The notes under the pieces: generated by a model
The model's database searches: none
Told to the model about the DNA's origin: nothing
Seen by the model: the letters and a program-made list of their open reading frames with translations, nothing else
Program-made: the position numbers and the translations under genes
Assembly (NCBI RefSeq): GCF_900100335.1
Contig: NZ_FNFE01000004.1
Span: 124,001 to 188,000 of the forward strand
From: Natronorubrum texcoconense
Lineage (GTDB): Archaea; Halobacteriota; Halobacteria; Halobacteriales; Natrialbaceae
Length of the DNA: 64,000 bases
Direction of reading: 5' to 3'
Shown here: piece after piece, positions 1 through 64,000 of the stretch
Layout: each line of letters begins with the position of its first letter
Position numbering within the stretch: position 1 is the stretch's first letter

Positions 1-1120
1 AGAACGACGCGACCTGTGCGTCTTCGTCGACGGCACCGCTCGCGACGTTGGGGTAGATGTTTCCGGGGGCTCCGCTGACTCCCTGACCGCTGTTTCCGAT
101 CGACGAAACCAGCACGACGCCGGCGTCTCGAGCGTTTTCGGAGGGCTCGACCATCTCGTCGTCGTAGCCGTCCACGCCGAGACTCATCGTGACGATGTCG
201 GCGTCAGTGTCGTCGACGGCCCACTCCATCCCAGCGATGATCTGCGCGAACGTTCCGCCGCCAGCGTCGTCGAGAACCTTTCCGTGGTAGAGTTCGGCCC
301 CGGGGGCGACGCCGTAGGCGGGAACGTCACCGTCGGGATCGTCCGGTCCGACGACGGTTCCGCTCACGTGCGTTCCGTGGCCGTTTCCGTCGTTGGGGTC
401 GCTGTCGACCGGCTCGCCGTTCCCGTCGAACTCGATCCAGTTTCCGTCGTCGATCTCGAGGTCGGGATGGTCGGTGTCGACGCCCGTATCGAGGACCGCG
501 ACACCTGCGCCCTCACCCTGGGTTCCGTGTTCGTCCCAGACCTCGGTCGCGTTGATCATATCGAGACCGTACGTGACGCTTTCGTTCGTCGGCTCCGCCG
601 ACGGTTCATCCGCTGACTCGCCGTCCGTACTGGCGTCGCTGTCGTCTCGCTCACCCATCGTTTCCACGTCGAAGTTCGCGTGGATCGACTCGGCACCGGT
701 GTACCGCAGCACTTCCTCGGGCGACACCTGCGTGGTATCGACCTCGAGGAGGACCGCGTTCGCGATCCAGAACCGGTTGACGTAATCGACACCGTCCGTC
801 TCTGCGGCCCACCGGACTGTGTCGGTCTGCGTTGCTTGGGCGTGTTGTTGCAACTCGCCGATGGCGTCCGCCGTACTCGCCGAGGCGGCGACGTCGGCGC
901 TCTCGAACCGAACCACCATCTCCGTGGTTCCGTCTGCCTCGTGCAGCGCCTCGTCGATCCGGTCCCCTGCCAGTTCGACATCGTCGAGTTGGTCGTCGGC
1001 TGCCGATGTCCCGTCGAGCGTCCCGGCCCCCGCCATTGCCGGGAGTGACGTAACCATTAACAGCGCAAATACGACAACTATGCTCCGTCGGAGCGTCGAT
1101 TTCGATCGTTGTCTGCTCAT
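1..1120 (-). CDS. S8 family serine protease (subtilisin/halolysin-like), 3' end cut by window edge
   Basis: Reading from the ATG at 1120 toward the left edge gives 373 residues with no stop, so the C-terminal part lies outside the window. Residues 1-32 are a Sec-like signal (basic start, then hydrophobic VVVFALLMVTSLPAMAG). Residues 45-155 look like an I9-type propeptide. The catalytic Asp is D211 in AVLDTGVDTDHPD and the catalytic His is H248 in DGNGHGTHVSG; an oxyanion-region Asn is seen in SSIGNSG near residue 340. The catalytic Ser must lie beyond the edge. An AT-rich promoter follows on the 5' side, with a TATA-like ttattaaattt about 50 bp upstream. The family is a secreted, salt-adapted endoprotease. 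Confidence 0.9.
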   Translation of the reverse strand, partial: MSRQRSKSTLRRSIVVVFALLMVTSLPAMAGAGTLDGTSAADDQLDDVELAGDRIDEALHEADGTTEMVVRFESADVAASASTADAIGELQQHAQATQTDTVRWAAETDGVDYVNRFWIANAVLLEVDTTQVSPEEVLRYTGAESIHANFDVETMGERDDSDASTDGESADEPSAEPTNESVTYGLDMINATEVWDEHGTQGEGAGVAVLDTGVDTDHPDLEIDDGNWIEFDGNGEPVDSDPNDGNGHGTHVSGTVVGPDDPDGDVPAYGVAPGAELYHGKVLDDAGGGTFAQIIAGMEWAVDDTDADIVTMSLGVDGYDDEMVEPSENARDAGVVLVSSIGNSGQGVSGAPGNIYPNVASGAVDEDAQVASF

Positions 1121-1389
1121 GTATTAGTCGGTGATTCTGCCGTTTGCTGTGGCAGACCACGGTCTTAATCCGAACCTAAATTTAATAAGTAAAAACTACT
1201 GTTGTCTACTGGAGAATAGTGTCGCAAGATTAATTACAATATTATAATAGTATTTAACTTAGCAATTCGGCGGAGATACTTGTGGCCGTACCGGCCTCGA
1301 GTACGGCTGGTCGATCGCGGCGATCGCTCTCGAAACAGATCACGTATCTCCAAAATTCCGTTCAGAATCGGCCTAAACGTCGATTATCG
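1121..1389. other. Intergenic, AT-rich promoter region between divergent transcription limits
   Basis: This 269-bp stretch separates the protease start from the taw2 stop. The part around 1165-1265 is strikingly AT-rich (aatttaataagt, attacaatattataatag) compared with the surrounding DNA. It probably carries the protease promoter. I see no coding frame with haloarchaeal composition. Confidence 0.5.
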
Positions 1390-2610
1390 CTATTCGACCC
1401 GGACGTCGAGGACGACGTGTTCGACCCCCGCACTGTGGCTCTTCACGCGCCGTCGGTCGAGTACGTCGAGCGTTCGTCCGGCGTCGGCGACCGCCGTCTC
1501 GAGCCGATCCATCGGCCGGTCCCACAGTCGCGACGTCGGCGTCGCCTCGTGATAGTGGACGACGCCGCCGGGAACGAGCGCCTCGAGCGCCGTCGGGAGG
1601 AACTCGTGGGCTTCGTCGGTTCGCGTGCCGTGCTCGTCGCCGTCCGCGCCGGTGACTTCGGCGTCGGCACTCCCGTAGTACCCCATCACGACCCGATCGA
1701 CCTCGAGTTCGCTCGCGAGATCCCGGCAGTCGGTCATGTAGGCGTCGACTCGGTCGCCGACGTCGTTCAGCACGGCGTTCTCGAGCAGGTAGCGAAACGC
1801 GGTCGGGTTGATCTCGCTCGCCGTCACCCGCGCCCCGGCGCGGGCCATCGGGAGGGTGAAGTAGCCGATGCCGGCGAACATGTCGAAGACGCGCTCGCCG
1901 TCCGCAACGACGGCTCCCATTCGGGCGCGCTCAGCTTGATTTCCGGGCGAGAACATCACCGTCGCGGGGTCGAGTCCGTACCTGGTTCCGTGCTCGGTGT
2001 GGATAGTCTCGGTGTCGCGTTCGCCCGCCAGCAGGCGCGTTCGCGGCTCGCGGTGGGTGCCCGCATCGCCGTCGTTCGCGATCCCCTCGTCGGCCAGCAC
2101 GCTGTCGGCCTCGCCGTGGAGTTCGAGCAGCGCCTCGCCGAGGGCTTGCTCGTTTGGACAGCCCGCTGGAACGGTCACGAGGATCACCGAGCCGATCACG
2201 GCCCACGAGCCCGGAACCGATTCGAGTTCCGAATCGCTCCAGCCGCGGTCGGCGAGCAGGTCCTCGAGGTCCCGGTTGCGGGGCTCGGGCTCGAGCTGGC
2301 GGACGACCTCGAGGACGTCGGTCTCCGTCGGCGGCTCGGTGATGGGGAGTGCGATCGTGTCGGACCCGTCCCCGCGCTCACGGGTCGTTTCACTCCCCGT
2401 TCGATCCGAGGGCGTCCCTCCGCTTCGCCCTCGCTCTTCGCGCACGCGCCTCGAATCGTCGTAGACGCCTTCGGCTCGAAGCGACTCGATGGCGGTTTCG
2501 GCGCGCGGCTTTTCGACGATGGCGGCGAGGGGCGCGTCGGCTTGCGCCCGCTCGAGGACGTCGTCGACGGTCGTCGGACCCTCCTCGGGCGTCGGGTCGT
2601 CCTCAGGCAT
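1390..2610 (-). CDS. taw2: tRNA(Phe) wyosine aminocarboxypropyltransferase Taw2 (Trm5/TYW2-like SAM enzyme)
   Basis: 406 residues. The central Rossmann fold carries the SAM-binding loop MFAGIGYFTLPMARAGA followed by ASEINP. Instead of the NPP/NLP catalytic motif of Trm5 methyltransferases, it has VVMGYYG and then GGVVHYHE, which matches archaeal TYW2 homologues that transfer the aminocarboxypropyl group of SAM to 4-demethylwyosine at G37 of tRNA-Phe. The N-terminal 80 residues form the D1-like domain, followed by an Arg/Glu-rich linker. The start codon lies inside the last codons of nmd3 (8-nt overlap), so the two are co-transcribed. The assignment to Taw2 rather than Trm5 rests on these motifs. 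Confidence 0.85.
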   Translation of the reverse strand: MPEDDPTPEEGPTTVDDVLERAQADAPLAAIVEKPRAETAIESLRAEGVYDDSRRVREERGRSGGTPSDRTGSETTRERGDGSDTIALPITEPPTETDVLEVVRQLEPEPRNRDLEDLLADRGWSDSELESVPGSWAVIGSVILVTVPAGCPNEQALGEALLELHGEADSVLADEGIANDGDAGTHREPRTRLLAGERDTETIHTEHGTRYGLDPATVMFSPGNQAERARMGAVVADGERVFDMFAGIGYFTLPMARAGARVTASEINPTAFRYLLENAVLNDVGDRVDAYMTDCRDLASELEVDRVVMGYYGSADAEVTGADGDEHGTRTDEAHEFLPTALEALVPGGVVHYHEATPTSRLWDRPMDRLETAVADAGRTLDVLDRRRVKSHSAGVEHVVLDVRVE

Positions 2611-3781
2611 CGTTTCCGTAGGGATCGTACGGCCCGTCGCGTTCGATCTCAGAATCGCCGTCCGGATCGGGAAGGATGTGCAGTCCGGCGCGGCTCTTCA
2701 AGACGGGGACGGTCTCCGCGTCGGGATCGAAGTAGTCCGGTCGAGCGACGGTCTTCGCCCGATACGTTTCGGGATCGAGCACCTGCACGGCGTTCTCGTC
2801 CTCGATGGTGACGACCGTGGTCTCGACGGCGTCCTCGAGGTCGCCGAGTCTGCGCGCGTCGGGGGAGTTCCCCTCCTCGTAGCTCGCTTCGTAGCGCTCG
2901 CCGGTCGTCGCGCGGATGCCCTTGAGATTGCCGCGGGCGCTGCGGACGATCACCGGTCCCCCATCGTCGTCGTCGAGTTCGATGATCTCGCCGGGTCTGT
3001 ACGGCGGCAGTCGAACGGCGAACGTCACTCGGTAGACCTCGTTGCCGTCGGAGTCCTCGGTGACGAGCGTTTCGGCGTCGTTGACGGTGCCGCCGAACTC
3101 CTCGACCATCTTGTTCGAGATCTTCTTCCCGATCTTGTTGGTCGAGACCTTGATGTTCAGGCCGTCGTCGGTCTCTGTCGTCTCCGTGACGAAGGCGTTG
3201 CGGTCTCCCGTCTCCTCCATGTCGGCGACGATCTGGTTCGCGATCACCTTCGCTCGCTCGATCTCCTCGCTCGTCGGCGTTCGGTCCTCGGCCCGAATCT
3301 GGACGATGCTGGCGTAGTAGTCGCCGGCGATGCGCCCGCAGCGGGTGCACGTCTGGCGCGCGATTCTGACCGGGACCGTCACCTGCTCTTCGACCGGGGT
3401 TCCGCGCACGACGCCCGTGAAGTAACAGTGCATCCGGATCGTGTTCGGATCGATCTGCTCGGGTTCGACCTGCCAGGCGACGTCGTCGACGTCGACGTGA
3501 ACGGAGAGGGCCTCGCTGACCTCCTCGATGGCGACGTCGGTGTAATCCTGTGCGCCCACGTCGACCCACCGATTTCCGCGGTAGACGGCCCCGCAGGTGG
3601 CACAGACGCGAACGTCGATCCGATCCGGCACGTCCACGAAGTCGAAGTCGTCGAAGTAACAGGCGTCACAGAGCTCTACTTCCGCACCCGGCCGCAGCGG
3701 ATCCGCGGCGTCGGTCTCCTCGGCCGATCGCTCGGGAACGGGGTCCCCACACCGGGGACAGAACGCGCGAGAATCACTCAT
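2603..3781 (-). CDS. nmd3: NMD3-family zinc protein (ribosome export/quality adaptor homologue)
   Basis: 392 residues beginning MSDSRAFCPRCGDP. Several Cys pairs occur in the first 250 residues: CPRC, CDAC, CATCG and CTRCGR. They are the treble-clef zinc ligands of the NMD3 family. In eukaryotes the family adapts the 60S subunit to nuclear export; archaeal members have no nucleus to serve and probably act in large-subunit maturation. The protein ends with an acidic tail. It is the first gene of the nmd3-taw2 unit, so a ribosome factor is joined to a tRNA-modifying enzyme. Confidence 0.88.
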   Translation of the reverse strand: MSDSRAFCPRCGDPVPERSAEETDAADPLRPGAEVELCDACYFDDFDFVDVPDRIDVRVCATCGAVYRGNRWVDVGAQDYTDVAIEEVSEALSVHVDVDDVAWQVEPEQIDPNTIRMHCYFTGVVRGTPVEEQVTVPVRIARQTCTRCGRIAGDYYASIVQIRAEDRTPTSEEIERAKVIANQIVADMEETGDRNAFVTETTETDDGLNIKVSTNKIGKKISNKMVEEFGGTVNDAETLVTEDSDGNEVYRVTFAVRLPPYRPGEIIELDDDDGGPVIVRSARGNLKGIRATTGERYEASYEEGNSPDARRLGDLEDAVETTVVTIEDENAVQVLDPETYRAKTVARPDYFDPDAETVPVLKSRAGLHILPDPDGDSEIERDGPYDPYGNDA

Positions 3782-3916
3782 TATCGCCGATTGGTGGGTG
3801 AGAGAGTTAAACGACGCGCTCTGTGCGTTGCGCTCGCTCGAGCGATGCCGGACGGGAGACGACGGTCGCGTGAGGGGAGACTGAAATCCAACCGACGGCG
3901 TCAGCGACGGTGCGGG

Positions 3917-5485
3917 TTACTTCGCCGCGTCGTCCGCGCTCCCGTTCCGGCGGCGGAGCCACTCGAGCGCCGCTGCACCGCTCACGACGCCTGCACCCGT
4001 GGTGAAGCCGGGTACTGCCTCTTCGGTATCTTCCGCTCCGTTATCGGTTCCCGATTCGTCGTCGCTCGCGTTGCCATCGTCCGCGTCGTCGACATCCGGT
4101 TCGTCCGTGTCGCCGGTGGTCGACTCGTTCGTATCGTCGCCGCCGTCGCTGTTCTCATCCTCAGCAGGCGCGTCCTCACCACTGTCGTCGGTATCGTCGC
4201 TGCCGTCGGCATCATCGCCGTCGTCGGTTTGATCCTCTTCGTCGGACCCATCGGGGCGATCGTCGCCCTCGGAACGGATGGCGACCAGCGTCTCGGAACT
4301 GGCGTAGATCGTTTCGTCGGCGATCGCAATCGACGGGATCTCGTTCGTTCCGACGGACCACTCGATTTCGCCGGTTTCGGCGTCGAGGGCGTACACGCCG
4401 TCGATTTCCTCGGGAACGTCGTCGGGATCGTATCCCATGCCGTCGATCGTCAGCCCCGCGTACACGATCCCGTCGCCGACGGCCATCGAAGGCACGCGGT
4501 ACGTGTTTACTTCGGCGTTCCAGACCTCCTCACCCGTTTCCCGGTCGTAGCCCGTCCCCTTGTGCGAGTCGAGACCGTAGAACCTGCCGTCGGTGATCGG
4601 ACCCGGATCGAACGGGTTGCGTTCGCTGCTCGCGCGTTGCTCGCCGGTTTCGACGTCGTATAGCGTCGTGTACCCGAGCGGCCACATCGAGTTCTCGTCC
4701 GTGTCCGCGCTGCCGATCGCCACGACGTCGTCGGTCGCGACGGGGGAACTCGTCTGGCGCGGATTCGGCTCCATGAACCGACTGTGCTCGTCGTCGCCGA
4801 CCGGCTCCTCGTCGGCCCAGCGAACGGTACCGTCCTCGAGTTCGAGCGCGAACGCTCGCGATTCGCTGACGGCGAAGACGGCACCGCCGCCGACGGCGAC
4901 GGGCTGCTCGTACAGCGGGTCGCCGTCCGGTTCGAACTGCCATCGTTCATCGTTGTCGTGGGCGTCCACGGCGTACAGCACGCCGTCGGCGACGACGAAC
5001 ACCCGGTCGTTCGCGATGACGGGCGACGGAATCGCCTCGTCGTACCCGAGATCGGACTGACAGCAGATCTCGCCGTCGTCGCGCTTGAGCTGTGTCAGCC
5101 GTTCGCCGCCGACGTACACGAGGTCGGCCGTTACCGCAGGCGTTCCGGTCGCACCGATGTTTTCCGTCTTCCACTCGAGCGTTCCGTCCGCGGCGTCGAG
5201 CGCGTGGACTTCACCGTCGGCCGTCAGATAGACGGTGTCGTCGACCACCGCCACGGGACCACCGTGGTCGTACTCCCAGGCGACAGTCACCGGCGGCTCC
5301 GGGTCGGACCCTGCGGGAACGACCGGATTGTTCCCCGGGTTTCCGCCCAGTGACGACCAGCCGGGGGATTCCTCGAGCGGTGTCGATCGGGCCTCGTCGG
5401 CGGCTGCGACGCCGGTCGAGAGCAGGCCGCCCATCGCCGTGAGGCCGGTGTACTTCAGGACGTCTCGTCTATCGTGTTCGACCAT
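3917..5485 (-). CDS. Secreted PQQ-like beta-propeller protein, Tat signal and PGF-type C-terminus
   Basis: 522 residues. The start VEHDRRDVLKYTGLTAMGG is a Tat signal with twin arginine, ending near AAADEA. Residues 45-385 hold repeated blades of the form DGTLEWK, VYAGL and ALDAETGE, which is the PQQ/quinoprotein-like propeller. An extremely Asp/Gly/Thr-rich linker follows (about residues 390-485). It ends in PGF, a hydrophobic stretch and RRR. That resembles the PGF-CTERM sorting signal cut by archaeosortase A, so I infer a surface-anchored protein with its propeller outside. The ligand is unknown; most archaeal members do not bind PQQ. Confidence 0.85.
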   Translation of the reverse strand: MVEHDRRDVLKYTGLTAMGGLLSTGVAAADEARSTPLEESPGWSSLGGNPGNNPVVPAGSDPEPPVTVAWEYDHGGPVAVVDDTVYLTADGEVHALDAADGTLEWKTENIGATGTPAVTADLVYVGGERLTQLKRDDGEICCQSDLGYDEAIPSPVIANDRVFVVADGVLYAVDAHDNDERWQFEPDGDPLYEQPVAVGGGAVFAVSESRAFALELEDGTVRWADEEPVGDDEHSRFMEPNPRQTSSPVATDDVVAIGSADTDENSMWPLGYTTLYDVETGEQRASSERNPFDPGPITDGRFYGLDSHKGTGYDRETGEEVWNAEVNTYRVPSMAVGDGIVYAGLTIDGMGYDPDDVPEEIDGVYALDAETGEIEWSVGTNEIPSIAIADETIYASSETLVAIRSEGDDRPDGSDEEDQTDDGDDADGSDDTDDSGEDAPAEDENSDGGDDTNESTTGDTDEPDVDDADDGNASDDESGTDNGAEDTEEAVPGFTTGAGVVSGAAALEWLRRRNGSADDAAK

Positions 5486-6026
5486 GACGGCGAGACCTCG
5501 GATGCGTGACCTCTTGGCTACCGTTTCGATAGCACCGTTGCGACCGCACTCCCGCTGCGTACAATTGTTGTGGAACTGACGATCGTCTATAATTCGCGAA
5601 GCGACATGTCGACGCCGGAAGCCGGATTCGCTGGTTCACCGGTTCTCACAGGTTGAGAGCTCTACACGAAACGAGGGGGTCGCCGGTCGCGCGCCCTGCT
5701 CCTCTCGTCGAGCGGCGAGTACCGCTACCTGGGTGTCGTTCCCGGTTCGATACGCTCGAGAACCCTGATTCACTATCCGGTCGGACCGGACCAAGCCCCG
5801 TTTCGTCTCTGCCAACGAACGCGTCAGACGCTCGTCAGACGATCGGCTCTCCGGTCCCGTCAGACGTGACCACGTCACGGGGTCTCCATGCGAAACGAGG
5901 GGGTTCGCCCAACGGTCACGAAAAACATCACTTCTCCGGGAGATCCGGTCTCTCGAGGGCGGATTCCGGTCCTCGAGCGACCGAATCGTCACGGCACTTA
6001 TTGTATCGGACCCCTTCAGTGACAGT
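5486..6026. other. 541-bp intergenic region upstream of htpX with short repeats
   Basis: No frame here looks like a haloarchaeal gene. It holds three copies of CGTCAGACG (5822-5830, 5833-5841, 5858-5866) and two copies of CGAAACGAGGGGGT (5667-5680 and 5891-5904). A TATA-like cacttattgta sits near 5995-6005, about 25 bp before the htpX ATG. The repeats may be regulator sites for the membrane-stress gene htpX, but no regulator is identified. Confidence 0.45.
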
Positions 6027-6914
6027 ATGAACTGGCAGGCGGATTGGGGGTTACGGTTTCGGATGTTCCTGACGATGTTTCTGCTCTTCGCGCTGTACAT
6101 CGTCTTCGCGGGCGTGATGACCGCATACATTACGGGCGGTGCGAACCTGCTCGTCTTCGCGATGCTGTTCGGCGGCATGTCGCTGGTCCAGTACTACTAC
6201 AGCGACACCCTCACCCTCCGGAGCATGGGCGCGAAGACGGTTTCGGCCGAGGAGTACCCGCAACTCCACGGCTCCGTCGAACGCCTCTCCCAACAGGCCG
6301 ACCTCCCCAAACCGAAGGTCGCGGTGATGGACTCGAACGTACCCAACGCCTTCGCGACGGGACGCAACCAGAAGAACGCCGCCGTCGCGGTGACGACGGG
6401 GCTTATGCGGACGCTCGATCAGGACGAACTCGACGGCGTCATCGCCCACGAACTCGCCCACGTCAAGAACAGGGATATGATGGTGATGACGTTCGCCTCG
6501 CTACTCGCGACGATCGCGTTCATGGTCGTTCGCTGGGGAGCCTTCTTCGGCGGCGGGCAGAGTCGCGGCGGCAAGGGCGGCGGCATCATGGTCGCCATCC
6601 TCGTCTCGTTGCTCGTCTGGATCATCAGCTACATCCTCATTCGGGCGCTCTCGCGCTACCGCGAGTACTCGGCCGACCGCGGCGCGGCCGCGATCACGGG
6701 TAACCCCTCCGCGCTGGCCTCCGCGCTCATGAAGATCTCCGGCGAGATGGACAACGTTCCCAAAAACGACATGCGCGAGGAGGCCGAGATGAACGCCTTC
6801 TTCATCATCCCCATCAAGTCCGGCATCGTCGGCCGACTGTTCAGCACGCACCCGCCGACGGAGAACCGGATCGAACAGCTCCGGAACCTCGAGCGGGAGA
6901 TGCAATCCTTCTGA
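6027..6914 (+). CDS. htpX: HtpX membrane metalloprotease (M48B)
   Basis: 295 residues. Two N-terminal membrane segments (about 12-35 and 38-55) precede the zinc motif HELAH at residues 141-145, within VIAHELAHVKNRD. A second hydrophobic pair follows (about 155-200, Gly-rich between), and the third zinc ligand is expected in REYSADRGAA near residue 215. The family degrades misfolded membrane proteins. A TATA-like box 25-30 bp upstream suggests a leaderless transcript. pspAB follows about 110 bp downstream, a pairing seen in many haloarchaea. Confidence 0.95.
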   Translation: MNWQADWGLRFRMFLTMFLLFALYIVFAGVMTAYITGGANLLVFAMLFGGMSLVQYYYSDTLTLRSMGAKTVSAEEYPQLHGSVERLSQQADLPKPKVAVMDSNVPNAFATGRNQKNAAVAVTTGLMRTLDQDELDGVIAHELAHVKNRDMMVMTFASLLATIAFMVVRWGAFFGGGQSRGGKGGGIMVAILVSLLVWIISYILIRALSRYREYSADRGAAAITGNPSALASALMKISGEMDNVPKNDMREEAEMNAFFIIPIKSGIVGRLFSTHPPTENRIEQLRNLEREMQSF

Positions 6915-6930
6915 GGGTACGCCAACCTCA

Positions 6931-7010
6931 TACGATCCGCTGTAACTGTGTACCGGAGCGACCGCTGTACGGGTCGCGGTCGCTCCGGAAATGACTTACA
7001 GCTGACCGTA
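6931..7010. repeat. 80-bp inverted-repeat element, copy A
   Basis: Two 33-bp arms (6931-6963 and 6978-7010) are imperfect reverse complements around a 14-bp centre; the inner 11 bp CCGGAGCGACC pair perfectly. A near-identical element lies at 54358-54437, again just downstream of a plus-strand gene. It encodes nothing. It looks like a small non-autonomous palindromic element or a mobile terminator hairpin. Confidence 0.8.
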
Positions 7011-7021
7011 TCACACGAGAT

Positions 7022-7627
7022 ATGGGACTGCTGGACGGACTCCGCGCCGTACTCGGCCTGCGCGCCGAGACGGACGCCAGACGCGACGCCGACCCCGACG
7101 ACCTCTTCGGGATGAGCACCGCCTACCTCACGATGGAGGCCGACCTCGGCTACGACTCGCTCGACGTCGGTGCGCTTTGTTTCTCCGGCGTCGACTCGAG
7201 TAGCTTTCGCGACGCCGTCGACGAGGTCGAAGCGATCTTGGAGGCCGGCCGCGAGGACACCGGCACCGACTTCGCGGTCACTAGCGACGACCACGGCTAC
7301 CACTGGGTCGTCCTCGAGGACTCGAACCCCGAGGACCTGATCACGAGCATGCACTTCGCCGCGGACACGTTTATCGAACACGGCTACGGCTCGCGGCTGC
7401 TGGCGGCGGTGTTCGCCTACGAGAACCTCGGCGGAACGGCCTACTGGATCTACTCCTTCCGCCGCGGTGCGTTCTACCCCTTCGCGCCTCGCTCCGGCCG
7501 GGAGCGCGACTCGAGTGCGGAGTTCAAACTCGAGGCGAGCCTGGACGGCGAACTCGAGATCGAACGCGAAAAGGAGTACTGGTACCCGCTGTGGCCGAGT
7601 TCGAGCGGTACGCATCCCTGGGAGTGA
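7022..7627 (+). CDS. pspAB: PspA-associated protein PspAB
   Basis: 201 residues, soluble, beginning MGLLDGLRAVLGLRAETDA with the characteristic DDLFGMSTAYLTME. This N-terminus and the gene order htpX-pspAB match the haloarchaeal PspAB family, named for its association with phage-shock (PspA) systems that guard membrane integrity. No catalytic motif is visible. The biochemical role is unknown; the link with HtpX suggests envelope stress. Confidence 0.8.
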   Translation: MGLLDGLRAVLGLRAETDARRDADPDDLFGMSTAYLTMEADLGYDSLDVGALCFSGVDSSSFRDAVDEVEAILEAGREDTGTDFAVTSDDHGYHWVVLEDSNPEDLITSMHFAADTFIEHGYGSRLLAAVFAYENLGGTAYWIYSFRRGAFYPFAPRSGRERDSSAEFKLEASLDGELEIEREKEYWYPLWPSSSGTHPWE

Positions 7628-7915
7628 GTCGAACGGGGGTGTTCGCGTTTCTGAGCGAGTCGGTGGCACCCCGGTACCAAATACTGTTGGCACCACCGAT
7701 ATTATGGTCCCGTTCGTACGTCGAAGTACGGCAGGAACCTACCGCCACATCATCACCAACTGCGCCATACACCAGTTGTTGCCACCTTTTCCTGCCGCCC
7801 TTTCACGACCGCCCAGCCGCAGCTCGCTCACCGCGACGACCGACAGTCGACCGGACCGGGCGCTCGTCGATCGGTGTCGCATCCATTATGTCGGCCCGCT
7901 GGGTAGGCCCTGCCA

Positions 7916-9109
7916 GTGAGCCACTGGAACCAGTTCAAGGGAGACCCGCGACACGCGGGGGTTCGACGCGACCTCGAGGGACCGACTCGCGTGACGGAGG
8001 GCTGGACGGCCGACCTCGTCGGCCCCGTCGGATCGCCGGTCCTCGACCGCGACACCGTCTTCGTCGGGACGAGTCACGGGAACTGTTACGCGCTCGAGCG
8101 CGAGCACGGCCGCGAACGCTGGCGGTTCGAGACGACCGGTGCGACCGACGCGGCACCGGTCGTCACCCACGAGTTGCTGTATCTCGGTGCCGGCGACGTC
8201 GTCTACGCGCTCGACCCCGCGACCGGTGAGCAGATCTGGACGTCGGAACTGCCGGACGTGACCGAGTCCTCGCTGGCGCTTGCTGACGGCGTCCTGTACG
8301 CCGGACACGGCACGGGCGTCTCGGCGCTCGAGGCCGAAACTGGCGAACTCGTCTGGAGCCACGAGACGGACGCGGCGGTCGTCGGCGCGCCGGCGGTCGA
8401 CAGCGCGCGGGACCGGACCGGTGGGCAGGGTTGGGGTCAGCAGTCGGTCGACGAAGCCGACCTGGATCTGTTGTCGCTCGAGGACGCACAAATGGCGGAC
8501 GACGACGCACAACCTCACGACCAGGATCGCGTCTACGTCGGGACTGACGACGAGACGGTGCTCGCGCTCGAGGCCGAGACGGGCGAGGAGCTCTGGGATG
8601 CCCCGACCGACGGCGTCATCGTCGACGGACCGACGGTCGTCGACGAGCGGGTGTACGTCGCCGACGGGAGCGGCACGCTCGTCGCGTTGCACGCCGACAG
8701 CGGCCAGTCGTGGTTCACCTACCAGATTCAGGAGTCGTTTACCTCCACGCCGACGGTCCTCCCCGAGCTCGATACGACGTTCGTCGGCGCGTCGGACGGC
8801 TACCTCCACGTCACCGATACGACGTTCGGCCGGCGCAAACTCCGCGGCTGGCTGTTCGCGAAGAAGGGGGTTGCACTCGACGGCGAGGTCGCCTCGAGTC
8901 CCGTCGTCGCCGGCGACATCTGCTGCGTCGGCGACTCCACCGGCTCGCTGTACGGCATCGATCTCTCCGACGACTGCGACCTCTGCTGGCACTTCGGTCT
9001 CGAGGGACCGATCACGGCGACGCCCGCACTCGCCGAGAACCGGCTGTTCGTCGGCGGCGGCGATCGGCTCTACTGCCTCGAGTGGGATCCCGACGAACGG
9101 CGACCGTGA
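7916..9109 (+). CDS. Cytoplasmic PQQ-like beta-propeller repeat protein
   Basis: 397 residues from a GTG at 7916 (VSHWNQFKGDPRHAG). The start is supported by a TATA-like attatg about 30 bp upstream. At least seven blades carry the repeat pattern ALEAETGE.LVW, VYVGTDDETV and LFVGGGDRLY. A charged insertion (about residues 165-205, DLDLLSLEDAQMADDDAQ) separates blades 3 and 4. Unlike the other propeller in this window there is no signal peptide or anchor, so it should be cytoplasmic. The substrate is not predictable. Confidence 0.83.
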   Translation: MSHWNQFKGDPRHAGVRRDLEGPTRVTEGWTADLVGPVGSPVLDRDTVFVGTSHGNCYALEREHGRERWRFETTGATDAAPVVTHELLYLGAGDVVYALDPATGEQIWTSELPDVTESSLALADGVLYAGHGTGVSALEAETGELVWSHETDAAVVGAPAVDSARDRTGGQGWGQQSVDEADLDLLSLEDAQMADDDAQPHDQDRVYVGTDDETVLALEAETGEELWDAPTDGVIVDGPTVVDERVYVADGSGTLVALHADSGQSWFTYQIQESFTSTPTVLPELDTTFVGASDGYLHVTDTTFGRRKLRGWLFAKKGVALDGEVASSPVVAGDICCVGDSTGSLYGIDLSDDCDLCWHFGLEGPITATPALAENRLFVGGGDRLYCLEWDPDERRP

Positions 9110-9294
9110 TCGTCACTGGAGGCTCGATCGTTCGGATCACTCGACAGTCTCCTCGCGTGTCTCGGTCTCGTTCGATTCGCCTTTTCGGATAAATCTGGTG
9201 TCGTGATGCCTTTTCATCCCGACGCCGCCCGGCACTTTCACTTTCACTCTCCTGTTAACGAGGGTTTATGAGGTGTCCGGCACAAGCACGGAGT

Positions 9295-10326
9295 ATGCCA
9301 ACAGCAGATCTCGAGACGCTCCCCGGCGTTGGACCGGCAACTGCAGAGAAGCTCAACGAATCTGGATTCGAATCCTTCCAGAGTCTCGCCGTCGCCTCAC
9401 CCTCCGAACTCTCGAACACGGCCGACGTCGGCGAGTCCACGGCCGCGGACATCGTTCGCGCCGCGCGTGACGCAGCCGACATCGGTGGCTTCGAGACCGG
9501 GACTACGGTCCTGGAACGACGGAACGAAATCGGCAAATTGAGCTGGCACATCGACGAGGTCGACGACCTGCTCGGTGGCGGCATCGAGACCCAGTCGATC
9601 ACCGAAGTCTACGGCGAGTTCGGCTCCGGGAAATCGCAGGTCACTCACCAGATGGCCGTCAACGTCCAGCTCCCCAAGGAGGTCGGCGGGCTCCACGGCT
9701 CCTGTATCTTCGTGGACAGCGAGGACACGTTCCGACCCGAGCGGATCGACGACATGGTTCGCGGGCTTCCGGACGAGGCCATCAACGCGGCGCTCGAGGA
9801 TCGAGAGATCGAGGGCTCGGCCGACGACAAAGACGCTGTCGACGAACTCATCGACGACATCCTCGACAAGATCCACGTCGCGAAGGCGTTCAACTCCAAC
9901 CACCAGATGCTGCTGGCCGAGAAGGCCAAGGAGCTGGCCAGCGAGCACGAGGACTCGGAGTACCCCGTCCGCCTGCTCGCGGTCGACTCCCTGACCGCCC
10001 ACTTCCGCGCGGAGTACGTCGGCCGTGGCCAGCTCGCGGACCGACAGCAGAAGCTCAACAAGCACCTCCACGACCTCGATAAGGTCGGAAACCTCTACAA
10101 CGCCGCCGTGATCGTCACGAACCAGGTCGCCTCGAACCCCGACTCGTTCTTCGGCGACCCGACCCAGCCGATCGGTGGCAACATCCTCGGCCACAAGTCC
10201 ACGTTCCGGATCTACCTTCGCAAGTCGAAAGGCGACAAGCGGATCGTCAAACTGGTCGACGCGCCGAACCTCGCCGACGGCGAAAGTGTCATGCGCGTCC
10301 AGGGCGACGGGCTGAAGCCGGAGTAA
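9295..10326 (+). CDS. radA: DNA repair and recombination protein RadA (archaeal Rad51/RecA)
   Basis: 343 residues from [13 protein letters not shown]. An upstream in-frame ATG at 9268 would add nine residues unlike the family. Residues 1-65 form the helix-hairpin-helix DNA-binding domain ([12 protein letters not shown]). Walker A is GEFGSGKSQ at 107-115, and Walker B lies within [15 protein letters not shown]. The L2-region sequence [20 protein letters not shown] is typical of RadA. It forms ATP-dependent filaments that perform strand exchange in homologous recombination. It stands alone, with no operon partner. Confidence 0.97.
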
Positions 10327-10358
10327 GCGACGTCCCTTCGGCGTCGACGGCGTAGTTT

Positions 10359-10634
10359 TTACGCGACTGGTTCTACCGAGACCGCCACTGCCGCTTCGGC
10401 AGTACTGTCGACAGTGATCTCGTATCCCACGTAAACGAAGCTTACGCGACCCGTACGCGGCTCTCCTCCGCGTGTCGGTTCGAACAACGCGTCCAACGCT
10501 TCCGGGTCGATCACGTTCCACAGCGGCGGCAGCGTCAGTGGATCACAGTCCTCGGCCTCGCTCACGGCGTCGACGATCGTTTCGGTAACGGAGGGGGGTG
10601 CGGGTCGGTCTTCGGACAGTGTGTGGACAATCAT
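10359..10634 (-). CDS. HalOD1 domain protein (haloarchaeal output domain)
   Basis: 91 residues from the ATG at 10634. I prefer this start because a TATA-like tttactata lies about 25 bp upstream on the minus strand. The pattern LTLPPLWNVIDPEALDALF followed by RVSFVYVGYEITVD is the HalOD1 signature, a small alpha/beta domain found alone or at the end of haloarchaeal signalling proteins. Its partner and output are unknown. It lies convergent to radA. Confidence 0.8.
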   Translation of the reverse strand: MIVHTLSEDRPAPPSVTETIVDAVSEAEDCDPLTLPPLWNVIDPEALDALFEPTRGGEPRTGRVSFVYVGYEITVDSTAEAAVAVSVEPVA

Positions 10635-10876
10635 CGAAATCCGTACGCCACGATATAGTAAATAGCTATCTGTGATCGGTGCTTTGCTGGAGAATTCGAA
10701 ATACTGACAGGCCACGGACGCTTCTGGAGGCCATCAGTTATCGGTCACTGGCTCTCGTCGTTGCGAGGCGAATCAGGTCGAACGGGCGAGACGAAGATGC
10801 GACGCTATCACGTGAGAACTGGACGAATGCCGCACTCGAATTATTCGGCCGAACCCCGACTCTTGGGACCCCGGAC

Positions 10877-11296
10877 TCAGTCCTCGGTCGTCGTTTTCTC
10901 GACGTCGAGTTCGCCCTGGTAGATCTCCGCGCCGTCCTGTGCAACCTTTTCTGCTAGTACGGCACACTTGATCCGCATCGGCGAGATGTCGACGCCGAGC
11001 ATATCAATCACGTCGTCGCGGTCCATCTCGAGTAACTCCTCGATCGTCGTCCCCGGAAGTTTCGTCGAGAGCATGCTCGCGGAGGCCTGACTGATCGCAC
11101 AGCCGTCGCCCGAGAACGCGACCTGTTCGATCGTCTCCTCGTCGTCCTCGAGGACGACGTCCATGCGAATCTCGTCGCCGCACATCGGGTTCTCGCCGAT
11201 GTGCGTGAACGTCGGATCCTCGATCTCCCCGTAGTTACGAGGGTTCTTGTAGTGGTCGAGGATCTGCTGTCTGTACATATCGGAGCCCAGTCCCAT
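10877..11296 (-). CDS. sufU: SufU/IscU-type iron-sulfur cluster scaffold
   Basis: 139 residues from MGLGSDMYRQQILDHYKNPRN. The three conserved cysteines are C39 (NPMCGDEI), C66 (GDGCAISQAS) and C111 (RIKCAVL), with D41 next to the first. This is the cluster or sulfur acceptor arrangement of U-type scaffolds. The GDGCAISQASASML stretch resembles the zinc-containing SufU group, which takes sulfur from SufS. A sufS gene lies 4 kb away on the same strand, not adjacent, so they are probably partners but not one operon. The in-frame upstream extension lacks family similarity. Confidence 0.9.
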   Translation of the reverse strand: MGLGSDMYRQQILDHYKNPRNYGEIEDPTFTHIGENPMCGDEIRMDVVLEDDEETIEQVAFSGDGCAISQASASMLSTKLPGTTIEELLEMDRDDVIDMLGVDISPMRIKCAVLAEKVAQDGAEIYQGELDVEKTTTED

Positions 11297-11450
11297 TGGT
11301 GTGTACGGATAGACGCGAGAGTTGTAAAAGGGTTCCGGGGCTCCGCACGACGTCGGTATTTCGGTCGCGAGACGGCCTGTGTGTACGCGACCGACGTGAA
11401 AACGGTTGCTGGTCGATGCGCCGATAGTCACGACTGAACCGATTTACACA

Positions 11451-11468
11451 CCGATCGCATGCGATCGG
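11451..11468. repeat. Perfect 18-bp palindrome CCGATCGCATGCGATCGG
   Basis: It is fully self-complementary, with partly pairing ACAC/GTGT flanks. It lies 22 bp downstream of the stop of the small membrane gene at 11490 and about 155 bp before the sufU start. It could act as a transcript-end hairpin or an operator. GATC-rich palindromes are common in high-GC haloarchaea, so chance is not excluded. Confidence 0.5.
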
Positions 11469-11489
11469 GTGTACAGTAGTTTTCAGTGG

Positions 11490-11747
11490 TTACGACGAGC
11501 CCTGATCGATCGGCGGGTTCCAGTAGCAGGCATCGACGACGACGGCCGCGCCGACGACTGCAGCGACGGCCATCGCCTGAACGAGCGAGACGCTCGAGAC
11601 GCTCGCCGCGACCAGTGCAACCGCGAACGCAACCGGAACGACCAGCAGCAGGATATCGTACCGGTCGGCCGCGGCGAGAACGCCGATCAGGGTCTCGAAC
11701 GGGTCCCGTTTGGGACGGCCGATCGTTTTCTCGTACATCGTTCTCAC
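11490..11747 (-). CDS. Small conserved membrane protein of unknown function
   Basis: 85 residues. A basic head (MRTMYEKTIGRPKRDPFETL) is followed by two hydrophobic segments (about 33-50 and 54-72) and a short polar tail. An internal ATG three codons in (MYEKTIGRP) is an equally good start. I do not recognise the family. Composition and GC are typical of the host, which supports a real gene. It lies upstream of sufU on the same strand but about 190 bp apart. Confidence 0.6.
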   Translation of the reverse strand: MRTMYEKTIGRPKRDPFETLIGVLAAADRYDILLLVVPVAFAVALVAASVSSVSLVQAMAVAAVVGAAVVVDACYWNPPIDQGSS

Positions 11748-11897
11748 CTCGGCACCGGCCAGTACGATTGCGGGCCAAAAAAATTCTTCGCGGGTTTGTT
11801 ATTTATACGGGGAGGCAGATGGGAGTCTCGAGCCAGATACTTCTCGATCGCCCGCGGCTCACGCGTATCGCTCCCTGCTCACCATCTTGCCCTCTAC

Positions 11898-12536
11898 TCA
11901 CCGCTCGCCGGCGACTTCCGCGTCGAACTGCGCGACGTACTCGCGGACGAACGCCGCGCGTTCGTCGGCGATGCGGCTGCCGGCGGTGGTGTACATGCGC
12001 TCAGGGAGGTCGAGAATCTTCTTGTGGAGGTGGTTGTACTGAGCCCTGCCGTCGGGCGTTTCGTCGTCGGCGACCGGCACCGCGGGATCGTAAATCGGCG
12101 AGCCGACCTCGCCGCCGTAGGCGAAGACGCGAGCGATCCCGAGCGCGCCGAGGGCGTCGAGGTTGTCCGCGTCGCTGACGATCCGTGCCTCGAGCGTCTC
12201 GGGTTCGATCGCGTTCGAGTATCGGTGCGCGCGAACGCAGTGCTGGACGCGCTCGATCGTCGCCGCGTCCGCACCGACGTCCTCGAGGATTCGACCCGCT
12301 TCCGCGGCCCCCCAGGTCGCGTGGTCGTCGATCTCGCCCCGATCTTCCCGTTCCCGCCCGATATCGTGGAGGAGAACGGCGAGACCCACGATGCGGTCGT
12401 CGATCGACGCCGACTCCGGATGGCGGTCGATCAGCGTCTCCGCGAGCGTCTCGACCCGCTGGACGTGGTGCCAGTCGTGGGCCGGCGGGGCGTCCTCGAA
12501 GTACGGGCGGGCGCGGGTTCGGACTGTCTCGAGCAT
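11898..12536 (-). CDS. HD-domain metal-dependent phosphohydrolase
   Basis: 212 residues from MLETVRTRARPYFEDAP. The HD signature is spread over HDWHHVQRV (H23/H24), LLHDIG (H57-D58) and SDADNLDALG (D124), plus HCVRAHRYS. It matches the small YedJ/YpgQ-like HD hydrolases that remove phosphate from nucleotides or related substrates. The substrate cannot be deduced. The in-frame extension upstream is Arg-rich and unlike the family, so I placed the start at 12536. Confidence 0.85.
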   Translation of the reverse strand: MLETVRTRARPYFEDAPPAHDWHHVQRVETLAETLIDRHPESASIDDRIVGLAVLLHDIGREREDRGEIDDHATWGAAEAGRILEDVGADAATIERVQHCVRAHRYSNAIEPETLEARIVSDADNLDALGALGIARVFAYGGEVGSPIYDPAVPVADDETPDGRAQYNHLHKKILDLPERMYTTAGSRIADERAAFVREYVAQFDAEVAGER

Positions 12537-12677
12537 GCCGGTCGTGTTTCGACGAGGCGGGGATAAACGTACAGATCTCGAGCGGTTGCGCGGCCGTATT
12601 CGGTCGCCGGTCTCGTAGCGAACGTGACCCACTTCAGCGACTCGTCGACCGGGACTGCACGTCTTCGGCCGGTCCCG

Positions 12678-13129
12678 TCAGCACTGGTCCGAGAGGTGTT
12701 TTCGCATACACGTCGCCGACGCAGAACAGAGGTCGTCGAACTGGGTCGTCTCTCGGATCGCGGCCGGCGCGTCGGCCCGCTCGAGTTCCGCGTAGCCGCG
12801 ATTCGCAAAGAAGTCGGTAGCGGTCGTCGTGAGCAGGTACAGCGTCTCGACGCCGTCGGCTCGAGCCCGGCGTTCCAACGCGTCACAGAGCGCCGTTCCG
12901 AAGCCGCTCCCGCGGGCCGACTGTTCGACGACGACGGATCGGAGAAGTCCGTCGGTTCCGTCGGACTCGAGGCCTCCGACACCGACCCGTTCGTCTCCGG
13001 CGTAGCCGACGTAGAACCGGGCGGGCGTGGTCCGAACGTCCGACGTGGGCAACTCGTTCGCGTCCAGCAGGGTTTCGACGTACGAGCGTTCTCGTCGGCC
13101 CGACGGAGGGTGAGTGTCGCACCGCTCAT
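12678..13129 (-). CDS. ArsN2-like GNAT N-acetyltransferase, reading frame broken near the N-terminus
   Basis: The main frame encodes YVETLLDANELPTSDVR, then VVVEQSARGSGFGTAL (acetyl-CoA loop) and the C-terminal IRETTQFDDLCSASATCM. That last segment is typical of the ArsN2 group found in arsenic-resistance loci. The first beta strand, MSGATLTLRRADE, starts at the ATG at 13129 but is in another frame; one extra G near 13090-13094 would join it smoothly to ERSYVETLL. As sequenced, the only uninterrupted frame begins at 13163, inside the end of the adjacent transposable element. Sequencing error, true pseudogene, or use of the 13163 start are all possible. Confidence 0.75.
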
Positions 13130-13159
13130 ACCCGTCGCCACGACGTACCGAAACTAATG

Positions 13160-13300
13160 ACATCCTCCCCGGCGTGAACGCCGAGGTTTCCCGTACCGCG
13201 TTGGGATATTAGGGTTCGCGGTTCGACCCTTGTTCTCGCGGGGCGAAACTGCCCTCGCTACGGTCGAACAAGTGAACCGCTGGCTGTGCCATCCAGCCGT
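13160..13300 (-). ncRNA. Predicted omega/reRNA at the tnpB 3' end
   Basis: In the TnpB family a guide RNA is made from the end of tnpB through the right-end hairpin, and the guide is the flanking host DNA. The expected hairpin (13170-13183) and conserved right end are present. The guide would then begin ATTAGTTTCGGTACGTCG just outside the element. This is inferred from the family; I did not detect the RNA itself, and the length is approximate. Confidence 0.35.
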
Positions 13301-14543
13301 TATCCCTATCCCGGCCACCGTCTGTGGCGAGATTCGGGAGTACCTTTCGTCGGATATTCTCGGCTCCGTTAACGTCGGCGTTGGCGACCGTTCCACAGTC
13401 GTCACAGACGTACAACCCGCGTTCGATACGCTGGTTCCCGTCTTTCGTCCCACACGACGAACACGTTTTCGAGGTATCACGCTCGGACTTCCGAACGACC
13501 TCGATACCTTCGTCCTCAGCCTTGTATTCGAGCATCGACGTGAAGCGGTCGAACGCCCACCCGTGAAGGTCGAGGTTGCCGTGGTCGCCCCAGTTGCGGG
13601 CGTCTCCGTTCTCGTCGTCGCGGATACCGCCAAGGTCGCCAATCACGATGGTCCCGACGCTACGTTGCTTGCACGCCGAAACGATGCGCTTCGAGAGCGT
13701 ATGCAAGAAGTGGGTTCGGCGCTCGGTCTGTTTCCGGTCGAGCCGGCGCGCTTCCCAAGAGGCTGAATCGTCGCACTTCGCCCGTTCTTTGGCGAAGTAG
13801 TAGATATCCTCCTTGAGCGCGCCACCGGGATACAACGTAGCTTCGTCTCCATACGAGACGGTAGCGAAGTTGCATATCCCGAGGTCGATACCGGCGGTTC
13901 GGTCGCCCGATGAACGGAATTCGACCTCATGCCGGCAGACGATATGCAACCGCCACTCTCCGTGTTCGTAGACCGCACGAACCAGTTGGACGTTCTCGAT
14001 TTCGGCGTCCGGTCGGGTTTCATATTCGCACAGAAGAAAGTCCGACCAATGCGCTTTGAGGTTCCGCCCTTTCGAGAGACGGATACGTCCGTTCTTCGGG
14101 TCGTGCTTGAAGCCGTCTTCTTTGAATGTGACGGTCGAACGTGGGTGGTCGTCGCCGTGTTTTCGGTTAGCGTGAGACCGTCGGTCTCACGGACCATTCG
14201 AACGGGCGCTACGCGCCCGTGAGAAGAAGCCGGGCGGATTCGCGTTCTTGTTCCCGTTTCGGCGGTGGCCGTACCAACTCTTGAACGCCTCAGACAATTC
14301 TTCGAGAACTGCCTGACTTGACTGTGCGTTGAGGTCAGCGTAGCGTTCGTGGTTTTTAAGGTACGACTTGAGCGCGCCTTCGCCGGGAATTGTCCCCGTT
14401 TCGTCCCAAATGCGCCCGATGGTCCACCGGGCAACATTCCAGAGTTTTGAGGCCGCGAACCCGAGCGAATCGAGACCGTCGCGGACCTGTTGCTGGTTGC
14501 GTATGGACGCAACATGGGTCCGGGTGACGGTCCTTTTCGCCAT
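13209..14543 (-). pseudogene. tnpB: RNA-guided endonuclease TnpB, interrupted by a 60-bp insertion with a stop
   Basis: The N-terminal part (14543 to 14187) reads MAKRTVTRTHVASIRNQQQV and onward. The C-terminal part contains TAGIDLGICNFATVSYG (RuvC I), IVIGDLGGI (RuvC II) and the zinc ribbon CSSCG...CDDCG, then NADVNGAENIRR (RuvC III). Between them, a 60-bp hairpin-rich insert is in frame but carries a TGA (14187-14189). Removing it would restore a protein of roughly 424 residues with all catalytic motifs. As sequenced, only fragments or readthrough product are expected. Confidence 0.85.
14171..14233. repeat. Hairpin-rich insertion inside tnpB
   Basis: About 60 bp interrupt the conserved PPG(Y)RKHGDDHP stretch of TnpB. 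The insert holds two near-perfect hairpins, ACGGGCGC-3 nt-GCGCCCGT and GTGAGACC-3 nt-GGTCTCAC, and an outer pair TCTCACGG/CCGTGAGA. CGTGAGA occurs at both ends as a direct repeat. Its length is a multiple of three, but it supplies a TGA. Confidence 0.7.
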
Positions 14544-14746
14544 ACATAGTCTATGTCACTGAGTTGACTTATAGGTTGGCCGTGCACGGTGAAAGTGAAT
14601 ATCCGGCCGGCCATCGACGGAGGTTGCGGAACGGAGCGTACGCGATTCACGCCCGGCCTTCGGCCTCAAGACGGGATTATCTCGCTGTTGAGAGATACCT
14701 TCGGCGGAGTCACGTCGGACCGTTCGTGATTGAGGGAGGGTCGTGA

Positions 14747-15169
14747 TCACTCTCGAGCGTTCGCTGACCCGACTACTGCCGGCCGGACGATGTGCCGAGC
14801 CACGGAGGTAACTGCAATGCTCCACATAAAGACGACGCAGAATTGCGTGAACGTCGGGAGGTGTTCTCTCGGGAACACCACCCACATGAGGGCCGTACCG
14901 ACGGCGATGCTCGCGAGGGCGACGATCGTCATGGTCCCGTCGCTACGGTTCGACCCGATCTGGGCGCCCTCTAGCAGGAGCGTTACCGCAACGCCGGAGA
15001 GCACGCCGATACCGACGGCGACCGCTATCGCTTCGCTCGAGACGATCTCTCGAGCGGACGACGGCAGTAGCAACAGTGGTGTCAGTGCGATGGCGTACAG
15101 CAGACTCTGTATCGCCCTCGCTTGCTCGTTCGAGCCGCGATAGATGTCGCCGAGAGACACGTTCTCCAT
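14747..15169 (-). CDS. Four-helix membrane protein of unknown function
   Basis: 140 residues with four hydrophobic segments (about 18-36, 46-66, 80-97 and 105-125) joined by short loops, and a polar N-terminal 17 residues. No family motif is recognised. It lies between the TnpB element and sufS. Codon use fits the host. The function is unknown. Confidence 0.6.
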   Translation of the reverse strand: MENVSLGDIYRGSNEQARAIQSLLYAIALTPLLLLPSSAREIVSSEAIAVAVGIGVLSGVAVTLLLEGAQIGSNRSDGTMTIVALASIAVGTALMWVVFPREHLPTFTQFCVVFMWSIAVTSVARHIVRPAVVGSANARE

Positions 15170-15259
15170 TACCGACTATTAGTCTCGCTGCCATATAACG
15201 ATGCGTATGGAAATACGGTACGACTCCGCTCACCGCTGCGTGTGTTCGCAGGCGTTCGC

Positions 15260-15283
15260 CTATGCGAACAGCTGCCGCGCATC
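15260..15283 (-). repeat. Duplicated sufS 3' terminus
   Basis: Minus-strand reading gives codons for DARQLFA and a TAG stop, matching the real sufS end DARQLFS-TGA 82 bp away. Fourteen bases (agctgccgcgcatc, 15270-15283 and 15352-15365) are identical. The DNA between is self-complementary filler (GAAGCGGCGAAGCCGCTTC). It appears that filler was inserted at the gene end with a duplication of its last codons. Confidence 0.7.
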
Positions 15284-15341
15284 TACGAAGCGGCGAAGCC
15301 GCTTCGAGCCTTGCGTTGCTCGGCGAGACGTCCCTCGCACG

Positions 15342-16586
15342 TCAGCTAAAGAGCTGCCGCGCATCGTCTAACGCCGCAACCATCTTGTCGACCTCCTCCC
15401 GCGTATTGTAGACGTAGAACGACGCTCGAGTCGACGCCGCCACACCGAGCTTGTCGTGTAGCGGCTGGGTACAGTGATCGCCGGCGCGAACCGCGACCGT
15501 GTGGTCGTTCATGATCGAGGCGAGGTCGTGGGCGTGGACGCCGTCGATGTTGAAGCTGACCAGCCCGCCGCGGTCGGGGCCGCCCTCGGGACCGTAGATC
15601 TCGACGTCGCCCTCGGCCTCGAGTCGGTCGTAGGCGTAGGCGGCGAGCTCCTCCTCGTGGGCTCGAATGCGGTCCATCCCAATGTCCTCGAGCCAGTCGA
15701 TCGCCGCGTGGAGGCCGACAGCTTCGGCGATCGGCGGCGTGCCGGGTTCGAACTTCCAGGGGAGGTCGCCCCAGGTCGAGTCCTCGAAGGTGACCTTCCG
15801 GATCATGCCGCCGCCGTAGAGGTAGGGCTGGAGCTCCTCGAGCAACTCCTGCTTGCCGTAGAGGACGCCGATACCGGTGGGACCAGCCATCTTGTGGCCC
15901 GAGAAGGCGTAGAAGTCGGCGTCGATCTCCTCGACGTCGACGGGACGGTTCGGCACCGCCTGTGCGCCGTCGATAAAGGAGAGGGCCCCGTGCTCGTGGG
16001 CGAGATCGGTGAGTTCGGAGACGGGGTTGACCGTGCCCAGCGTGTTCGAGACGTGGACGGCGGAGACGATGGCCGCGTCGTCGTCGATCAGTTCGCGGGC
16101 GTGATCCATGTCCAGCCGGCCGGTGTCGTCGACGCGGATGTACTCGACGTCGGCGCCGGTCTGGTGGGCGATCTGTTGCCAGGTGACCAGCGAGGCGTGG
16201 TGTTCCATCTCCGTGAGGACGACCCGGTCGCCGGGCTCGAGTTCGTTCAGCCCCCACGAGTAGGCGAGCAGGTTCTCGCTCTCGGTCGTGTTCTTGGTGA
16301 AGATGATCTCCTCGCGGCCGTCGGCGTTGATGAACTCCGCGACGCGGTCGTGGGCCTCCTCATAGAGGATCGAGGCCTCCTGGCTGAGGTGGTGGATCCC
16401 CCGGTGGACGTTGGCGTTGGACTCTCGGTAGTAGTCGCTCATCGCGTCGACGACCGCGTCTGGGGTCTGGGTCGTCGCCGCGTTGTCGAGGTAGACGACC
16501 TGCTGGCCGTCGAACTCCCGCTCGAGGATGGGGAACTCCTCGCGGATGGACTCGACGTCGAGCGCCTCGAGATTCTGCTGACTCAT
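15342..16586 (-). CDS. sufS: Cysteine desulfurase SufS (group II, PLP-dependent)
   Basis: 414 residues. The PLP lysine lies in FSGHKMAGPTGIGVLYG. The cysteine that carries the persulfide is in RAGDHCTQPLHDKLG, the short RxGxHC form of group II desulfurases. HVSNTLGTVNPV and FIDGAQAVPN line the cofactor pocket. It supplies sulfur for Fe-S cluster assembly, probably to the SufU scaffold encoded at 11296. It stands alone, without sufBCD. Its last codons are repeated downstream at 15260-15283. Confidence 0.95.
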   Translation of the reverse strand: MSQQNLEALDVESIREEFPILEREFDGQQVVYLDNAATTQTPDAVVDAMSDYYRESNANVHRGIHHLSQEASILYEEAHDRVAEFINADGREEIIFTKNTTESENLLAYSWGLNELEPGDRVVLTEMEHHASLVTWQQIAHQTGADVEYIRVDDTGRLDMDHARELIDDDAAIVSAVHVSNTLGTVNPVSELTDLAHEHGALSFIDGAQAVPNRPVDVEEIDADFYAFSGHKMAGPTGIGVLYGKQELLEELQPYLYGGGMIRKVTFEDSTWGDLPWKFEPGTPPIAEAVGLHAAIDWLEDIGMDRIRAHEEELAAYAYDRLEAEGDVEIYGPEGGPDRGGLVSFNIDGVHAHDLASIMNDHTVAVRAGDHCTQPLHDKLGVAASTRASFYVYNTREEVDKMVAALDDARQLFS

Positions 16587-17073
16587 TGGCTGCTAGCAGG
16601 AACCCCAGACAAAACACTCCTTCGGTCCGACGGCACTCGTATCGGTCGAACCGGGTCCGTACGAATCCGTCTCGCCGGATCTGGACTGTTCGCACGCAAC
16701 CCGCTCACTTCGGATCTGGAGCGCTCGAATTCGACGAGTTTACCGGTCGATCAGGGGAGAGACGAGTGCTTACGGAGTCGACAAATGGAGGGAGCGACGG
16801 GACTGCAAGAAGGGGAACAGGGCGGACGGTTGGTGGGTGGGTGCCTCGGCAGGGAACGTGGGCTGGTTGGTCAGGTGGTCCAGTATCGGTGCCCCGCCAG
16901 TCACACTGTCCCCTGGCGACCGACATATCAGTGTTTCCAAACCATGTTGGTACGTGAGAGACGGCCGTAGTGACCTGTTCGGGAGCGCCGCACTCCCAAC
17001 GGATCGTCGCGTGTTCTTCCCCTGAAATCGTGCCCCCGTAATTAAATACTCCTCCTGTGTGTTCTCCAACAAA
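16587..17073. other. 487-bp intergenic region with a G-rich stretch
   Basis: No convincing gene. Between about 16786 and 16885 the plus strand is strongly G-biased and includes GGTTGGTGGGTGGG (16828-16841), which could form a two-quartet G-quadruplex. Such strand asymmetry is unusual in this window. It may mark a non-coding RNA or leader. The last 35 bp hold the promoter of the ABC transporter. Confidence 0.4.
17039..17049 (+). promoter_or_regulatory. TATA box of the ABC-2 exporter operon
   Basis: The sequence taattaaata ends about 25 bp before the ATG at 17074. This spacing fits a leaderless haloarchaeal transcript and favours that ATG over the GTG at 17059. Confidence 0.6.
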
Positions 17074-18054
17074 ATGGCTGCGATCGAAACGGTCGGACTG
17101 ACGAAGCAGTACGGTGACCTCACCGCCGTCGACGACCTCGATCTCACGATCGAGGAGGGCGAGGTGTTCGGATTTTTAGGGCCGAACGGCGCGGGCAAGT
17201 CGACGACGATCAACATGCTGCTCGATTTCACCCGTCCGAGCGCGGGGTCGGCGACGGTGCTCGGCTACGACGCCCAGGACGAAGCCGACGCGATCAGTCC
17301 CCGCGTTGGGGTCCTCCCGGAGGGGTTCGACATCTACCCTCGCCTCACGGGACGTCGACACATCGAGTTCGCGATCGAGACCAAAGACGCCGCCGACGAT
17401 CCCGACGCGGTCCTCGAGCGCGTGGGACTTTCGGCCGACGACGCCGCGCGTCCCGCCGGCGACTACTCGAAGGGAATGCGCCAGCGGCTCGCGACCGGGA
17501 TGGCGCTGGTCGGCGATCCCGACCTGCTCATCATGGACGAACCCTCGAGCGGGCTCGACCCCCACGGTATCCGCGAGATGCAAGAGCTCGTCCGTTCGGA
17601 AGCCGAGACGGGGACGACCGTCTTCTTCTCGAGCCATATTCTGGAACACGTCGAAGCCGTCTGCGACCGGATCGGCGTGTTGAACGAGGGCGAACTCGTC
17701 GCCGTCGACACCATCGAGGGGCTCCGCGAGTCGATCGGCGGCGGCGGGACGATGGAGCTGACACTCGCTGATTCTGCCGACGCGTTCCGCGACGCCGTCG
17801 GCGCCGTCGACGGAATCGCCGACGTCACCGTCTCGGGCCGCACGCTCGAGTGTTCGATCGCCGATCCGGCGGCGAAAGCCGGCGCCGTGATCGCGCTCGA
17901 CGACGCTGGGACGACGGTTCGGGACGTCCGGATCGAGGACGTCTCGCTCGAGTCGCTGTTCACGACGCTGACGAACGGCGGTGACGACCCCGGAGGACGG
18001 AGTACTGACGAAACGGAGAGCCCTGCGGCCGCGACGCCGGAGGTGGCCGAATGA
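17074..18054 (+). CDS. ABC transporter ATP-binding protein (ABC-2 type exporter)
   Basis: 326 residues from MAAIETVGLTKQYGDL. Walker A is GPNGAGKST at 36-44; the signature is YSKGMRQRLA; Walker B is LLIMDEPSSGLDP; the H-loop is in FFSSHILEHVE. A C-terminal extension of about 100 residues ends Asp/Glu/Pro-rich, like the DUF4162-type tail of many ABC-2 ATPases. The stop overlaps the permease ATG by four bases (ATGA). The substrate is unknown. Confidence 0.92.
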   Translation: MAAIETVGLTKQYGDLTAVDDLDLTIEEGEVFGFLGPNGAGKSTTINMLLDFTRPSAGSATVLGYDAQDEADAISPRVGVLPEGFDIYPRLTGRRHIEFAIETKDAADDPDAVLERVGLSADDAARPAGDYSKGMRQRLATGMALVGDPDLLIMDEPSSGLDPHGIREMQELVRSEAETGTTVFFSSHILEHVEAVCDRIGVLNEGELVAVDTIEGLRESIGGGGTMELTLADSADAFRDAVGAVDGIADVTVSGRTLECSIADPAAKAGAVIALDDAGTTVRDVRIEDVSLESLFTTLTNGGDDPGGRSTDETESPAAATPEVAE

Positions 18055-18926
18055 CCCAACACATCACCACCGTCGCGCGAAAGGAGTTCGAAGACGCCGG
18101 CCGCTCGAAACTGCTCTGGGCGCTGATCGCCCTCCTCGTCGGCCTCGTCACTATCGGCTACGTCGCGATCTGGTATACGGCCGACGACGTCACGGCGGCC
18201 GAAGTGCTCGGCTTCATCGCGCTCCCGTTGCAGACGATCATCCCGATCGCCGCGCTCATCGTCGGCTACATGGCCGTCGTCGGGGAGCGTCGGTCAGGCA
18301 GCATCAAACTCCTGCTCGGCTTGCCGCCCAACCGGACCGATATCGTGTTCGGGAAACTGCTCGGTCGGATGGCGGTCGTCGCGACGGCCGTCTTCCTCGC
18401 GTTCGTCGTCGCGCTGGTCTTAGGCGCGGTGCTGTTCGGCTCGGTTCCGTTCGTCGACTGGCTCGCGTTCGGTGCCATCTCGATCCTGTTCGGCGTTTCG
18501 TTCGCCGGACTGGCCGTCGGCGTCTCCGCCGGCGTCTCCACGCGGGGGAAGTCGATGGCGATCGTCGTCGGGCTCTACATGCTCGTCCTCGCGCTCTGGG
18601 AACTCGTCACGGCCGGCCCGTACTACCTCGTCTACGGCGAAGGGCCGCCCGTCGAGGCCGAGGCGTGGTACCTGTTCGTCGATCAGTTCAATCCGATCAC
18701 CACCTACACCACGCTGGTCGGCAACGTCGTCGAGGGCGAAGTCTTCCCGTTCATGTTCCAGTACGGGCTCGAGGACTTCGAGGCCGCCGGAATGACGCCC
18801 GCCGAACGGTACGCAGGTGACGCGCCGTTCTACCTACAGGACTGGTTCGGCCTCGTCGTCCTGTTGTGCTGGCTGGTCGTGCCCGTCGCGATCGGCTACT
18901 ATCGGTTCCAGAAGACGGATCTGTAG
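18051..18926 (+). CDS. ABC-2 type transporter permease
   Basis: 291 residues with six hydrophobic segments, starting MTQHITTVARKEFEDAGRSK. That amphipathic head (KEFxDAxR) is typical of ABC-2 permeases of the NosY/YhaP kind. An extracellular loop of about 100 residues lies before the last helix. It is translationally coupled to the upstream ATPase and together they form an export complex. The neighbours give no clue to the substrate. Confidence 0.9.
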   Translation: MTQHITTVARKEFEDAGRSKLLWALIALLVGLVTIGYVAIWYTADDVTAAEVLGFIALPLQTIIPIAALIVGYMAVVGERRSGSIKLLLGLPPNRTDIVFGKLLGRMAVVATAVFLAFVVALVLGAVLFGSVPFVDWLAFGAISILFGVSFAGLAVGVSAGVSTRGKSMAIVVGLYMLVLALWELVTAGPYYLVYGEGPPVEAEAWYLFVDQFNPITTYTTLVGNVVEGEVFPFMFQYGLEDFEAAGMTPAERYAGDAPFYLQDWFGLVVLLCWLVVPVAIGYYRFQKTDL

Positions 18927-18948
18927 GTCCCGTTGGGAGCCTCCATAC

Positions 18949-19239
18949 CTACATTCGCAGTAACTGCGCGTGCAGCGTCGAACCAACCTCGAGGACGTTC
19001 GCCTCGTCGATAAAGCCCTTCTCGACAGCGAGTTCGACGGCCTCTCGACCGACGATGTTGGCGACGTCCGCTCGAGCGAGGCTGTCGACGACGGCTCCCT
19101 CGTCGGCCCCGTCGCCGCCGTAGAACTCCTCCGTGACGGTCAGCGAGATCTCGTCGGTCTCGAACGTCTCGCCGAGGACGTCCTCGTCGCAGACCGCCAC
19201 CAACAGCCCCTCCGGCGTCTGTCGTTCGTTGACGATCAT
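18949..19239 (-). CDS. DUF424 family protein
   Basis: 96 residues, beginning MIVNERQTPEGLLVAVCDEDVLGETF and ending NVLEVGSTLHAQLLRM. The VAVCDxDxLG start and VGREAVELAVEKGFID middle match the archaeal DUF424 family, a small conserved fold of unknown function. It sits three bases after the stop of the TPR gene on the same strand, so the two are surely co-transcribed. Confidence 0.85.
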   Translation of the reverse strand: MIVNERQTPEGLLVAVCDEDVLGETFETDEISLTVTEEFYGGDGADEGAVVDSLARADVANIVGREAVELAVEKGFIDEANVLEVGSTLHAQLLRM

Positions 19240-19242
19240 GCG

Positions 19243-20133
19243 TTACTCGAGCCGCCACTCCTCGTCGTCTCGCTCGGACGCGCGGCCGGGGTCGGTGATG
19301 TCGGTCCCGGTCCCGTCTCGCCGACCCTGCTCTCCCGGTCGTCCGTCGGGGACGCCCGCCGATTCGGGGGTGTGGCCCTGGGTTTCCCTGCGTTCGTCCA
19401 CCATCTCCTGTTCGGCTCGCTCGAGCATCTCGTTGGCCTCCTCGGCGATCTCCTCGGCCTCGTCGTACTCGCCCAGATCCTCGAGGATCTCGGCCTTTTC
19501 CTCGAGCACCTTCGCGTTGCGTAGGCCCAGTCGGATCGCGTTGTCGATGCAGTGTAAGGCCTCCTCGGCCAGGCCGCGCTCCGAGAGGAAGAAGGCGCGA
19601 TTGAACCAGCCCTCGGCGAAGCGCTCGTCGACTTCGACGGCGCGCTCGGCGTGCTCTAAGGCCTGTGCCGTCTCGCCGAACTCCCAGAGCGCGTAGGCGA
19701 GGTTCGTCTCGGCGGTCGCGGCGTGCTCGCTCTCTCCGTCGATCCGGAGCGCCTCTTGGTGGGAACCGATCGCCTCGTCGTACTCCTCGAGTTCGGCGTG
19801 GGCGACGCCCTTGTTGACCCAGGCCTCCTGGGTCGTGCGGTCGTCGTCGGCGAACTGGGCGGCCCGCTCGAAGGCGTCGGTCGCCTGCTCGTAGCGGTTG
19901 ATCTGCATGTAGTTCAGCCCGACGTCGAGCAGTTCGTCCGCGTCGACGTCGTCGCTGCCGATGTTGTGTTTGTCGAGCGTGTCGGTGACGACCCGCGAGT
20001 CGACGGGGTCGACCTTCGAGGGGTCGACGCCCAGCTCCGGCGGGTCCAGATCGAACTCGTCGTAGGCGTCGCTGAACCCCTCTCCCTCGGAGAAGCGGTG
20101 ATCTCGATCGTCGTCGCCCTCTCGGTCAGTCAT
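19243..20133 (-). CDS. Tetratricopeptide repeat protein
   Basis: 296 residues from MTDREGDDDRDHRFSEGEGF. About five TPR units lie between residues 70 and 245, for example AWVNKGVAHAELEEYDEAI, NLAYALWEFGETAQALEHA and AEILEDLGEYDEAEEIA. The ends are acidic or Gly/Arg-rich and probably disordered. It is cytoplasmic and likely a protein-interaction scaffold. It forms an operon with the DUF424 gene. The long upstream extension is Arg/Ser-rich and not haloarchaeal in character, so I used the ATG at 20133. Confidence 0.85.
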   Translation of the reverse strand: MTDREGDDDRDHRFSEGEGFSDAYDEFDLDPPELGVDPSKVDPVDSRVVTDTLDKHNIGSDDVDADELLDVGLNYMQINRYEQATDAFERAAQFADDDRTTQEAWVNKGVAHAELEEYDEAIGSHQEALRIDGESEHAATAETNLAYALWEFGETAQALEHAERAVEVDERFAEGWFNRAFFLSERGLAEEALHCIDNAIRLGLRNAKVLEEKAEILEDLGEYDEAEEIAEEANEMLERAEQEMVDERRETQGHTPESAGVPDGRPGEQGRRDGTGTDITDPGRASERDDEEWRLE

Positions 20134-20215
20134 TGCCGTAGCTGTGGCGGCGACGACTGTTAAGGGCTGCGACACGGCTACCGACCGTCTCGTCGGCGTC
20201 GGTCGAGACGCCCGC

Positions 20216-21865
20216 TCAGAGCCGCTTGCCGAGGCGCCTGGTCGCCGTCCGGATCGACTGCGTCGCCGCTGCGGGGTGGGGCAGACCGAGTCGGTATCGA
20301 ACTCGGTCCTGGCGTTTGAACGGCTCGAACACCGCCGGCTCCTCGAGTTCCCAGCGCTGCGGTCTCGAGCCGCGATACCGGGCCCGATCGAGAATCGCAC
20401 CCGCTGCGCGTCGGCCGGCCTCGTCGGCCGACTCCATCGAGGCGAGATCGGCGTTCGTTCGCACGTAGTCGCCGGCCAGCGTGAGATTTCGAACGGCCGT
20501 GTCCGCCGGCGGCCGGTTCCGGAGCGAGCCGACGGTGTTGATCAACAGCGGGGAGCGGTTCGCGACGCCGTCGTCCGTCTCGACGATCGCCGGATCGAGG
20601 AACCAGTCGACCAGCATCTCGTCCGTGAGTCGCGTCCCGGGGCCGGTCAGGTGATCGTCGGACGCGTTCAGGTGCGCTTTCAGCTGCGCCCAGATCTCCT
20701 CGGCGATCTCCTCGCGCGTACACGCTCTGGCCGGTTTCTCGTGGACGATCCCCGGCGTCTCCCAGTCGGAAGCGATCACCGAGAGGACGCCCTCGACCGC
20801 GTCGGGGCCCCGATTTTCGAGATCGTAGTTCGTCCAGAACTGCCGCTGGGAGATCGACGTCAGCGCCCACGGGGAGTCGGCGTACACCTGGTGCCCCCTC
20901 GTCAGCTCGACGTCCTCGCTCAGATAGAACTGGATGCCGTTCATCCAGGCCGTCTCGAGTCGCTCGATTCGGCCGAGTTCCGGCGCAGCCCGGCGCAGTT
21001 CCGGCGTGACGAAGTTCGGTGCGACGTCGACCGGAACGGCCAGGACGTACTCGTCGGCCGTAACTGTCCAACCATCGGCCATCGCGACGCCGGTGATTCG
21101 CCGCCCGTCGAACTCGAGGCCGCGCGCCGGCGCGTTTCGCTGCAGGTCGACGCCGAGCGTCTCGAGGTACCGAACCCACGGATCGATCCAGGCCACGTTC
21201 GTCGGCGCGTTCAGGATGCGCTCGGTCGGCCGGCTCGCGTCGAGCTGTCCGAACAGGAGCTGAAGGTAGATGGTCCCGATCGTCCGGGCGCTGCCGACCT
21301 CCGGGCGGAGCGCCACCAGCGACTGCGTCGCGTACGCGAGTCGGTCGCGAAACTCCTGGGACCGGTTCTCGGCGTCGATGAACGTCCACCAGGAGACGTC
21401 GTCGAGTTCGCCCTCGCGTCGATCGTCGCAGGCGGTCAGCAGGTACAGCAGTCGCTCGAGCAGGAACCGAACGTCGTCGGCGGGGAGATCCTCGACGAAC
21501 GCCGGGCGAAGCGCCTCGAGCCACTCGCGAAGCGAGTCGGGAGCGCTGGTGGACGCGATCCGGTCCGCCTCGTCGACCCCCGCGATGAGCGTGGCTTCGG
21601 TTCCGACGAGGTTGCCAGCGACGGTCCCGTTACCGTCAGGGATTCGCTCCATCGTGTCGACGACGTGGCGGTAGAACGCCGGGAAGAACCGGAAGCCGTG
21701 CTCGCCGTGGAGCGGCGCCGGGCCGTCCGCGATCGGCATCGATCGAGCCTTCCCGCCGAATCGGTCGTTCGCCTCGAGGACGGTTACGTCGAACCCGCGC
21801 TCGGCGAGTTCGTGGGCCGTCGTGAGTCCCCCGATTCCGCCACCGACGACGGCGATTGCTGTCAT
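20216..21865 (-). CDS. FAD-dependent desaturase/hydroxysqualene dehydroxylase-like oxidoreductase
   Basis: 549 residues from MTAIAVVGGGIGGLTTAHELAERG, the dinucleotide-binding FAD motif. EANDRFGGKARS is the second FAD contact of amine-oxidase/phytoene-desaturase families. The C-terminal LTLAGDYVRTNADLASMESADEAGRRAA is the FAD-binding end of plant-type phytoene and zeta-carotene desaturases and HpnE-like enzymes. A role in carotenoid or squalene-derived lipid metabolism is likely, but no other isoprenoid gene is adjacent. Confidence 0.8.
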   Translation of the reverse strand: MTAIAVVGGGIGGLTTAHELAERGFDVTVLEANDRFGGKARSMPIADGPAPLHGEHGFRFFPAFYRHVVDTMERIPDGNGTVAGNLVGTEATLIAGVDEADRIASTSAPDSLREWLEALRPAFVEDLPADDVRFLLERLLYLLTACDDRREGELDDVSWWTFIDAENRSQEFRDRLAYATQSLVALRPEVGSARTIGTIYLQLLFGQLDASRPTERILNAPTNVAWIDPWVRYLETLGVDLQRNAPARGLEFDGRRITGVAMADGWTVTADEYVLAVPVDVAPNFVTPELRRAAPELGRIERLETAWMNGIQFYLSEDVELTRGHQVYADSPWALTSISQRQFWTNYDLENRGPDAVEGVLSVIASDWETPGIVHEKPARACTREEIAEEIWAQLKAHLNASDDHLTGPGTRLTDEMLVDWFLDPAIVETDDGVANRSPLLINTVGSLRNRPPADTAVRNLTLAGDYVRTNADLASMESADEAGRRAAGAILDRARYRGSRPQRWELEEPAVFEPFKRQDRVRYRLGLPHPAAATQSIRTATRRLGKRL

Positions 21866-21994
21866 TGCTCCTCGTACGGTTCCCACGGAAATAGTCCGCG
21901 TCCCTAACAACGTCAGTCGGCGACGAGACGGTCTCGAGCGCCGTCGTGACTCGGCCAAGCTTCAATACTTGGACGGTCGAACGCTCCCGTGAGC

Positions 21995-22552
21995 ATGCGA
22001 CTCTTCGTCAGCGTCGACCTGTCCGACGACCTCGCGGAATCGGTCGCCGAGCTGCAGGCCGAGTTCGCCGACGCGAGCGGCCTGAATCTCACGGATCCCG
22101 AGCAGGCCCACCTCACGATGAAGTTCCTCGGCGAGGTCGACGAGGATCGACTCCCGTCGCTTCGAGGGGAACTCGAGGACGCCGTCGACGACGCCGACGT
22201 CGACCCCTTTACCGCCCGATTCGGCGGACTGGGGGTCTTCCCGAGTCTCGACTACATCAGCGTCGTCTGGCTCGGCGTCGAACGCGGTGGTGCGGAACTA
22301 ACCCGACTCCACGAGGCCATCGAGGAGCGAACGACCGCGATGGGGTTCGAGCCGGAGTCCCACGAGTTCACGCCCCACGTCACGCTCGCGCGGATGGAAC
22401 ACGCGGGTGGGAAGGACCGCGTCCAGGAACTGGTTCGGGAGCGCGATCCGACGGTCGGCGAGATGACGGTCGACGAGATCCGGCTGACCGAGAGCACGCT
22501 CACCGACGCGGGGCCGGTGTACTCGACGGTCGAGTCGTTCCCGCTCGCGTAG
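21995..22552 (+). CDS. thpR: RNA 2',3'-cyclic phosphodiesterase ThpR (LigT/2H family)
   Basis: 185 residues from MRLFVSVDLSDDL. The two catalytic H-x-T/S motifs of the 2H family are HLTMKFLG and HVTLARM. It opens or forms 2',5'/2',3'-cyclic phosphate ends of RNA. A GTG two codons earlier is possible. It is divergent from the FAD enzyme, with about 130 bp between. Confidence 0.92.
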   Translation: MRLFVSVDLSDDLAESVAELQAEFADASGLNLTDPEQAHLTMKFLGEVDEDRLPSLRGELEDAVDDADVDPFTARFGGLGVFPSLDYISVVWLGVERGGAELTRLHEAIEERTTAMGFEPESHEFTPHVTLARMEHAGGKDRVQELVRERDPTVGEMTVDEIRLTESTLTDAGPVYSTVESFPLA

Positions 22553-22752
22553 CACCGGTAGCCCGGCTTGAATAGCACCGGCCGTCCGACTCGACGGGCT
22601 CGAGTCCCCTCGAACGTGTCGCGTATCGACGACTTACGCCGCCTAGGCCGTTCGTACTCCGATCCGGCTGAACAATGCAAGACCCTCGCTCATAGCACCG
22701 ACCGGTGTAGCGATCCGTAGACGATGGTGGCTCCCTCCGCCGGTGATCGGCC

Positions 22753-23733
22753 CTGACTCCGTCGCCCCCCTCGTCCGCGCGACTCGCCGCGAGCGCGGAC
22801 GGCCGACTCGTCTCGAGACGAGAGCTGCTGGTCTCGCTCGGCGGGGCGGCCGCCGTCTCGAGCGTCCGTGGCGATCCGACGGCCGGATTCGCCAGCGACG
22901 ACGACGCGCCGCTACACGTCCGCGTCTACCCCCGGCCGGTGCCGCTGTGGGCCTGGACCCGCTACGGCTTCGACGGCGTTCGAGACGACTGGCCGCCGCC
23001 GTTCCAGGACGCGCTCTCGGCCATCGAGGACGCGTTCGAGCAGGTGCTCACGTACGCCAACGAGCGCTCGCGACTCGAGGGGCTCGAGGCGGTCGTCGAG
23101 CGCGGCGACCTCGTTCGGCTGCCGCTTCCGACGATGTCACGGCCGTCCGAGGCGGTCGTCCCCTCGCTCGAGACGGTACTCGAGGGCTTTCGCACGCGAC
23201 TCGACGAGCGCGACGTGCTGACGGGATCGACCTGTCACGCCCTGCTGTCTTGGGCCCCGCTCAATCATCGTGTCGGCTACGGTGGGACGCTCTCTCCGAA
23301 CGCTTGGACGGGCAACGTGACGGGCCAGCCCACCGACACCGGCGACTCCCAGACCGTCGCGAACCTCGGCGCAACGGAGCTCTGGGACTCGCGGGCGGTC
23401 ACGCGAAACATGGCGATCCACGAGGTCTTGCACACGTTTCTGGATACCGACGCCGTCGAGGCGGTCGCCAACTCGAGTTGCGATCACGATCTCGGCACCG
23501 CGGTGCGGGTCGACGACGAGACGATGCGAGTCTCCCCGATGGCGACCGCCTACGCGGGGCCGGACGACGTCGGCGGCGGCACTCGATTCCACGGCACGGG
23601 CTGTCACGACCACGAGGAGTTCCACCGCCACGACGGTCTCGAGGGCGTCGAGAACTGGACGTACACGACCGAACTCAGCGAGGCGACGCTCGAGGCCGTC
23701 ACGCGCTATCTCGAGACCAGTATCGACCGATAA
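22753..23733 (+). CDS. Predicted Tat-exported zinc metalloprotease (HExxH), start uncertain
   Basis: The frame encodes a Tat signal, VSRRELLVSLGGAAAVSSV, then a domain with IHEVLHTF (H223, E224, H227 counted from 22753), the HExxH zinc-protease motif, and a His/Asp-rich C-terminal part (CHDHEEFHRHD). No ATG or GTG precedes the signal in this frame: the open frame begins after a TGA at 22744, and CTG at 22753 is the first possible start. Removing one C from the CCCCCC run near 22766 would join the signal to a GTG at 22743. The GTG at 22939 would lose the signal. The protease subfamily is not recognised. Confidence 0.68.
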   Translation: MTPSPPSSARLAASADGRLVSRRELLVSLGGAAAVSSVRGDPTAGFASDDDAPLHVRVYPRPVPLWAWTRYGFDGVRDDWPPPFQDALSAIEDAFEQVLTYANERSRLEGLEAVVERGDLVRLPLPTMSRPSEAVVPSLETVLEGFRTRLDERDVLTGSTCHALLSWAPLNHRVGYGGTLSPNAWTGNVTGQPTDTGDSQTVANLGATELWDSRAVTRNMAIHEVLHTFLDTDAVEAVANSSCDHDLGTAVRVDDETMRVSPMATAYAGPDDVGGGTRFHGTGCHDHEEFHRHDGLEGVENWTYTTELSEATLEAVTRYLETSIDR

Positions 23734-23811
23734 CCGGGCCGAACGCCCCGCTGAGCACTCGTCTCCAAGATGGACAAGATTTTATGCCAGCGTAGGCTAC
23801 CTGTGGCTACT

Positions 23812-23964
23812 ATGGGTAAGAAAACGAAGGGCAAGAAGAAGCGTCTTGCCAAACTCGAGAACCAGAACAGCCGCGTTCCGGCCTGGGTCATGATGAAGAC
23901 CGACATGGAAGTCCAGCGCAACCCGAAGCGACGCAACTGGCGGCGCAACGACACTGACGAGTAA
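23812..23964 (+). CDS. rpl39e: 50S ribosomal protein eL39
   Basis: 50 residues, [20 protein letters not shown] through [12 protein letters not shown]: highly basic, the usual length of this tiny exit-tunnel protein. A TATA-like gattttatgc lies about 30 bp upstream. It is followed after two bases by rpl31e. This is the first gene of the classical archaeal rpl39e-rpl31e-tif6 cluster. Confidence 0.97.
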
Positions 23965-23966
23965 CG

Positions 23967-24245
23967 ATGAGTGCAAGTGATTTCGAGGAACGCGTCGTTA
24001 CCGTTCCGCTGCGCGACGTCAAGAAGGGCGCGAACCACGAGGCCGCCGACTACGCGATGCGACTCGTTCGCGAACACCTCGCGAAACACTTCGCGGTCGA
24101 CGAGGACGCCATCCGACTGGACCCCTCGATCAACGAGGAAATCTGGTCGAACGGTCGTTCCAACCCGCCGCGAAAGCTCCGCGTCCGCGCGGCTCGCTTC
24201 GACGAAGAGGGTGAGGCCGTCGTCGAGGCCGAGGTCGCCGAGTAA
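23967..24245 (+). CDS. rpl31e: 50S ribosomal protein eL31
   Basis: 92 residues. [20 protein letters not shown] and [27 protein letters not shown] are conserved eL31 segments. It sits near the tunnel exit where nascent-chain factors bind. It lies two bases after rpl39e and two before tif6, so one operon. Confidence 0.96.
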
Positions 24246-24247
24246 AT

Positions 24248-24913
24248 TTGCAACGACTCGCCTTCGTCGGGTCGGCGTACGTCGGGGTCTTCGCCCGGGC
24301 GACCGACTCGTGCGTGCTCGTTCGCCCTGACGTCGACGACGACGTCATCGCCGACCTGACCGACGAACTCGAGGTGCCCGCGGTCCCGACGACCGTCGGC
24401 GGCTCCTCGACGGTCGGCGCGTTAGCGATGGGTAACGAGAACGGACTCCTCGTCAGTTCGCGCATCCTCGAGTACGAACGCGAACGGCTCGAGGAGGAGG
24501 TCGATCTCCCCGTCGCGGAACTGCCGGGGAACATCAACGCCGCAGGGAACGTCGTGCTGGCAAACGACTACGGCGCGTACGTCCACCCCGACCTCCCGCG
24601 GGAGACGGTCCAGATCGTCAAAGACACCCTCGAGGTGCCCGTCGAACGCGGCGACCTCGCGGGCGTTCGCACCGTCGGGACCGCCGCGGTCACGACGAAC
24701 AAAGGGGTGCTCTGTCACCCGAAATCGACCGACGAGGAACTGGACACGCTCGAGGAAGTCCTCGACGTCCGGGCCGACGTCGGTACCGTCAACTACGGCG
24801 CGCCGCTGCTCGGATCGGGGCTGCTCGCAAACGAGTCCGGCTACGTCGTCGGACAGGATACGACCGGACCCGAACTCGGCCGAATCGAGGACGCGCTGGG
24901 CTATCTGGAGTAG
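24248..24913 (+). CDS. eif6: Translation initiation factor aIF6 (anti-association factor)
   Basis: 221 residues starting at a TTG (24248), which directly follows the rpl31e stop; no ATG fits the family N-terminus. The five-fold pentein repeats show as [53 protein letters not shown] and [14 protein letters not shown]. aIF6 binds the large subunit and blocks premature joining with the small one. The TTG start within a tight operon may lower or couple its translation. Confidence 0.96.
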
Positions 24914-25023
24914 CGTTCTCGTACGGACTGCGTTTTCACTCTTCGCGGTCGTTCACTCGAGACGACCGCCACTACATTTTAAATCGCTAACACTATAATC
25001 TGCGAAGCGAAGATCGCTGCACG

Positions 25024-25455
25024 ATGACTCGTCGTCAGTTAGCCCAGCGATTTCTCGTCGGCTCCGACGTCTCGGAGTCGCTCTTGGTGCTGGCACTCAC
25101 ACCAGCCCTGTTTCTGCTCGGTTTCGGATGGCCGATCGCGGTGGACGTGGTGTTCTCGAGCGGGTCACAGACCGTTTGGGTGGTCCTGGCCGTCGCTCCA
25201 CTCGTGCTCGGTGCGCTCGTCGCGACCGGATACCCCGCCTATCGCGGTCAGGGGGTAGCCATCGGGTGGCTCCTGGTATTTGCGTTCTGCTGCGGGCTGT
25301 TGTTCTTGTTCCTGATGGGGGACTACACGCTGGATACGACCGAACGGCTGGTCGCGGCGGTCGCGCTCTCGCTCGCGGTGACGGTCCCGCTGGGCGTAAT
25401 CGGTGCCGTCGTGGGATACGCAACGAGACGCCTCTCGACGGAAATTCGTCCCTGA
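25024..25455 (+). CDS. Four-helix membrane protein of unknown function
   Basis: 143 residues with four hydrophobic segments (about 20-40, 48-67, 78-98 and 108-130). A TATA-like acattttaaatc lies about 45 bp upstream. No family is recognised. It is one of three genes that split the tif6-rplX linkage. Confidence 0.65.
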   Translation: MTRRQLAQRFLVGSDVSESLLVLALTPALFLLGFGWPIAVDVVFSSGSQTVWVVLAVAPLVLGALVATGYPAYRGQGVAIGWLLVFAFCCGLLFLFLMGDYTLDTTERLVAAVALSLAVTVPLGVIGAVVGYATRRLSTEIRP

Positions 25456-25489
25456 CGGTTCGATGCGTTCGCGGCTCGAGTCCAACCAG

Positions 25490-25813
25490 TCAGTCGTTGC
25501 CCGACTGTGGTTCGAACTGATGCCGGACGATCTCGCTGTCGTCGTCCCACTCGAAGTTCTCGTGGGCGCGCTCGAGCAGGTTGCGATAGGCCTCGAGATC
25601 GTCCATTCCTTCGGCCTGTGCGTCTTCGTCGGTCAGGTCCCCGAGCGTCCGTTCGGTGACGTCGGTCACCTCGAACGCGGTGTCCTCGATCGTGAACGTA
25701 TCGCCGGGGTCGGCGTACTGGTGGCCGCGGTGGATCTGGGTCACGTCGCCCTCGAGGGCCTGCGTTTGCATCCGTTCGCTAGGCAGTAGCTCACTAAGAT
25801 CGAGTTCGCTCAT
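25490..25813 (-). CDS. ASCH-domain protein
   Basis: 107 residues from MSELDLSELLPSERM. The pattern ALEGDVTQIHRGHQYADPGDTFTIEDTAFEVTDV with later DLEAYRNLLERAHENFEWD is the ASCH fold, a PUA-related beta-barrel thought to bind RNA. It is likely a cytoplasmic RNA-binding or processing factor. It lies on the opposite strand to the ribosomal cluster. Confidence 0.8.
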   Translation of the reverse strand: MSELDLSELLPSERMQTQALEGDVTQIHRGHQYADPGDTFTIEDTAFEVTDVTERTLGDLTDEDAQAEGMDDLEAYRNLLERAHENFEWDDDSEIVRHQFEPQSGND

Positions 25814-25890
25814 GCGGTTCCGTACGGTGGCCGCGGCAAAACCGTTTGGCACGCTCGTGCGGCCGTGTCATCGCGTTGCTCTATCGGGAA

Positions 25891-25900
25891 TATTTATATT
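25891..25900 (+). promoter_or_regulatory. TATA box for the DUF6159-like membrane gene
   Basis: tatttatatt ends 22 bp before the ATG at 25923, a typical leaderless spacing. It decides the start against the long in-frame extension upstream. Confidence 0.65.
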
Positions 25901-25922
25901 TGATGGCGAACACGATCCGCGT

Positions 25923-26876
25923 ATGGTCCTCCAATCAGTATTCGCCCGGTTTCGCACCGGGTTTCAGATTGCGAAGGCGTCGTTCGGCGTGCTCCGACGC
26001 GAGAAGTGGTTGCTCGTGTTTCCGCTGCTGTACGGACTCACTTGGACGGCGGGACTGGCCCTCCTCCTCGTCGGACTGTTCGTCGCCCTGATCGGCGTCG
26101 GATTCGGGTTGGGTACCGTAGACCAGGTCGCGTCGGTCTCGGACGGCACGGTCGACGGCGTCGCACAAGTGGCGATGCTCGCACTCTCCTTCCTCGTACT
26201 GTTCGTCGCGACGGCCGTCGCGACCTTCTTCAGCGCCGCGTTGGTCCACTCGGTCGGGAGCCTGTTTCACGGCGAGTCGACGAGCCTCCGGGCCGGGTTC
26301 GCCGGTGCCTGGGAATCTAGACGGACGATCCTCGCGTGGGGCGTCGTGGGTGCGGTCATCGGCCTCATTTTCCAGGCTCTCGAGAGTCAGGAAGGCTGGG
26401 GCGCCCAGATCGTCAGAGCGATCGCCGGCGCGGCGTGGTTCATGATGACGTTCTTCATCGTCCCCGTCATCGTCTTCCAGAACGGCGGCGTCCGGGAGTC
26501 GTTGCGCGACAGCGTCAGCCTGTTCCGCGAGACCTGGGGCGAAGCCGGCGGGGTCAGCCTCGGCGTCGGACTCGTGACGGTGACGCTCGGTGCGCTCGTC
26601 GTCGCTGTCGGAATCGGTGCGCCGCTGTTGCTGATCGCGAACCCGGGCTCGGTGCTCGTCTACACGGTCGTCCCGACCGTGCTGTTGCTCGGTGCGCTCG
26701 TCGTCGTCCACATCGCCGCGACGGCCATCGCGAAAACCGCGCTCTACCAGTACGCGACCGACGGCGAACTGCCGCCGGAGTTCGAGGGGATCGATCCCGA
26801 CGCGATCGTGAAGCGAAAACGCAACTCGAGCGGACTGACCGGCGCGAGTTCGGGACAACAGCCCGGACAGATCTGA
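25923..26876 (+). CDS. DUF6159-like integral membrane protein
   Basis: 317 residues from MVLQSVFARFRTGFQIAK. It has six hydrophobic segments; the amphipathic head RTGFQIAKASFGVLRREKWLLVFPLL, the HSVGSLFHGE loop and FFIVPVIVFQNGGVRESLRDSVSLFRETW are characteristic of this membrane family. The tail is basic and disordered. The function is unknown. Confidence 0.75.
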   Translation: MVLQSVFARFRTGFQIAKASFGVLRREKWLLVFPLLYGLTWTAGLALLLVGLFVALIGVGFGLGTVDQVASVSDGTVDGVAQVAMLALSFLVLFVATAVATFFSAALVHSVGSLFHGESTSLRAGFAGAWESRRTILAWGVVGAVIGLIFQALESQEGWGAQIVRAIAGAAWFMMTFFIVPVIVFQNGGVRESLRDSVSLFRETWGEAGGVSLGVGLVTVTLGALVVAVGIGAPLLLIANPGSVLVYTVVPTVLLLGALVVVHIAATAIAKTALYQYATDGELPPEFEGIDPDAIVKRKRNSSGLTGASSGQQPGQI

Positions 26877-26963
26877 ACGACGCCGCGTAATCCGGTTCCG
26901 TCGGCAGGTCGCTGACTCCGACGGAAGGGAAGATTCTTCCGACTGCCTGCCGGAGTGGTAGCC

Positions 26964-27140
26964 ATGAGTCAATTTACGGTCACCGGTCGGTTCAAGAACC
27001 GCGACGGATTCGCGGAGTTCGAAACGACGATCGACGCCGAAAACGAGAACGTCGCACGGGAGCACGCGCTCTCCCAGCTCGGGAGCCAGCACCGACTCAA
27101 GCGGACCGAGATCGACCTCGAGGAGGTCGTCGAACAATGA
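26964..27140 (+). CDS. rplX: 50S ribosomal protein LX / eL20 (L18a)
   Basis: 58 residues, MSQFTVTGRFKNRDGFAEFE through EIDLEEVVEQ: the short archaeal LX form. Its stop overlaps the pfdA start (ATGA). It belongs to the conserved rplX-pfdA-ftsY unit. Confidence 0.93.
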   Translation: MSQFTVTGRFKNRDGFAEFETTIDAENENVAREHALSQLGSQHRLKRTEIDLEEVVEQ

Positions 27141-27592
27141 GTCAGCAGCAACTTCAGCAGCTCTCCCAGGAGCTTCAGGAGATCGAACAGGAGATCGAAG
27201 CGCTCGAGGAGAGCGTTCAGGCGATCCAGCAGCAGAAGACCGAAGCCGACGAAGCGATCGAGGCCCTCGAGAGCCTCGAGACGGATTCGACGGTGCAGGT
27301 GCCGATCGGCGGCGGCGCGTACCTCCGTGCGAACATCCAGGACATCGACGAAGTGATCGTCGAACTGGGCGCGGACTACGCCGCCGAGTTCGAACAGGAC
27401 GGCGCCGTCGACGCCCTCGAGAACAAACAGGAGAACCTCGACGACCGCATCGAGGAGGTCAACTCGGAGATCGCCGAACTCGAGTCCGAGAGCAGCGAAC
27501 TCGAGCAGCAGGCCCAGCAGATCCAACAGCAGGCGATGCAACAGCAGATGCAGCAGATGCAGGGCCAGCAGGGCCAAGGCCCCGACGAATAA
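27137..27592 (+). CDS. pfdA: Prefoldin subunit alpha
   Basis: 151 residues: two long coiled coils (about 1-48 and 95-145) flank a beta hairpin with VQVPIGGGAYLRANI, the prefoldin alpha layout. The C-terminus is extremely Gln-rich (MQQQMQQMQGQQGQG). The complex captures unfolded chains and passes them to the thermosome. The start is coupled to rplX, and ftsY follows 18 bp downstream. Confidence 0.95.
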   Translation: MSQQQLQQLSQELQEIEQEIEALEESVQAIQQQKTEADEAIEALESLETDSTVQVPIGGGAYLRANIQDIDEVIVELGADYAAEFEQDGAVDALENKQENLDDRIEEVNSEIAELESESSELEQQAQQIQQQAMQQQMQQMQGQQGQGPDE

Positions 27593-27610
27593 CGTCGGGA
27601 GATCCGTACC

Positions 27611-29146
27611 ATGTTCGACAACCTGAAGAAGAAACTCGGGAGCTTCCGCAAAGACGCCGAAGAGGCCGCCGAAGAGAACGTCGAGGAGGTCGACGAAGAC
27701 GAACTCGAGGACGCGGAACTCGAGGCGACCGATACTGCTGAAGTCGAGAGCGCTGCGGCCGATACTGCTGAAGCTGAGAGCGCCGCGTCCGAACCCGCCG
27801 AAGCCGAGAGCACCGAATCGGCACTCGAGGAGGACGAACTCGGGGACGCTACCCCTTCGGAAGCCGAAACCGAGTCGTCCGAAGCCGAGGCTGACACCGA
27901 CGGCACGACACCCGAGACGGAGACGGCGGAAGCCCCAGATACCACCGACGAGACGGTCGACGACGTCGCCGAACCGGAGCGCGAACTCGAGACAGAGACC
28001 GAACCGCCGACCGAGTCGGCGGGCGAGAGCGTCGAGTCGGACCCCGAATCAGCTCCCGAGACGAGCGACACCCAGGCGTCGTCCGAGACGGTCGAGTCGT
28101 GGGTGACGCAACCGGTTCCGGACGCCGACGAGTCGTCCGACGGCGATTTCGCGGACGACACCGAGCGGGATTCGGTGGCGATCGACGCGAGCGTCGCCAC
28201 GGACGCGGACGACGACGCAGCCGCGGCCGACGACACCGACCCCGAGGACGGCTCCACCGGGTTCGGTAACAAGGCGCGCTCGCTTGTCAAGGGGAAGTTC
28301 GTCATCGAGGAGGAAGACCTCGAGGGCCCGTTACACGAACTCGAGATGGCGTTGCTCTCGAGCGACGTGGAGATGGGCGTCGCCGAGGAGATCCTCGACA
28401 ACATCCGCGACGAACTGGTCGGCGAGACGCGGACGTTCACGACCTCGACCGGCGACGTCGTCGAGGAGGCGCTGAGCGACGCGATCTACGACGTGATCAG
28501 CGTCGGACAGTTCGACTTCGACGAGCGAATCGCGGTCGAGGACAAACCCGTGACGCTCGTCTTCACCGGCGTCAACGGCGTCGGAAAGACGACTTCGATC
28601 GCCAAACTTAGCCGATATTTCGAGGAGCGTGGCTACTCGACCGTGATGGCCAACGGCGACACCTACCGAGCCGGGGCCAACGAACAGATCCAGGAGCACG
28701 CCGACGCGCTCGACACGAAACTCATCAGCCACCAGCAGGGCGGCGACCCCGCCGCGGTGCTGTACGACGCCGTCGAGTACGCCGAGGCGAACAATATCGA
28801 CATCGTGCTGGGCGATACGGCGGGTCGACTCCACACCGATGAAGGACTGATGGATCAACTCGAGAAGATCGGCCGCGTCGTCGATCCCGACATGACGCTG
28901 TTCGTCGACGAAGCCGTGGCCGGTCAGGACGCGGTCAACCGCGCCCGCGAGTTCAACGAGGCCGCCGAAATCGACGGCGCAATCTTGACGAAGGCGGACG
29001 CCGACTCCAACGGCGGAGCGGCGATCTCGATCGCGCAGGTCACCGGGAAACCGATTCTGTTCCTCGGCGTCGGGCAGGGGTACGACCACCTCGAACGGTT
29101 CGATCCCGACGAGATGATCGACCGACTGCTCGGCGACGAGGCGTAG
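27611..29146 (+). CDS. ftsY: SRP receptor FtsY
   Basis: 511 residues. Residues 15-210 form a very acidic, low-complexity A domain. The NG domain follows with G1 TGVNGVGKTTSIAK, DTYRAGANEQ (insertion box), DTAGR and TKADADSNGG. Bacterial FtsY has a shorter acidic domain; the length here is normal for haloarchaea. It receives SRP54 (48446) with its ribosome at the membrane. Confidence 0.96.
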   Translation: MFDNLKKKLGSFRKDAEEAAEENVEEVDEDELEDAELEATDTAEVESAAADTAEAESAASEPAEAESTESALEEDELGDATPSEAETESSEAEADTDGTTPETETAEAPDTTDETVDDVAEPERELETETEPPTESAGESVESDPESAPETSDTQASSETVESWVTQPVPDADESSDGDFADDTERDSVAIDASVATDADDDAAAADDTDPEDGSTGFGNKARSLVKGKFVIEEEDLEGPLHELEMALLSSDVEMGVAEEILDNIRDELVGETRTFTTSTGDVVEEALSDAIYDVISVGQFDFDERIAVEDKPVTLVFTGVNGVGKTTSIAKLSRYFEERGYSTVMANGDTYRAGANEQIQEHADALDTKLISHQQGGDPAAVLYDAVEYAEANNIDIVLGDTAGRLHTDEGLMDQLEKIGRVVDPDMTLFVDEAVAGQDAVNRAREFNEAAEIDGAILTKADADSNGGAAISIAQVTGKPILFLGVGQGYDHLERFDPDEMIDRLLGDEA

Positions 29147-29288
29147 CCGTCGTCGATCCGATCCGTTTTTCGGCGCAGTTCACTACGAGCGATCCCGGGC
29201 GAAGCCCGTTGGCGCTCCCGAACCCCACGTCCGAAACCCGGAGCACGTAATACGAAACATACATATAATGTATCGCTGACATCTATGT

Positions 29289-29879
29289 ATGCGCACACCC
29301 CGGTCCCGGCGTGCCCTCCTCTCGGCGGTGCTGCCGTTCTCAATGGCGTTCGCCGGCTGCTTCGAGGAGCAACTCACGAGCGCAGACGACCCCGAGTCGG
29401 AGTTCATCTCCGAGGACGAGTACGACTGCGCCGATATCGACCGTCCTGAGCCCGAGGATCCAGTTCAGAGCCACGGTCTCGAGTCGATGGCGTATCCGTC
29501 GCCCTCGGATCCGTTGACCGACGCCGAAGCGTTCGCTCGCGAGTTCGAGGAAGCGTATCGGCACAACGGTTTTCTCGAAGAGTACGGGTCGGCGACGCGA
29601 GTGGTCAGCTTCTCGGTTCGGGACAGCGAACTGGAACGGATCGAGTCGAATCTGGAGTCGGAGTCCGAGATGGAGGCCGTACTGGTCTCGATCGTCTACG
29701 ACCTCTCGACGGAGACCCAACGGGGGACGCCGACGAACGAGCGCGGCTCTCGCGTCTCCTACTACGTCGACGACCACGTCGCACTCCGTTCGCGGTATCA
29801 GCACGGAATTGCGAGCGAACCGGATCCGTTCGATCCCGACCCTCGAGACGCGGGTACTGCCGTCGTCTGCTTCGACTGA
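29289..29879 (+). CDS. Putative lipoprotein, haloarchaeal, unknown function
   Basis: 196 residues. MRTPRSRRALLSAVLPFSMAFAGC is a signal with lipobox FAGC at residue 24. The mature part has one conserved-looking domain and two late Cys/Ser-Pro features. A TATA-like acatataatg lies about 25 bp upstream. No known domain is recognised. Confidence 0.7.
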   Translation: MRTPRSRRALLSAVLPFSMAFAGCFEEQLTSADDPESEFISEDEYDCADIDRPEPEDPVQSHGLESMAYPSPSDPLTDAEAFAREFEEAYRHNGFLEEYGSATRVVSFSVRDSELERIESNLESESEMEAVLVSIVYDLSTETQRGTPTNERGSRVSYYVDDHVALRSRYQHGIASEPDPFDPDPRDAGTAVVCFD

Positions 29880-29990
29880 TCGGACTCGTTTCGCGATCTC
29901 GCGTCGCGGTACCGATAGATGTGGCAATAATTGGCCGGGAGATCGACATGTTTTACGCACTGCGCTCACTTATCGGAGAGTATTGCTGGT

Positions 29991-30107
29991 ATGAGTGACG
30001 ACTCTTGCTGTGGGCGTTCGTGCCCGACCGGTTCCCGTCCTCACGACACTGAATCCCGTTTTGACTGGCTACACGTGTCGCTCGAATGTGGCAATAATTG
30101 CTGGTGA
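29991..30107 (+). CDS. Candidate Cys-rich microprotein (38 aa)
   Basis: It reads MSDDSCCGRSCPTGSRPHDT, then ESRFDWLHVSLECGNNCW and a TGA. Five cysteines in 38 residues form SCCGRSC and ECGNNC clusters, which resemble small zinc-binding haloarchaeal proteins. A cacttatc box lies about 20 bp upstream. Its place ahead of the siroheme reductase suggests a regulatory or accessory role. Codon use is acceptable, but the size makes chance possible. Confidence 0.35.
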   Translation: MSDDSCCGRSCPTGSRPHDTESRFDWLHVSLECGNNCW

Positions 30108-30307
30108 AAACGACCGTCGTCATGATTCGCCCCATTACAGGCTGGTATAGGGTTTGCGTGAGACTACCCGCCAAACGATGATCCGTCACTACAGCGTGAT
30201 CTCGCTGCTGGCCGCTCTCTCCCGCCAGCGGTGGTACACATGAATCACGAAAACACGAGCGCTTTCGAACTCACACGAACTACCGAGACGGCTTTGCCGT
30301 CTCGCAC

Positions 30308-30330
30308 TTCGCTTCACTTCGTTCGGCGAA
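30308..30330. repeat. Hairpin with 11-nt loop TCACTTCGTTC
   Basis: Stem TTCGC/GCGAA plus a T-G wobble around the loop at 30314-30324. The identical loop occurs in the hairpin at 62032-62054 with a different stem. It sits 17 bp before the reductase GTG, so it lies in the 5' leader. Confidence 0.6.
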
Positions 30331-30346
30331 ACACGAGGTGGTTCGC

Positions 30347-32032
30347 GTGAATACGACGGAGCAGTACAAGCAGAACAAGCACCCGCTCGACGTGATCGAC
30401 GACGTCTACGACTACGCCGACGACGAACTCTCGTTTGAGGAGATCGAAGAGCGCGCCGGCGGCGGCGAGTGGGAGCGCCTGAAGTGGGCCGGCATGTACG
30501 CCCAGAAACAGGAGGGCTACTTCATGATCCGGACCAAGGTGCCGGGCGGGAAACTCACGCCCGAACAGGCCGAGGTCATCGGCGAAGTGACCGACGACCT
30601 CGCCGTCGCACCCGAAGCGTACGGCGGTGCGGAGCAGAACGAACTCTGGGGCGACGCCTACCTCGACATTACGACCCGACAGGACATCCAGAAACACTGG
30701 ATCCGCGTCGAGGACGTTCCGGAGATGTGGAACCGCTACGACGAGGTCGGCCTGACGACGGTCCAGGGCTGTGGTGATTCCGCCCGGAACGTGCTCGGCT
30801 GTCCGGCGGCCGGTATCAGCGACCACGAGTGTTTCAACGCCCAGCCGGTCATCGAAGCCGTCTCGGACTTCTTTACGAACAACCGCGAGTACGCCAACCT
30901 CCCGCGGAAGTTCAAGATGACCATCACGGGCTGTGCCCACGACTGCGCGCAGTCCCAGATCAACGATATCGGCCTCGTTCCTGCGAAGAAGGAGATCGAG
31001 GGCGAGCACTACTACGGCTTCCACGCTCGCGTCGGCGGCGGCCTCTCCGACGGTCCGCGGATGGGGTCGGAGCTCGACGTCTTCATCCCGCCGGAGGACG
31101 CCGTGGAGTTCTGTCGCGCCGTCGCCCAGACGTTCAAGGAGATCGGCGACCGTAACAACCGCGGCGTCTGCCGCATGCGCTATCTCGTCGAACAGTTGGG
31201 TCCCGCGAAGTTCGAGGAAGCCATCCGCAACCGAACGGCCATCGACTTCCCGACGGGCGGCGAGAACCTGACCGTCGGCTACCAGGGCGACCACGTCGGC
31301 GTCCACGACCAGAAGCAGGACGGCCTGCAGTACGTCGGTTTCAACGTCGTCGCCGGCCGGATGGGCGGCGACGAGTTCGCCGAGGCCGCCCGTGCAGCCG
31401 AGACGTACGGAACCGAGGACGCCTCCGTTCGCCTCGCGACCGACCAGAACTTCCTCATCACGCACATCCCTGAGGAGAACGTCGATGACCTCCTCGCGGA
31501 GCCGTTCGCCGAGGACTATCAGCCCGACCCCGGCGCGTTCTCCCGCGGCGCCGTCGGCTGTACGGGCAGCGAGTTCTGTAACTACGCGATCATCGAGACG
31601 AAAAAGCGGACCAAGCGCTGGGCCCGCGAACTCGACGAGCGCATCGATGTGCCCAACGATATCGAGGCTATTCGGATGCACATGTCCGGCTGTTCTGCCT
31701 CCTGTGCCCAGCCACAGATCGCGGACATCGGCTTCCGCGGCGAGACCGTCAAGATCGATGAAGACGGCGAGTCCGACATCGTCGAAGGGATGGACTTCGG
31801 TCTCGGCGGCTCGCTCGGCGCGGACAACGAGTTCTTAGATTGGATCGAGAACGCCGTCCCCGCCGATTCGGTGATTCCGGCGCTCGAGCAGCTGTTCGAC
31901 GCCTACAACGACGACCGCCACGACGGCGAGCAGTTCTACGAGTGGTGTCGCCGTGTCGATAACGGGCAGCTCCGCACGATCATGCAAGGAGCTGAGGCCC
32001 CGGTTGCTGGGGGTGTTGCTCATGGGGACTAA
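30347..32032 (+). CDS. Siroheme/4Fe-4S nitrite or sulfite reductase
   Basis: 561 residues from the GTG at 30347 (NTTEQYKQNKHPLDV). An earlier in-frame GTG at 30338 lies closer to the hairpin. The [4Fe-4S]-siroheme cysteines are C405 and C411 (CTGSEFC, spacing 5) and C449 and C453 (CSASC, spacing 3), which is the C-x5-C...C-x3-C signature of nitrite/sulfite reductases. An N-terminal half-repeat also has TGCAHDC. Whether nitrite or sulfite is the substrate cannot be decided from these motifs. It overlaps the next gene (FrhB-type) by 11 bp, indicating that it receives electrons from F420H2 through that subunit. Confidence 0.9.
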   Translation: MNTTEQYKQNKHPLDVIDDVYDYADDELSFEEIEERAGGGEWERLKWAGMYAQKQEGYFMIRTKVPGGKLTPEQAEVIGEVTDDLAVAPEAYGGAEQNELWGDAYLDITTRQDIQKHWIRVEDVPEMWNRYDEVGLTTVQGCGDSARNVLGCPAAGISDHECFNAQPVIEAVSDFFTNNREYANLPRKFKMTITGCAHDCAQSQINDIGLVPAKKEIEGEHYYGFHARVGGGLSDGPRMGSELDVFIPPEDAVEFCRAVAQTFKEIGDRNNRGVCRMRYLVEQLGPAKFEEAIRNRTAIDFPTGGENLTVGYQGDHVGVHDQKQDGLQYVGFNVVAGRMGGDEFAEAARAAETYGTEDASVRLATDQNFLITHIPEENVDDLLAEPFAEDYQPDPGAFSRGAVGCTGSEFCNYAIIETKKRTKRWARELDERIDVPNDIEAIRMHMSGCSASCAQPQIADIGFRGETVKIDEDGESDIVEGMDFGLGGSLGADNEFLDWIENAVPADSVIPALEQLFDAYNDDRHDGEQFYEWCRRVDNGQLRTIMQGAEAPVAGGVAHGD

Positions 32033-33632
32033 CGGCGAGGACGAACGTACGTTCCCGACCGTTCCCGAGTCGCAGACGGACGACGACGAGGCTGTGATGT
32101 TCCCCGAGACCGGCAGCGCTGCGCCGCGGTCTCGAGAGGGAACGGACCACGCTCGAGAAGGTACGGTCCAGACCGATGCGGACGACGCCAGCGGCGACAG
32201 CTGCTCGCCGAACACCTGCTCCTGCGGCGAGAAGACTGCGAACACATCGCCACAGACGGAGAATAAGCGCGTCGCCACGGACGGAGCCGGAGTCGCCAAC
32301 GTCGACGAGATGGGCGAACTCGGCGACCTCGAGTTCACCGAACCCGCCGAGGGCGTCAGTCAGGACGTCGACAACGGCGCGCCGGACGTTCGCGTCGGCG
32401 TTCCGGAGGGTGCCGACCTCGAGACGCCGGAGTACTCGATCCGCGCAGAGATGAACGACATCGAGACGCCGGACGAGAAGACCTGGTTCATGGAACTGGA
32501 CGAGGCCGTCATCGACGAGGGTCGCTGTATCCAGTGTGGGACCTGCGTTGCGGCCTGTCCCTCCGATTCGATCGGCGTCGGCGAGGACGACCTCCCTAAG
32601 CTGGTCAAGATGTGTACCGGTTGTTCGCTCTGTTGGGACTTCTGTCCCCGCGGCGGGATGCGCTACGAGCGCCAGTGGAAGATCACCGGCGGCGACGACA
32701 ACGTCAAAGGTGCCGGCGATCCGATTACGGAGTTCTCCGCGAAGGTCGAGGACGACTGGACCGACGGCGCACAGGACGGCGGCGTCGTCACCGGCGTCCT
32801 CGCAACGCTGCTCGAGGAAGGCGAGATCGACGGCGCGCTCATCGCGACCGAGAGCGAGGAGGAGGCCTGGAAGGCCGAGAGTTTCCTCGCGACCACGGAA
32901 GAAGAGCTCATCGAGAACGCCGGCACGGTCTACAACCAGACGCTCGCGCTGGGCAACCTCGACCTGAAACAGTGGGAGCACAAGCTCCCCGACAAGGGTT
33001 GGGACGAGCTCTCGCTCGCCCTCGTGGGGACGCCGTGTGAGATCGAGGGCATCCGCGCCCTCCAGGACTTCGACTGGGACTATCAGGCCCAGAACGAGGG
33101 CATTCGGGCCGTCGACTACACCATCTCGCTGATGTGCACGAAGAACTTCAACTACTACAGCCTCATGGGCGAGCAGTTGGAGGAGAAACGCGACATCTCG
33201 CCCGACGAAATCGGGAAGATGGACGTCCTCAACGGCAAGATGATGGTTTACGACCACGACGGCAACATGATCGTCGAGGAAGACGTCGAGAACTTCCACG
33301 ACGCCGCGCTCAAGGGCTGTGACGAGTGTGCCGACTTCACCGGTTTCTGTTCGGACATCACCGTCGGCTCCGTCGGCTCTTCCGACGAGTACTCGAGCGT
33401 CATCATCCGCACCGAGCAGGGGATGCAGGCGTGGGACCTCACCGAGCCGAAACTCGACTACCACGACTTAGAGGACAAGTCGGCGGTCGGCAAGCTCCAG
33501 GGCTGGGATAAAAAGAAGGCCTTCGAGAGCTTAGAGCGCCCGTTCGACCCCGACGCGCCGCGTTTTATCGACTACACCGACCACGCCGAGAACTACGGCA
33601 CGGCGCTGAACCCGCACGACCAGGCTCACTGA
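32022..33632 (+). CDS. FrhB/FpoF-type coenzyme F420 dehydrogenase subunit with two 4Fe-4S clusters
   Basis: 536 residues. Residues 1-140 are an acidic, disordered extension with CSPNTCSC (C61, C66, C68). Two ferredoxin clusters follow: CIQCGTCVAACP (C169, 172, 175, 179) and CTGCSLCWDFCP (C198, 201, 204, 208). The rest is the FrhB N- and C-terminal pair: GGVVTGVLATLLEEGEIDGA, SLALVGTPCEIEGIRAL, SLMCTKNFNYYSL and CDECADFTGFCSDITVGSVG. Such subunits bind FAD and take electrons from F420H2. The overlap with the siroheme reductase recalls the two halves of methanogen Fsr, here as separate genes. Confidence 0.88.
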   Translation: MGTNGEDERTFPTVPESQTDDDEAVMFPETGSAAPRSREGTDHAREGTVQTDADDASGDSCSPNTCSCGEKTANTSPQTENKRVATDGAGVANVDEMGELGDLEFTEPAEGVSQDVDNGAPDVRVGVPEGADLETPEYSIRAEMNDIETPDEKTWFMELDEAVIDEGRCIQCGTCVAACPSDSIGVGEDDLPKLVKMCTGCSLCWDFCPRGGMRYERQWKITGGDDNVKGAGDPITEFSAKVEDDWTDGAQDGGVVTGVLATLLEEGEIDGALIATESEEEAWKAESFLATTEEELIENAGTVYNQTLALGNLDLKQWEHKLPDKGWDELSLALVGTPCEIEGIRALQDFDWDYQAQNEGIRAVDYTISLMCTKNFNYYSLMGEQLEEKRDISPDEIGKMDVLNGKMMVYDHDGNMIVEEDVENFHDAALKGCDECADFTGFCSDITVGSVGSSDEYSSVIIRTEQGMQAWDLTEPKLDYHDLEDKSAVGKLQGWDKKKAFESLERPFDPDAPRFIDYTDHAENYGTALNPHDQAH

Positions 33633-33699
33633 GCCGGCTCGAGACCAACTGTTCGCTTCGATCGCGTTTTCGCTGTTTCGTCGGAAACGATACTGTAAC

Positions 33700-33741
33700 A
33701 GTAGCCACGAGCGACGCAGTACTAGTAGCAACGAGCGACGC
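33700..33741. repeat. Two-copy 24-bp tandem repeat
   Basis: AGTAGCCACGAGCGACGC (33700-33717) recurs as AGTAGCAACGAGCGACGC (33724-33741), one mismatch in 18, period 24 bp. It lies between two convergent gene ends. No function is evident. Confidence 0.6.
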
Positions 33742-33773
33742 GTTTGATCAGCGGATCACGTCCGACACGACCC

Positions 33774-34220
33774 TCACAGCGCGATCGAGTACACCGTAAT
33801 CTCGTCCGATTCGTCGACGGTCACCTCGACGGACTGGCCGTCCGGCTGGAGGATGTCGTTCACCGCGGCCTCCGGCCTGGGTGCGATTTCGGCCGGGAAG
33901 ACGAGATCCACCGTCCCGTCGTCGGTATCGTGGCGTTCGGCGGTCGCCTGGACGACCTCGCCGTCGTCGAAGTGGATCGTGATCGCAACGTCCGGCCTGG
34001 GGGTGCCGTCGGCTGCGTCCGTCTCGGCTGCAAAGGAAACAGCCCGGACGCCGTCCGCCCGCTCGAACGCCTGGACGTTCTCGGTCGGCATCGATTCGTC
34101 GTGTTCGTCGGCGAGGTACGCCTCGAGTCGGCCGACGTACTCGGTCTCGAGCGCGTTCTCTGCGAGCGCGTCCGCCTCGTCGTCGGGAAGCGCCGTCAGC
34201 TGTTGTGACTGGTCGTCCAT
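33774..34220 (-). CDS. Acidic hypothetical protein
   Basis: 148 residues from MDDQSQQLTALPDDEADALAEN. It is highly acidic, with a central AFERADGVRAVSFAAET and DVAITIHFDDGEVVQATAERHD resembling a small beta-rich domain. No membrane segment, no signal. The upstream in-frame extension is not host-like, so I used 34220. Not recognised. Confidence 0.6.
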   Translation of the reverse strand: MDDQSQQLTALPDDEADALAENALETEYVGRLEAYLADEHDESMPTENVQAFERADGVRAVSFAAETDAADGTPRPDVAITIHFDDGEVVQATAERHDTDDGTVDLVFPAEIAPRPEAAVNDILQPDGQSVEVTVDESDEITVYSIAL

Positions 34221-34375
34221 ATCACACGCGACCACCACCGATGGGAAAAGAATGGGTGCCGTTACGGCCACGTTCGGGGTGGATCCGTTCCGTCGACCCT
34301 CCAATCCGAACCGAACTGTCGCCGGAGACGGGACGAGCCGATATCGATTAGTGTCCGATCACCGTACAGTCCGAC

Positions 34376-35437
34376 ATGTCCAGAGGAATCGGCGAGTTCG
34401 AACCGATACAGGAGGTCATTCCCGAGTGGGCGGCGATCCTGGTCGCCCTCCTCACCCAGTTGGGTGACGTCTGGTTTCTCGCGCTCGTCGTCGGTGGGGT
34501 TTACTGGTTCTACAGTACCAAACGGGAGGATGCGGCCGTCATCATCGGGCTGACGATAGCCGGCCTCTCGCTCATTACCGGATTGAAACACGTCTTTAGC
34601 TTGCCCCGTCCGGGCCAGCCGCTCGTTCCAATCGAGTCGCTGCCCGGCCTGCTCCAGCCGCTGTACGAAGCCACCGCGCTGGCCAGCGGCTACGGCTTTC
34701 CGAGCGGTCACGCGCTCATGACGACCATCGTCTACGTCAGTCTCGCGAAGCGGCTCTCGATCGGCACGTACCGCCAGCGGATCGTCGGAGCTGCAGCGAT
34801 CGTCGGCCTCGTCGGCCTCTCGAGAATCGCTCTCGGCGTCCACTACCTCGTCGACATCGTTGCCGGCGTCGCCGTCGGGTTGACGTTTCTGTTCGTCGCG
34901 GAGCGCCTGCTGGCTCGCTACCCGACCGAACAGGGAACGGTCGCGTTCTCGCTCGCGGTCGTCTCGAGTACGTTCGCGCTCGCCGCGAGCAGCCTCGAGC
35001 CGGACGCCGTCCTCCTGCTCGGCGCTTCGCTCGGCACGTTCGGCGGCTGGCAACTCATCAGGCTCGGCCGGGACGTTTTCGCGGTCGATCGTCCCTCGCA
35101 AGCGGTCCGGCCGGTCGCGTTCAGAGTTGCACTCGCGGGCGCGGCCTTCGCGCCGCTCGTCGCCGCCCTCGAGTACTTCCAACTGCTGTCGCTGCCCGCA
35201 GCGGGGGGCGCACTCGGCCTCGCGCTGGCCGTGTTCGTCACGATTCCCGTGTTGACCCACTCGGAACGCGCCAGTAGGGTCTGGACGGCGCTGGTCTTCT
35301 GGCTCACGATGGCTTTGCTCGGATTCAGATACCTGCTTCGACCCTCGACTTGGCGACGGGGCTACGGCGGCGGCCGACGACTCGCCGCACGCCTCCGTCG
35401 ATGGGTTCGGACTCGAACGTCCGGCGACCGTCAGTAG
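34376..35437 (+). CDS. PAP2-superfamily membrane phosphatase
   Basis: 353 residues, many membrane segments. The three PAP2 motifs are KHVFSLPRP, GYGFPSGHA and SRIALGVHYLVDIVAG, with the expected Lys/Arg, Ser-Gly-His and Arg/His residues. It likely dephosphorylates a lipid or polyprenyl phosphate. Ten hydrophobic stretches exceed the usual six, giving an extra C-terminal domain of four or five helices. Confidence 0.9.
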   Translation: MSRGIGEFEPIQEVIPEWAAILVALLTQLGDVWFLALVVGGVYWFYSTKREDAAVIIGLTIAGLSLITGLKHVFSLPRPGQPLVPIESLPGLLQPLYEATALASGYGFPSGHALMTTIVYVSLAKRLSIGTYRQRIVGAAAIVGLVGLSRIALGVHYLVDIVAGVAVGLTFLFVAERLLARYPTEQGTVAFSLAVVSSTFALAASSLEPDAVLLLGASLGTFGGWQLIRLGRDVFAVDRPSQAVRPVAFRVALAGAAFAPLVAALEYFQLLSLPAAGGALGLALAVFVTIPVLTHSERASRVWTALVFWLTMALLGFRYLLRPSTWRRGYGGGRRLAARLRRWVRTRTSGDRQ

Positions 35438-35501
35438 TTCCACTCGAGCGATCGGCGACCGAGTTCCGCGTCCTTATCAGCGATCGATAGAATACTCGGG
35501 T

Positions 35502-36107
35502 ATGGAGTCCGACTCTCGTATCCGACTCGCACGCCCGGCGGACGCGGCGGCGGTCCGCGATATCTACGCCCCCTTCTGTGAGTCATCCGCGGTCACGTTC
35601 GAAGAGAGCCCGCCGACCGAATCCGAGATGGCCGACCGTATCGAGTCGACCCTCGAGACCTATCCCTGGCTCGTTTGCGAGATCGACGGTTCTATCGCCG
35701 GTTACGCCTACGCAGGTCGCCTCCGAAAGCGCCGCGCCTACCAGTGGACCGTCGAACTCTCGGTCTACGTCGCGGCCGACGCCCGCGGGGCCGGCGTCGG
35801 TCGAGCGCTCTACGAGTCGCTGTTCGCCGTCCTCGAGCGCCAGGGCGTCCGCGACGCCTACGCCGTCACGACGGTGCCGAACCCCGAAACGGAACGGTTT
35901 CACGAACGGCTCGGCTTCGAACGCTGCGTCGACTTCCCCGCGATGGGGTACACCGAGGGCGACTGGCAGGACGTCGCCTGGTGGCGGTACTCGATCGCCG
36001 AGAAGTCGGCCGACCCGGAGCCGATCGCGCCGCTGTCCGACCTCCGCGACGGTTCCGACTGGGAGTCGCTGGTCCGTGCCGGCGAGAGCTGTCTCGAGTC
36101 GCGCTGA
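35502..36107 (+). CDS. GNAT acetyltransferase, phosphinothricin/methionine-sulfoximine type
   Basis: 201 residues. SRIRLARPADAAAVRDIYAPFCESSAVTFEE is the PAT-like N-terminus; VELSVYVAADARGAGVGRAL is the acetyl-CoA loop; NPETERFHERLGFERC and DWQDVAWWRYSI end the domain. The family acetylates amino-acid analogues. About 60 bp before thiE on the same strand, but probably unrelated in function. Confidence 0.85.
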   Translation: MESDSRIRLARPADAAAVRDIYAPFCESSAVTFEESPPTESEMADRIESTLETYPWLVCEIDGSIAGYAYAGRLRKRRAYQWTVELSVYVAADARGAGVGRALYESLFAVLERQGVRDAYAVTTVPNPETERFHERLGFERCVDFPAMGYTEGDWQDVAWWRYSIAEKSADPEPIAPLSDLRDGSDWESLVRAGESCLESR

Positions 36108-36167
36108 CCTGCGCTCGAGATGTCGTGGACCGAAGTCGCTTAGTGGCTCAGCACCCGCAGTTCGTCC

Positions 36168-44735: not shown

Positions 44736-46202
44736 TCACCGGCTCCCGTCGCGGTCGCTGACATCCCGCCAATCCGGCGCCGTGGAGTACGTACTCGAGG
44801 ACAACTCGTCGAACGCGGCGTACACCGCTTCCGAGAGTGCCGGATGCACGTGGACCGGATCGGCGACGTCGTCGACGGTTCCCGACCCGCTCTCCATCGC
44901 GACGACGACCTCCTGAATCAGCGTCGAGGCCTGCGGGCCGACGATATGGCAGCCCAGGATCTCGCCGTCGGGCCGCGCGAGCACCTTTACGAACCCGTCG
45001 CCGGCCTCGAGGATCATCCCCAGCGGCGCGGCGTCGAACGGAACCGTCGCGGACTCGTACTCGGTGCCCGCCTCCTCGAGTTCCCCTTCCGTCCGTCCCA
45101 CGCTCGCGACCTGCGGGTTGGTGAAGATGGCGTGGGGCATCGAACCGTAGTCGACCTCGCGCCCGGCGTCGTCGAGTACGTTTGCCGTGACGATTCGCGT
45201 CTCGTAGTCCGCCGCGTGTTTGAACGGCTGCTCGCCGACGATATCGCCCAGGGCCCAGACGTCGTTGCAAGTCGTCTCGAGCGTATCGCCGACCACGACG
45301 TGTTCCTGATCGTTGGTTTCGACGCCCGTGGCCTCGAGGTTCAGCGTATCCGTATTCGGCCGTCGACCGGTCGCGAGCAGGAGGGCGTCGGCCTCCAGTT
45401 CGACGGCCGCGTCGCCGCCGTCGTTGCTGTCGTCTCCGTCGCTCGCCGCGGCGGTGACGACGACCCGGTCGCCGTCCTGACTCACCTCGGCGGCCTCGAA
45501 GCCGGCGTAGACGTCGCAGTAGCGCTCGAGGGAGTCCGTCACGACCTCGCTCACGGCGTCGTCCTCGCGCGGGACGAGCGTTTCGCTGCGCCCGATCATC
45601 GTCACGTCGGTTCCCAGGGCGCCGAAGAAGTAGCCCAGTTCCGCGCCGATGTAGCCGCCGCCGACGATCACGAGCGAGTCGGGTTGGTCGTCCAGAAAGA
45701 GCGCGTCGTCGCTCGTGAGGAAGTCGGCGTCCTCGAGGCCGTCGATCGGCGGGATCATCGGCCGACCCCCGACCGCGAGGACGACGGTTTCGCCCCGAAT
45801 CTCGACGCTGTCGGCGTCGCGCTCGCTCGGATTGACCTCGAGCGTGCGCTCGTCGACGAACCGGCCCTCGCCGCGATAGAGCGTGGGGTTCTCGCTCTCC
45901 TCGAGGCTCGACTCCTGGTTCTCAGCCTTCTCGTAGACCGTGTCGTGAATCGACGACGTGATCTCGCCGTAGTCGACGTCCTCGATTTCGGCCGCGATAC
46001 CGAACTCCGGCGCGCGTCGGATCTCCTCGACGACGTCGGCGCGGTGAATTAACGCCTTCGAGGGGATACAGCCGCGCGTGATGCAGGCCCCGCCAAGCGG
46101 GCCGCGTTCGACGATGGCGGCCTCGAGCCCTTCTTCTGCTGCGGCAGTCGCGACTTGGCTGCCGGATCCGCCGCCGACCACGACGATGTCGTACTCGTCC
46201 AT
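44736..46202 (-). CDS. Pyridine nucleotide-disulfide oxidoreductase (LPD/mercuric-reductase-like)
   Basis: 488 residues. DIVVVGGGSGSQVATAAAEEG binds FAD; GGACITRGCIPSKALI holds the redox disulfide C40-C45; LVIVGGGYIGAELGYFFGALG binds NAD(P)H; VHVHPALSEAVYAAF supplies the catalytic His-Glu at the C-terminus. No lipoyl partner genes are near, so dihydrolipoamide may not be the substrate. Because gshA occurs in this window, bis-gamma-glutamylcystine reductase is one candidate; the sequence cannot decide. Confidence 0.88.
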   Translation of the reverse strand: MDEYDIVVVGGGSGSQVATAAAEEGLEAAIVERGPLGGACITRGCIPSKALIHRADVVEEIRRAPEFGIAAEIEDVDYGEITSSIHDTVYEKAENQESSLEESENPTLYRGEGRFVDERTLEVNPSERDADSVEIRGETVVLAVGGRPMIPPIDGLEDADFLTSDDALFLDDQPDSLVIVGGGYIGAELGYFFGALGTDVTMIGRSETLVPREDDAVSEVVTDSLERYCDVYAGFEAAEVSQDGDRVVVTAAASDGDDSNDGGDAAVELEADALLLATGRRPNTDTLNLEATGVETNDQEHVVVGDTLETTCNDVWALGDIVGEQPFKHAADYETRIVTANVLDDAGREVDYGSMPHAIFTNPQVASVGRTEGELEEAGTEYESATVPFDAAPLGMILEAGDGFVKVLARPDGEILGCHIVGPQASTLIQEVVVAMESGSGTVDDVADPVHVHPALSEAVYAAFDELSSSTYSTAPDWRDVSDRDGSR

Positions 46203-46356
46203 AGGGCGTCTTCACCACGAACGGTGCCGTAAAACCGGCGCGTGCTCTGGCCGGTTGCACCGGTGATCGAAGCGCTAAGGGCCGACGATGAGTATTTATG
46301 AATTGAATCGGACATAACATCAACATGTTTATTCCTATACGGAGAGGGTGTATCCT

Positions 46357-46752
46357 ATGCGAACGAATCGCCGAACACTCTTAACGGCGTATGGCGGTAG
46401 TTTGGCTGCGCTTTCTGGCTGTGCCCGCTTGACTGACAGTTCGGAATTTCGCGTAGAAGTCGAATTCAACAACACCAGCGACCGTGAGCGAACCTTCCAT
46501 TTTGCATTCGAATCGTCTGATGGGGTAGAGGACTGGATTACACATACGTTGGATGGAGGTGAGGTTGAAACCCTCAGTCGGGAGTTAGCAAGCGACCACG
46601 AGTGGGGATTTCACGGTGTTAGCGATGACGAAGTACTCTCCGGCGAACTTAGAGGCGTTGAGTCCGGAGTTTGTATCCAACTACGCTTTGTTCCAGAACT
46701 GAACGGCAGTGATACTGCACAAATACACCAGGGTTCAGATGATTCCTGTTAG
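46357..46752 (+). CDS. Lower-GC Tat lipoprotein of unknown function
   Basis: 131 residues from MRTNRRTLLTAYGGSLAALSGC, a Tat signal with lipobox LSGC. The mature part resembles a small beta-sandwich (FRVEVEFNNTSDRERTFHF). Codons are clearly less GC-rich than neighbours, hinting at recent transfer. A tttattcctata box sits about 25 bp upstream. No named family. Confidence 0.65.
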   Translation: MRTNRRTLLTAYGGSLAALSGCARLTDSSEFRVEVEFNNTSDRERTFHFAFESSDGVEDWITHTLDGGEVETLSRELASDHEWGFHGVSDDEVLSGELRGVESGVCIQLRFVPELNGSDTAQIHQGSDDSC

Positions 46753-47036
46753 CTTCTAGTCAGGTCATTCGTTGCTCCCAATAATAGCATCGGCCAACTG
46801 ACTCCTGAACCCCCTTCGCCGCCGGCATCATTATCAATTTCAAGTGGAAAAATTGGAATAGAATATGTTGTACACGGTGCAGTGCCGATGAATGTGACCT
46901 GTGTGTTCTCGCGTTCGTTTTGCGGCATCTTTTCGACGTGTTTCGGCCACGCACCCACGGCTCTCAACGTCTGTCCCGTTCGCTGCTGCGTCTGGTGTGC
47001 CGATCCGCTGACTCGAGCGAGCCCACCGAGAGGCGA

Positions 47037-47258
47037 TTAGAGCCAGTCGTCGCCCGGATCGTCGTCCGTCGCCTCCCTGTACGACTCGACCGCCGCCGCG
47101 AGGTTCTCGAGGGCCTTCTCCGGCGTCGGTCCCTGACTCGAGACGCCCGTCACCTCGTCGTCGGCGATGTGAAGGCCGTGCTCGTTCTCGCGTATGGTGA
47201 CGTCCGCGTCCTCGAGGCCCTCGTACTCCGAGGGATCTACGTCTGCATCCGAACTCAT
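47037..47258 (-). CDS. HicB-like antitoxin domain protein, orphan
   Basis: 73 residues from MSSDADVDPSEYEGLEDADV. ADVTIRENEHGLHIADDEVTGVSSQGPTPEKALENLAAAVESYRE has the HicB partial RNase-H-like fold. No HicA toxin is seen on either side (the 280 bp downstream is non-coding). An orphan antitoxin or a regulator is likely. It is divergent from the TumA/TumE-like pair. Confidence 0.75.
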   Translation of the reverse strand: MSSDADVDPSEYEGLEDADVTIRENEHGLHIADDEVTGVSSQGPTPEKALENLAAAVESYREATDDDPGDDWL

Positions 47259-47360
47259 ACGCGTTCGTTGTTCGGGTCGGCGGAAATACGCATCGACGAC
47301 GAGTGAGTGGGATCGTCGCATTCGGGGTCCGTCCGGATCCGTTCAGATATTTGCGGGCAC

Positions 47361-47370
47361 ACATATATAT
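47361..47370 (+). promoter_or_regulatory. TATA box of the TumA/TumE-like operon
   Basis: acatatatat ends 20 bp before the ATG at 47390, supporting a leaderless start there. Confidence 0.65.
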
Positions 47371-47389
47371 TAGCGACCAGCACGTACCG

Positions 47390-47938
47390 ATGACCATGAC
47401 CGAGTTCGATCCAGTCCCGGATCGGGAGGCCGTCGACGACGTGCGACAGCGGTGGCGCGAGACCACCGATACGTTCGACCGTGTCTACGACACCGCACTC
47501 GGCGTAACGGAGCCGACGCCGTACGCCAAGATCGCTTCGACAGCGGACTGTTCGCCGAACGCGGCGAAAAAACACCTCGATCGCCTCGCCGAGATGGGGA
47601 TTGTACGGGCCGATCGGGACGCCCAACCGGCCCGCTACGAGCGCAACGACGGCTATCTCGAGTGGCAGGAAGCGAGTCGACTCGCTGAGGAACATACGGT
47701 CGAGGAGATCGTCGACCGCGTCGCCACGCTGGAGGATCGACGCGACGAGTACGTCGACGAATTCGGGACGACCGATCCGTCCTCGATCTCGGCGTTCGAT
47801 CACGACGACCACGATGAGATCCACACGGTGATGACGCGGCTGAGCGACTGGCACGCCCTCGAGCGAGATATTCGCCTCTACGAACTCGCGCGCCAGATCG
47901 CACAGAACGACGGCCATCTCGTCCCAACCTCGCCGTAG
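47390..47938 (+). CDS. Winged-helix DUF7342-like protein, probable antitoxin partner (TumA-like)
   Basis: 182 residues from MTMTEFDPVPDREAV. Residues 40-85 form a helix-turn-helix (TPYAKIASTADCSPNAAKKHLDRLAEMGIVRAD). A long acidic coiled coil follows. The stop is directly adjacent to the next gene's ATG, so the two are coupled. By analogy with TumE-TumA loci it would neutralise the product of the next gene and repress its own promoter. Confidence 0.7.
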   Translation: MTMTEFDPVPDREAVDDVRQRWRETTDTFDRVYDTALGVTEPTPYAKIASTADCSPNAAKKHLDRLAEMGIVRADRDAQPARYERNDGYLEWQEASRLAEEHTVEEIVDRVATLEDRRDEYVDEFGTTDPSSISAFDHDDHDEIHTVMTRLSDWHALERDIRLYELARQIAQNDGHLVPTSP

Positions 47939-48379
47939 ATGGAGGGCTCGTCCGACGACGGCCCGCCGTCGACGGGGCCACCCGATCGCCGAACACTCCG
48001 AGTACTCGAGCGTCGACTCGCAGACGATCCACTCGTTTCACGAACGGCGTTCCGTCCCGGGAGCGACGAACCGCGCGTCCTCGAGGGATACATCGATACC
48101 GAGCCATATCCACCCTCGATCGATACCGCTCGGCTCGACGTTCGGTGGTTCACGACCGGCGGTTTTACCGTTCACTACGTCGAGACGACGGTCACTGACG
48201 ACCACTGGGAGTGTCGGTGGGACAGACACCCGAACGTGCACAACGCGCGACTCCATTTCCATCGGCCGCCCGACGGAACCGACGTCGTGGATCTCGAGTT
48301 GCCGTCGCGCCACCCGATCGACGTCCTCTCGACGGTGCTGGCTGCCGTCGAAGATCGGATCGAACAGCTGTGGGACTGA
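47939..48379 (+). CDS. TumE-like (DUF6516-like) toxin candidate
   Basis: 146 residues. The core LDVRWFTTGGFTVHYVETTVTDDHWECRWDRHPNVHNARLHFHRPPDG matches the WD..PN.....H.H layout of TumE toxins. Conserved His (three in the last block) and Trp/Asp are candidates for a catalytic or nucleic-acid site. It starts on the base after the upstream stop. The assignment is by pattern only. Confidence 0.6.
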   Translation: MEGSSDDGPPSTGPPDRRTLRVLERRLADDPLVSRTAFRPGSDEPRVLEGYIDTEPYPPSIDTARLDVRWFTTGGFTVHYVETTVTDDHWECRWDRHPNVHNARLHFHRPPDGTDVVDLELPSRHPIDVLSTVLAAVEDRIEQLWD

Positions 48380-48445
48380 ATCGTGACCCGATTCCTGTCG
48401 TCCGTAGAAAAAGCCTTTAACACCGTCGCCCCGTAGTCGAAGCAA

Positions 48446-49846
48446 ATGGTACTCGACGATCTCGGCAGTTCTCTGCGGGGAACTTTAGACAAACTCCGCG
48501 GGAAGTCACGACTCAGCGAGGAGGACATCGAGGAGATCGTCAAGGAGATCCAGCGCTCCTTGCTTTCGGCCGACGTCGACGTCTCGCTCGTGATGGAGCT
48601 GTCGGACAACATCAAAGCGCGGTCGCTCGAGGAAGAGCCCCCCGCCGGCACGCCGGCGCGGGACTTCGTCCTCCGCATCGTCTACGAGGAACTGGTCGAC
48701 CTGATCGGCGAATCGACCGAACTGCCACTCGAGGAACAGACCATCCTTCTCGCCGGGCTGCAGGGGTCCGGTAAAACGACCTCCGCCGCGAAGATGGCCT
48801 GGTGGTTCTCGACGAAGGGACTGCGTCCGGCCGTGATCCAGACCGACACCTTCCGGCCCGGCGCCTACGAGCAGGCCCAGCAGATGGCCGGCCGCGCGGA
48901 AGTCGACTACTACGGGAATCCGGACAGCGAGGATCCGGTCGAAATCGCCCGGAAGGGACTCGAGGAGACCAGCGAGGCCGACGTCCACATCGTGGACACG
49001 GCGGGTCGCCACGCGCTCGAGGAGGACCTTATCGACGAGATCGAGCAGATCGAGGGCGTCGTCGAGCCCGACACCTCGCTGCTCGTGCTCGACGCCGCGA
49101 TCGGGCAAGGGGCGAAGGACCAGGCCCAGCAGTTCGACGAGTCGATCGGCATCGACGGCGTCGTTATCACGAAACTCGATGGTACGGCAAAGGGTGGGGG
49201 AGCCCTCACGGCCGTCGATCAAACCGATTCCTCGATCGCCTTCCTCGGGACCGGCGAGGAGGTCCAGGACATCGAGCGCTTCGAGCCCGACGGCTTCATC
49301 TCCCGACTGCTCGGCATGGGCGACCTCGGCCAGCTCGCAGAGCGCGTCGAGCGCGCGATGGAGCAGACCGAGATGGAAGAGGACGACTGGGACCCCGAGG
49401 ACATGTTGTCGGGTCAGTTCACTCTGAACGACATGCAAAAGCAGATGGAGGCGATGAACAACATGGGGCCGCTCGACCAAGTGATGGACATGATCCCCGG
49501 CTTCGGCGGCGGGATCAAGGATCAACTCCCCGACGACGCGATGGACGTCACCCAGGAGCGGATGCACACCTTCAGCGTCATCATGGACTCGATGACCGAC
49601 GCCGAAAAGGAGTACCCCAAGGCCATCGGCGCGAGCCAGATCGAACGCATCGCCCGCGGCTCGGGCACCGAGGAGGAGAACGTCCGAGAACTGCTCCAGC
49701 AGTACAAGATGATGGAGAAGACGATCAAGCAGTTCCAGGGCATGGGTTCGGAAAAGGAGATGCAGCGGATGATGAAGCAGATGCAACAGGGCGGCGGCGG
49801 TGGCGGCGGTGGCGGCGGGATGGGCGGCATGGGTCCGTTCGGATAG
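48446..49846 (+). CDS. srp54: Signal recognition particle protein SRP54
   Basis: 466 residues. N domain 1-90; G domain with [39 protein letters not shown] and [11 protein letters not shown]; Met-rich M domain from 305 ([19 protein letters not shown]). It ends in a Gly-rich tail (GGGGGGGGGG). GTPase that binds signal sequences with 7S RNA and docks on FtsY (27611). Confidence 0.97.
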
Positions 49847-49961
49847 CCGTTTCGACGCAACTCTGCCCGTAGACGCGGCTTCTCGCTATCGTTCCCGGCT
49901 CGTTTTGATTGACGCGTTTGCCACTACGTTCATAGGTCTCTAGACGAATCTCTGCGTATCA

Positions 49962-50933
49962 ATGAACCGTCGACAGTATCTCACGCGGGCTGGGGCCGGC
50001 ACGCTGGCGCTGCCTGCACTCGCCGGTTGTCTCGACGATCTCTCTCGCAGCGAGTCGACTACCAGCGCCGAGGACCGGACCGGCGAACGCGAACTCAGCC
50101 GAGCGGCTGGAACGCTGAACGAAGCTGCGCTCGCGCTGGATATCGAGGACGGCGGGGTGGACGACTCCGAGGACGTCGAGTTCGACCCGGACGAGCCTAC
50201 CGGGCTGATCGACGACGCACGAGGTCACCTCGAGACCGCCGCGGCCGAACTGGACGACGACCGCGCGCTCGACATCGAGACGCTGGAAACGTATGCGGAC
50301 ATCCTCGAGGCGCTAGTCGTCGTGACCGAGACGATCACCGACGAAAACCTCGAGTCGGACGCCGACGCAGTCTTCGACGGCACCGTCGATGACGGCGACC
50401 TCGAGGATGCTACCGAAACCGTCGACCGATGGATGGACGAACTCGAGTCCGCTGAGGCGCGCCACGGCGGGGCCGTCAGCGACTACGAGGCGCTCGATGG
50501 CGATCGATTCGAGGAGCTGGCGCGGATCGATCCCGCGGATCTCGGGGACGGTATCGAGTCGCTCGGCGGCGTCCTCGGTTCGCTCGTGACGCTCGTCGAT
50601 GGCTTCGATTCGATGCTCGTCGGGCACGCGGCGCTCGAGGACGGGCAGGAGTCCGTCGAGAACGACGAGTACGAGCGGGCGAAGGCCGCGTTCGGCGACG
50701 CGGAGTCGGCCTTCGAAACGGCGCGGAAGACGTTCGACGGGGCCGAAGACTCGCCGGCCAGACTGGACGATCAGTTCGAGACGGCACGCTGTCAGAGCGG
50801 CCATCTGGCGGCTGCAGCCGAGGCGTTCGGGGAGGCAGCGGCCGCGGCGGAGTCCGGTGATCTCCTCACGGCGAATCAGCGCGAGCGGGAGGCCGAACGA
50901 TCGCTCGAGGCCGCCGACGACTGTACGGAGTAG
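49962..50933 (+). CDS. Tat lipoprotein, helical, haloarchaeal
   Basis: 323 residues. MNRRQYLTRAGAGTLALPALAGC is a Tat signal with lipobox LAGC. The mature protein is almost all acidic helices with four or five heptad-like stretches (LEAADDCTE end). Two Cys lie near the C-terminus. No known family. Likely an extracellular structural or binding protein. Confidence 0.7.
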   Translation: MNRRQYLTRAGAGTLALPALAGCLDDLSRSESTTSAEDRTGERELSRAAGTLNEAALALDIEDGGVDDSEDVEFDPDEPTGLIDDARGHLETAAAELDDDRALDIETLETYADILEALVVVTETITDENLESDADAVFDGTVDDGDLEDATETVDRWMDELESAEARHGGAVSDYEALDGDRFEELARIDPADLGDGIESLGGVLGSLVTLVDGFDSMLVGHAALEDGQESVENDEYERAKAAFGDAESAFETARKTFDGAEDSPARLDDQFETARCQSGHLAAAAEAFGEAAAAAESGDLLTANQREREAERSLEAADDCTE

Positions 50934-50969
50934 CCGATCGAGGCGCTCTTACCAGCAACCTCTCCTTCG

Positions 50970-51923
50970 TCAGTCGGCAGTTGCCGCGTCGCCCTCGAGT
51001 GCGACGTCCGGCGGCAGCTCGTCGATGAGGACGACGGCATCGCCCTCGAGCACCGTCGTCTCGTCGCCGTCGGAGACGGTCGTTTCGATCCGGTACTTGC
51101 CGTCGCCGAGGTCGTCGACGATTTCACAGGTGGCCGTCACCCGTTCGCCGATCGATAGCGGGGCGAGGAAGCTACTTTCCTGGGAGAGATAGATCGTCAG
51201 TCCGGGCAGGCGGGCGAGTGCCGCACTGATCAGGCCGTTCGCGAGGATTCCGTGGACGATCCGCTCGCCGAACCGGGTCTCGGCGGCGTAGGCCTCATCG
51301 AGGTGGACGCGGTTCGTGTCGCCGGTGATCTCGGCGAACGCCTCGACGTCGTCGTCCGAAATCGCCTTCGAGAAGCGGGCGACGTCGCCGACGGACACGG
51401 TGGACTCGTCCTCGCCGCGGTACTCGAACTCCCAGTCGTCGCGTTCGTACAGGGTGTCGGTCCGGACCTGTCGTCGAGGGTGATGGCGCTCGAGACCGCC
51501 CGTTCGGTGTGCGAGGTGGGGGACGTAGTAGGACAGTTCCGTCGTCGTGAGGATGCCGACGAGCGTGCCGGATTCGTCGCTTTCGTCACCCGAATCGTCA
51601 CGTTCGACGACCGGCAGGTGCTCGAGTCCGTTCCCGCGCAGGACGCCCACGGCGTCGACGATGGAGATGTCGGGTGCGATCGTCTCGAGCGGGGACGCCA
51701 TCACGGTCTCGAGGTCGACGCCGCTGAGGTCGGCCCGCTCACAGAGGTGGCTCGCGAAGTCGCCCTCGGTGACGATCCCCACGGGTACGCCGTCGCGAAC
51801 GACGACGACTGAACTGACATGTTCGTCTCGCATCAGGGTCGCAGCGTGGCTCGCGCTCGCGTCGGGCGGAGCGGTGACGACGTCGGTAACCATAATTTCG
51901 GAGACGGCGATCGTATCGTGCAT
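50970..51923 (-). CDS. CBS-CBS-MaoC fusion protein
   Basis: 317 residues. Two CBS repeats occupy about 1-130 (VSSVVVVRDGVPVGIVTEGD, GLEHLPVVE, GTLVGILTTTELS). A MaoC hot-dog domain follows (about 175-312), with SDDDVEAFAEITGDTNRVHLDEAYA giving the catalytic Asp and His of R-specific enoyl-CoA hydratases. CBS pairs sense adenine nucleotides, so hydratase activity is likely regulated by cell energy. No other fatty-acid gene is adjacent. Confidence 0.9.
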   Translation of the reverse strand: MHDTIAVSEIMVTDVVTAPPDASASHAATLMRDEHVSSVVVVRDGVPVGIVTEGDFASHLCERADLSGVDLETVMASPLETIAPDISIVDAVGVLRGNGLEHLPVVERDDSGDESDESGTLVGILTTTELSYYVPHLAHRTGGLERHHPRRQVRTDTLYERDDWEFEYRGEDESTVSVGDVARFSKAISDDDVEAFAEITGDTNRVHLDEAYAAETRFGERIVHGILANGLISAALARLPGLTIYLSQESSFLAPLSIGERVTATCEIVDDLGDGKYRIETTVSDGDETTVLEGDAVVLIDELPPDVALEGDAATAD

Positions 51924-52033
51924 CCCGTCGACGTACGTGTCGCTTCCCTTTCACTGCTGGCCCTGCCGGTGACTCGTGTCGTGACGTCGCTCGAAGCGCG
52001 GAAAATCGGTTCGGCTCCCGGAACGTGGTGCGC

Positions 52034-52447
52034 TCAGTCCTCGATCGGCCGGCCGTCTTCCGTCGGCGGTGCGACGTGGTCGACGTACTCCTCGAGCGTC
52101 GGCGCTTCGACCCGGACCCGGACGGCAATCTCGCCGAGTTCGGCGGGGTCGCCCACCGAGAAGTTGACGCGGTCCTCGAAGGCCGCCTGTTTCTTGAGCG
52201 CGAAGCTGAAGGTGTCGCCCTCCCGGTTCGCGAAGAACTCGCCGCGAGCGGTGTCTAAAATCTCCTGTCGGTGCAGCAGTTCCGAGAAGTGATCCATCGC
52301 GTGCGCTTCACCCCTGATCTCGCCGAACTCCTCCTCGAGATCGGCGTTCGGGAAGATGTTCGCGACGGCGTCGGCGACGCGGCTGGTAACTTCGGTGTCG
52401 TAGACCGGCGCCGTGATCTCGACGTCGACGCGGTAGATATCGGTCAT
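52034..52447 (-). CDS. UPF0201 RNA-binding-like protein
   Basis: 137 residues: VDVEITAPVYDTEVTSRVADAVANIFPNADLE and RQEILDTARGEFFANR match UPF0201, a small fold related to L5-like RNA-binding proteins. Overlaps the UPF0200 gene by four bases (ATGA); the pair is a conserved archaeal operon. Function unknown. Confidence 0.85.
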   Translation of the reverse strand: MTDIYRVDVEITAPVYDTEVTSRVADAVANIFPNADLEEEFGEIRGEAHAMDHFSELLHRQEILDTARGEFFANREGDTFSFALKKQAAFEDRVNFSVGDPAELGEIAVRVRVEAPTLEEYVDHVAPPTEDGRPIED

Positions 52448-53040
52448 GGTTGGTGGACCTCCGTGTTGCTCCCCGTAGTGGCTTCGGAATCGGTCGTCCC
52501 CCGCTCGATGATCGACTGGATTCGGTCGTGAAACGCCTCGAGCGTGGCCGTGTTCTCGACGACGACGTCGGCTCGCTCCATCGCGTCGTCCATCCCGAAG
52601 CCGCGCTCGCGCTCGTCGCGGGCGGCGAGTCCCTCCCCGCCCTCGTCCTCACCGACGTCGCGGCCGCGGTCGTCGATTCGCTCGGCTCTGACCTCGAACG
52701 GCGCTTCGATACTGACCAGCGTGAAGGTGCTCCCGAAGCGCTCCTCGAAGGCGTCGACCTCGGTGCCGGAGCGAATGCCGTCGACGAGGACGGTGTCGTG
52801 ATCCTCGAGGCGGTCCTCGATCATCGGCAGCGAGCGCTCGGCGATCGCCGCCGGTCCGTTTTCCTCGCGCAGCGCCTGGGCGACCGTGCCGTGATCTTTC
52901 GCCGGGTCGAGCCCGCGGTCGGCGGTCTCCTGGCGGACGACGTCGCCCATCGTCACGACCGGGATTCCGTTCTCGCGTGCGACGGTGGCGGCCTCGCCCT
53001 TGCCGCTGCCGGGAAGCCCCACCGTTCCGATGACGTGCAT
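52444..53040 (-). CDS. UPF0200 P-loop kinase-like protein
   Basis: 198 residues. IGTVGLPGSGKGEAATVARENG holds the P-loop; VLVDGIRSGTEVDAFEERFG and DERERGFGMDDAMERADVVVEN fit the nucleoside-kinase fold. It is sometimes annotated as dephospho-CoA kinase-like or adenylate-kinase-like, but archaeal DPCK is a different family. Coupled to UPF0201. Confidence 0.85.
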   Translation of the reverse strand: MHVIGTVGLPGSGKGEAATVARENGIPVVTMGDVVRQETADRGLDPAKDHGTVAQALREENGPAAIAERSLPMIEDRLEDHDTVLVDGIRSGTEVDAFEERFGSTFTLVSIEAPFEVRAERIDDRGRDVGEDEGGEGLAARDERERGFGMDDAMERADVVVENTATLEAFHDRIQSIIERGTTDSEATTGSNTEVHQP

Positions 53041-53406
53041 CGAGGGGAGATACAGGCGAGGCTCGCATAAGGGCTGTGTTCGTCGGCCGGCGGGACTCGC
53101 CGCGTCACCCTATCCGATGATCGCAGTTGCAGTTACCGAAACGCCGGGCCCCGCTGGCGTGTCGCCTCGAATTCTCGAGGGGGCTTCACCGAGCCGCTGT
53201 GATCGGTTCCGTCGCGAATCGTCGTCCGGTTAATCTCGGCGTAGCGTTCGTCCACCGGTCTGTTGTACGGCTCGAAACAGCGGCGATAGCTGCAACCGTT
53301 TCCTGTCGAGACGGTAAAAATCGCCAATCCGTTTGAATCCGAGACCATCCTCCTCAACGGACTCTCCCCATTATTTGCCAATCGGACATCGGCTCAGGTG
53401 CGTACC
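53041..53406. other. 366-bp intergenic region, no gene seen
   Basis: No reading frame with haloarchaeal character. It separates the UPF0200 start from the acidic-repeat lipoprotein. A TATA-like ccattatttgcc lies near 53370, about 35 bp before the next ATG. Nothing else notable. Confidence 0.4.
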
Positions 53407-53772
53407 ATGAAAGCACCAACCCTCGACAGACGACGATTCACACAGGCACTCGGCGTCGGTATCGTCGCCGCCGTAGCAGGCTGTGCGGACGACGACGAAG
53501 AGGACCCTGAAAACGGCGACGAGATGGACGATGGGCTGGACGACGACGAGAACGGCCTCGAAGACGACGAGAACGGTCTCGACGACGATGAGGACGACGA
53601 GAACGGTCTCGACGACGATGAGGACGACGAGAACGGCCTCGACGACGACGAGGATGACGAAAACGGCCTCGACGACGACGAAGACGACGAAAACGGCCTC
53701 GACGACGACGAGGACGACGAGAACGGCCTCGACGACGACGAGGACGACGACCTGGGTGACGAAGACGCGTAA
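53407..53772 (+). CDS. Tat lipoprotein with acidic decapeptide repeats
   Basis: 121 residues. DRRRFTQALGVGIVAAVAGC is a Tat signal with lipobox VAGC (C26). The mature part contains six exact copies of ENGLDDDEDD plus degenerate ones, with almost no other residues. A lipid-anchored polyanion outside the cell, perhaps binding cations or acting as a spacer. The 30-bp DNA period may vary in copy number between strains. Confidence 0.75.
   Translation: MKAPTLDRRRFTQALGVGIVAAVAGCADDDEEDPENGDEMDDGLDDDENGLEDDENGLDDDEDDENGLDDDEDDENGLDDDEDDENGLDDDEDDENGLDDDEDDENGLDDDEDDDLGDEDA
53569..53748 (+). repeat. Six-copy 30-bp minisatellite
   Basis: The unit starts at GAGAACGG at 53569, 53599, 53629, 53659, 53689 and 53719, exactly 30 bp apart, with only synonymous differences. 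It encodes ENGLDDDEDD. Synonymous variation but no amino-acid change points to selection on the peptide. Confidence 0.85.
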
Positions 53773-53904
53773 ACACGCTGTTCGACGGTCTGGCCTGACG
53801 CCCACTCTTTTTCGAGCGTGATGTCGTATTGTGAGTTACCTCACCCGCGAAACCGTCGGTTCACACGTTGACGGCGGAGATACTACCACCGACGGACGGC
53901 AGTC

Positions 53905-54357
53905 GTGTGTAACCAGTTCGTCGCTGCGCCGGAAGCGGCGATCGGTGCGGTTATCCCCTCGTCCGCACCACTCACGACCGTGACGCAGCGATCCCTCTTC
54001 GTACGGGCGATCTGGTTTCTGGTCATCGGCTGGTGGGCGACGCCGATCGTAGTCAACGTCGCGTGGTTCCTGAACGTGACCGTCGTGCTGGCACCGATCG
54101 GAATCAAGGTGATCAACCTCGTGCCGACCGTCCTGACGCTGGCGGAACCGCGGTCGTTTACGAACCCCCAGTTGGCTCGCGGCCAGCACTCGCTGGTGGT
54201 GCGAGCGCTCTATTTCGTCTTCGTCGGCTGGTGGCTCAGCCTTTTTTGGGCCAACCTCGCCGCGTTTCTGGCGGTGACGATCATCGGGCTCCCGGTTGCG
54301 ATCTGGCTGGCCAACCGGCTACCGTTCGTCACCTCGTTGTATCGATTTCACGGCTGA
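53905..54357 (+). CDS. YccF-domain membrane protein
   Basis: 150 residues, or 125 if translation starts at the GTG at 53980. The two repeated units SLFVRAIWFLVIGWWATPIVVNVAWFLNVTVVLAPIG and SLVVRALYFVFVGWWLSLFWANLAAFLAVTIIGLPVAIW are the tandem YccF domains, four membrane helices in all. Function unknown. The MITE-like copy B begins at its stop. Confidence 0.78.
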   Translation: MCNQFVAAPEAAIGAVIPSSAPLTTVTQRSLFVRAIWFLVIGWWATPIVVNVAWFLNVTVVLAPIGIKVINLVPTVLTLAEPRSFTNPQLARGQHSLVVRALYFVFVGWWLSLFWANLAAFLAVTIIGLPVAIWLANRLPFVTSLYRFHG

Positions 54358-54437
54358 TACGGTCTGCTGTAACTGTTTGCCGGAGCGACCACAAGACGGC
54401 CCGGTGTCGCTCCGGAAATCACGTACAGTGGATGGGG
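54358..54437. repeat. 80-bp inverted-repeat element, copy B
   Basis: TACGGTCTGCTGTAACTG...CCGGAGCGACC forms the left arm (54358-54390); the right arm ends near GTACAG. It matches copy A (6931-7010) over the whole arms. It starts directly after the yccF stop, 50 bp before the tRNA gene. Confidence 0.8.
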
Positions 54438-54488
54438 GAAGCCGAAATCCACACTGCTTATGCCAGTTGGTCGTTGATTCGTACTCGA

Positions 54489-54563
54489 GGGCGCGTAGCT
54501 CAGTCCGGAAAGAGCGTCGGACTTCTAATCCGACGGTCGTGGGTTCAAATCCCATCGCGCCCG
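54489..54563 (+). tRNA. tRNA-Arg (anticodon TCT)
   Basis: 75 nt. The acceptor pairs GGGCGCG (54489-54495) with CGCGCCC (54556-54562), discriminator G. The D-arm AGCTC...GAGC, the anticodon stem GTCGGACT/AATCCGAC with loop CTTCTAA and the T-arm GTGGGTTCAAATCCCAT are visible. CCA is not encoded. The TATA-like gcttatgcc is about 30 bp upstream. Confidence 0.95.
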
Positions 54564-54684
54564 TGATTTTCGACGAACGGCCGTGAGGAGGAAATCACGA
54601 ATAGCGATGGGTTTGAACCCTGCCAGTCGCAGCGTCGAACGTAGTGAGACGATCGTCTGGTTTCGGTTCAAATCCCATCGCGCC
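54542..54684. repeat. Duplicated tRNA-Arg 3' ends: putative att sites of an element remnant
   Basis: GGTTCAAATCCCATCGCGCC occurs at 54542-54561 in the tRNA and exactly at 54665-54684. A third, inverted copy lacking one base is at 54604-54620. Direct repeats of tRNA 3' ends are left by site-specific integrases. Only 103 bp remain between them and no integrase is seen, so this is a scar, possibly of several events. Confidence 0.7.
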
Positions 54685-55391
54685 GTGGTTCTGCAACGAA
54701 CATGGGTGTGAATCCGTCCGATTTGCTCACACTGCTCGCTCCGATAACGTAATCATCGTTGACACCGTTAGTAGCCTACGTCGGCAGAGCCGGTCGACGG
54801 CATCACGCTGGGGATAGGGGGGAAATCACCGATCATCGCGACACGCGACGATCACCATCCCCGCTGCCGACGTGCGTACACCCTTTCAATACAAGTGCTC
54901 AGTACCTGAACGTAGTGAACGTTCAAGTGTAGACGACGGAAACCGAAGACGAGTGCTCTACTTTCACTGGCGGCGATGAGTTCCACGTCCTCTCCAGCCG
55001 ATTTCTGCTCGCGGGCCAACGGCCCCCCTCGCATGGTTCGCGGAACCGGAGGTTACGCGCTAACGCTCGCTCACGAGTTCGCTCACTCATCCACCGGAAG
55101 ACGCTCCGCGCCTTCCGAGCCATTCGCTCATTTCATTCGCGAAGACCTCGCGCAATTTTGGGTCGCGTCTCACTATTCGTTCGCCGCGGCTCACGGGTCG
55201 CTACGCTCCCCGTTCACACCCTCGAGGCGCTCCCGCGAGTCGCGCCTCGCAGCCAGCGCGCGCCACCGCAGGCGTGGATTGATCGGCTCTAGGGGTGTGT
55301 ACTCCACCTATGCTGACGCTGAATGGGCCCCATTCCCACAGCATACCATTTCAGGCCGACGATACAACCCCCTCGAGTCCAACGTCCCTCC
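54564..55391. other. 828-bp gene-free tract after the tRNA
   Basis: Contains the att repeats, then filler rich in short inverted repeats (about 54990-55280), with no frame of protein character. The hairpins at 55095-55117, 55193-55213 and 55223-55249 have the 11-nt-loop design. It may be the eroded remains of an integrated element. Confidence 0.55.
55095..55249. repeat. Three hairpins with 11-nt loops
   Basis: 55095-55117: CGGAAG/CTTCCG, loop ACGCTCCGCGC. 55193-55213: ACGGG/CCCGT, loop TCGCTACGCTC. 55223-55249: CGAGGCGC/GCGCCTCG, loop TCCCGCGAGTC. Stems are perfect; the last spans 8 bp. Confidence 0.65.
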
Positions 55392-56620
55392 ATGGACGAT
55401 ACAGCCGTCGACGCGACTGCCTACACCGATATCATCGCTAACTCTGATAGCTTCGCCGAGCAAGCGCGCCGCCGCGCCGAGACCGAACACGAGGTCGTCG
55501 AGTGGGCAATCGACGAACTCGAGTCGATCGTCGACGAGCAGGGGGTCAACGTAGAGCCGTTGCTCGAGTACGCCCGGCGGAGCCGCGAGAGTCTCCCCGA
55601 ACGCCACCTGCGTGCCTACGAGGCGATGGCCGAGACGTTCGACGTCGATCCGGAGGTCTACGACGTCTACGTCTTCGCCTATTCGGAACTCTGCGAGGAA
55701 CTGGCCGAGGGGACGGGGTGCTCCGAAAAGAATCCGAAGGGATGTACGAACGCGCTCGCCGCGCCGCCGAAAGTCGAGTCTGACGGGGGGTTCAACACCG
55801 GTAGCGCCGAGACGACCGCCGATCCGGGTGCCAGCGATGCCGGGCCGCTCGTGCTCAAAAACCGGGATATCGCGGGCCGCGGGACGCGACCGAAGTCGAT
55901 CATCGAGCAGCCGCCGATCGACGACTACTACGGCTTTCTGACGGTCGACACTTGCGGCACGATTTCGACGTTCAAGGGCGTCAACGTCGGGGGCTGGTCG
56001 CGGCAAACACCTACATCGATAGCAAACGAGACGACGTCGATCCGGAGGACCAACTTCGAAACGGCACCGTCATCCGGATGATTCTCGAGGAGTGTGCCAC
56101 CGTCGACGAGGCCCGCGAACTGCTCGAGTCTCACCAGACGCGTCACCTCTGTGGCCAGACGCTGTTTCTGGCGGACGCGACCGACGCCGCCCTGCTCGAG
56201 GTCGATCCGGTGGCCGAGCGGATCGTCGTCGACGACGATCCCGTCGTGACCAGGACGAACCACTTCGTGAACGGCGAGTCGACGCAGACCGAGAGTTCGA
56301 CGGACCGACGCGAACGGTCGCTCGAGTTGCTCGAGGGCGTGGACCGACTCGATCGCGACGACCTCTGGGCGTTCGCGCAGGATCACGCGAACGGACCCGG
56401 CGACGACTCGATCTGTCGCCATCCGGAGCCCGAGACGGACGAACCGCACGCGTTCGGGCAGCTGACGACGGCGAGCACGGCGATCTTCGAGGGTGGCTCG
56501 CCGGTGATCGAGGTCGGGATGGGCAACCCCTGCGAGACGGAGCGAACGCGGTGTGAGTTCGGCGACGAGATCCCGACCGACTTCCGGACCGGCCAGCGGT
56601 GGCTCGATCGATTGCACTGA
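55392..56620 (+). pseudogene. C45 family acyltransferase/hydrolase (acyl-CoA:6-APA acyltransferase-like), frameshifted
   Basis: The first frame runs from MDDTAVDATAYTDII through KGCTNALA (predicted N-terminal nucleophile Cys) to TVDTCGTISTFKGVN; the second continues GLVAANTYIDSKRDDVDPED to the end. One extra G in the run GGGGG at about 55990 restores GVNVGGLVAAN, a natural C45 sequence. Intact length would be about 408 residues. These Ntn hydrolases transfer or cleave acyl groups on amines, including beta-lactam-like substrates. A sequencing miscount is the first thing to exclude. Confidence 0.8.
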
Positions 56621-56808
56621 CGGTCGATACTCGTTTTCCGGGTCGAGCGAAGCGTGCTAGATAGATCACGTAAATGCACCACGGTCACCGCCGTCCGAAA
56701 CAACTTCACTAACAGTTGCTCGACCGACCTGTAAGCGCGGTTGACGATGTCCGACTTTAGCGCGCCGATAGGGGGTTTATGTCGTCTGACGGTGGAAAAA
56801 CCAACGCA

Positions 56809-57102
56809 ATGCCCTCATACATAACACTGTGGGAATACACCCAACAGGGCGTCGAAGACATCGAAGACAGTCCAGAACGGGTCGATGAAATCGAAGAGCT
56901 GTTCGAGGAGATGGGTGGCGAACTCCGGGACTTTTACATGCTGATGGGGCAGTACGATACGATCACTATCAGCGAGTTTCCCGACGACGAAACGGCAGCA
57001 CAGGCAATCCTCGCAGTCACTGAACACGGTAACGTCACCTCGGAGACGCTGAAGGCGTTCTCTCGGGAGGCGACGCGAGAGTTGATCGACGGGCTCCCGT
57101 GA
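56809..57102 (+). CDS. GYD domain protein
   Basis: 97 residues from MPSYITLWEYTQQG. GELRDFYMLMGQYDTITISEFPDDETAAQAILAV is the GYD motif (here GQYD). An upstream ATG at 56779 adds ten polar residues; the TATA-like ggtttatg at 56773 favours 56809. A small ferredoxin-like fold protein of unknown function. Confidence 0.85.
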   Translation: MPSYITLWEYTQQGVEDIEDSPERVDEIEELFEEMGGELRDFYMLMGQYDTITISEFPDDETAAQAILAVTEHGNVTSETLKAFSREATRELIDGLP

Positions 57103-57370
57103 GTGTCTCCCGGACGGACCACGATCAATCGTCGACGCCGACGAGTCGAACACGAACGTAGACGTCGATCGTGTAGTCGGCTGACAGCTAGTTTACCGCG
57201 ATTCTAACACCGATTCGTCCGCTGGATCGTACTGCCGGCCGTGCTGAACATCTCTTCCGTATTCACCACGCTACATCAGAGAGGAATCGGAGGGGCCACG
57301 ACTTCTCGTGTTACGTCGGACGCATACACTGACCGTCTCGGCTCTGTCCCCAGTAAACTGAAAGACCGGT

Positions 57371-58444
57371 TCAGGCTCGAGCGGGCTGGGTCGCGAGGTC
57401 GGCTTCGAGCTGTCTCGCCGCCTCGAGTCGCAGCCGTTTCGCCTGCCGCTTCGTGAGCCGCGAGTCGGGGAGTCGATTCGCGAGCGGATCGTACGTCGAT
57501 GGCGTGAACCCGAGTTGCTGTAGGTACGCACGGACGCTCGAGTCACTCAGACCGTCGTAGATCGCGGCGTCGGTGATCGATTCGACGGTCTCGAACTCGG
57601 GAAGGGGAACCTCACTACCGGCGTTCGAGTCGTCGCCGACGACGGTGCCGCGGGCGTCGGCGTGCGTGACGATCGATCGCACCTCTTCGGCGAGGTGGAG
57701 GATCTGACTCGGGAGCGCGGTGTCGGGCGAGCGCCACTCGACGGTCGGCATCGCCTTGCGCAGTCGAACGGGCGTCCAAACCGCGTCGTAGGGATCGAAC
57801 TCGTCCTCGAAGTCGACCGGATCGACGCCGCGTTCGAGTGCGCGTTCGCGGAAGCCGTCGTAGGCGTCCTCGAGGTGGGTCTCCCACTCCTCGACGCTGT
57901 CGACGTAGGGCCAAAGCTGTCCCTGTTCGGGGCAGGCATCGTAACACGAGCGTCGGTAGAGGAACGGGCGCGCACACTCGAGGAGGCGCTCGCCGCGGTA
58001 GTGCGAGGAACTGTTGACGAGCGCGAACGCGGGGTCGAGCGCCGTCAACGTGTTCAGCTGATCGACGACGTTCGACTGTTCGAAGTGGATGTGCGTGCCG
58101 GCACAGACGCGGGCGTCCTCGAACGCCGGGCCGACGATCCGACGCTGGAGGTCGGTTCCCTGCTTGTCACGGTACGGGACCTCCTCCGGGCCGGCGTGTA
58201 GCGGGGTCGACAGCGGAACGAGCCGTTTGCCCTGTTCGCGTGCCGCGTCGACGGTGGTACTGATGAGGTCGCGGAACTCCGCGCGGAGTTCGGCCATCGA
58301 CTGGCACGGGGTGGTCTTGATCTCGAGCATCGGCTCGACGAATTCGGGGTCGATCTGCTTCGAAACGTCGAGCAGTGATTCGGGTGGGACCAGGTCGCCG
58401 TCGTCGTCGATGACCCAGTACTCCACCTCGAGGCTGGTTTTCAT
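57371..58444 (-). CDS. gshA: Glutamate-cysteine ligase GshA (GCS2 family)
   Basis: 357 residues from MKTSLEVEYWVIDDDGDLV. SLEVEYWVID is the Glu-binding strand; PMLEIKTTPCQSMAELRAEF, CAGTHIHFEQ and VEWRSPDTALPSQI are GCS2 motifs. Haloarchaea use gamma-glutamylcysteine as their main thiol, so this gene is its source. No glutathione synthetase is near. The in-frame upstream extension is not conserved. Confidence 0.9.
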   Translation of the reverse strand: MKTSLEVEYWVIDDDGDLVPPESLLDVSKQIDPEFVEPMLEIKTTPCQSMAELRAEFRDLISTTVDAAREQGKRLVPLSTPLHAGPEEVPYRDKQGTDLQRRIVGPAFEDARVCAGTHIHFEQSNVVDQLNTLTALDPAFALVNSSSHYRGERLLECARPFLYRRSCYDACPEQGQLWPYVDSVEEWETHLEDAYDGFRERALERGVDPVDFEDEFDPYDAVWTPVRLRKAMPTVEWRSPDTALPSQILHLAEEVRSIVTHADARGTVVGDDSNAGSEVPLPEFETVESITDAAIYDGLSDSSVRAYLQQLGFTPSTYDPLANRLPDSRLTKRQAKRLRLEAARQLEADLATQPARA

Positions 58445-58812
58445 GGATGGCTCCGTTGGGGGGTTTGGTGTTGCTGTGGCCCTCGAGCGAGCCGTCACCG
58501 GGCCAGCACGTGGACGGCGACCGTCGAACCCAAATGCGACGCACGAGTTCGTCCCCGTCCAGTGATTCGCTCCTGTAACTATCTCGGTAGGCCAGTACTA
58601 CGTGAAGGGGTTGAGCCTGCGTGCGCAGGGGGTAGATCATCGGCTCAAGACCGTCCTTCTCCCGCGCATCGTGTGGTAAGCTACCCCTACGCACTGCCGA
58701 CCGCAGTCCCGTGCGGATCGTGTCGCTCAACAACTCCACTAACACGAGTGTTACGTGGTTGCTTTCACGTCTCTGCTGGGTTCATAGCCGTGCAGTAACA
58801 TTGTGTAACTAG
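58445..58812. other. 368-bp intergenic region, no gene seen
   Basis: No convincing gene. Structure-like complementary segments around 58605-58680 (GAGCCTGCGTGCGCAGG) do not fold as tRNA. The last 40 bp hold a promoter for the following cluster. Confidence 0.4.
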
Positions 58813-59433
58813 ATGAGCAACGAAACGACCGAAGACGACAGCGGAACTAACGCGTCGGTAATCATCGTCGGCGGCGGCGCCGCCGGATTGAGCGCGGCGC
58901 TGTTTACGGCGAAGAACGGCCTCGAGACCACGGTGTTCGACACGGACGAGACCTGGATGCACAAGGCCCACCTGTTCAACTACCTCGGCATCGGCTCGGT
59001 CGGCGGCAGCGAGTTCATGGCGACCGCCCGCCAGCAGGTCGACGACTTCGGTGCCGACCGCCATCAGGACGAACCCGTGACCGCGGTCACCGAGACTGAC
59101 GACGGCTTCGCGGTCGAAACCGACGACGGCGACTACGAAGCCGACTACGTCGTCCTCGCGACGGGTGCCAACCGCGACCTCGCGGCCGAGATCGGCTGCG
59201 AGTTCACCGACGCGGACGTCGTCGACGTCGGCGTCGAGATGGAGACGAGCGTACCGGGACTGTACGCGACGGGTGCGATGGTTCGGCCGGAGGAGTGGCA
59301 GGCCGCCATCGCGGTTGGCGACGGCGCCGCCGCAGCACTCAACATCCTCTCGAGCGTCAAGGGCGAACACTACCACGACTTCGACGTTCCCGCCGACGCG
59401 GCGCGCGTCTTCGGCGAACAGCTCGCTGAATAA
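58813..59433 (+). CDS. FAD/NAD(P)-binding oxidoreductase, thioredoxin-reductase-like without CxxC
   Basis: 206 residues. SVIIVGGGAAGLSAALFTAKNGLETTVFDTDE binds FAD; YVVLATGANRD and VPGLYATGAMVRPEEWQAAIAVGDGAAAALNIL close the FAD domain. The NADPH insertion and redox cysteines of thioredoxin reductase are missing, so it is a one-domain flavoprotein. It heads a three-gene cluster with VOC and hydrolase genes. Confidence 0.82.
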   Translation: MSNETTEDDSGTNASVIIVGGGAAGLSAALFTAKNGLETTVFDTDETWMHKAHLFNYLGIGSVGGSEFMATARQQVDDFGADRHQDEPVTAVTETDDGFAVETDDGDYEADYVVLATGANRDLAAEIGCEFTDADVVDVGVEMETSVPGLYATGAMVRPEEWQAAIAVGDGAAAALNILSSVKGEHYHDFDVPADAARVFGEQLAE

Positions 59434-59456
59434 CCCTCTGAACGGATTTACACCAC

Positions 59457-60077
59457 ATGTCCAACGAGACCCAGAACCCAGTCACGCCCGCGCTACCCGA
59501 CAGCCCCGTCCACATGACGGGCACCGATCACGTCACCATCTGGGGGAGCAACGAGGCCGACACCGTCGAGTTCTACCGCGACCTCCTCGGGATGCCCCTC
59601 GTCCTCCGCCAGCCCAACCTCGACGACCCCTCCCAGACGCACCTGTTCTTCGACACGGGCGACGGTCGCATCCTCACTTTCTTCGTCAGCGACGACCGCC
59701 CGTCGAACCGGCAGGGCCAGCGTGGCGGCGTCGGCGCCGTCCACCACCTCTGTTTCAGCGTCGACCCCGACGAGTACGAGGAGACGATGCAGGCACTCGA
59801 GGACGCGGGCCACCGCTACAACGTCTTCGACCGCGGCATCTTCCACTCGATCTACACCACGGACAACAACGGGCTGGTGATCGAACTCTCGGCCGACAAG
59901 TACGAGATTCCCAACGACCGCCGCGGCGAGATCCTGGCGAAAGCGCAGGAACTTCGCGAGGAAGACGGCGCCGACTACGCCAAGGACGAACACCTCCGCG
60001 GCGCGATCGAGGCGCTCGGTCTCGAGGTCGTCGAACACGACCTTCCCGACGCCAGCGCCGGCACCGGTGGTCTCTGA
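59457..60077 (+). CDS. VOC-family dioxygenase/glyoxalase-like protein (MhqO-like)
   Basis: 206 residues. TDHVTIWGSNEADTVEFYRDLLGMPLVLRQ begins the first beta-alpha-beta-beta-beta unit; VHHLCFSVDPDEYEETMQALEDAGHRYNVFDRGIFHSIYTTDNNGLVIELS the second. Putative metal ligands are the His of TDHVT, HHL and the Glu of VIELS. Stop overlaps the hydrolase ATG by one base. With the next gene it recalls MhqO/MhqD quinone detoxification in Bacillus. Confidence 0.8.
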   Translation: MSNETQNPVTPALPDSPVHMTGTDHVTIWGSNEADTVEFYRDLLGMPLVLRQPNLDDPSQTHLFFDTGDGRILTFFVSDDRPSNRQGQRGGVGAVHHLCFSVDPDEYEETMQALEDAGHRYNVFDRGIFHSIYTTDNNGLVIELSADKYEIPNDRRGEILAKAQELREEDGADYAKDEHLRGAIEALGLEVVEHDLPDASAGTGGL

Positions 60078-60742
60078 TGGGCGCCGAGTACGACGTCGAC
60101 GGCCCGCATCAGGGTCAGCCACTCGTCACCGGCGGCACGCCCCTCGAGGATGCTTCCGCCGCGATCGTACTCACCCACGGGCGCGGCGCAACGGCCCGGA
60201 GCATCGTCCAGATGGGCGAAGAGGTTCACCGAGACGGCGTCGCACTCCTCGCGCCGCAGGCCGCGCGTAACACCTGGTACCCGAACTCGTTTCTCGCCCC
60301 CGTCGAGCGGAACGAGCCGGGGAGAACGTCGGGCTTGCGGGCTATCTCGGAAGCGATCGAGCGGGCGAACGACGCCGGTATCCCGACCGAGCGCCTCATG
60401 TTCGTCGGCTTCTCGCAGGGGGCCTGCCTCGCAAGCGAATTCGCCGCCCGAAATCCGCGACGCTACGGCGGCCTCGCCGCCCTGAGCGGCGGCCTCATCG
60501 GCGAGTCGGTCGAGCTCGACGACTACGCAACCGACGGCGCGGACCTCGAGGAAACCCCCGTCTTCCTCGGCTGTAGCGATGTCGACCCGCACATTCCCGA
60601 GGAGCGGGTCCACGAGACGGCCGACGTGCTCGCGGCGATGAACGCCGACGTCACGAAACGGCTCTACGAGGGGATGGGCCACGGCGTCAACGAGGACGAA
60701 CTCGAGTTCGTCTCCGAGATGGTCGCGACGCTGGTCGACTGA
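60077..60742 (+). CDS. Phospholipase/carboxylesterase-family alpha/beta hydrolase (MhqD-like)
   Basis: 221 residues. GFSQGACLASEFAARNP carries the nucleophile Ser; PVFLGCSDVDPHIPEERV provides Asp and YEGMGHGVNEDE the His. VLTHGRGATARSIVQMGEEV is the oxyanion region. Same family as MhqD and YitV esterases. Coupled to the VOC gene. Confidence 0.85.
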   Translation: MGAEYDVDGPHQGQPLVTGGTPLEDASAAIVLTHGRGATARSIVQMGEEVHRDGVALLAPQAARNTWYPNSFLAPVERNEPGRTSGLRAISEAIERANDAGIPTERLMFVGFSQGACLASEFAARNPRRYGGLAALSGGLIGESVELDDYATDGADLEETPVFLGCSDVDPHIPEERVHETADVLAAMNADVTKRLYEGMGHGVNEDELEFVSEMVATLVD

Positions 60743-60838
60743 ACTCGCGGCCTTCGGCTGTGACCGACTGTCTGTTCGCAACGACCGTTCGTCTCGAGCG
60801 AACGGCGACTTATTTTGCCTACGCGCGTAGTACCGACA

Positions 60839-61363
60839 ATGGCACCCTACAGCGCGGACCGGCGGACGCTCCTCTCGGGAGTAGCTGGGACCCTTACGAC
60901 GGTCTCCATCGCCGGCTGTCTGGGGACGGACTCGAGCGACGATAACGGGGACGACGAACCCGACCCCGTCGTCGACGAAGCGGAGTTCGTCGAGGGCGAC
61001 ACCGATCCGGACGCGTGGCGGGACGTCGAGGAGATCCGATTCGACGGTCACGTCGGCGGCTGGGTCGGCGTCGAACCGGCCGCCGTCGACCGCGTCGAGA
61101 ACCCGAAGCTCGTGCTCGAGGCGGGCCGAGAGTACGAACTCACCTGGGAGAACATGGACGGCGTCCACCACAACATCGCGTTCTGGGACGACGACCGCGA
61201 GGTCGTCAACGGCTACTCGACCGACGGCAACGAGATCGTCGGCGAGCGCGAGACGCTCGCGTTCGAGGCGACCCCCGAGATGGCGACGTATCGCTGTGAG
61301 TACCAACCGGAGGGTCAGGTCGGTGATGTCGTGGTGCTCGAGGATGCGGACGCCACCTCGTAA
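60839..61363 (+). CDS. Tat lipoprotein with cupredoxin fold lacking two copper ligands
   Basis: 174 residues from MAPYSADRRTLLSGVAG. The lipobox is IAGC (C27). In the cupredoxin domain the first His (DGVHHNIAF, H110/H111) and Cys153 (TYRCEYQPEGQVG) are kept, but the second His and axial Met of the usual C-x2-HP-x2-M loop are Gln156 and Gln160. It may be copper-free or bind copper differently. The membrane-anchored protein might serve sensing or transfer. Confidence 0.8.
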   Translation: MAPYSADRRTLLSGVAGTLTTVSIAGCLGTDSSDDNGDDEPDPVVDEAEFVEGDTDPDAWRDVEEIRFDGHVGGWVGVEPAAVDRVENPKLVLEAGREYELTWENMDGVHHNIAFWDDDREVVNGYSTDGNEIVGERETLAFEATPEMATYRCEYQPEGQVGDVVVLEDADATS

Positions 61364-61391
61364 ACGCACTCACGAACTCAGGTAGCACCGA

Positions 61392-61808
61392 TTACCGGAC
61401 GACGGTCACGGAAACGGGTGCTCGGCGGACGACTCGTTCGGCCACGCTGCCGAGCAGCACCCGCGAAACGCCCTCTCGCCCGTGGCTCCCGACGATGATG
61501 TGGTCGACGTCGTGTTCCTCCGCGAATGTGACGATCTCGCGTGCGGGATCCCCAGTGGCGGTCTCCGTTCGGAAGTCGACGTCGGCGGTGTCGACGATCT
61601 CCGGGAGGTCCGCGCGGAGTTTCTCGGCGGCCGTCTCCCGACGGTCGGTGAGCAGTTCGTGAACGGCTTTGATGCTCGCCTCCGTGTAGCCGTCCGCGAC
61701 GTCGACGACGCGCAACAGGACGATCTCCTCGTCTGCGTACTCGTCGAACGCGCGTTTCACTGCCTTCTGTGCCGGTGCCGAACCGTCGTACGCGACGAGG
61801 ATTGTCAT
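61392..61808 (-). CDS. UspA-family universal stress protein
   Basis: 138 residues. MTILVAYDGSAPAQKAVKRAF starts the domain. The ATP-binding loop is GSHGREGVSRVLLGSVAERVVRRAPVSVTVVR (G-2x-G-9x-G-S). It is of the ATP-binding type. The extension upstream is not host-like. Confidence 0.92.
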   Translation of the reverse strand: MTILVAYDGSAPAQKAVKRAFDEYADEEIVLLRVVDVADGYTEASIKAVHELLTDRRETAAEKLRADLPEIVDTADVDFRTETATGDPAREIVTFAEEHDVDHIIVGSHGREGVSRVLLGSVAERVVRRAPVSVTVVR

Positions 61809-61932
61809 GGTTCGTCGGTACGGGTGCCGGAGCCATAAATCCGGCCGAAGCGTTTCGGTCGGCTGGAACTCGCTCGGGAGATGCACCCTCGAGCGACGCT
61901 GCGAACGCAAAAATACGGATCGGACGGTTCGC

Positions 61933-62013
61933 TTAGTCTTCGAACCCGTCTTCAAACGTAAACGTCCCGTCGCGCTGCACCACTTCCCCGTCGACCTCGA
62001 TGACCGAGTCATT
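61933..62013 (-). pseudogene. Relic of an M29 aminopeptidase 3' end
   Basis: Minus-strand reading gives DSVIEVDGEVVQRDGTFTFE, then DGFED and a TAA, aligning with DSFIEVDGERVQEDGTFVFE, ESDG of the neighbouring gene. About 27 codons remain. Either a tandem paralogue was deleted or the end of the present gene was replaced, with filler between the two. Confidence 0.75.
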
Positions 62014-62031
62014 CCGAACTTTTTCCGCTCG

Positions 62032-62107
62032 GGTAGCTCACTTCGTTCGCTACCACTCACGCAAAAACTTCGATGAAAAAGTCCGCGACTCACTCCGTTT
62101 GTCGCGG
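62032..62107. repeat. Two hairpins with 11-nt loops
   Basis: 62032-62054: GGTAGC/GCTACC, loop TCACTTCGTTC (same as at 30314-30324). 62083-62107: CCGCGAC/GTCGCGG, loop TCACTCCGTTT. They separate the M29 gene from the relic of its end. Confidence 0.65.
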
Positions 62108-62166
62108 TCGGTACTCCTCACGGCTCGCGCCGTTCCCCGGTCGGATTCGCGGCGTTTTAACTCCGC

Positions 62167-63258
62167 TCAGCCGTCGCTCTCCTCAAAGACGAACGTCCCG
62201 TCCTCCTGAACGCGCTCGCCGTCGACTTCGATGAACGAATCCTCGCTCATGTCGACGATCATGTCCACGTGGACCGCGGAGTCGTTGGCCTCGTTGCCTT
62301 CGCCGACGGTGTCGTCGTAGGCCCGGCCGACGGCCATGTGGACCGTATCGCCCATCTTCTCGTCGAAGAGCATGTTGTAGGTAAACCGGTCGATGTCGCG
62401 GTTCATCCCGATACCGAGTTCGCCCAGTCGGCGAGCGCCGTCGTCGGTGTTCAGAACCTCGGTCAGGACCTCTTCGTTCTTCGCCGCCGAGTGGTCGATC
62501 ACTTCGCCGCCCTCGAACTCGAGGTAGACGTCCGTGATCTCCCGGCCCTGATGGTAGAGCGGCATGTCGAACAGCACCTCGCCCTCGACGCTGTCGGGCT
62601 GGGGGGCGGTGAAGACCTCGCCGCCGGGGAGGTTGTGCTCGCCGTAGTCGTTGAGCGTCGGATTGCCCTCGATCGACATCGTCACGTCGGTCGTCTCGCC
62701 GCTCTTGATGCGGATCTCCGAGGCGGGATCCATGAGCTCGACCATGTTCGCCTGGTGCTCGCGCTGCTCGTCCCAGTCCTTGTTGACGGCGTCCCAAACG
62801 AAGCCCTCGTAGCCCTCCGTCGACATCTCCGCGAGCTGGGCGTTCGCCGGCGCGGGGTACTGCGTGAGACACCAGCGCGTCGAGAGCCGTTCCTCGAGAA
62901 TTGGTCGGTGGGCCTGCTGGTAAGCCGCGCTGGTCTCGGGATCGACATCCGCGGTCTGGGTGACGTTGTCGTCCGCCCGAATCGCGATGTAGACGTCCGT
63001 ATTCTGGATGAGCGCGAGTTCGTGCTCGGGGGTTTCGTACTCGTCGTCACCGGCCCGCAAAAAGGCGCGCCGCTGGCGGGCACCCGTTCGCTGACTCACT
63101 GTCATCGGGTTCGCGCCGGCGTCGCCGATCACTTCGTGGAGGGCGACGACCAGGTCCTCGGCGACGGGGTGGGCATCGACGACGACGTTGTCTCCGTCCT
63201 GCAGATCGACCGAGTGATTCGCAATGATTTCGGCGTGTTCGCGGATACGCGGGTCCAT
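62167..63258 (-). CDS. M29 family aminopeptidase (AmpS-like)
   Basis: 363 residues from MDPRIREHAEIIANHSVDLQ. LQDGDNVVVDAHPVAEDLVVAL is the conserved start; GEVFTAPQPDSVEGEVLFDMP, DVYLEFEGGEVIDHSAAKNEE, RLGELGIGMN and HMAVGRAYDD (metal-binding His/Asp) are M29 motifs. Two metal ions, cytoplasmic. Length normal. Confidence 0.9.
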   Translation of the reverse strand: MDPRIREHAEIIANHSVDLQDGDNVVVDAHPVAEDLVVALHEVIGDAGANPMTVSQRTGARQRRAFLRAGDDEYETPEHELALIQNTDVYIAIRADDNVTQTADVDPETSAAYQQAHRPILEERLSTRWCLTQYPAPANAQLAEMSTEGYEGFVWDAVNKDWDEQREHQANMVELMDPASEIRIKSGETTDVTMSIEGNPTLNDYGEHNLPGGEVFTAPQPDSVEGEVLFDMPLYHQGREITDVYLEFEGGEVIDHSAAKNEEVLTEVLNTDDGARRLGELGIGMNRDIDRFTYNMLFDEKMGDTVHMAVGRAYDDTVGEGNEANDSAVHVDMIVDMSEDSFIEVDGERVQEDGTFVFEESDG

Positions 63259-63314
63259 GTGCCAGACGTCTCCCGACGCCGGGATACCGTTTTCGAATCG
63301 AAATGGTACGAAAC

Positions 63315-63524
63315 TCAGTCTCGGTTCGCCAGAAAGATCCCGAGGTAGATCGACGCCAACGCGCAGGCGACGCCGGCGCCGAACGCGAGCGTAAAGGGCG
63401 ACTCGAGGCTCACCTCGCCGCTGTCGTCGAGCACCCAGCCGGAGAAGCCGAGCGCGAGCAGCCCGAACGCCGCGAGTCGGAGCGCCGAAACGAGGTGGGT
63501 GCTGGGACCGGTTGGTTCGCCCAT
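63315..63524 (-). CDS. Small two-helix membrane protein
   Basis: 69 residues with two hydrophobic segments (about 12-31 and 43-65) and a Ser/Pro-rich head. Unknown function. It is 56 bp upstream of the M29 gene on the same strand, so they may share a transcript. Confidence 0.65.
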   Translation of the reverse strand: MGEPTGPSTHLVSALRLAAFGLLALGFSGWVLDDSGEVSLESPFTLAFGAGVACALASIYLGIFLANRD

Positions 63525-63636
63525 ACGATGGGTGCCGCTCGAGACCGTAGAAAACCTTGGGGTTTCGATGTGTTCGCCACCGTGGCGGAGCCGATATGCC
63601 GTCGACTATTTCTGCCCGCACTGCACACCTCGAGTC

Positions 63637-64000
<364 letters not shown>

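Follow-up and report, generated by a model that had tools for sequence, protein, structure and literature searches.

The closest described system to the locus studied here is aFsr, the putative F420H2-dependent assimilatory sulfite reductase of haloarchaea. It was named by Susanti and Mukhopadhyay in 2012 (PMC3448663), and the name recurs in 2022 (PMC9295563). aFsr consists of an aSir-type subunit α and a subunit β homologous to the N-terminal half of Fsr, encoded by linked genes; in the parts of the 2012 paper available to us, no difference from the gene pair described here was found, and its tree legend includes Haloterrigena turkmenica. Because aFsr was already proposed and named there, the pair in our window—the whole stretch of 64,000 nucleotides that was analyzed—is a rediscovery of a published hypothesis and is already known as aFsr. 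Added here are pairing statistics, a test of substrate residues, and the F420 partner of a sister clade, clade B. In the literature searched, no biochemical or genetic test of aFsr was found. According to a 2021 review, only one F420-dependent reaction is reported for halophiles, and the importance of the coenzyme in haloarchaeal biology is enigmatic (PMC8305020). If the reading given below is true, an F420H2-linked sulfite reductase would give F420 a concrete haloarchaeal role, and aFsr would help settle the route to sulfide in the haloarchaeal genomes carrying the pair.

Fsr of methanogens (PDB 7np8 and 7npa) features an F420H2-oxidase half homologous to β (E 3.5e-39), the same kind of ligand set for cluster 1, and F420H2-to-sulfite chemistry, which is expected for aFsr. 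However, Fsr is a single fused polypeptide, whereas aFsr is split over two genes; the C-terminal half of Fsr is Dsr-like with an inserted ferredoxin domain (PMC10229431), whereas α is a two-repeat aSir without this domain; and the second ferredoxin motif is full in β only. NirA/SirA of M. tuberculosis and the plant ferredoxin-nitrite reductases resemble α in fold and architecture (TM 0.66–0.69) and in the siroheme-cluster cysteines but differ from aFsr in lacking an F420 subunit and in their presumed use of ferredoxin. In addition, tobacco NiR features an Asn in place of a Lys of α, and the haloarchaeal nas-operon NirA carries Asn at the position of CysI K217 and has a gene that adjoins nasA and a nitrate transporter. 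FpoF/FqoF (PMC9295563) and FGltS(I)-α share with β two CX2CX2CX3CP motifs followed by an FrhB core. Their role is in membrane F420H2 dehydrogenases or in a putative glutamate synthase, whereas β has a siroheme reductase as partner and an N-terminal extension of approximately 155 residues.

The window is haloarchaeal, and the nearest named relative of its β belongs to Natronorubrum halalkaliphilum (94% identity). Both reading frames are intact:

30347–32032, plus strand: aFsr-α, predicted assimilatory-type siroheme/[4Fe-4S] sulfite reductase, 561 aa
32022–33632, plus strand: aFsr-β, predicted F420H2-oxidase subunit (FrhB/FpoF-type), 536 aa
32022–32032, plus strand: overlap of the α and β reading frames, 11 bp

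This agrees in coordinates and domains with the original prediction of a siroheme reductase gene overlapping an FrhB-type gene with two ferredoxin clusters; the identical overlap of 11 nucleotides occurs in 10 of 51 orthologous pairs. The start codon of α is most likely GTG 30347, since N2, the residue after the start, is invariant among 37 orthologs, and β starts with ATG 32022. The genes around the pair are housekeeping and thiamine genes, as judged by inspection. No sulfur operon surrounds the pair in the window, the known sulfur genes not being in an operon with it, and neither nasA nor a nitrate transporter stands beside α when the window neighbors are compared with the nas locus of the same genome.

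The subunit α matches PF01077 (E 5e-53) and PF03460 (E 6e-30); the domain search yields NIR_SIR and NIR_SIR_ferr twice each and no ferredoxin domain within α. In the PDB it comes closest to plant nitrite reductase (E 2e-84), followed by NirA of M. tuberculosis (E 1e-73), and Fsr is matched at E 4e-8. A predicted structure of α with a pLDDT of 69, which served for the overall fold only, was matched by Foldseek to NiR/NirA over the full length with the TM scores given above and to Fsr partially, at TM 0.30. Among NCBIfam models, ferredoxin-nitrite reductase comes nearest, with a score below the cut-off of the model. By sequence and predicted fold, α is a two-repeat reductase of the assimilatory type (aSir/NirA). 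The description of the pair as a separate-gene Fsr is hence only half right: β is homologous to the N-terminal half of Fsr, but α is of the assimilatory type and not an unfused C-terminal half; a split Fsr was rejected for α on the comparison of fold and E value with NiR. The ligands of the siroheme cluster, CX5C...CX3C, are C405, C411, C449, and C453, and are invariant. The N-terminal half of α holds the extra cysteines C142, C152, C196, and C200 (window 30770–30946), which are invariant in 37 clade A orthologs, that is, orthologs of the window pair; the nas-operon NirA and some members of clade B lack all or part of the four. From the sequence, a second cluster or a Tyr-Cys bond is possible for the four residues; a second 4Fe-4S site in α is not claimed because some clade B members have partly or wholly lost these cysteines.

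The subunit β matches FrhB_FdhB_C (E 1e-33) and FrhB_FdhB_N (E 2e-19) and carries two ferredoxin motifs in the domain search; its best PDB match, spanning residues 160–484, is M. jannaschii Fsr. The FrhB core blocks QDGGVVT, VGTPC, GCDECADF, and VGSVGSSDEYSSVIIRTE are conserved in the alignment with Fsr. Along the gene, the following features can be appreciated:

32202–32225, plus strand: CSPNTCSC motif, β residues 61–68 (Cys 61, 66, and 68)
32283–32486, plus strand: conserved extension specific to clade A, β residues ~88–155, with many invariant positions
32526–32648, plus strand: two ferredoxin motifs CX2CX2CX3CP, C169/172/175/179 and C198/201/204/208 (definition from PMC9295563)
33033–33329, plus strand: ligands of the flavin-proximal cluster, PC339...C372...C433xxC436, corresponding to cluster 1 of Fsr (PCX40CX54CX2C, PMC10229431)

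All twelve cluster cysteines are invariant among 48 orthologs; the predicted cofactors of β are FAD and three [4Fe-4S] clusters. The second ferredoxin motif is complete and of the FpoF type: its second Cys is present, as in FpoF/FqoF, and is missing in Fsr (PMC9295563). A tree with long branches unites the β subunits of clades A and B (100/100) and separates them from 20 other members of the FrhB family, drawn from methanogen and related sequences and including the one Fsr sampled. The N terminus of β had been described as a 140-residue acidic extension with CSPNTCSC. The extension exists and the motif is real; of 54 named β subunits of clade A, 46 have a similar Cys cluster of variable sequence. 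However, the extension is made up of two different regions, since only residues ~1–85 are variable and residues ~88–155 hold many invariant positions, and it is only slightly more acidic than the remainder of β (24% versus 21% D+E). The conserved region is a candidate docking segment for α. An AlphaFold2 model of β from a shallow alignment was left unused because of its pLDDT of 46.

Orthologs of α with at least 68% identity occur in 51 of 194 Halobacteria genomes—about a quarter of those sampled—and each of the 51 is immediately followed by β on the same strand, which rules out a chance adjacency; these counts depend on the 194-genome sample and on the E-value cut-offs separating the clades. 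The predicted partnership of an F420H2-oxidase subunit with a siroheme reductase, in print since 2012 (PMC3448663), is well supported by this pairing. In a survey of named genomes, α adjoins β in 53 of 54 loci. Neighbor surveys, for which genes were called by a simple coding-bias script, gave the commonest other neighbors of aFsr (ftsY-like and eIF6-like, named by inspection) in 12 of 21 clade A loci and the commonest other neighbor of the clade B pair in seven of 16 loci examined. α and β travel as a unit while their neighbors change. At locus L120 (6301–9386), a β copy of 70% identity adjoins a TcuA-like FAD dehydrogenase and not a sulfite reductase, a gene order that suggests recruitment of the F420 subunit by a different partner. 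Locus L188 (3953–5368) of Halobacteriales archaeon YIM A00010 holds an orphan second β with no reductase gene beside it, and a shortened clade B β remnant without a reductase partner at L121 (6453–7331) is probably decaying.

The aFsr pair probably forms a tight F420H2:sulfite oxidoreductase for sulfide assimilation and cysteine synthesis. In this enzyme, β would oxidize F420H2 at the FAD and split the electrons singly through its three [4Fe-4S] clusters, from which they would pass directly to the siroheme-[4Fe-4S] center of α; since α lacks a ferredoxin domain of its own, β could supply the electron relay. Sulfite would be reduced by α to sulfide with six electrons from three F420H2, for cysteine synthesis, and F420H2 would be regenerated from NADPH by the F420:NADP oxidoreductase of the genome. 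The sulfite could stem from thiosulfate via rhodanese or from sulfate. We infer an α–β complex, F420H2 as its donor, the direct electron path, and the physiological role—the dependence on F420 from homology and gene pairing only.

Alternatively, β could be a separate F420H2:ferredoxin oxidoreductase that reduces the [2Fe-2S] ferredoxin pool, on which α would draw as other haloarchaeal NirA/SiR proteins presumably do. We regard this arrangement as unlikely. It would suit the sequence and fold of α, which are closest to those of ferredoxin-dependent NiR and NirA, and the few β copies with no adjoining α (L120 and L188); moreover, the nas-operon reductase and the lone reductases of a third clade, clade C, occur without β and so need another donor. 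However, the strict one-to-one pairing in two clades, the overlapping frames, and the clade-specific conserved extension of β all favor a dedicated complex.

As to what such a dedicated complex reduces, the substrate residues R62, R147, K188, and K190 of α are R, R, K, K as in E. coli CysI. The fourth substrate position, K217 in E. coli CysI, is Lys in α and Asn in both tobacco NiR and the nas-operon NirA of the same genome; the Lys is found in clades A, B, and C alike. This position is one that we take to discriminate sulfite (Lys) from nitrite (Asn) reductases—a tendency and not a law, as nitrite is often reduced by sulfite reductases too. The structure search also matched a PDB entry of the N226K mutant of tobacco NiR. 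The nas operon of the same genome (L068, 5053–11141) features nasA, a narK-like transporter, and the NirA with the nitrite-type Asn. Since α has the sulfite-type R, R, K, K and the separate nas-operon NirA the nitrite-type Asn, sulfite is the likelier natural substrate by sequence, and the reduction of nitrite may be a side reaction; of the two substrates first suggested, nitrite or sulfite, the former is therefore the less likely. It is quite improbable that the complex serves nitrogen assimilation, with nitrite reduction by F420H2 as its main activity: the chemistry is common to siroheme reductases, the nearest NCBIfam model of α, although below cut-off, is named for nitrite, and nitrite supports growth of Natrinema sp. 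J7-2 as sole nitrogen source (PMC3402447), but the Lys at the discriminating position throughout the three clades, the dedicated NirA adjoining nasA and a narK-like gene, and the sulfurtransferase fused to the reductase in sister clade B speak against a nitrite specialist.

That β has switched from F420H2 to another electron donor, such as a thiol or an NADPH-linked flavoprotein, is very improbable: motifs alone cannot show F420 binding and non-methanogenic archaea, halophiles among them, reportedly contain little F420 (PMC8305020), but the FrhB core blocks are conserved relative to Fsr, and F420 genes and NpdG are present.

The F420:NADP oxidoreductase NpdG of the same genome is matched above the cut-off (E 1e-76), and cofH-like matches occur in 194 of 194 genomes, below the curated cut-off. 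Concerning sulfate, the search for a PAPS reductase in the same genome gave PF01507 matches only (E 4e-13 and 2e-5); sulfate can serve Natrinema sp. J7-2 as its only source of sulfur (PMC3402447). Clade C, a lone sulfite-type reductase without β, occurs in 129 of 194 genomes: in 21 of 51 with aFsr versus 108 of 143 without (Fisher p 2e-5, uncorrected for phylogeny). Within the family of the window alone, this difference is not significant (p 0.18). Clade C is absent from 30 of the 51 aFsr genomes, among them that of Natrinema gari, versus 35 of the 143 others, a pattern consistent with a takeover of sulfite assimilation by aFsr in these 30; aFsr is not the sole reductase in some genomes, because 21 of the 51 also have clade C.

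In the sister clade B, α has a tandem rhodanese fused to its reductase part and is approximately 800 aa long and 44–54% identical, and each fusion is followed by its own copy of β (~420 aa, 39–47% identity). The fusion with a downstream β was found in 20 of 20 tabulated cases and, by inspection, at L119, giving 21 loci; among them are L069–L084 and L119, for example L069 at 6989–10654. A 2024 survey counts, in the part accessible to us, 19 of 529 halobacterial NirA proteins as rhodanese-fused (PMC11237513). An F420 partner of the rhodanese–reductase fusion was not found reported in the literature searched, including the accessible part of that survey, and this partner of clade B is new here. 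The fusion points, by its sequence, to an assimilation from thiosulfate via sulfite to sulfide. A tentative reading, possible but short of likely, is that clade B is an F420-driven thiosulfate-to-sulfide enzyme of two polypeptides, in which the fused rhodanese makes sulfite, the siroheme site reduces it, and its own β supplies the electrons.

The window holds two divergent double-rhodanese genes at 41864–43808, 8–10 kb 3′ of aFsr, the second of which resembles the clade B domain:

43011–43808, plus strand: free-standing double-rhodanese gene, ~9 kb downstream of β, 55% identical to the rhodanese part of clade B

Its product is a possible pathway partner of aFsr outside the enzyme. A rhodanese gene lies near aFsr (within 16 kb, at about 8–13 kb) in 21 of 51 aFsr genomes, all of one family; because matches to the rhodanese also occur widely without aFsr—in 151 of 194 genomes in all—the linkage is suggestive only. 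In Natrinema sp. J7-2, the sulfite reductase NJ7G_0304 and a thiosulfate sulfurtransferase are ten gene numbers apart (PMC3402447), a layout similar to that in the window.
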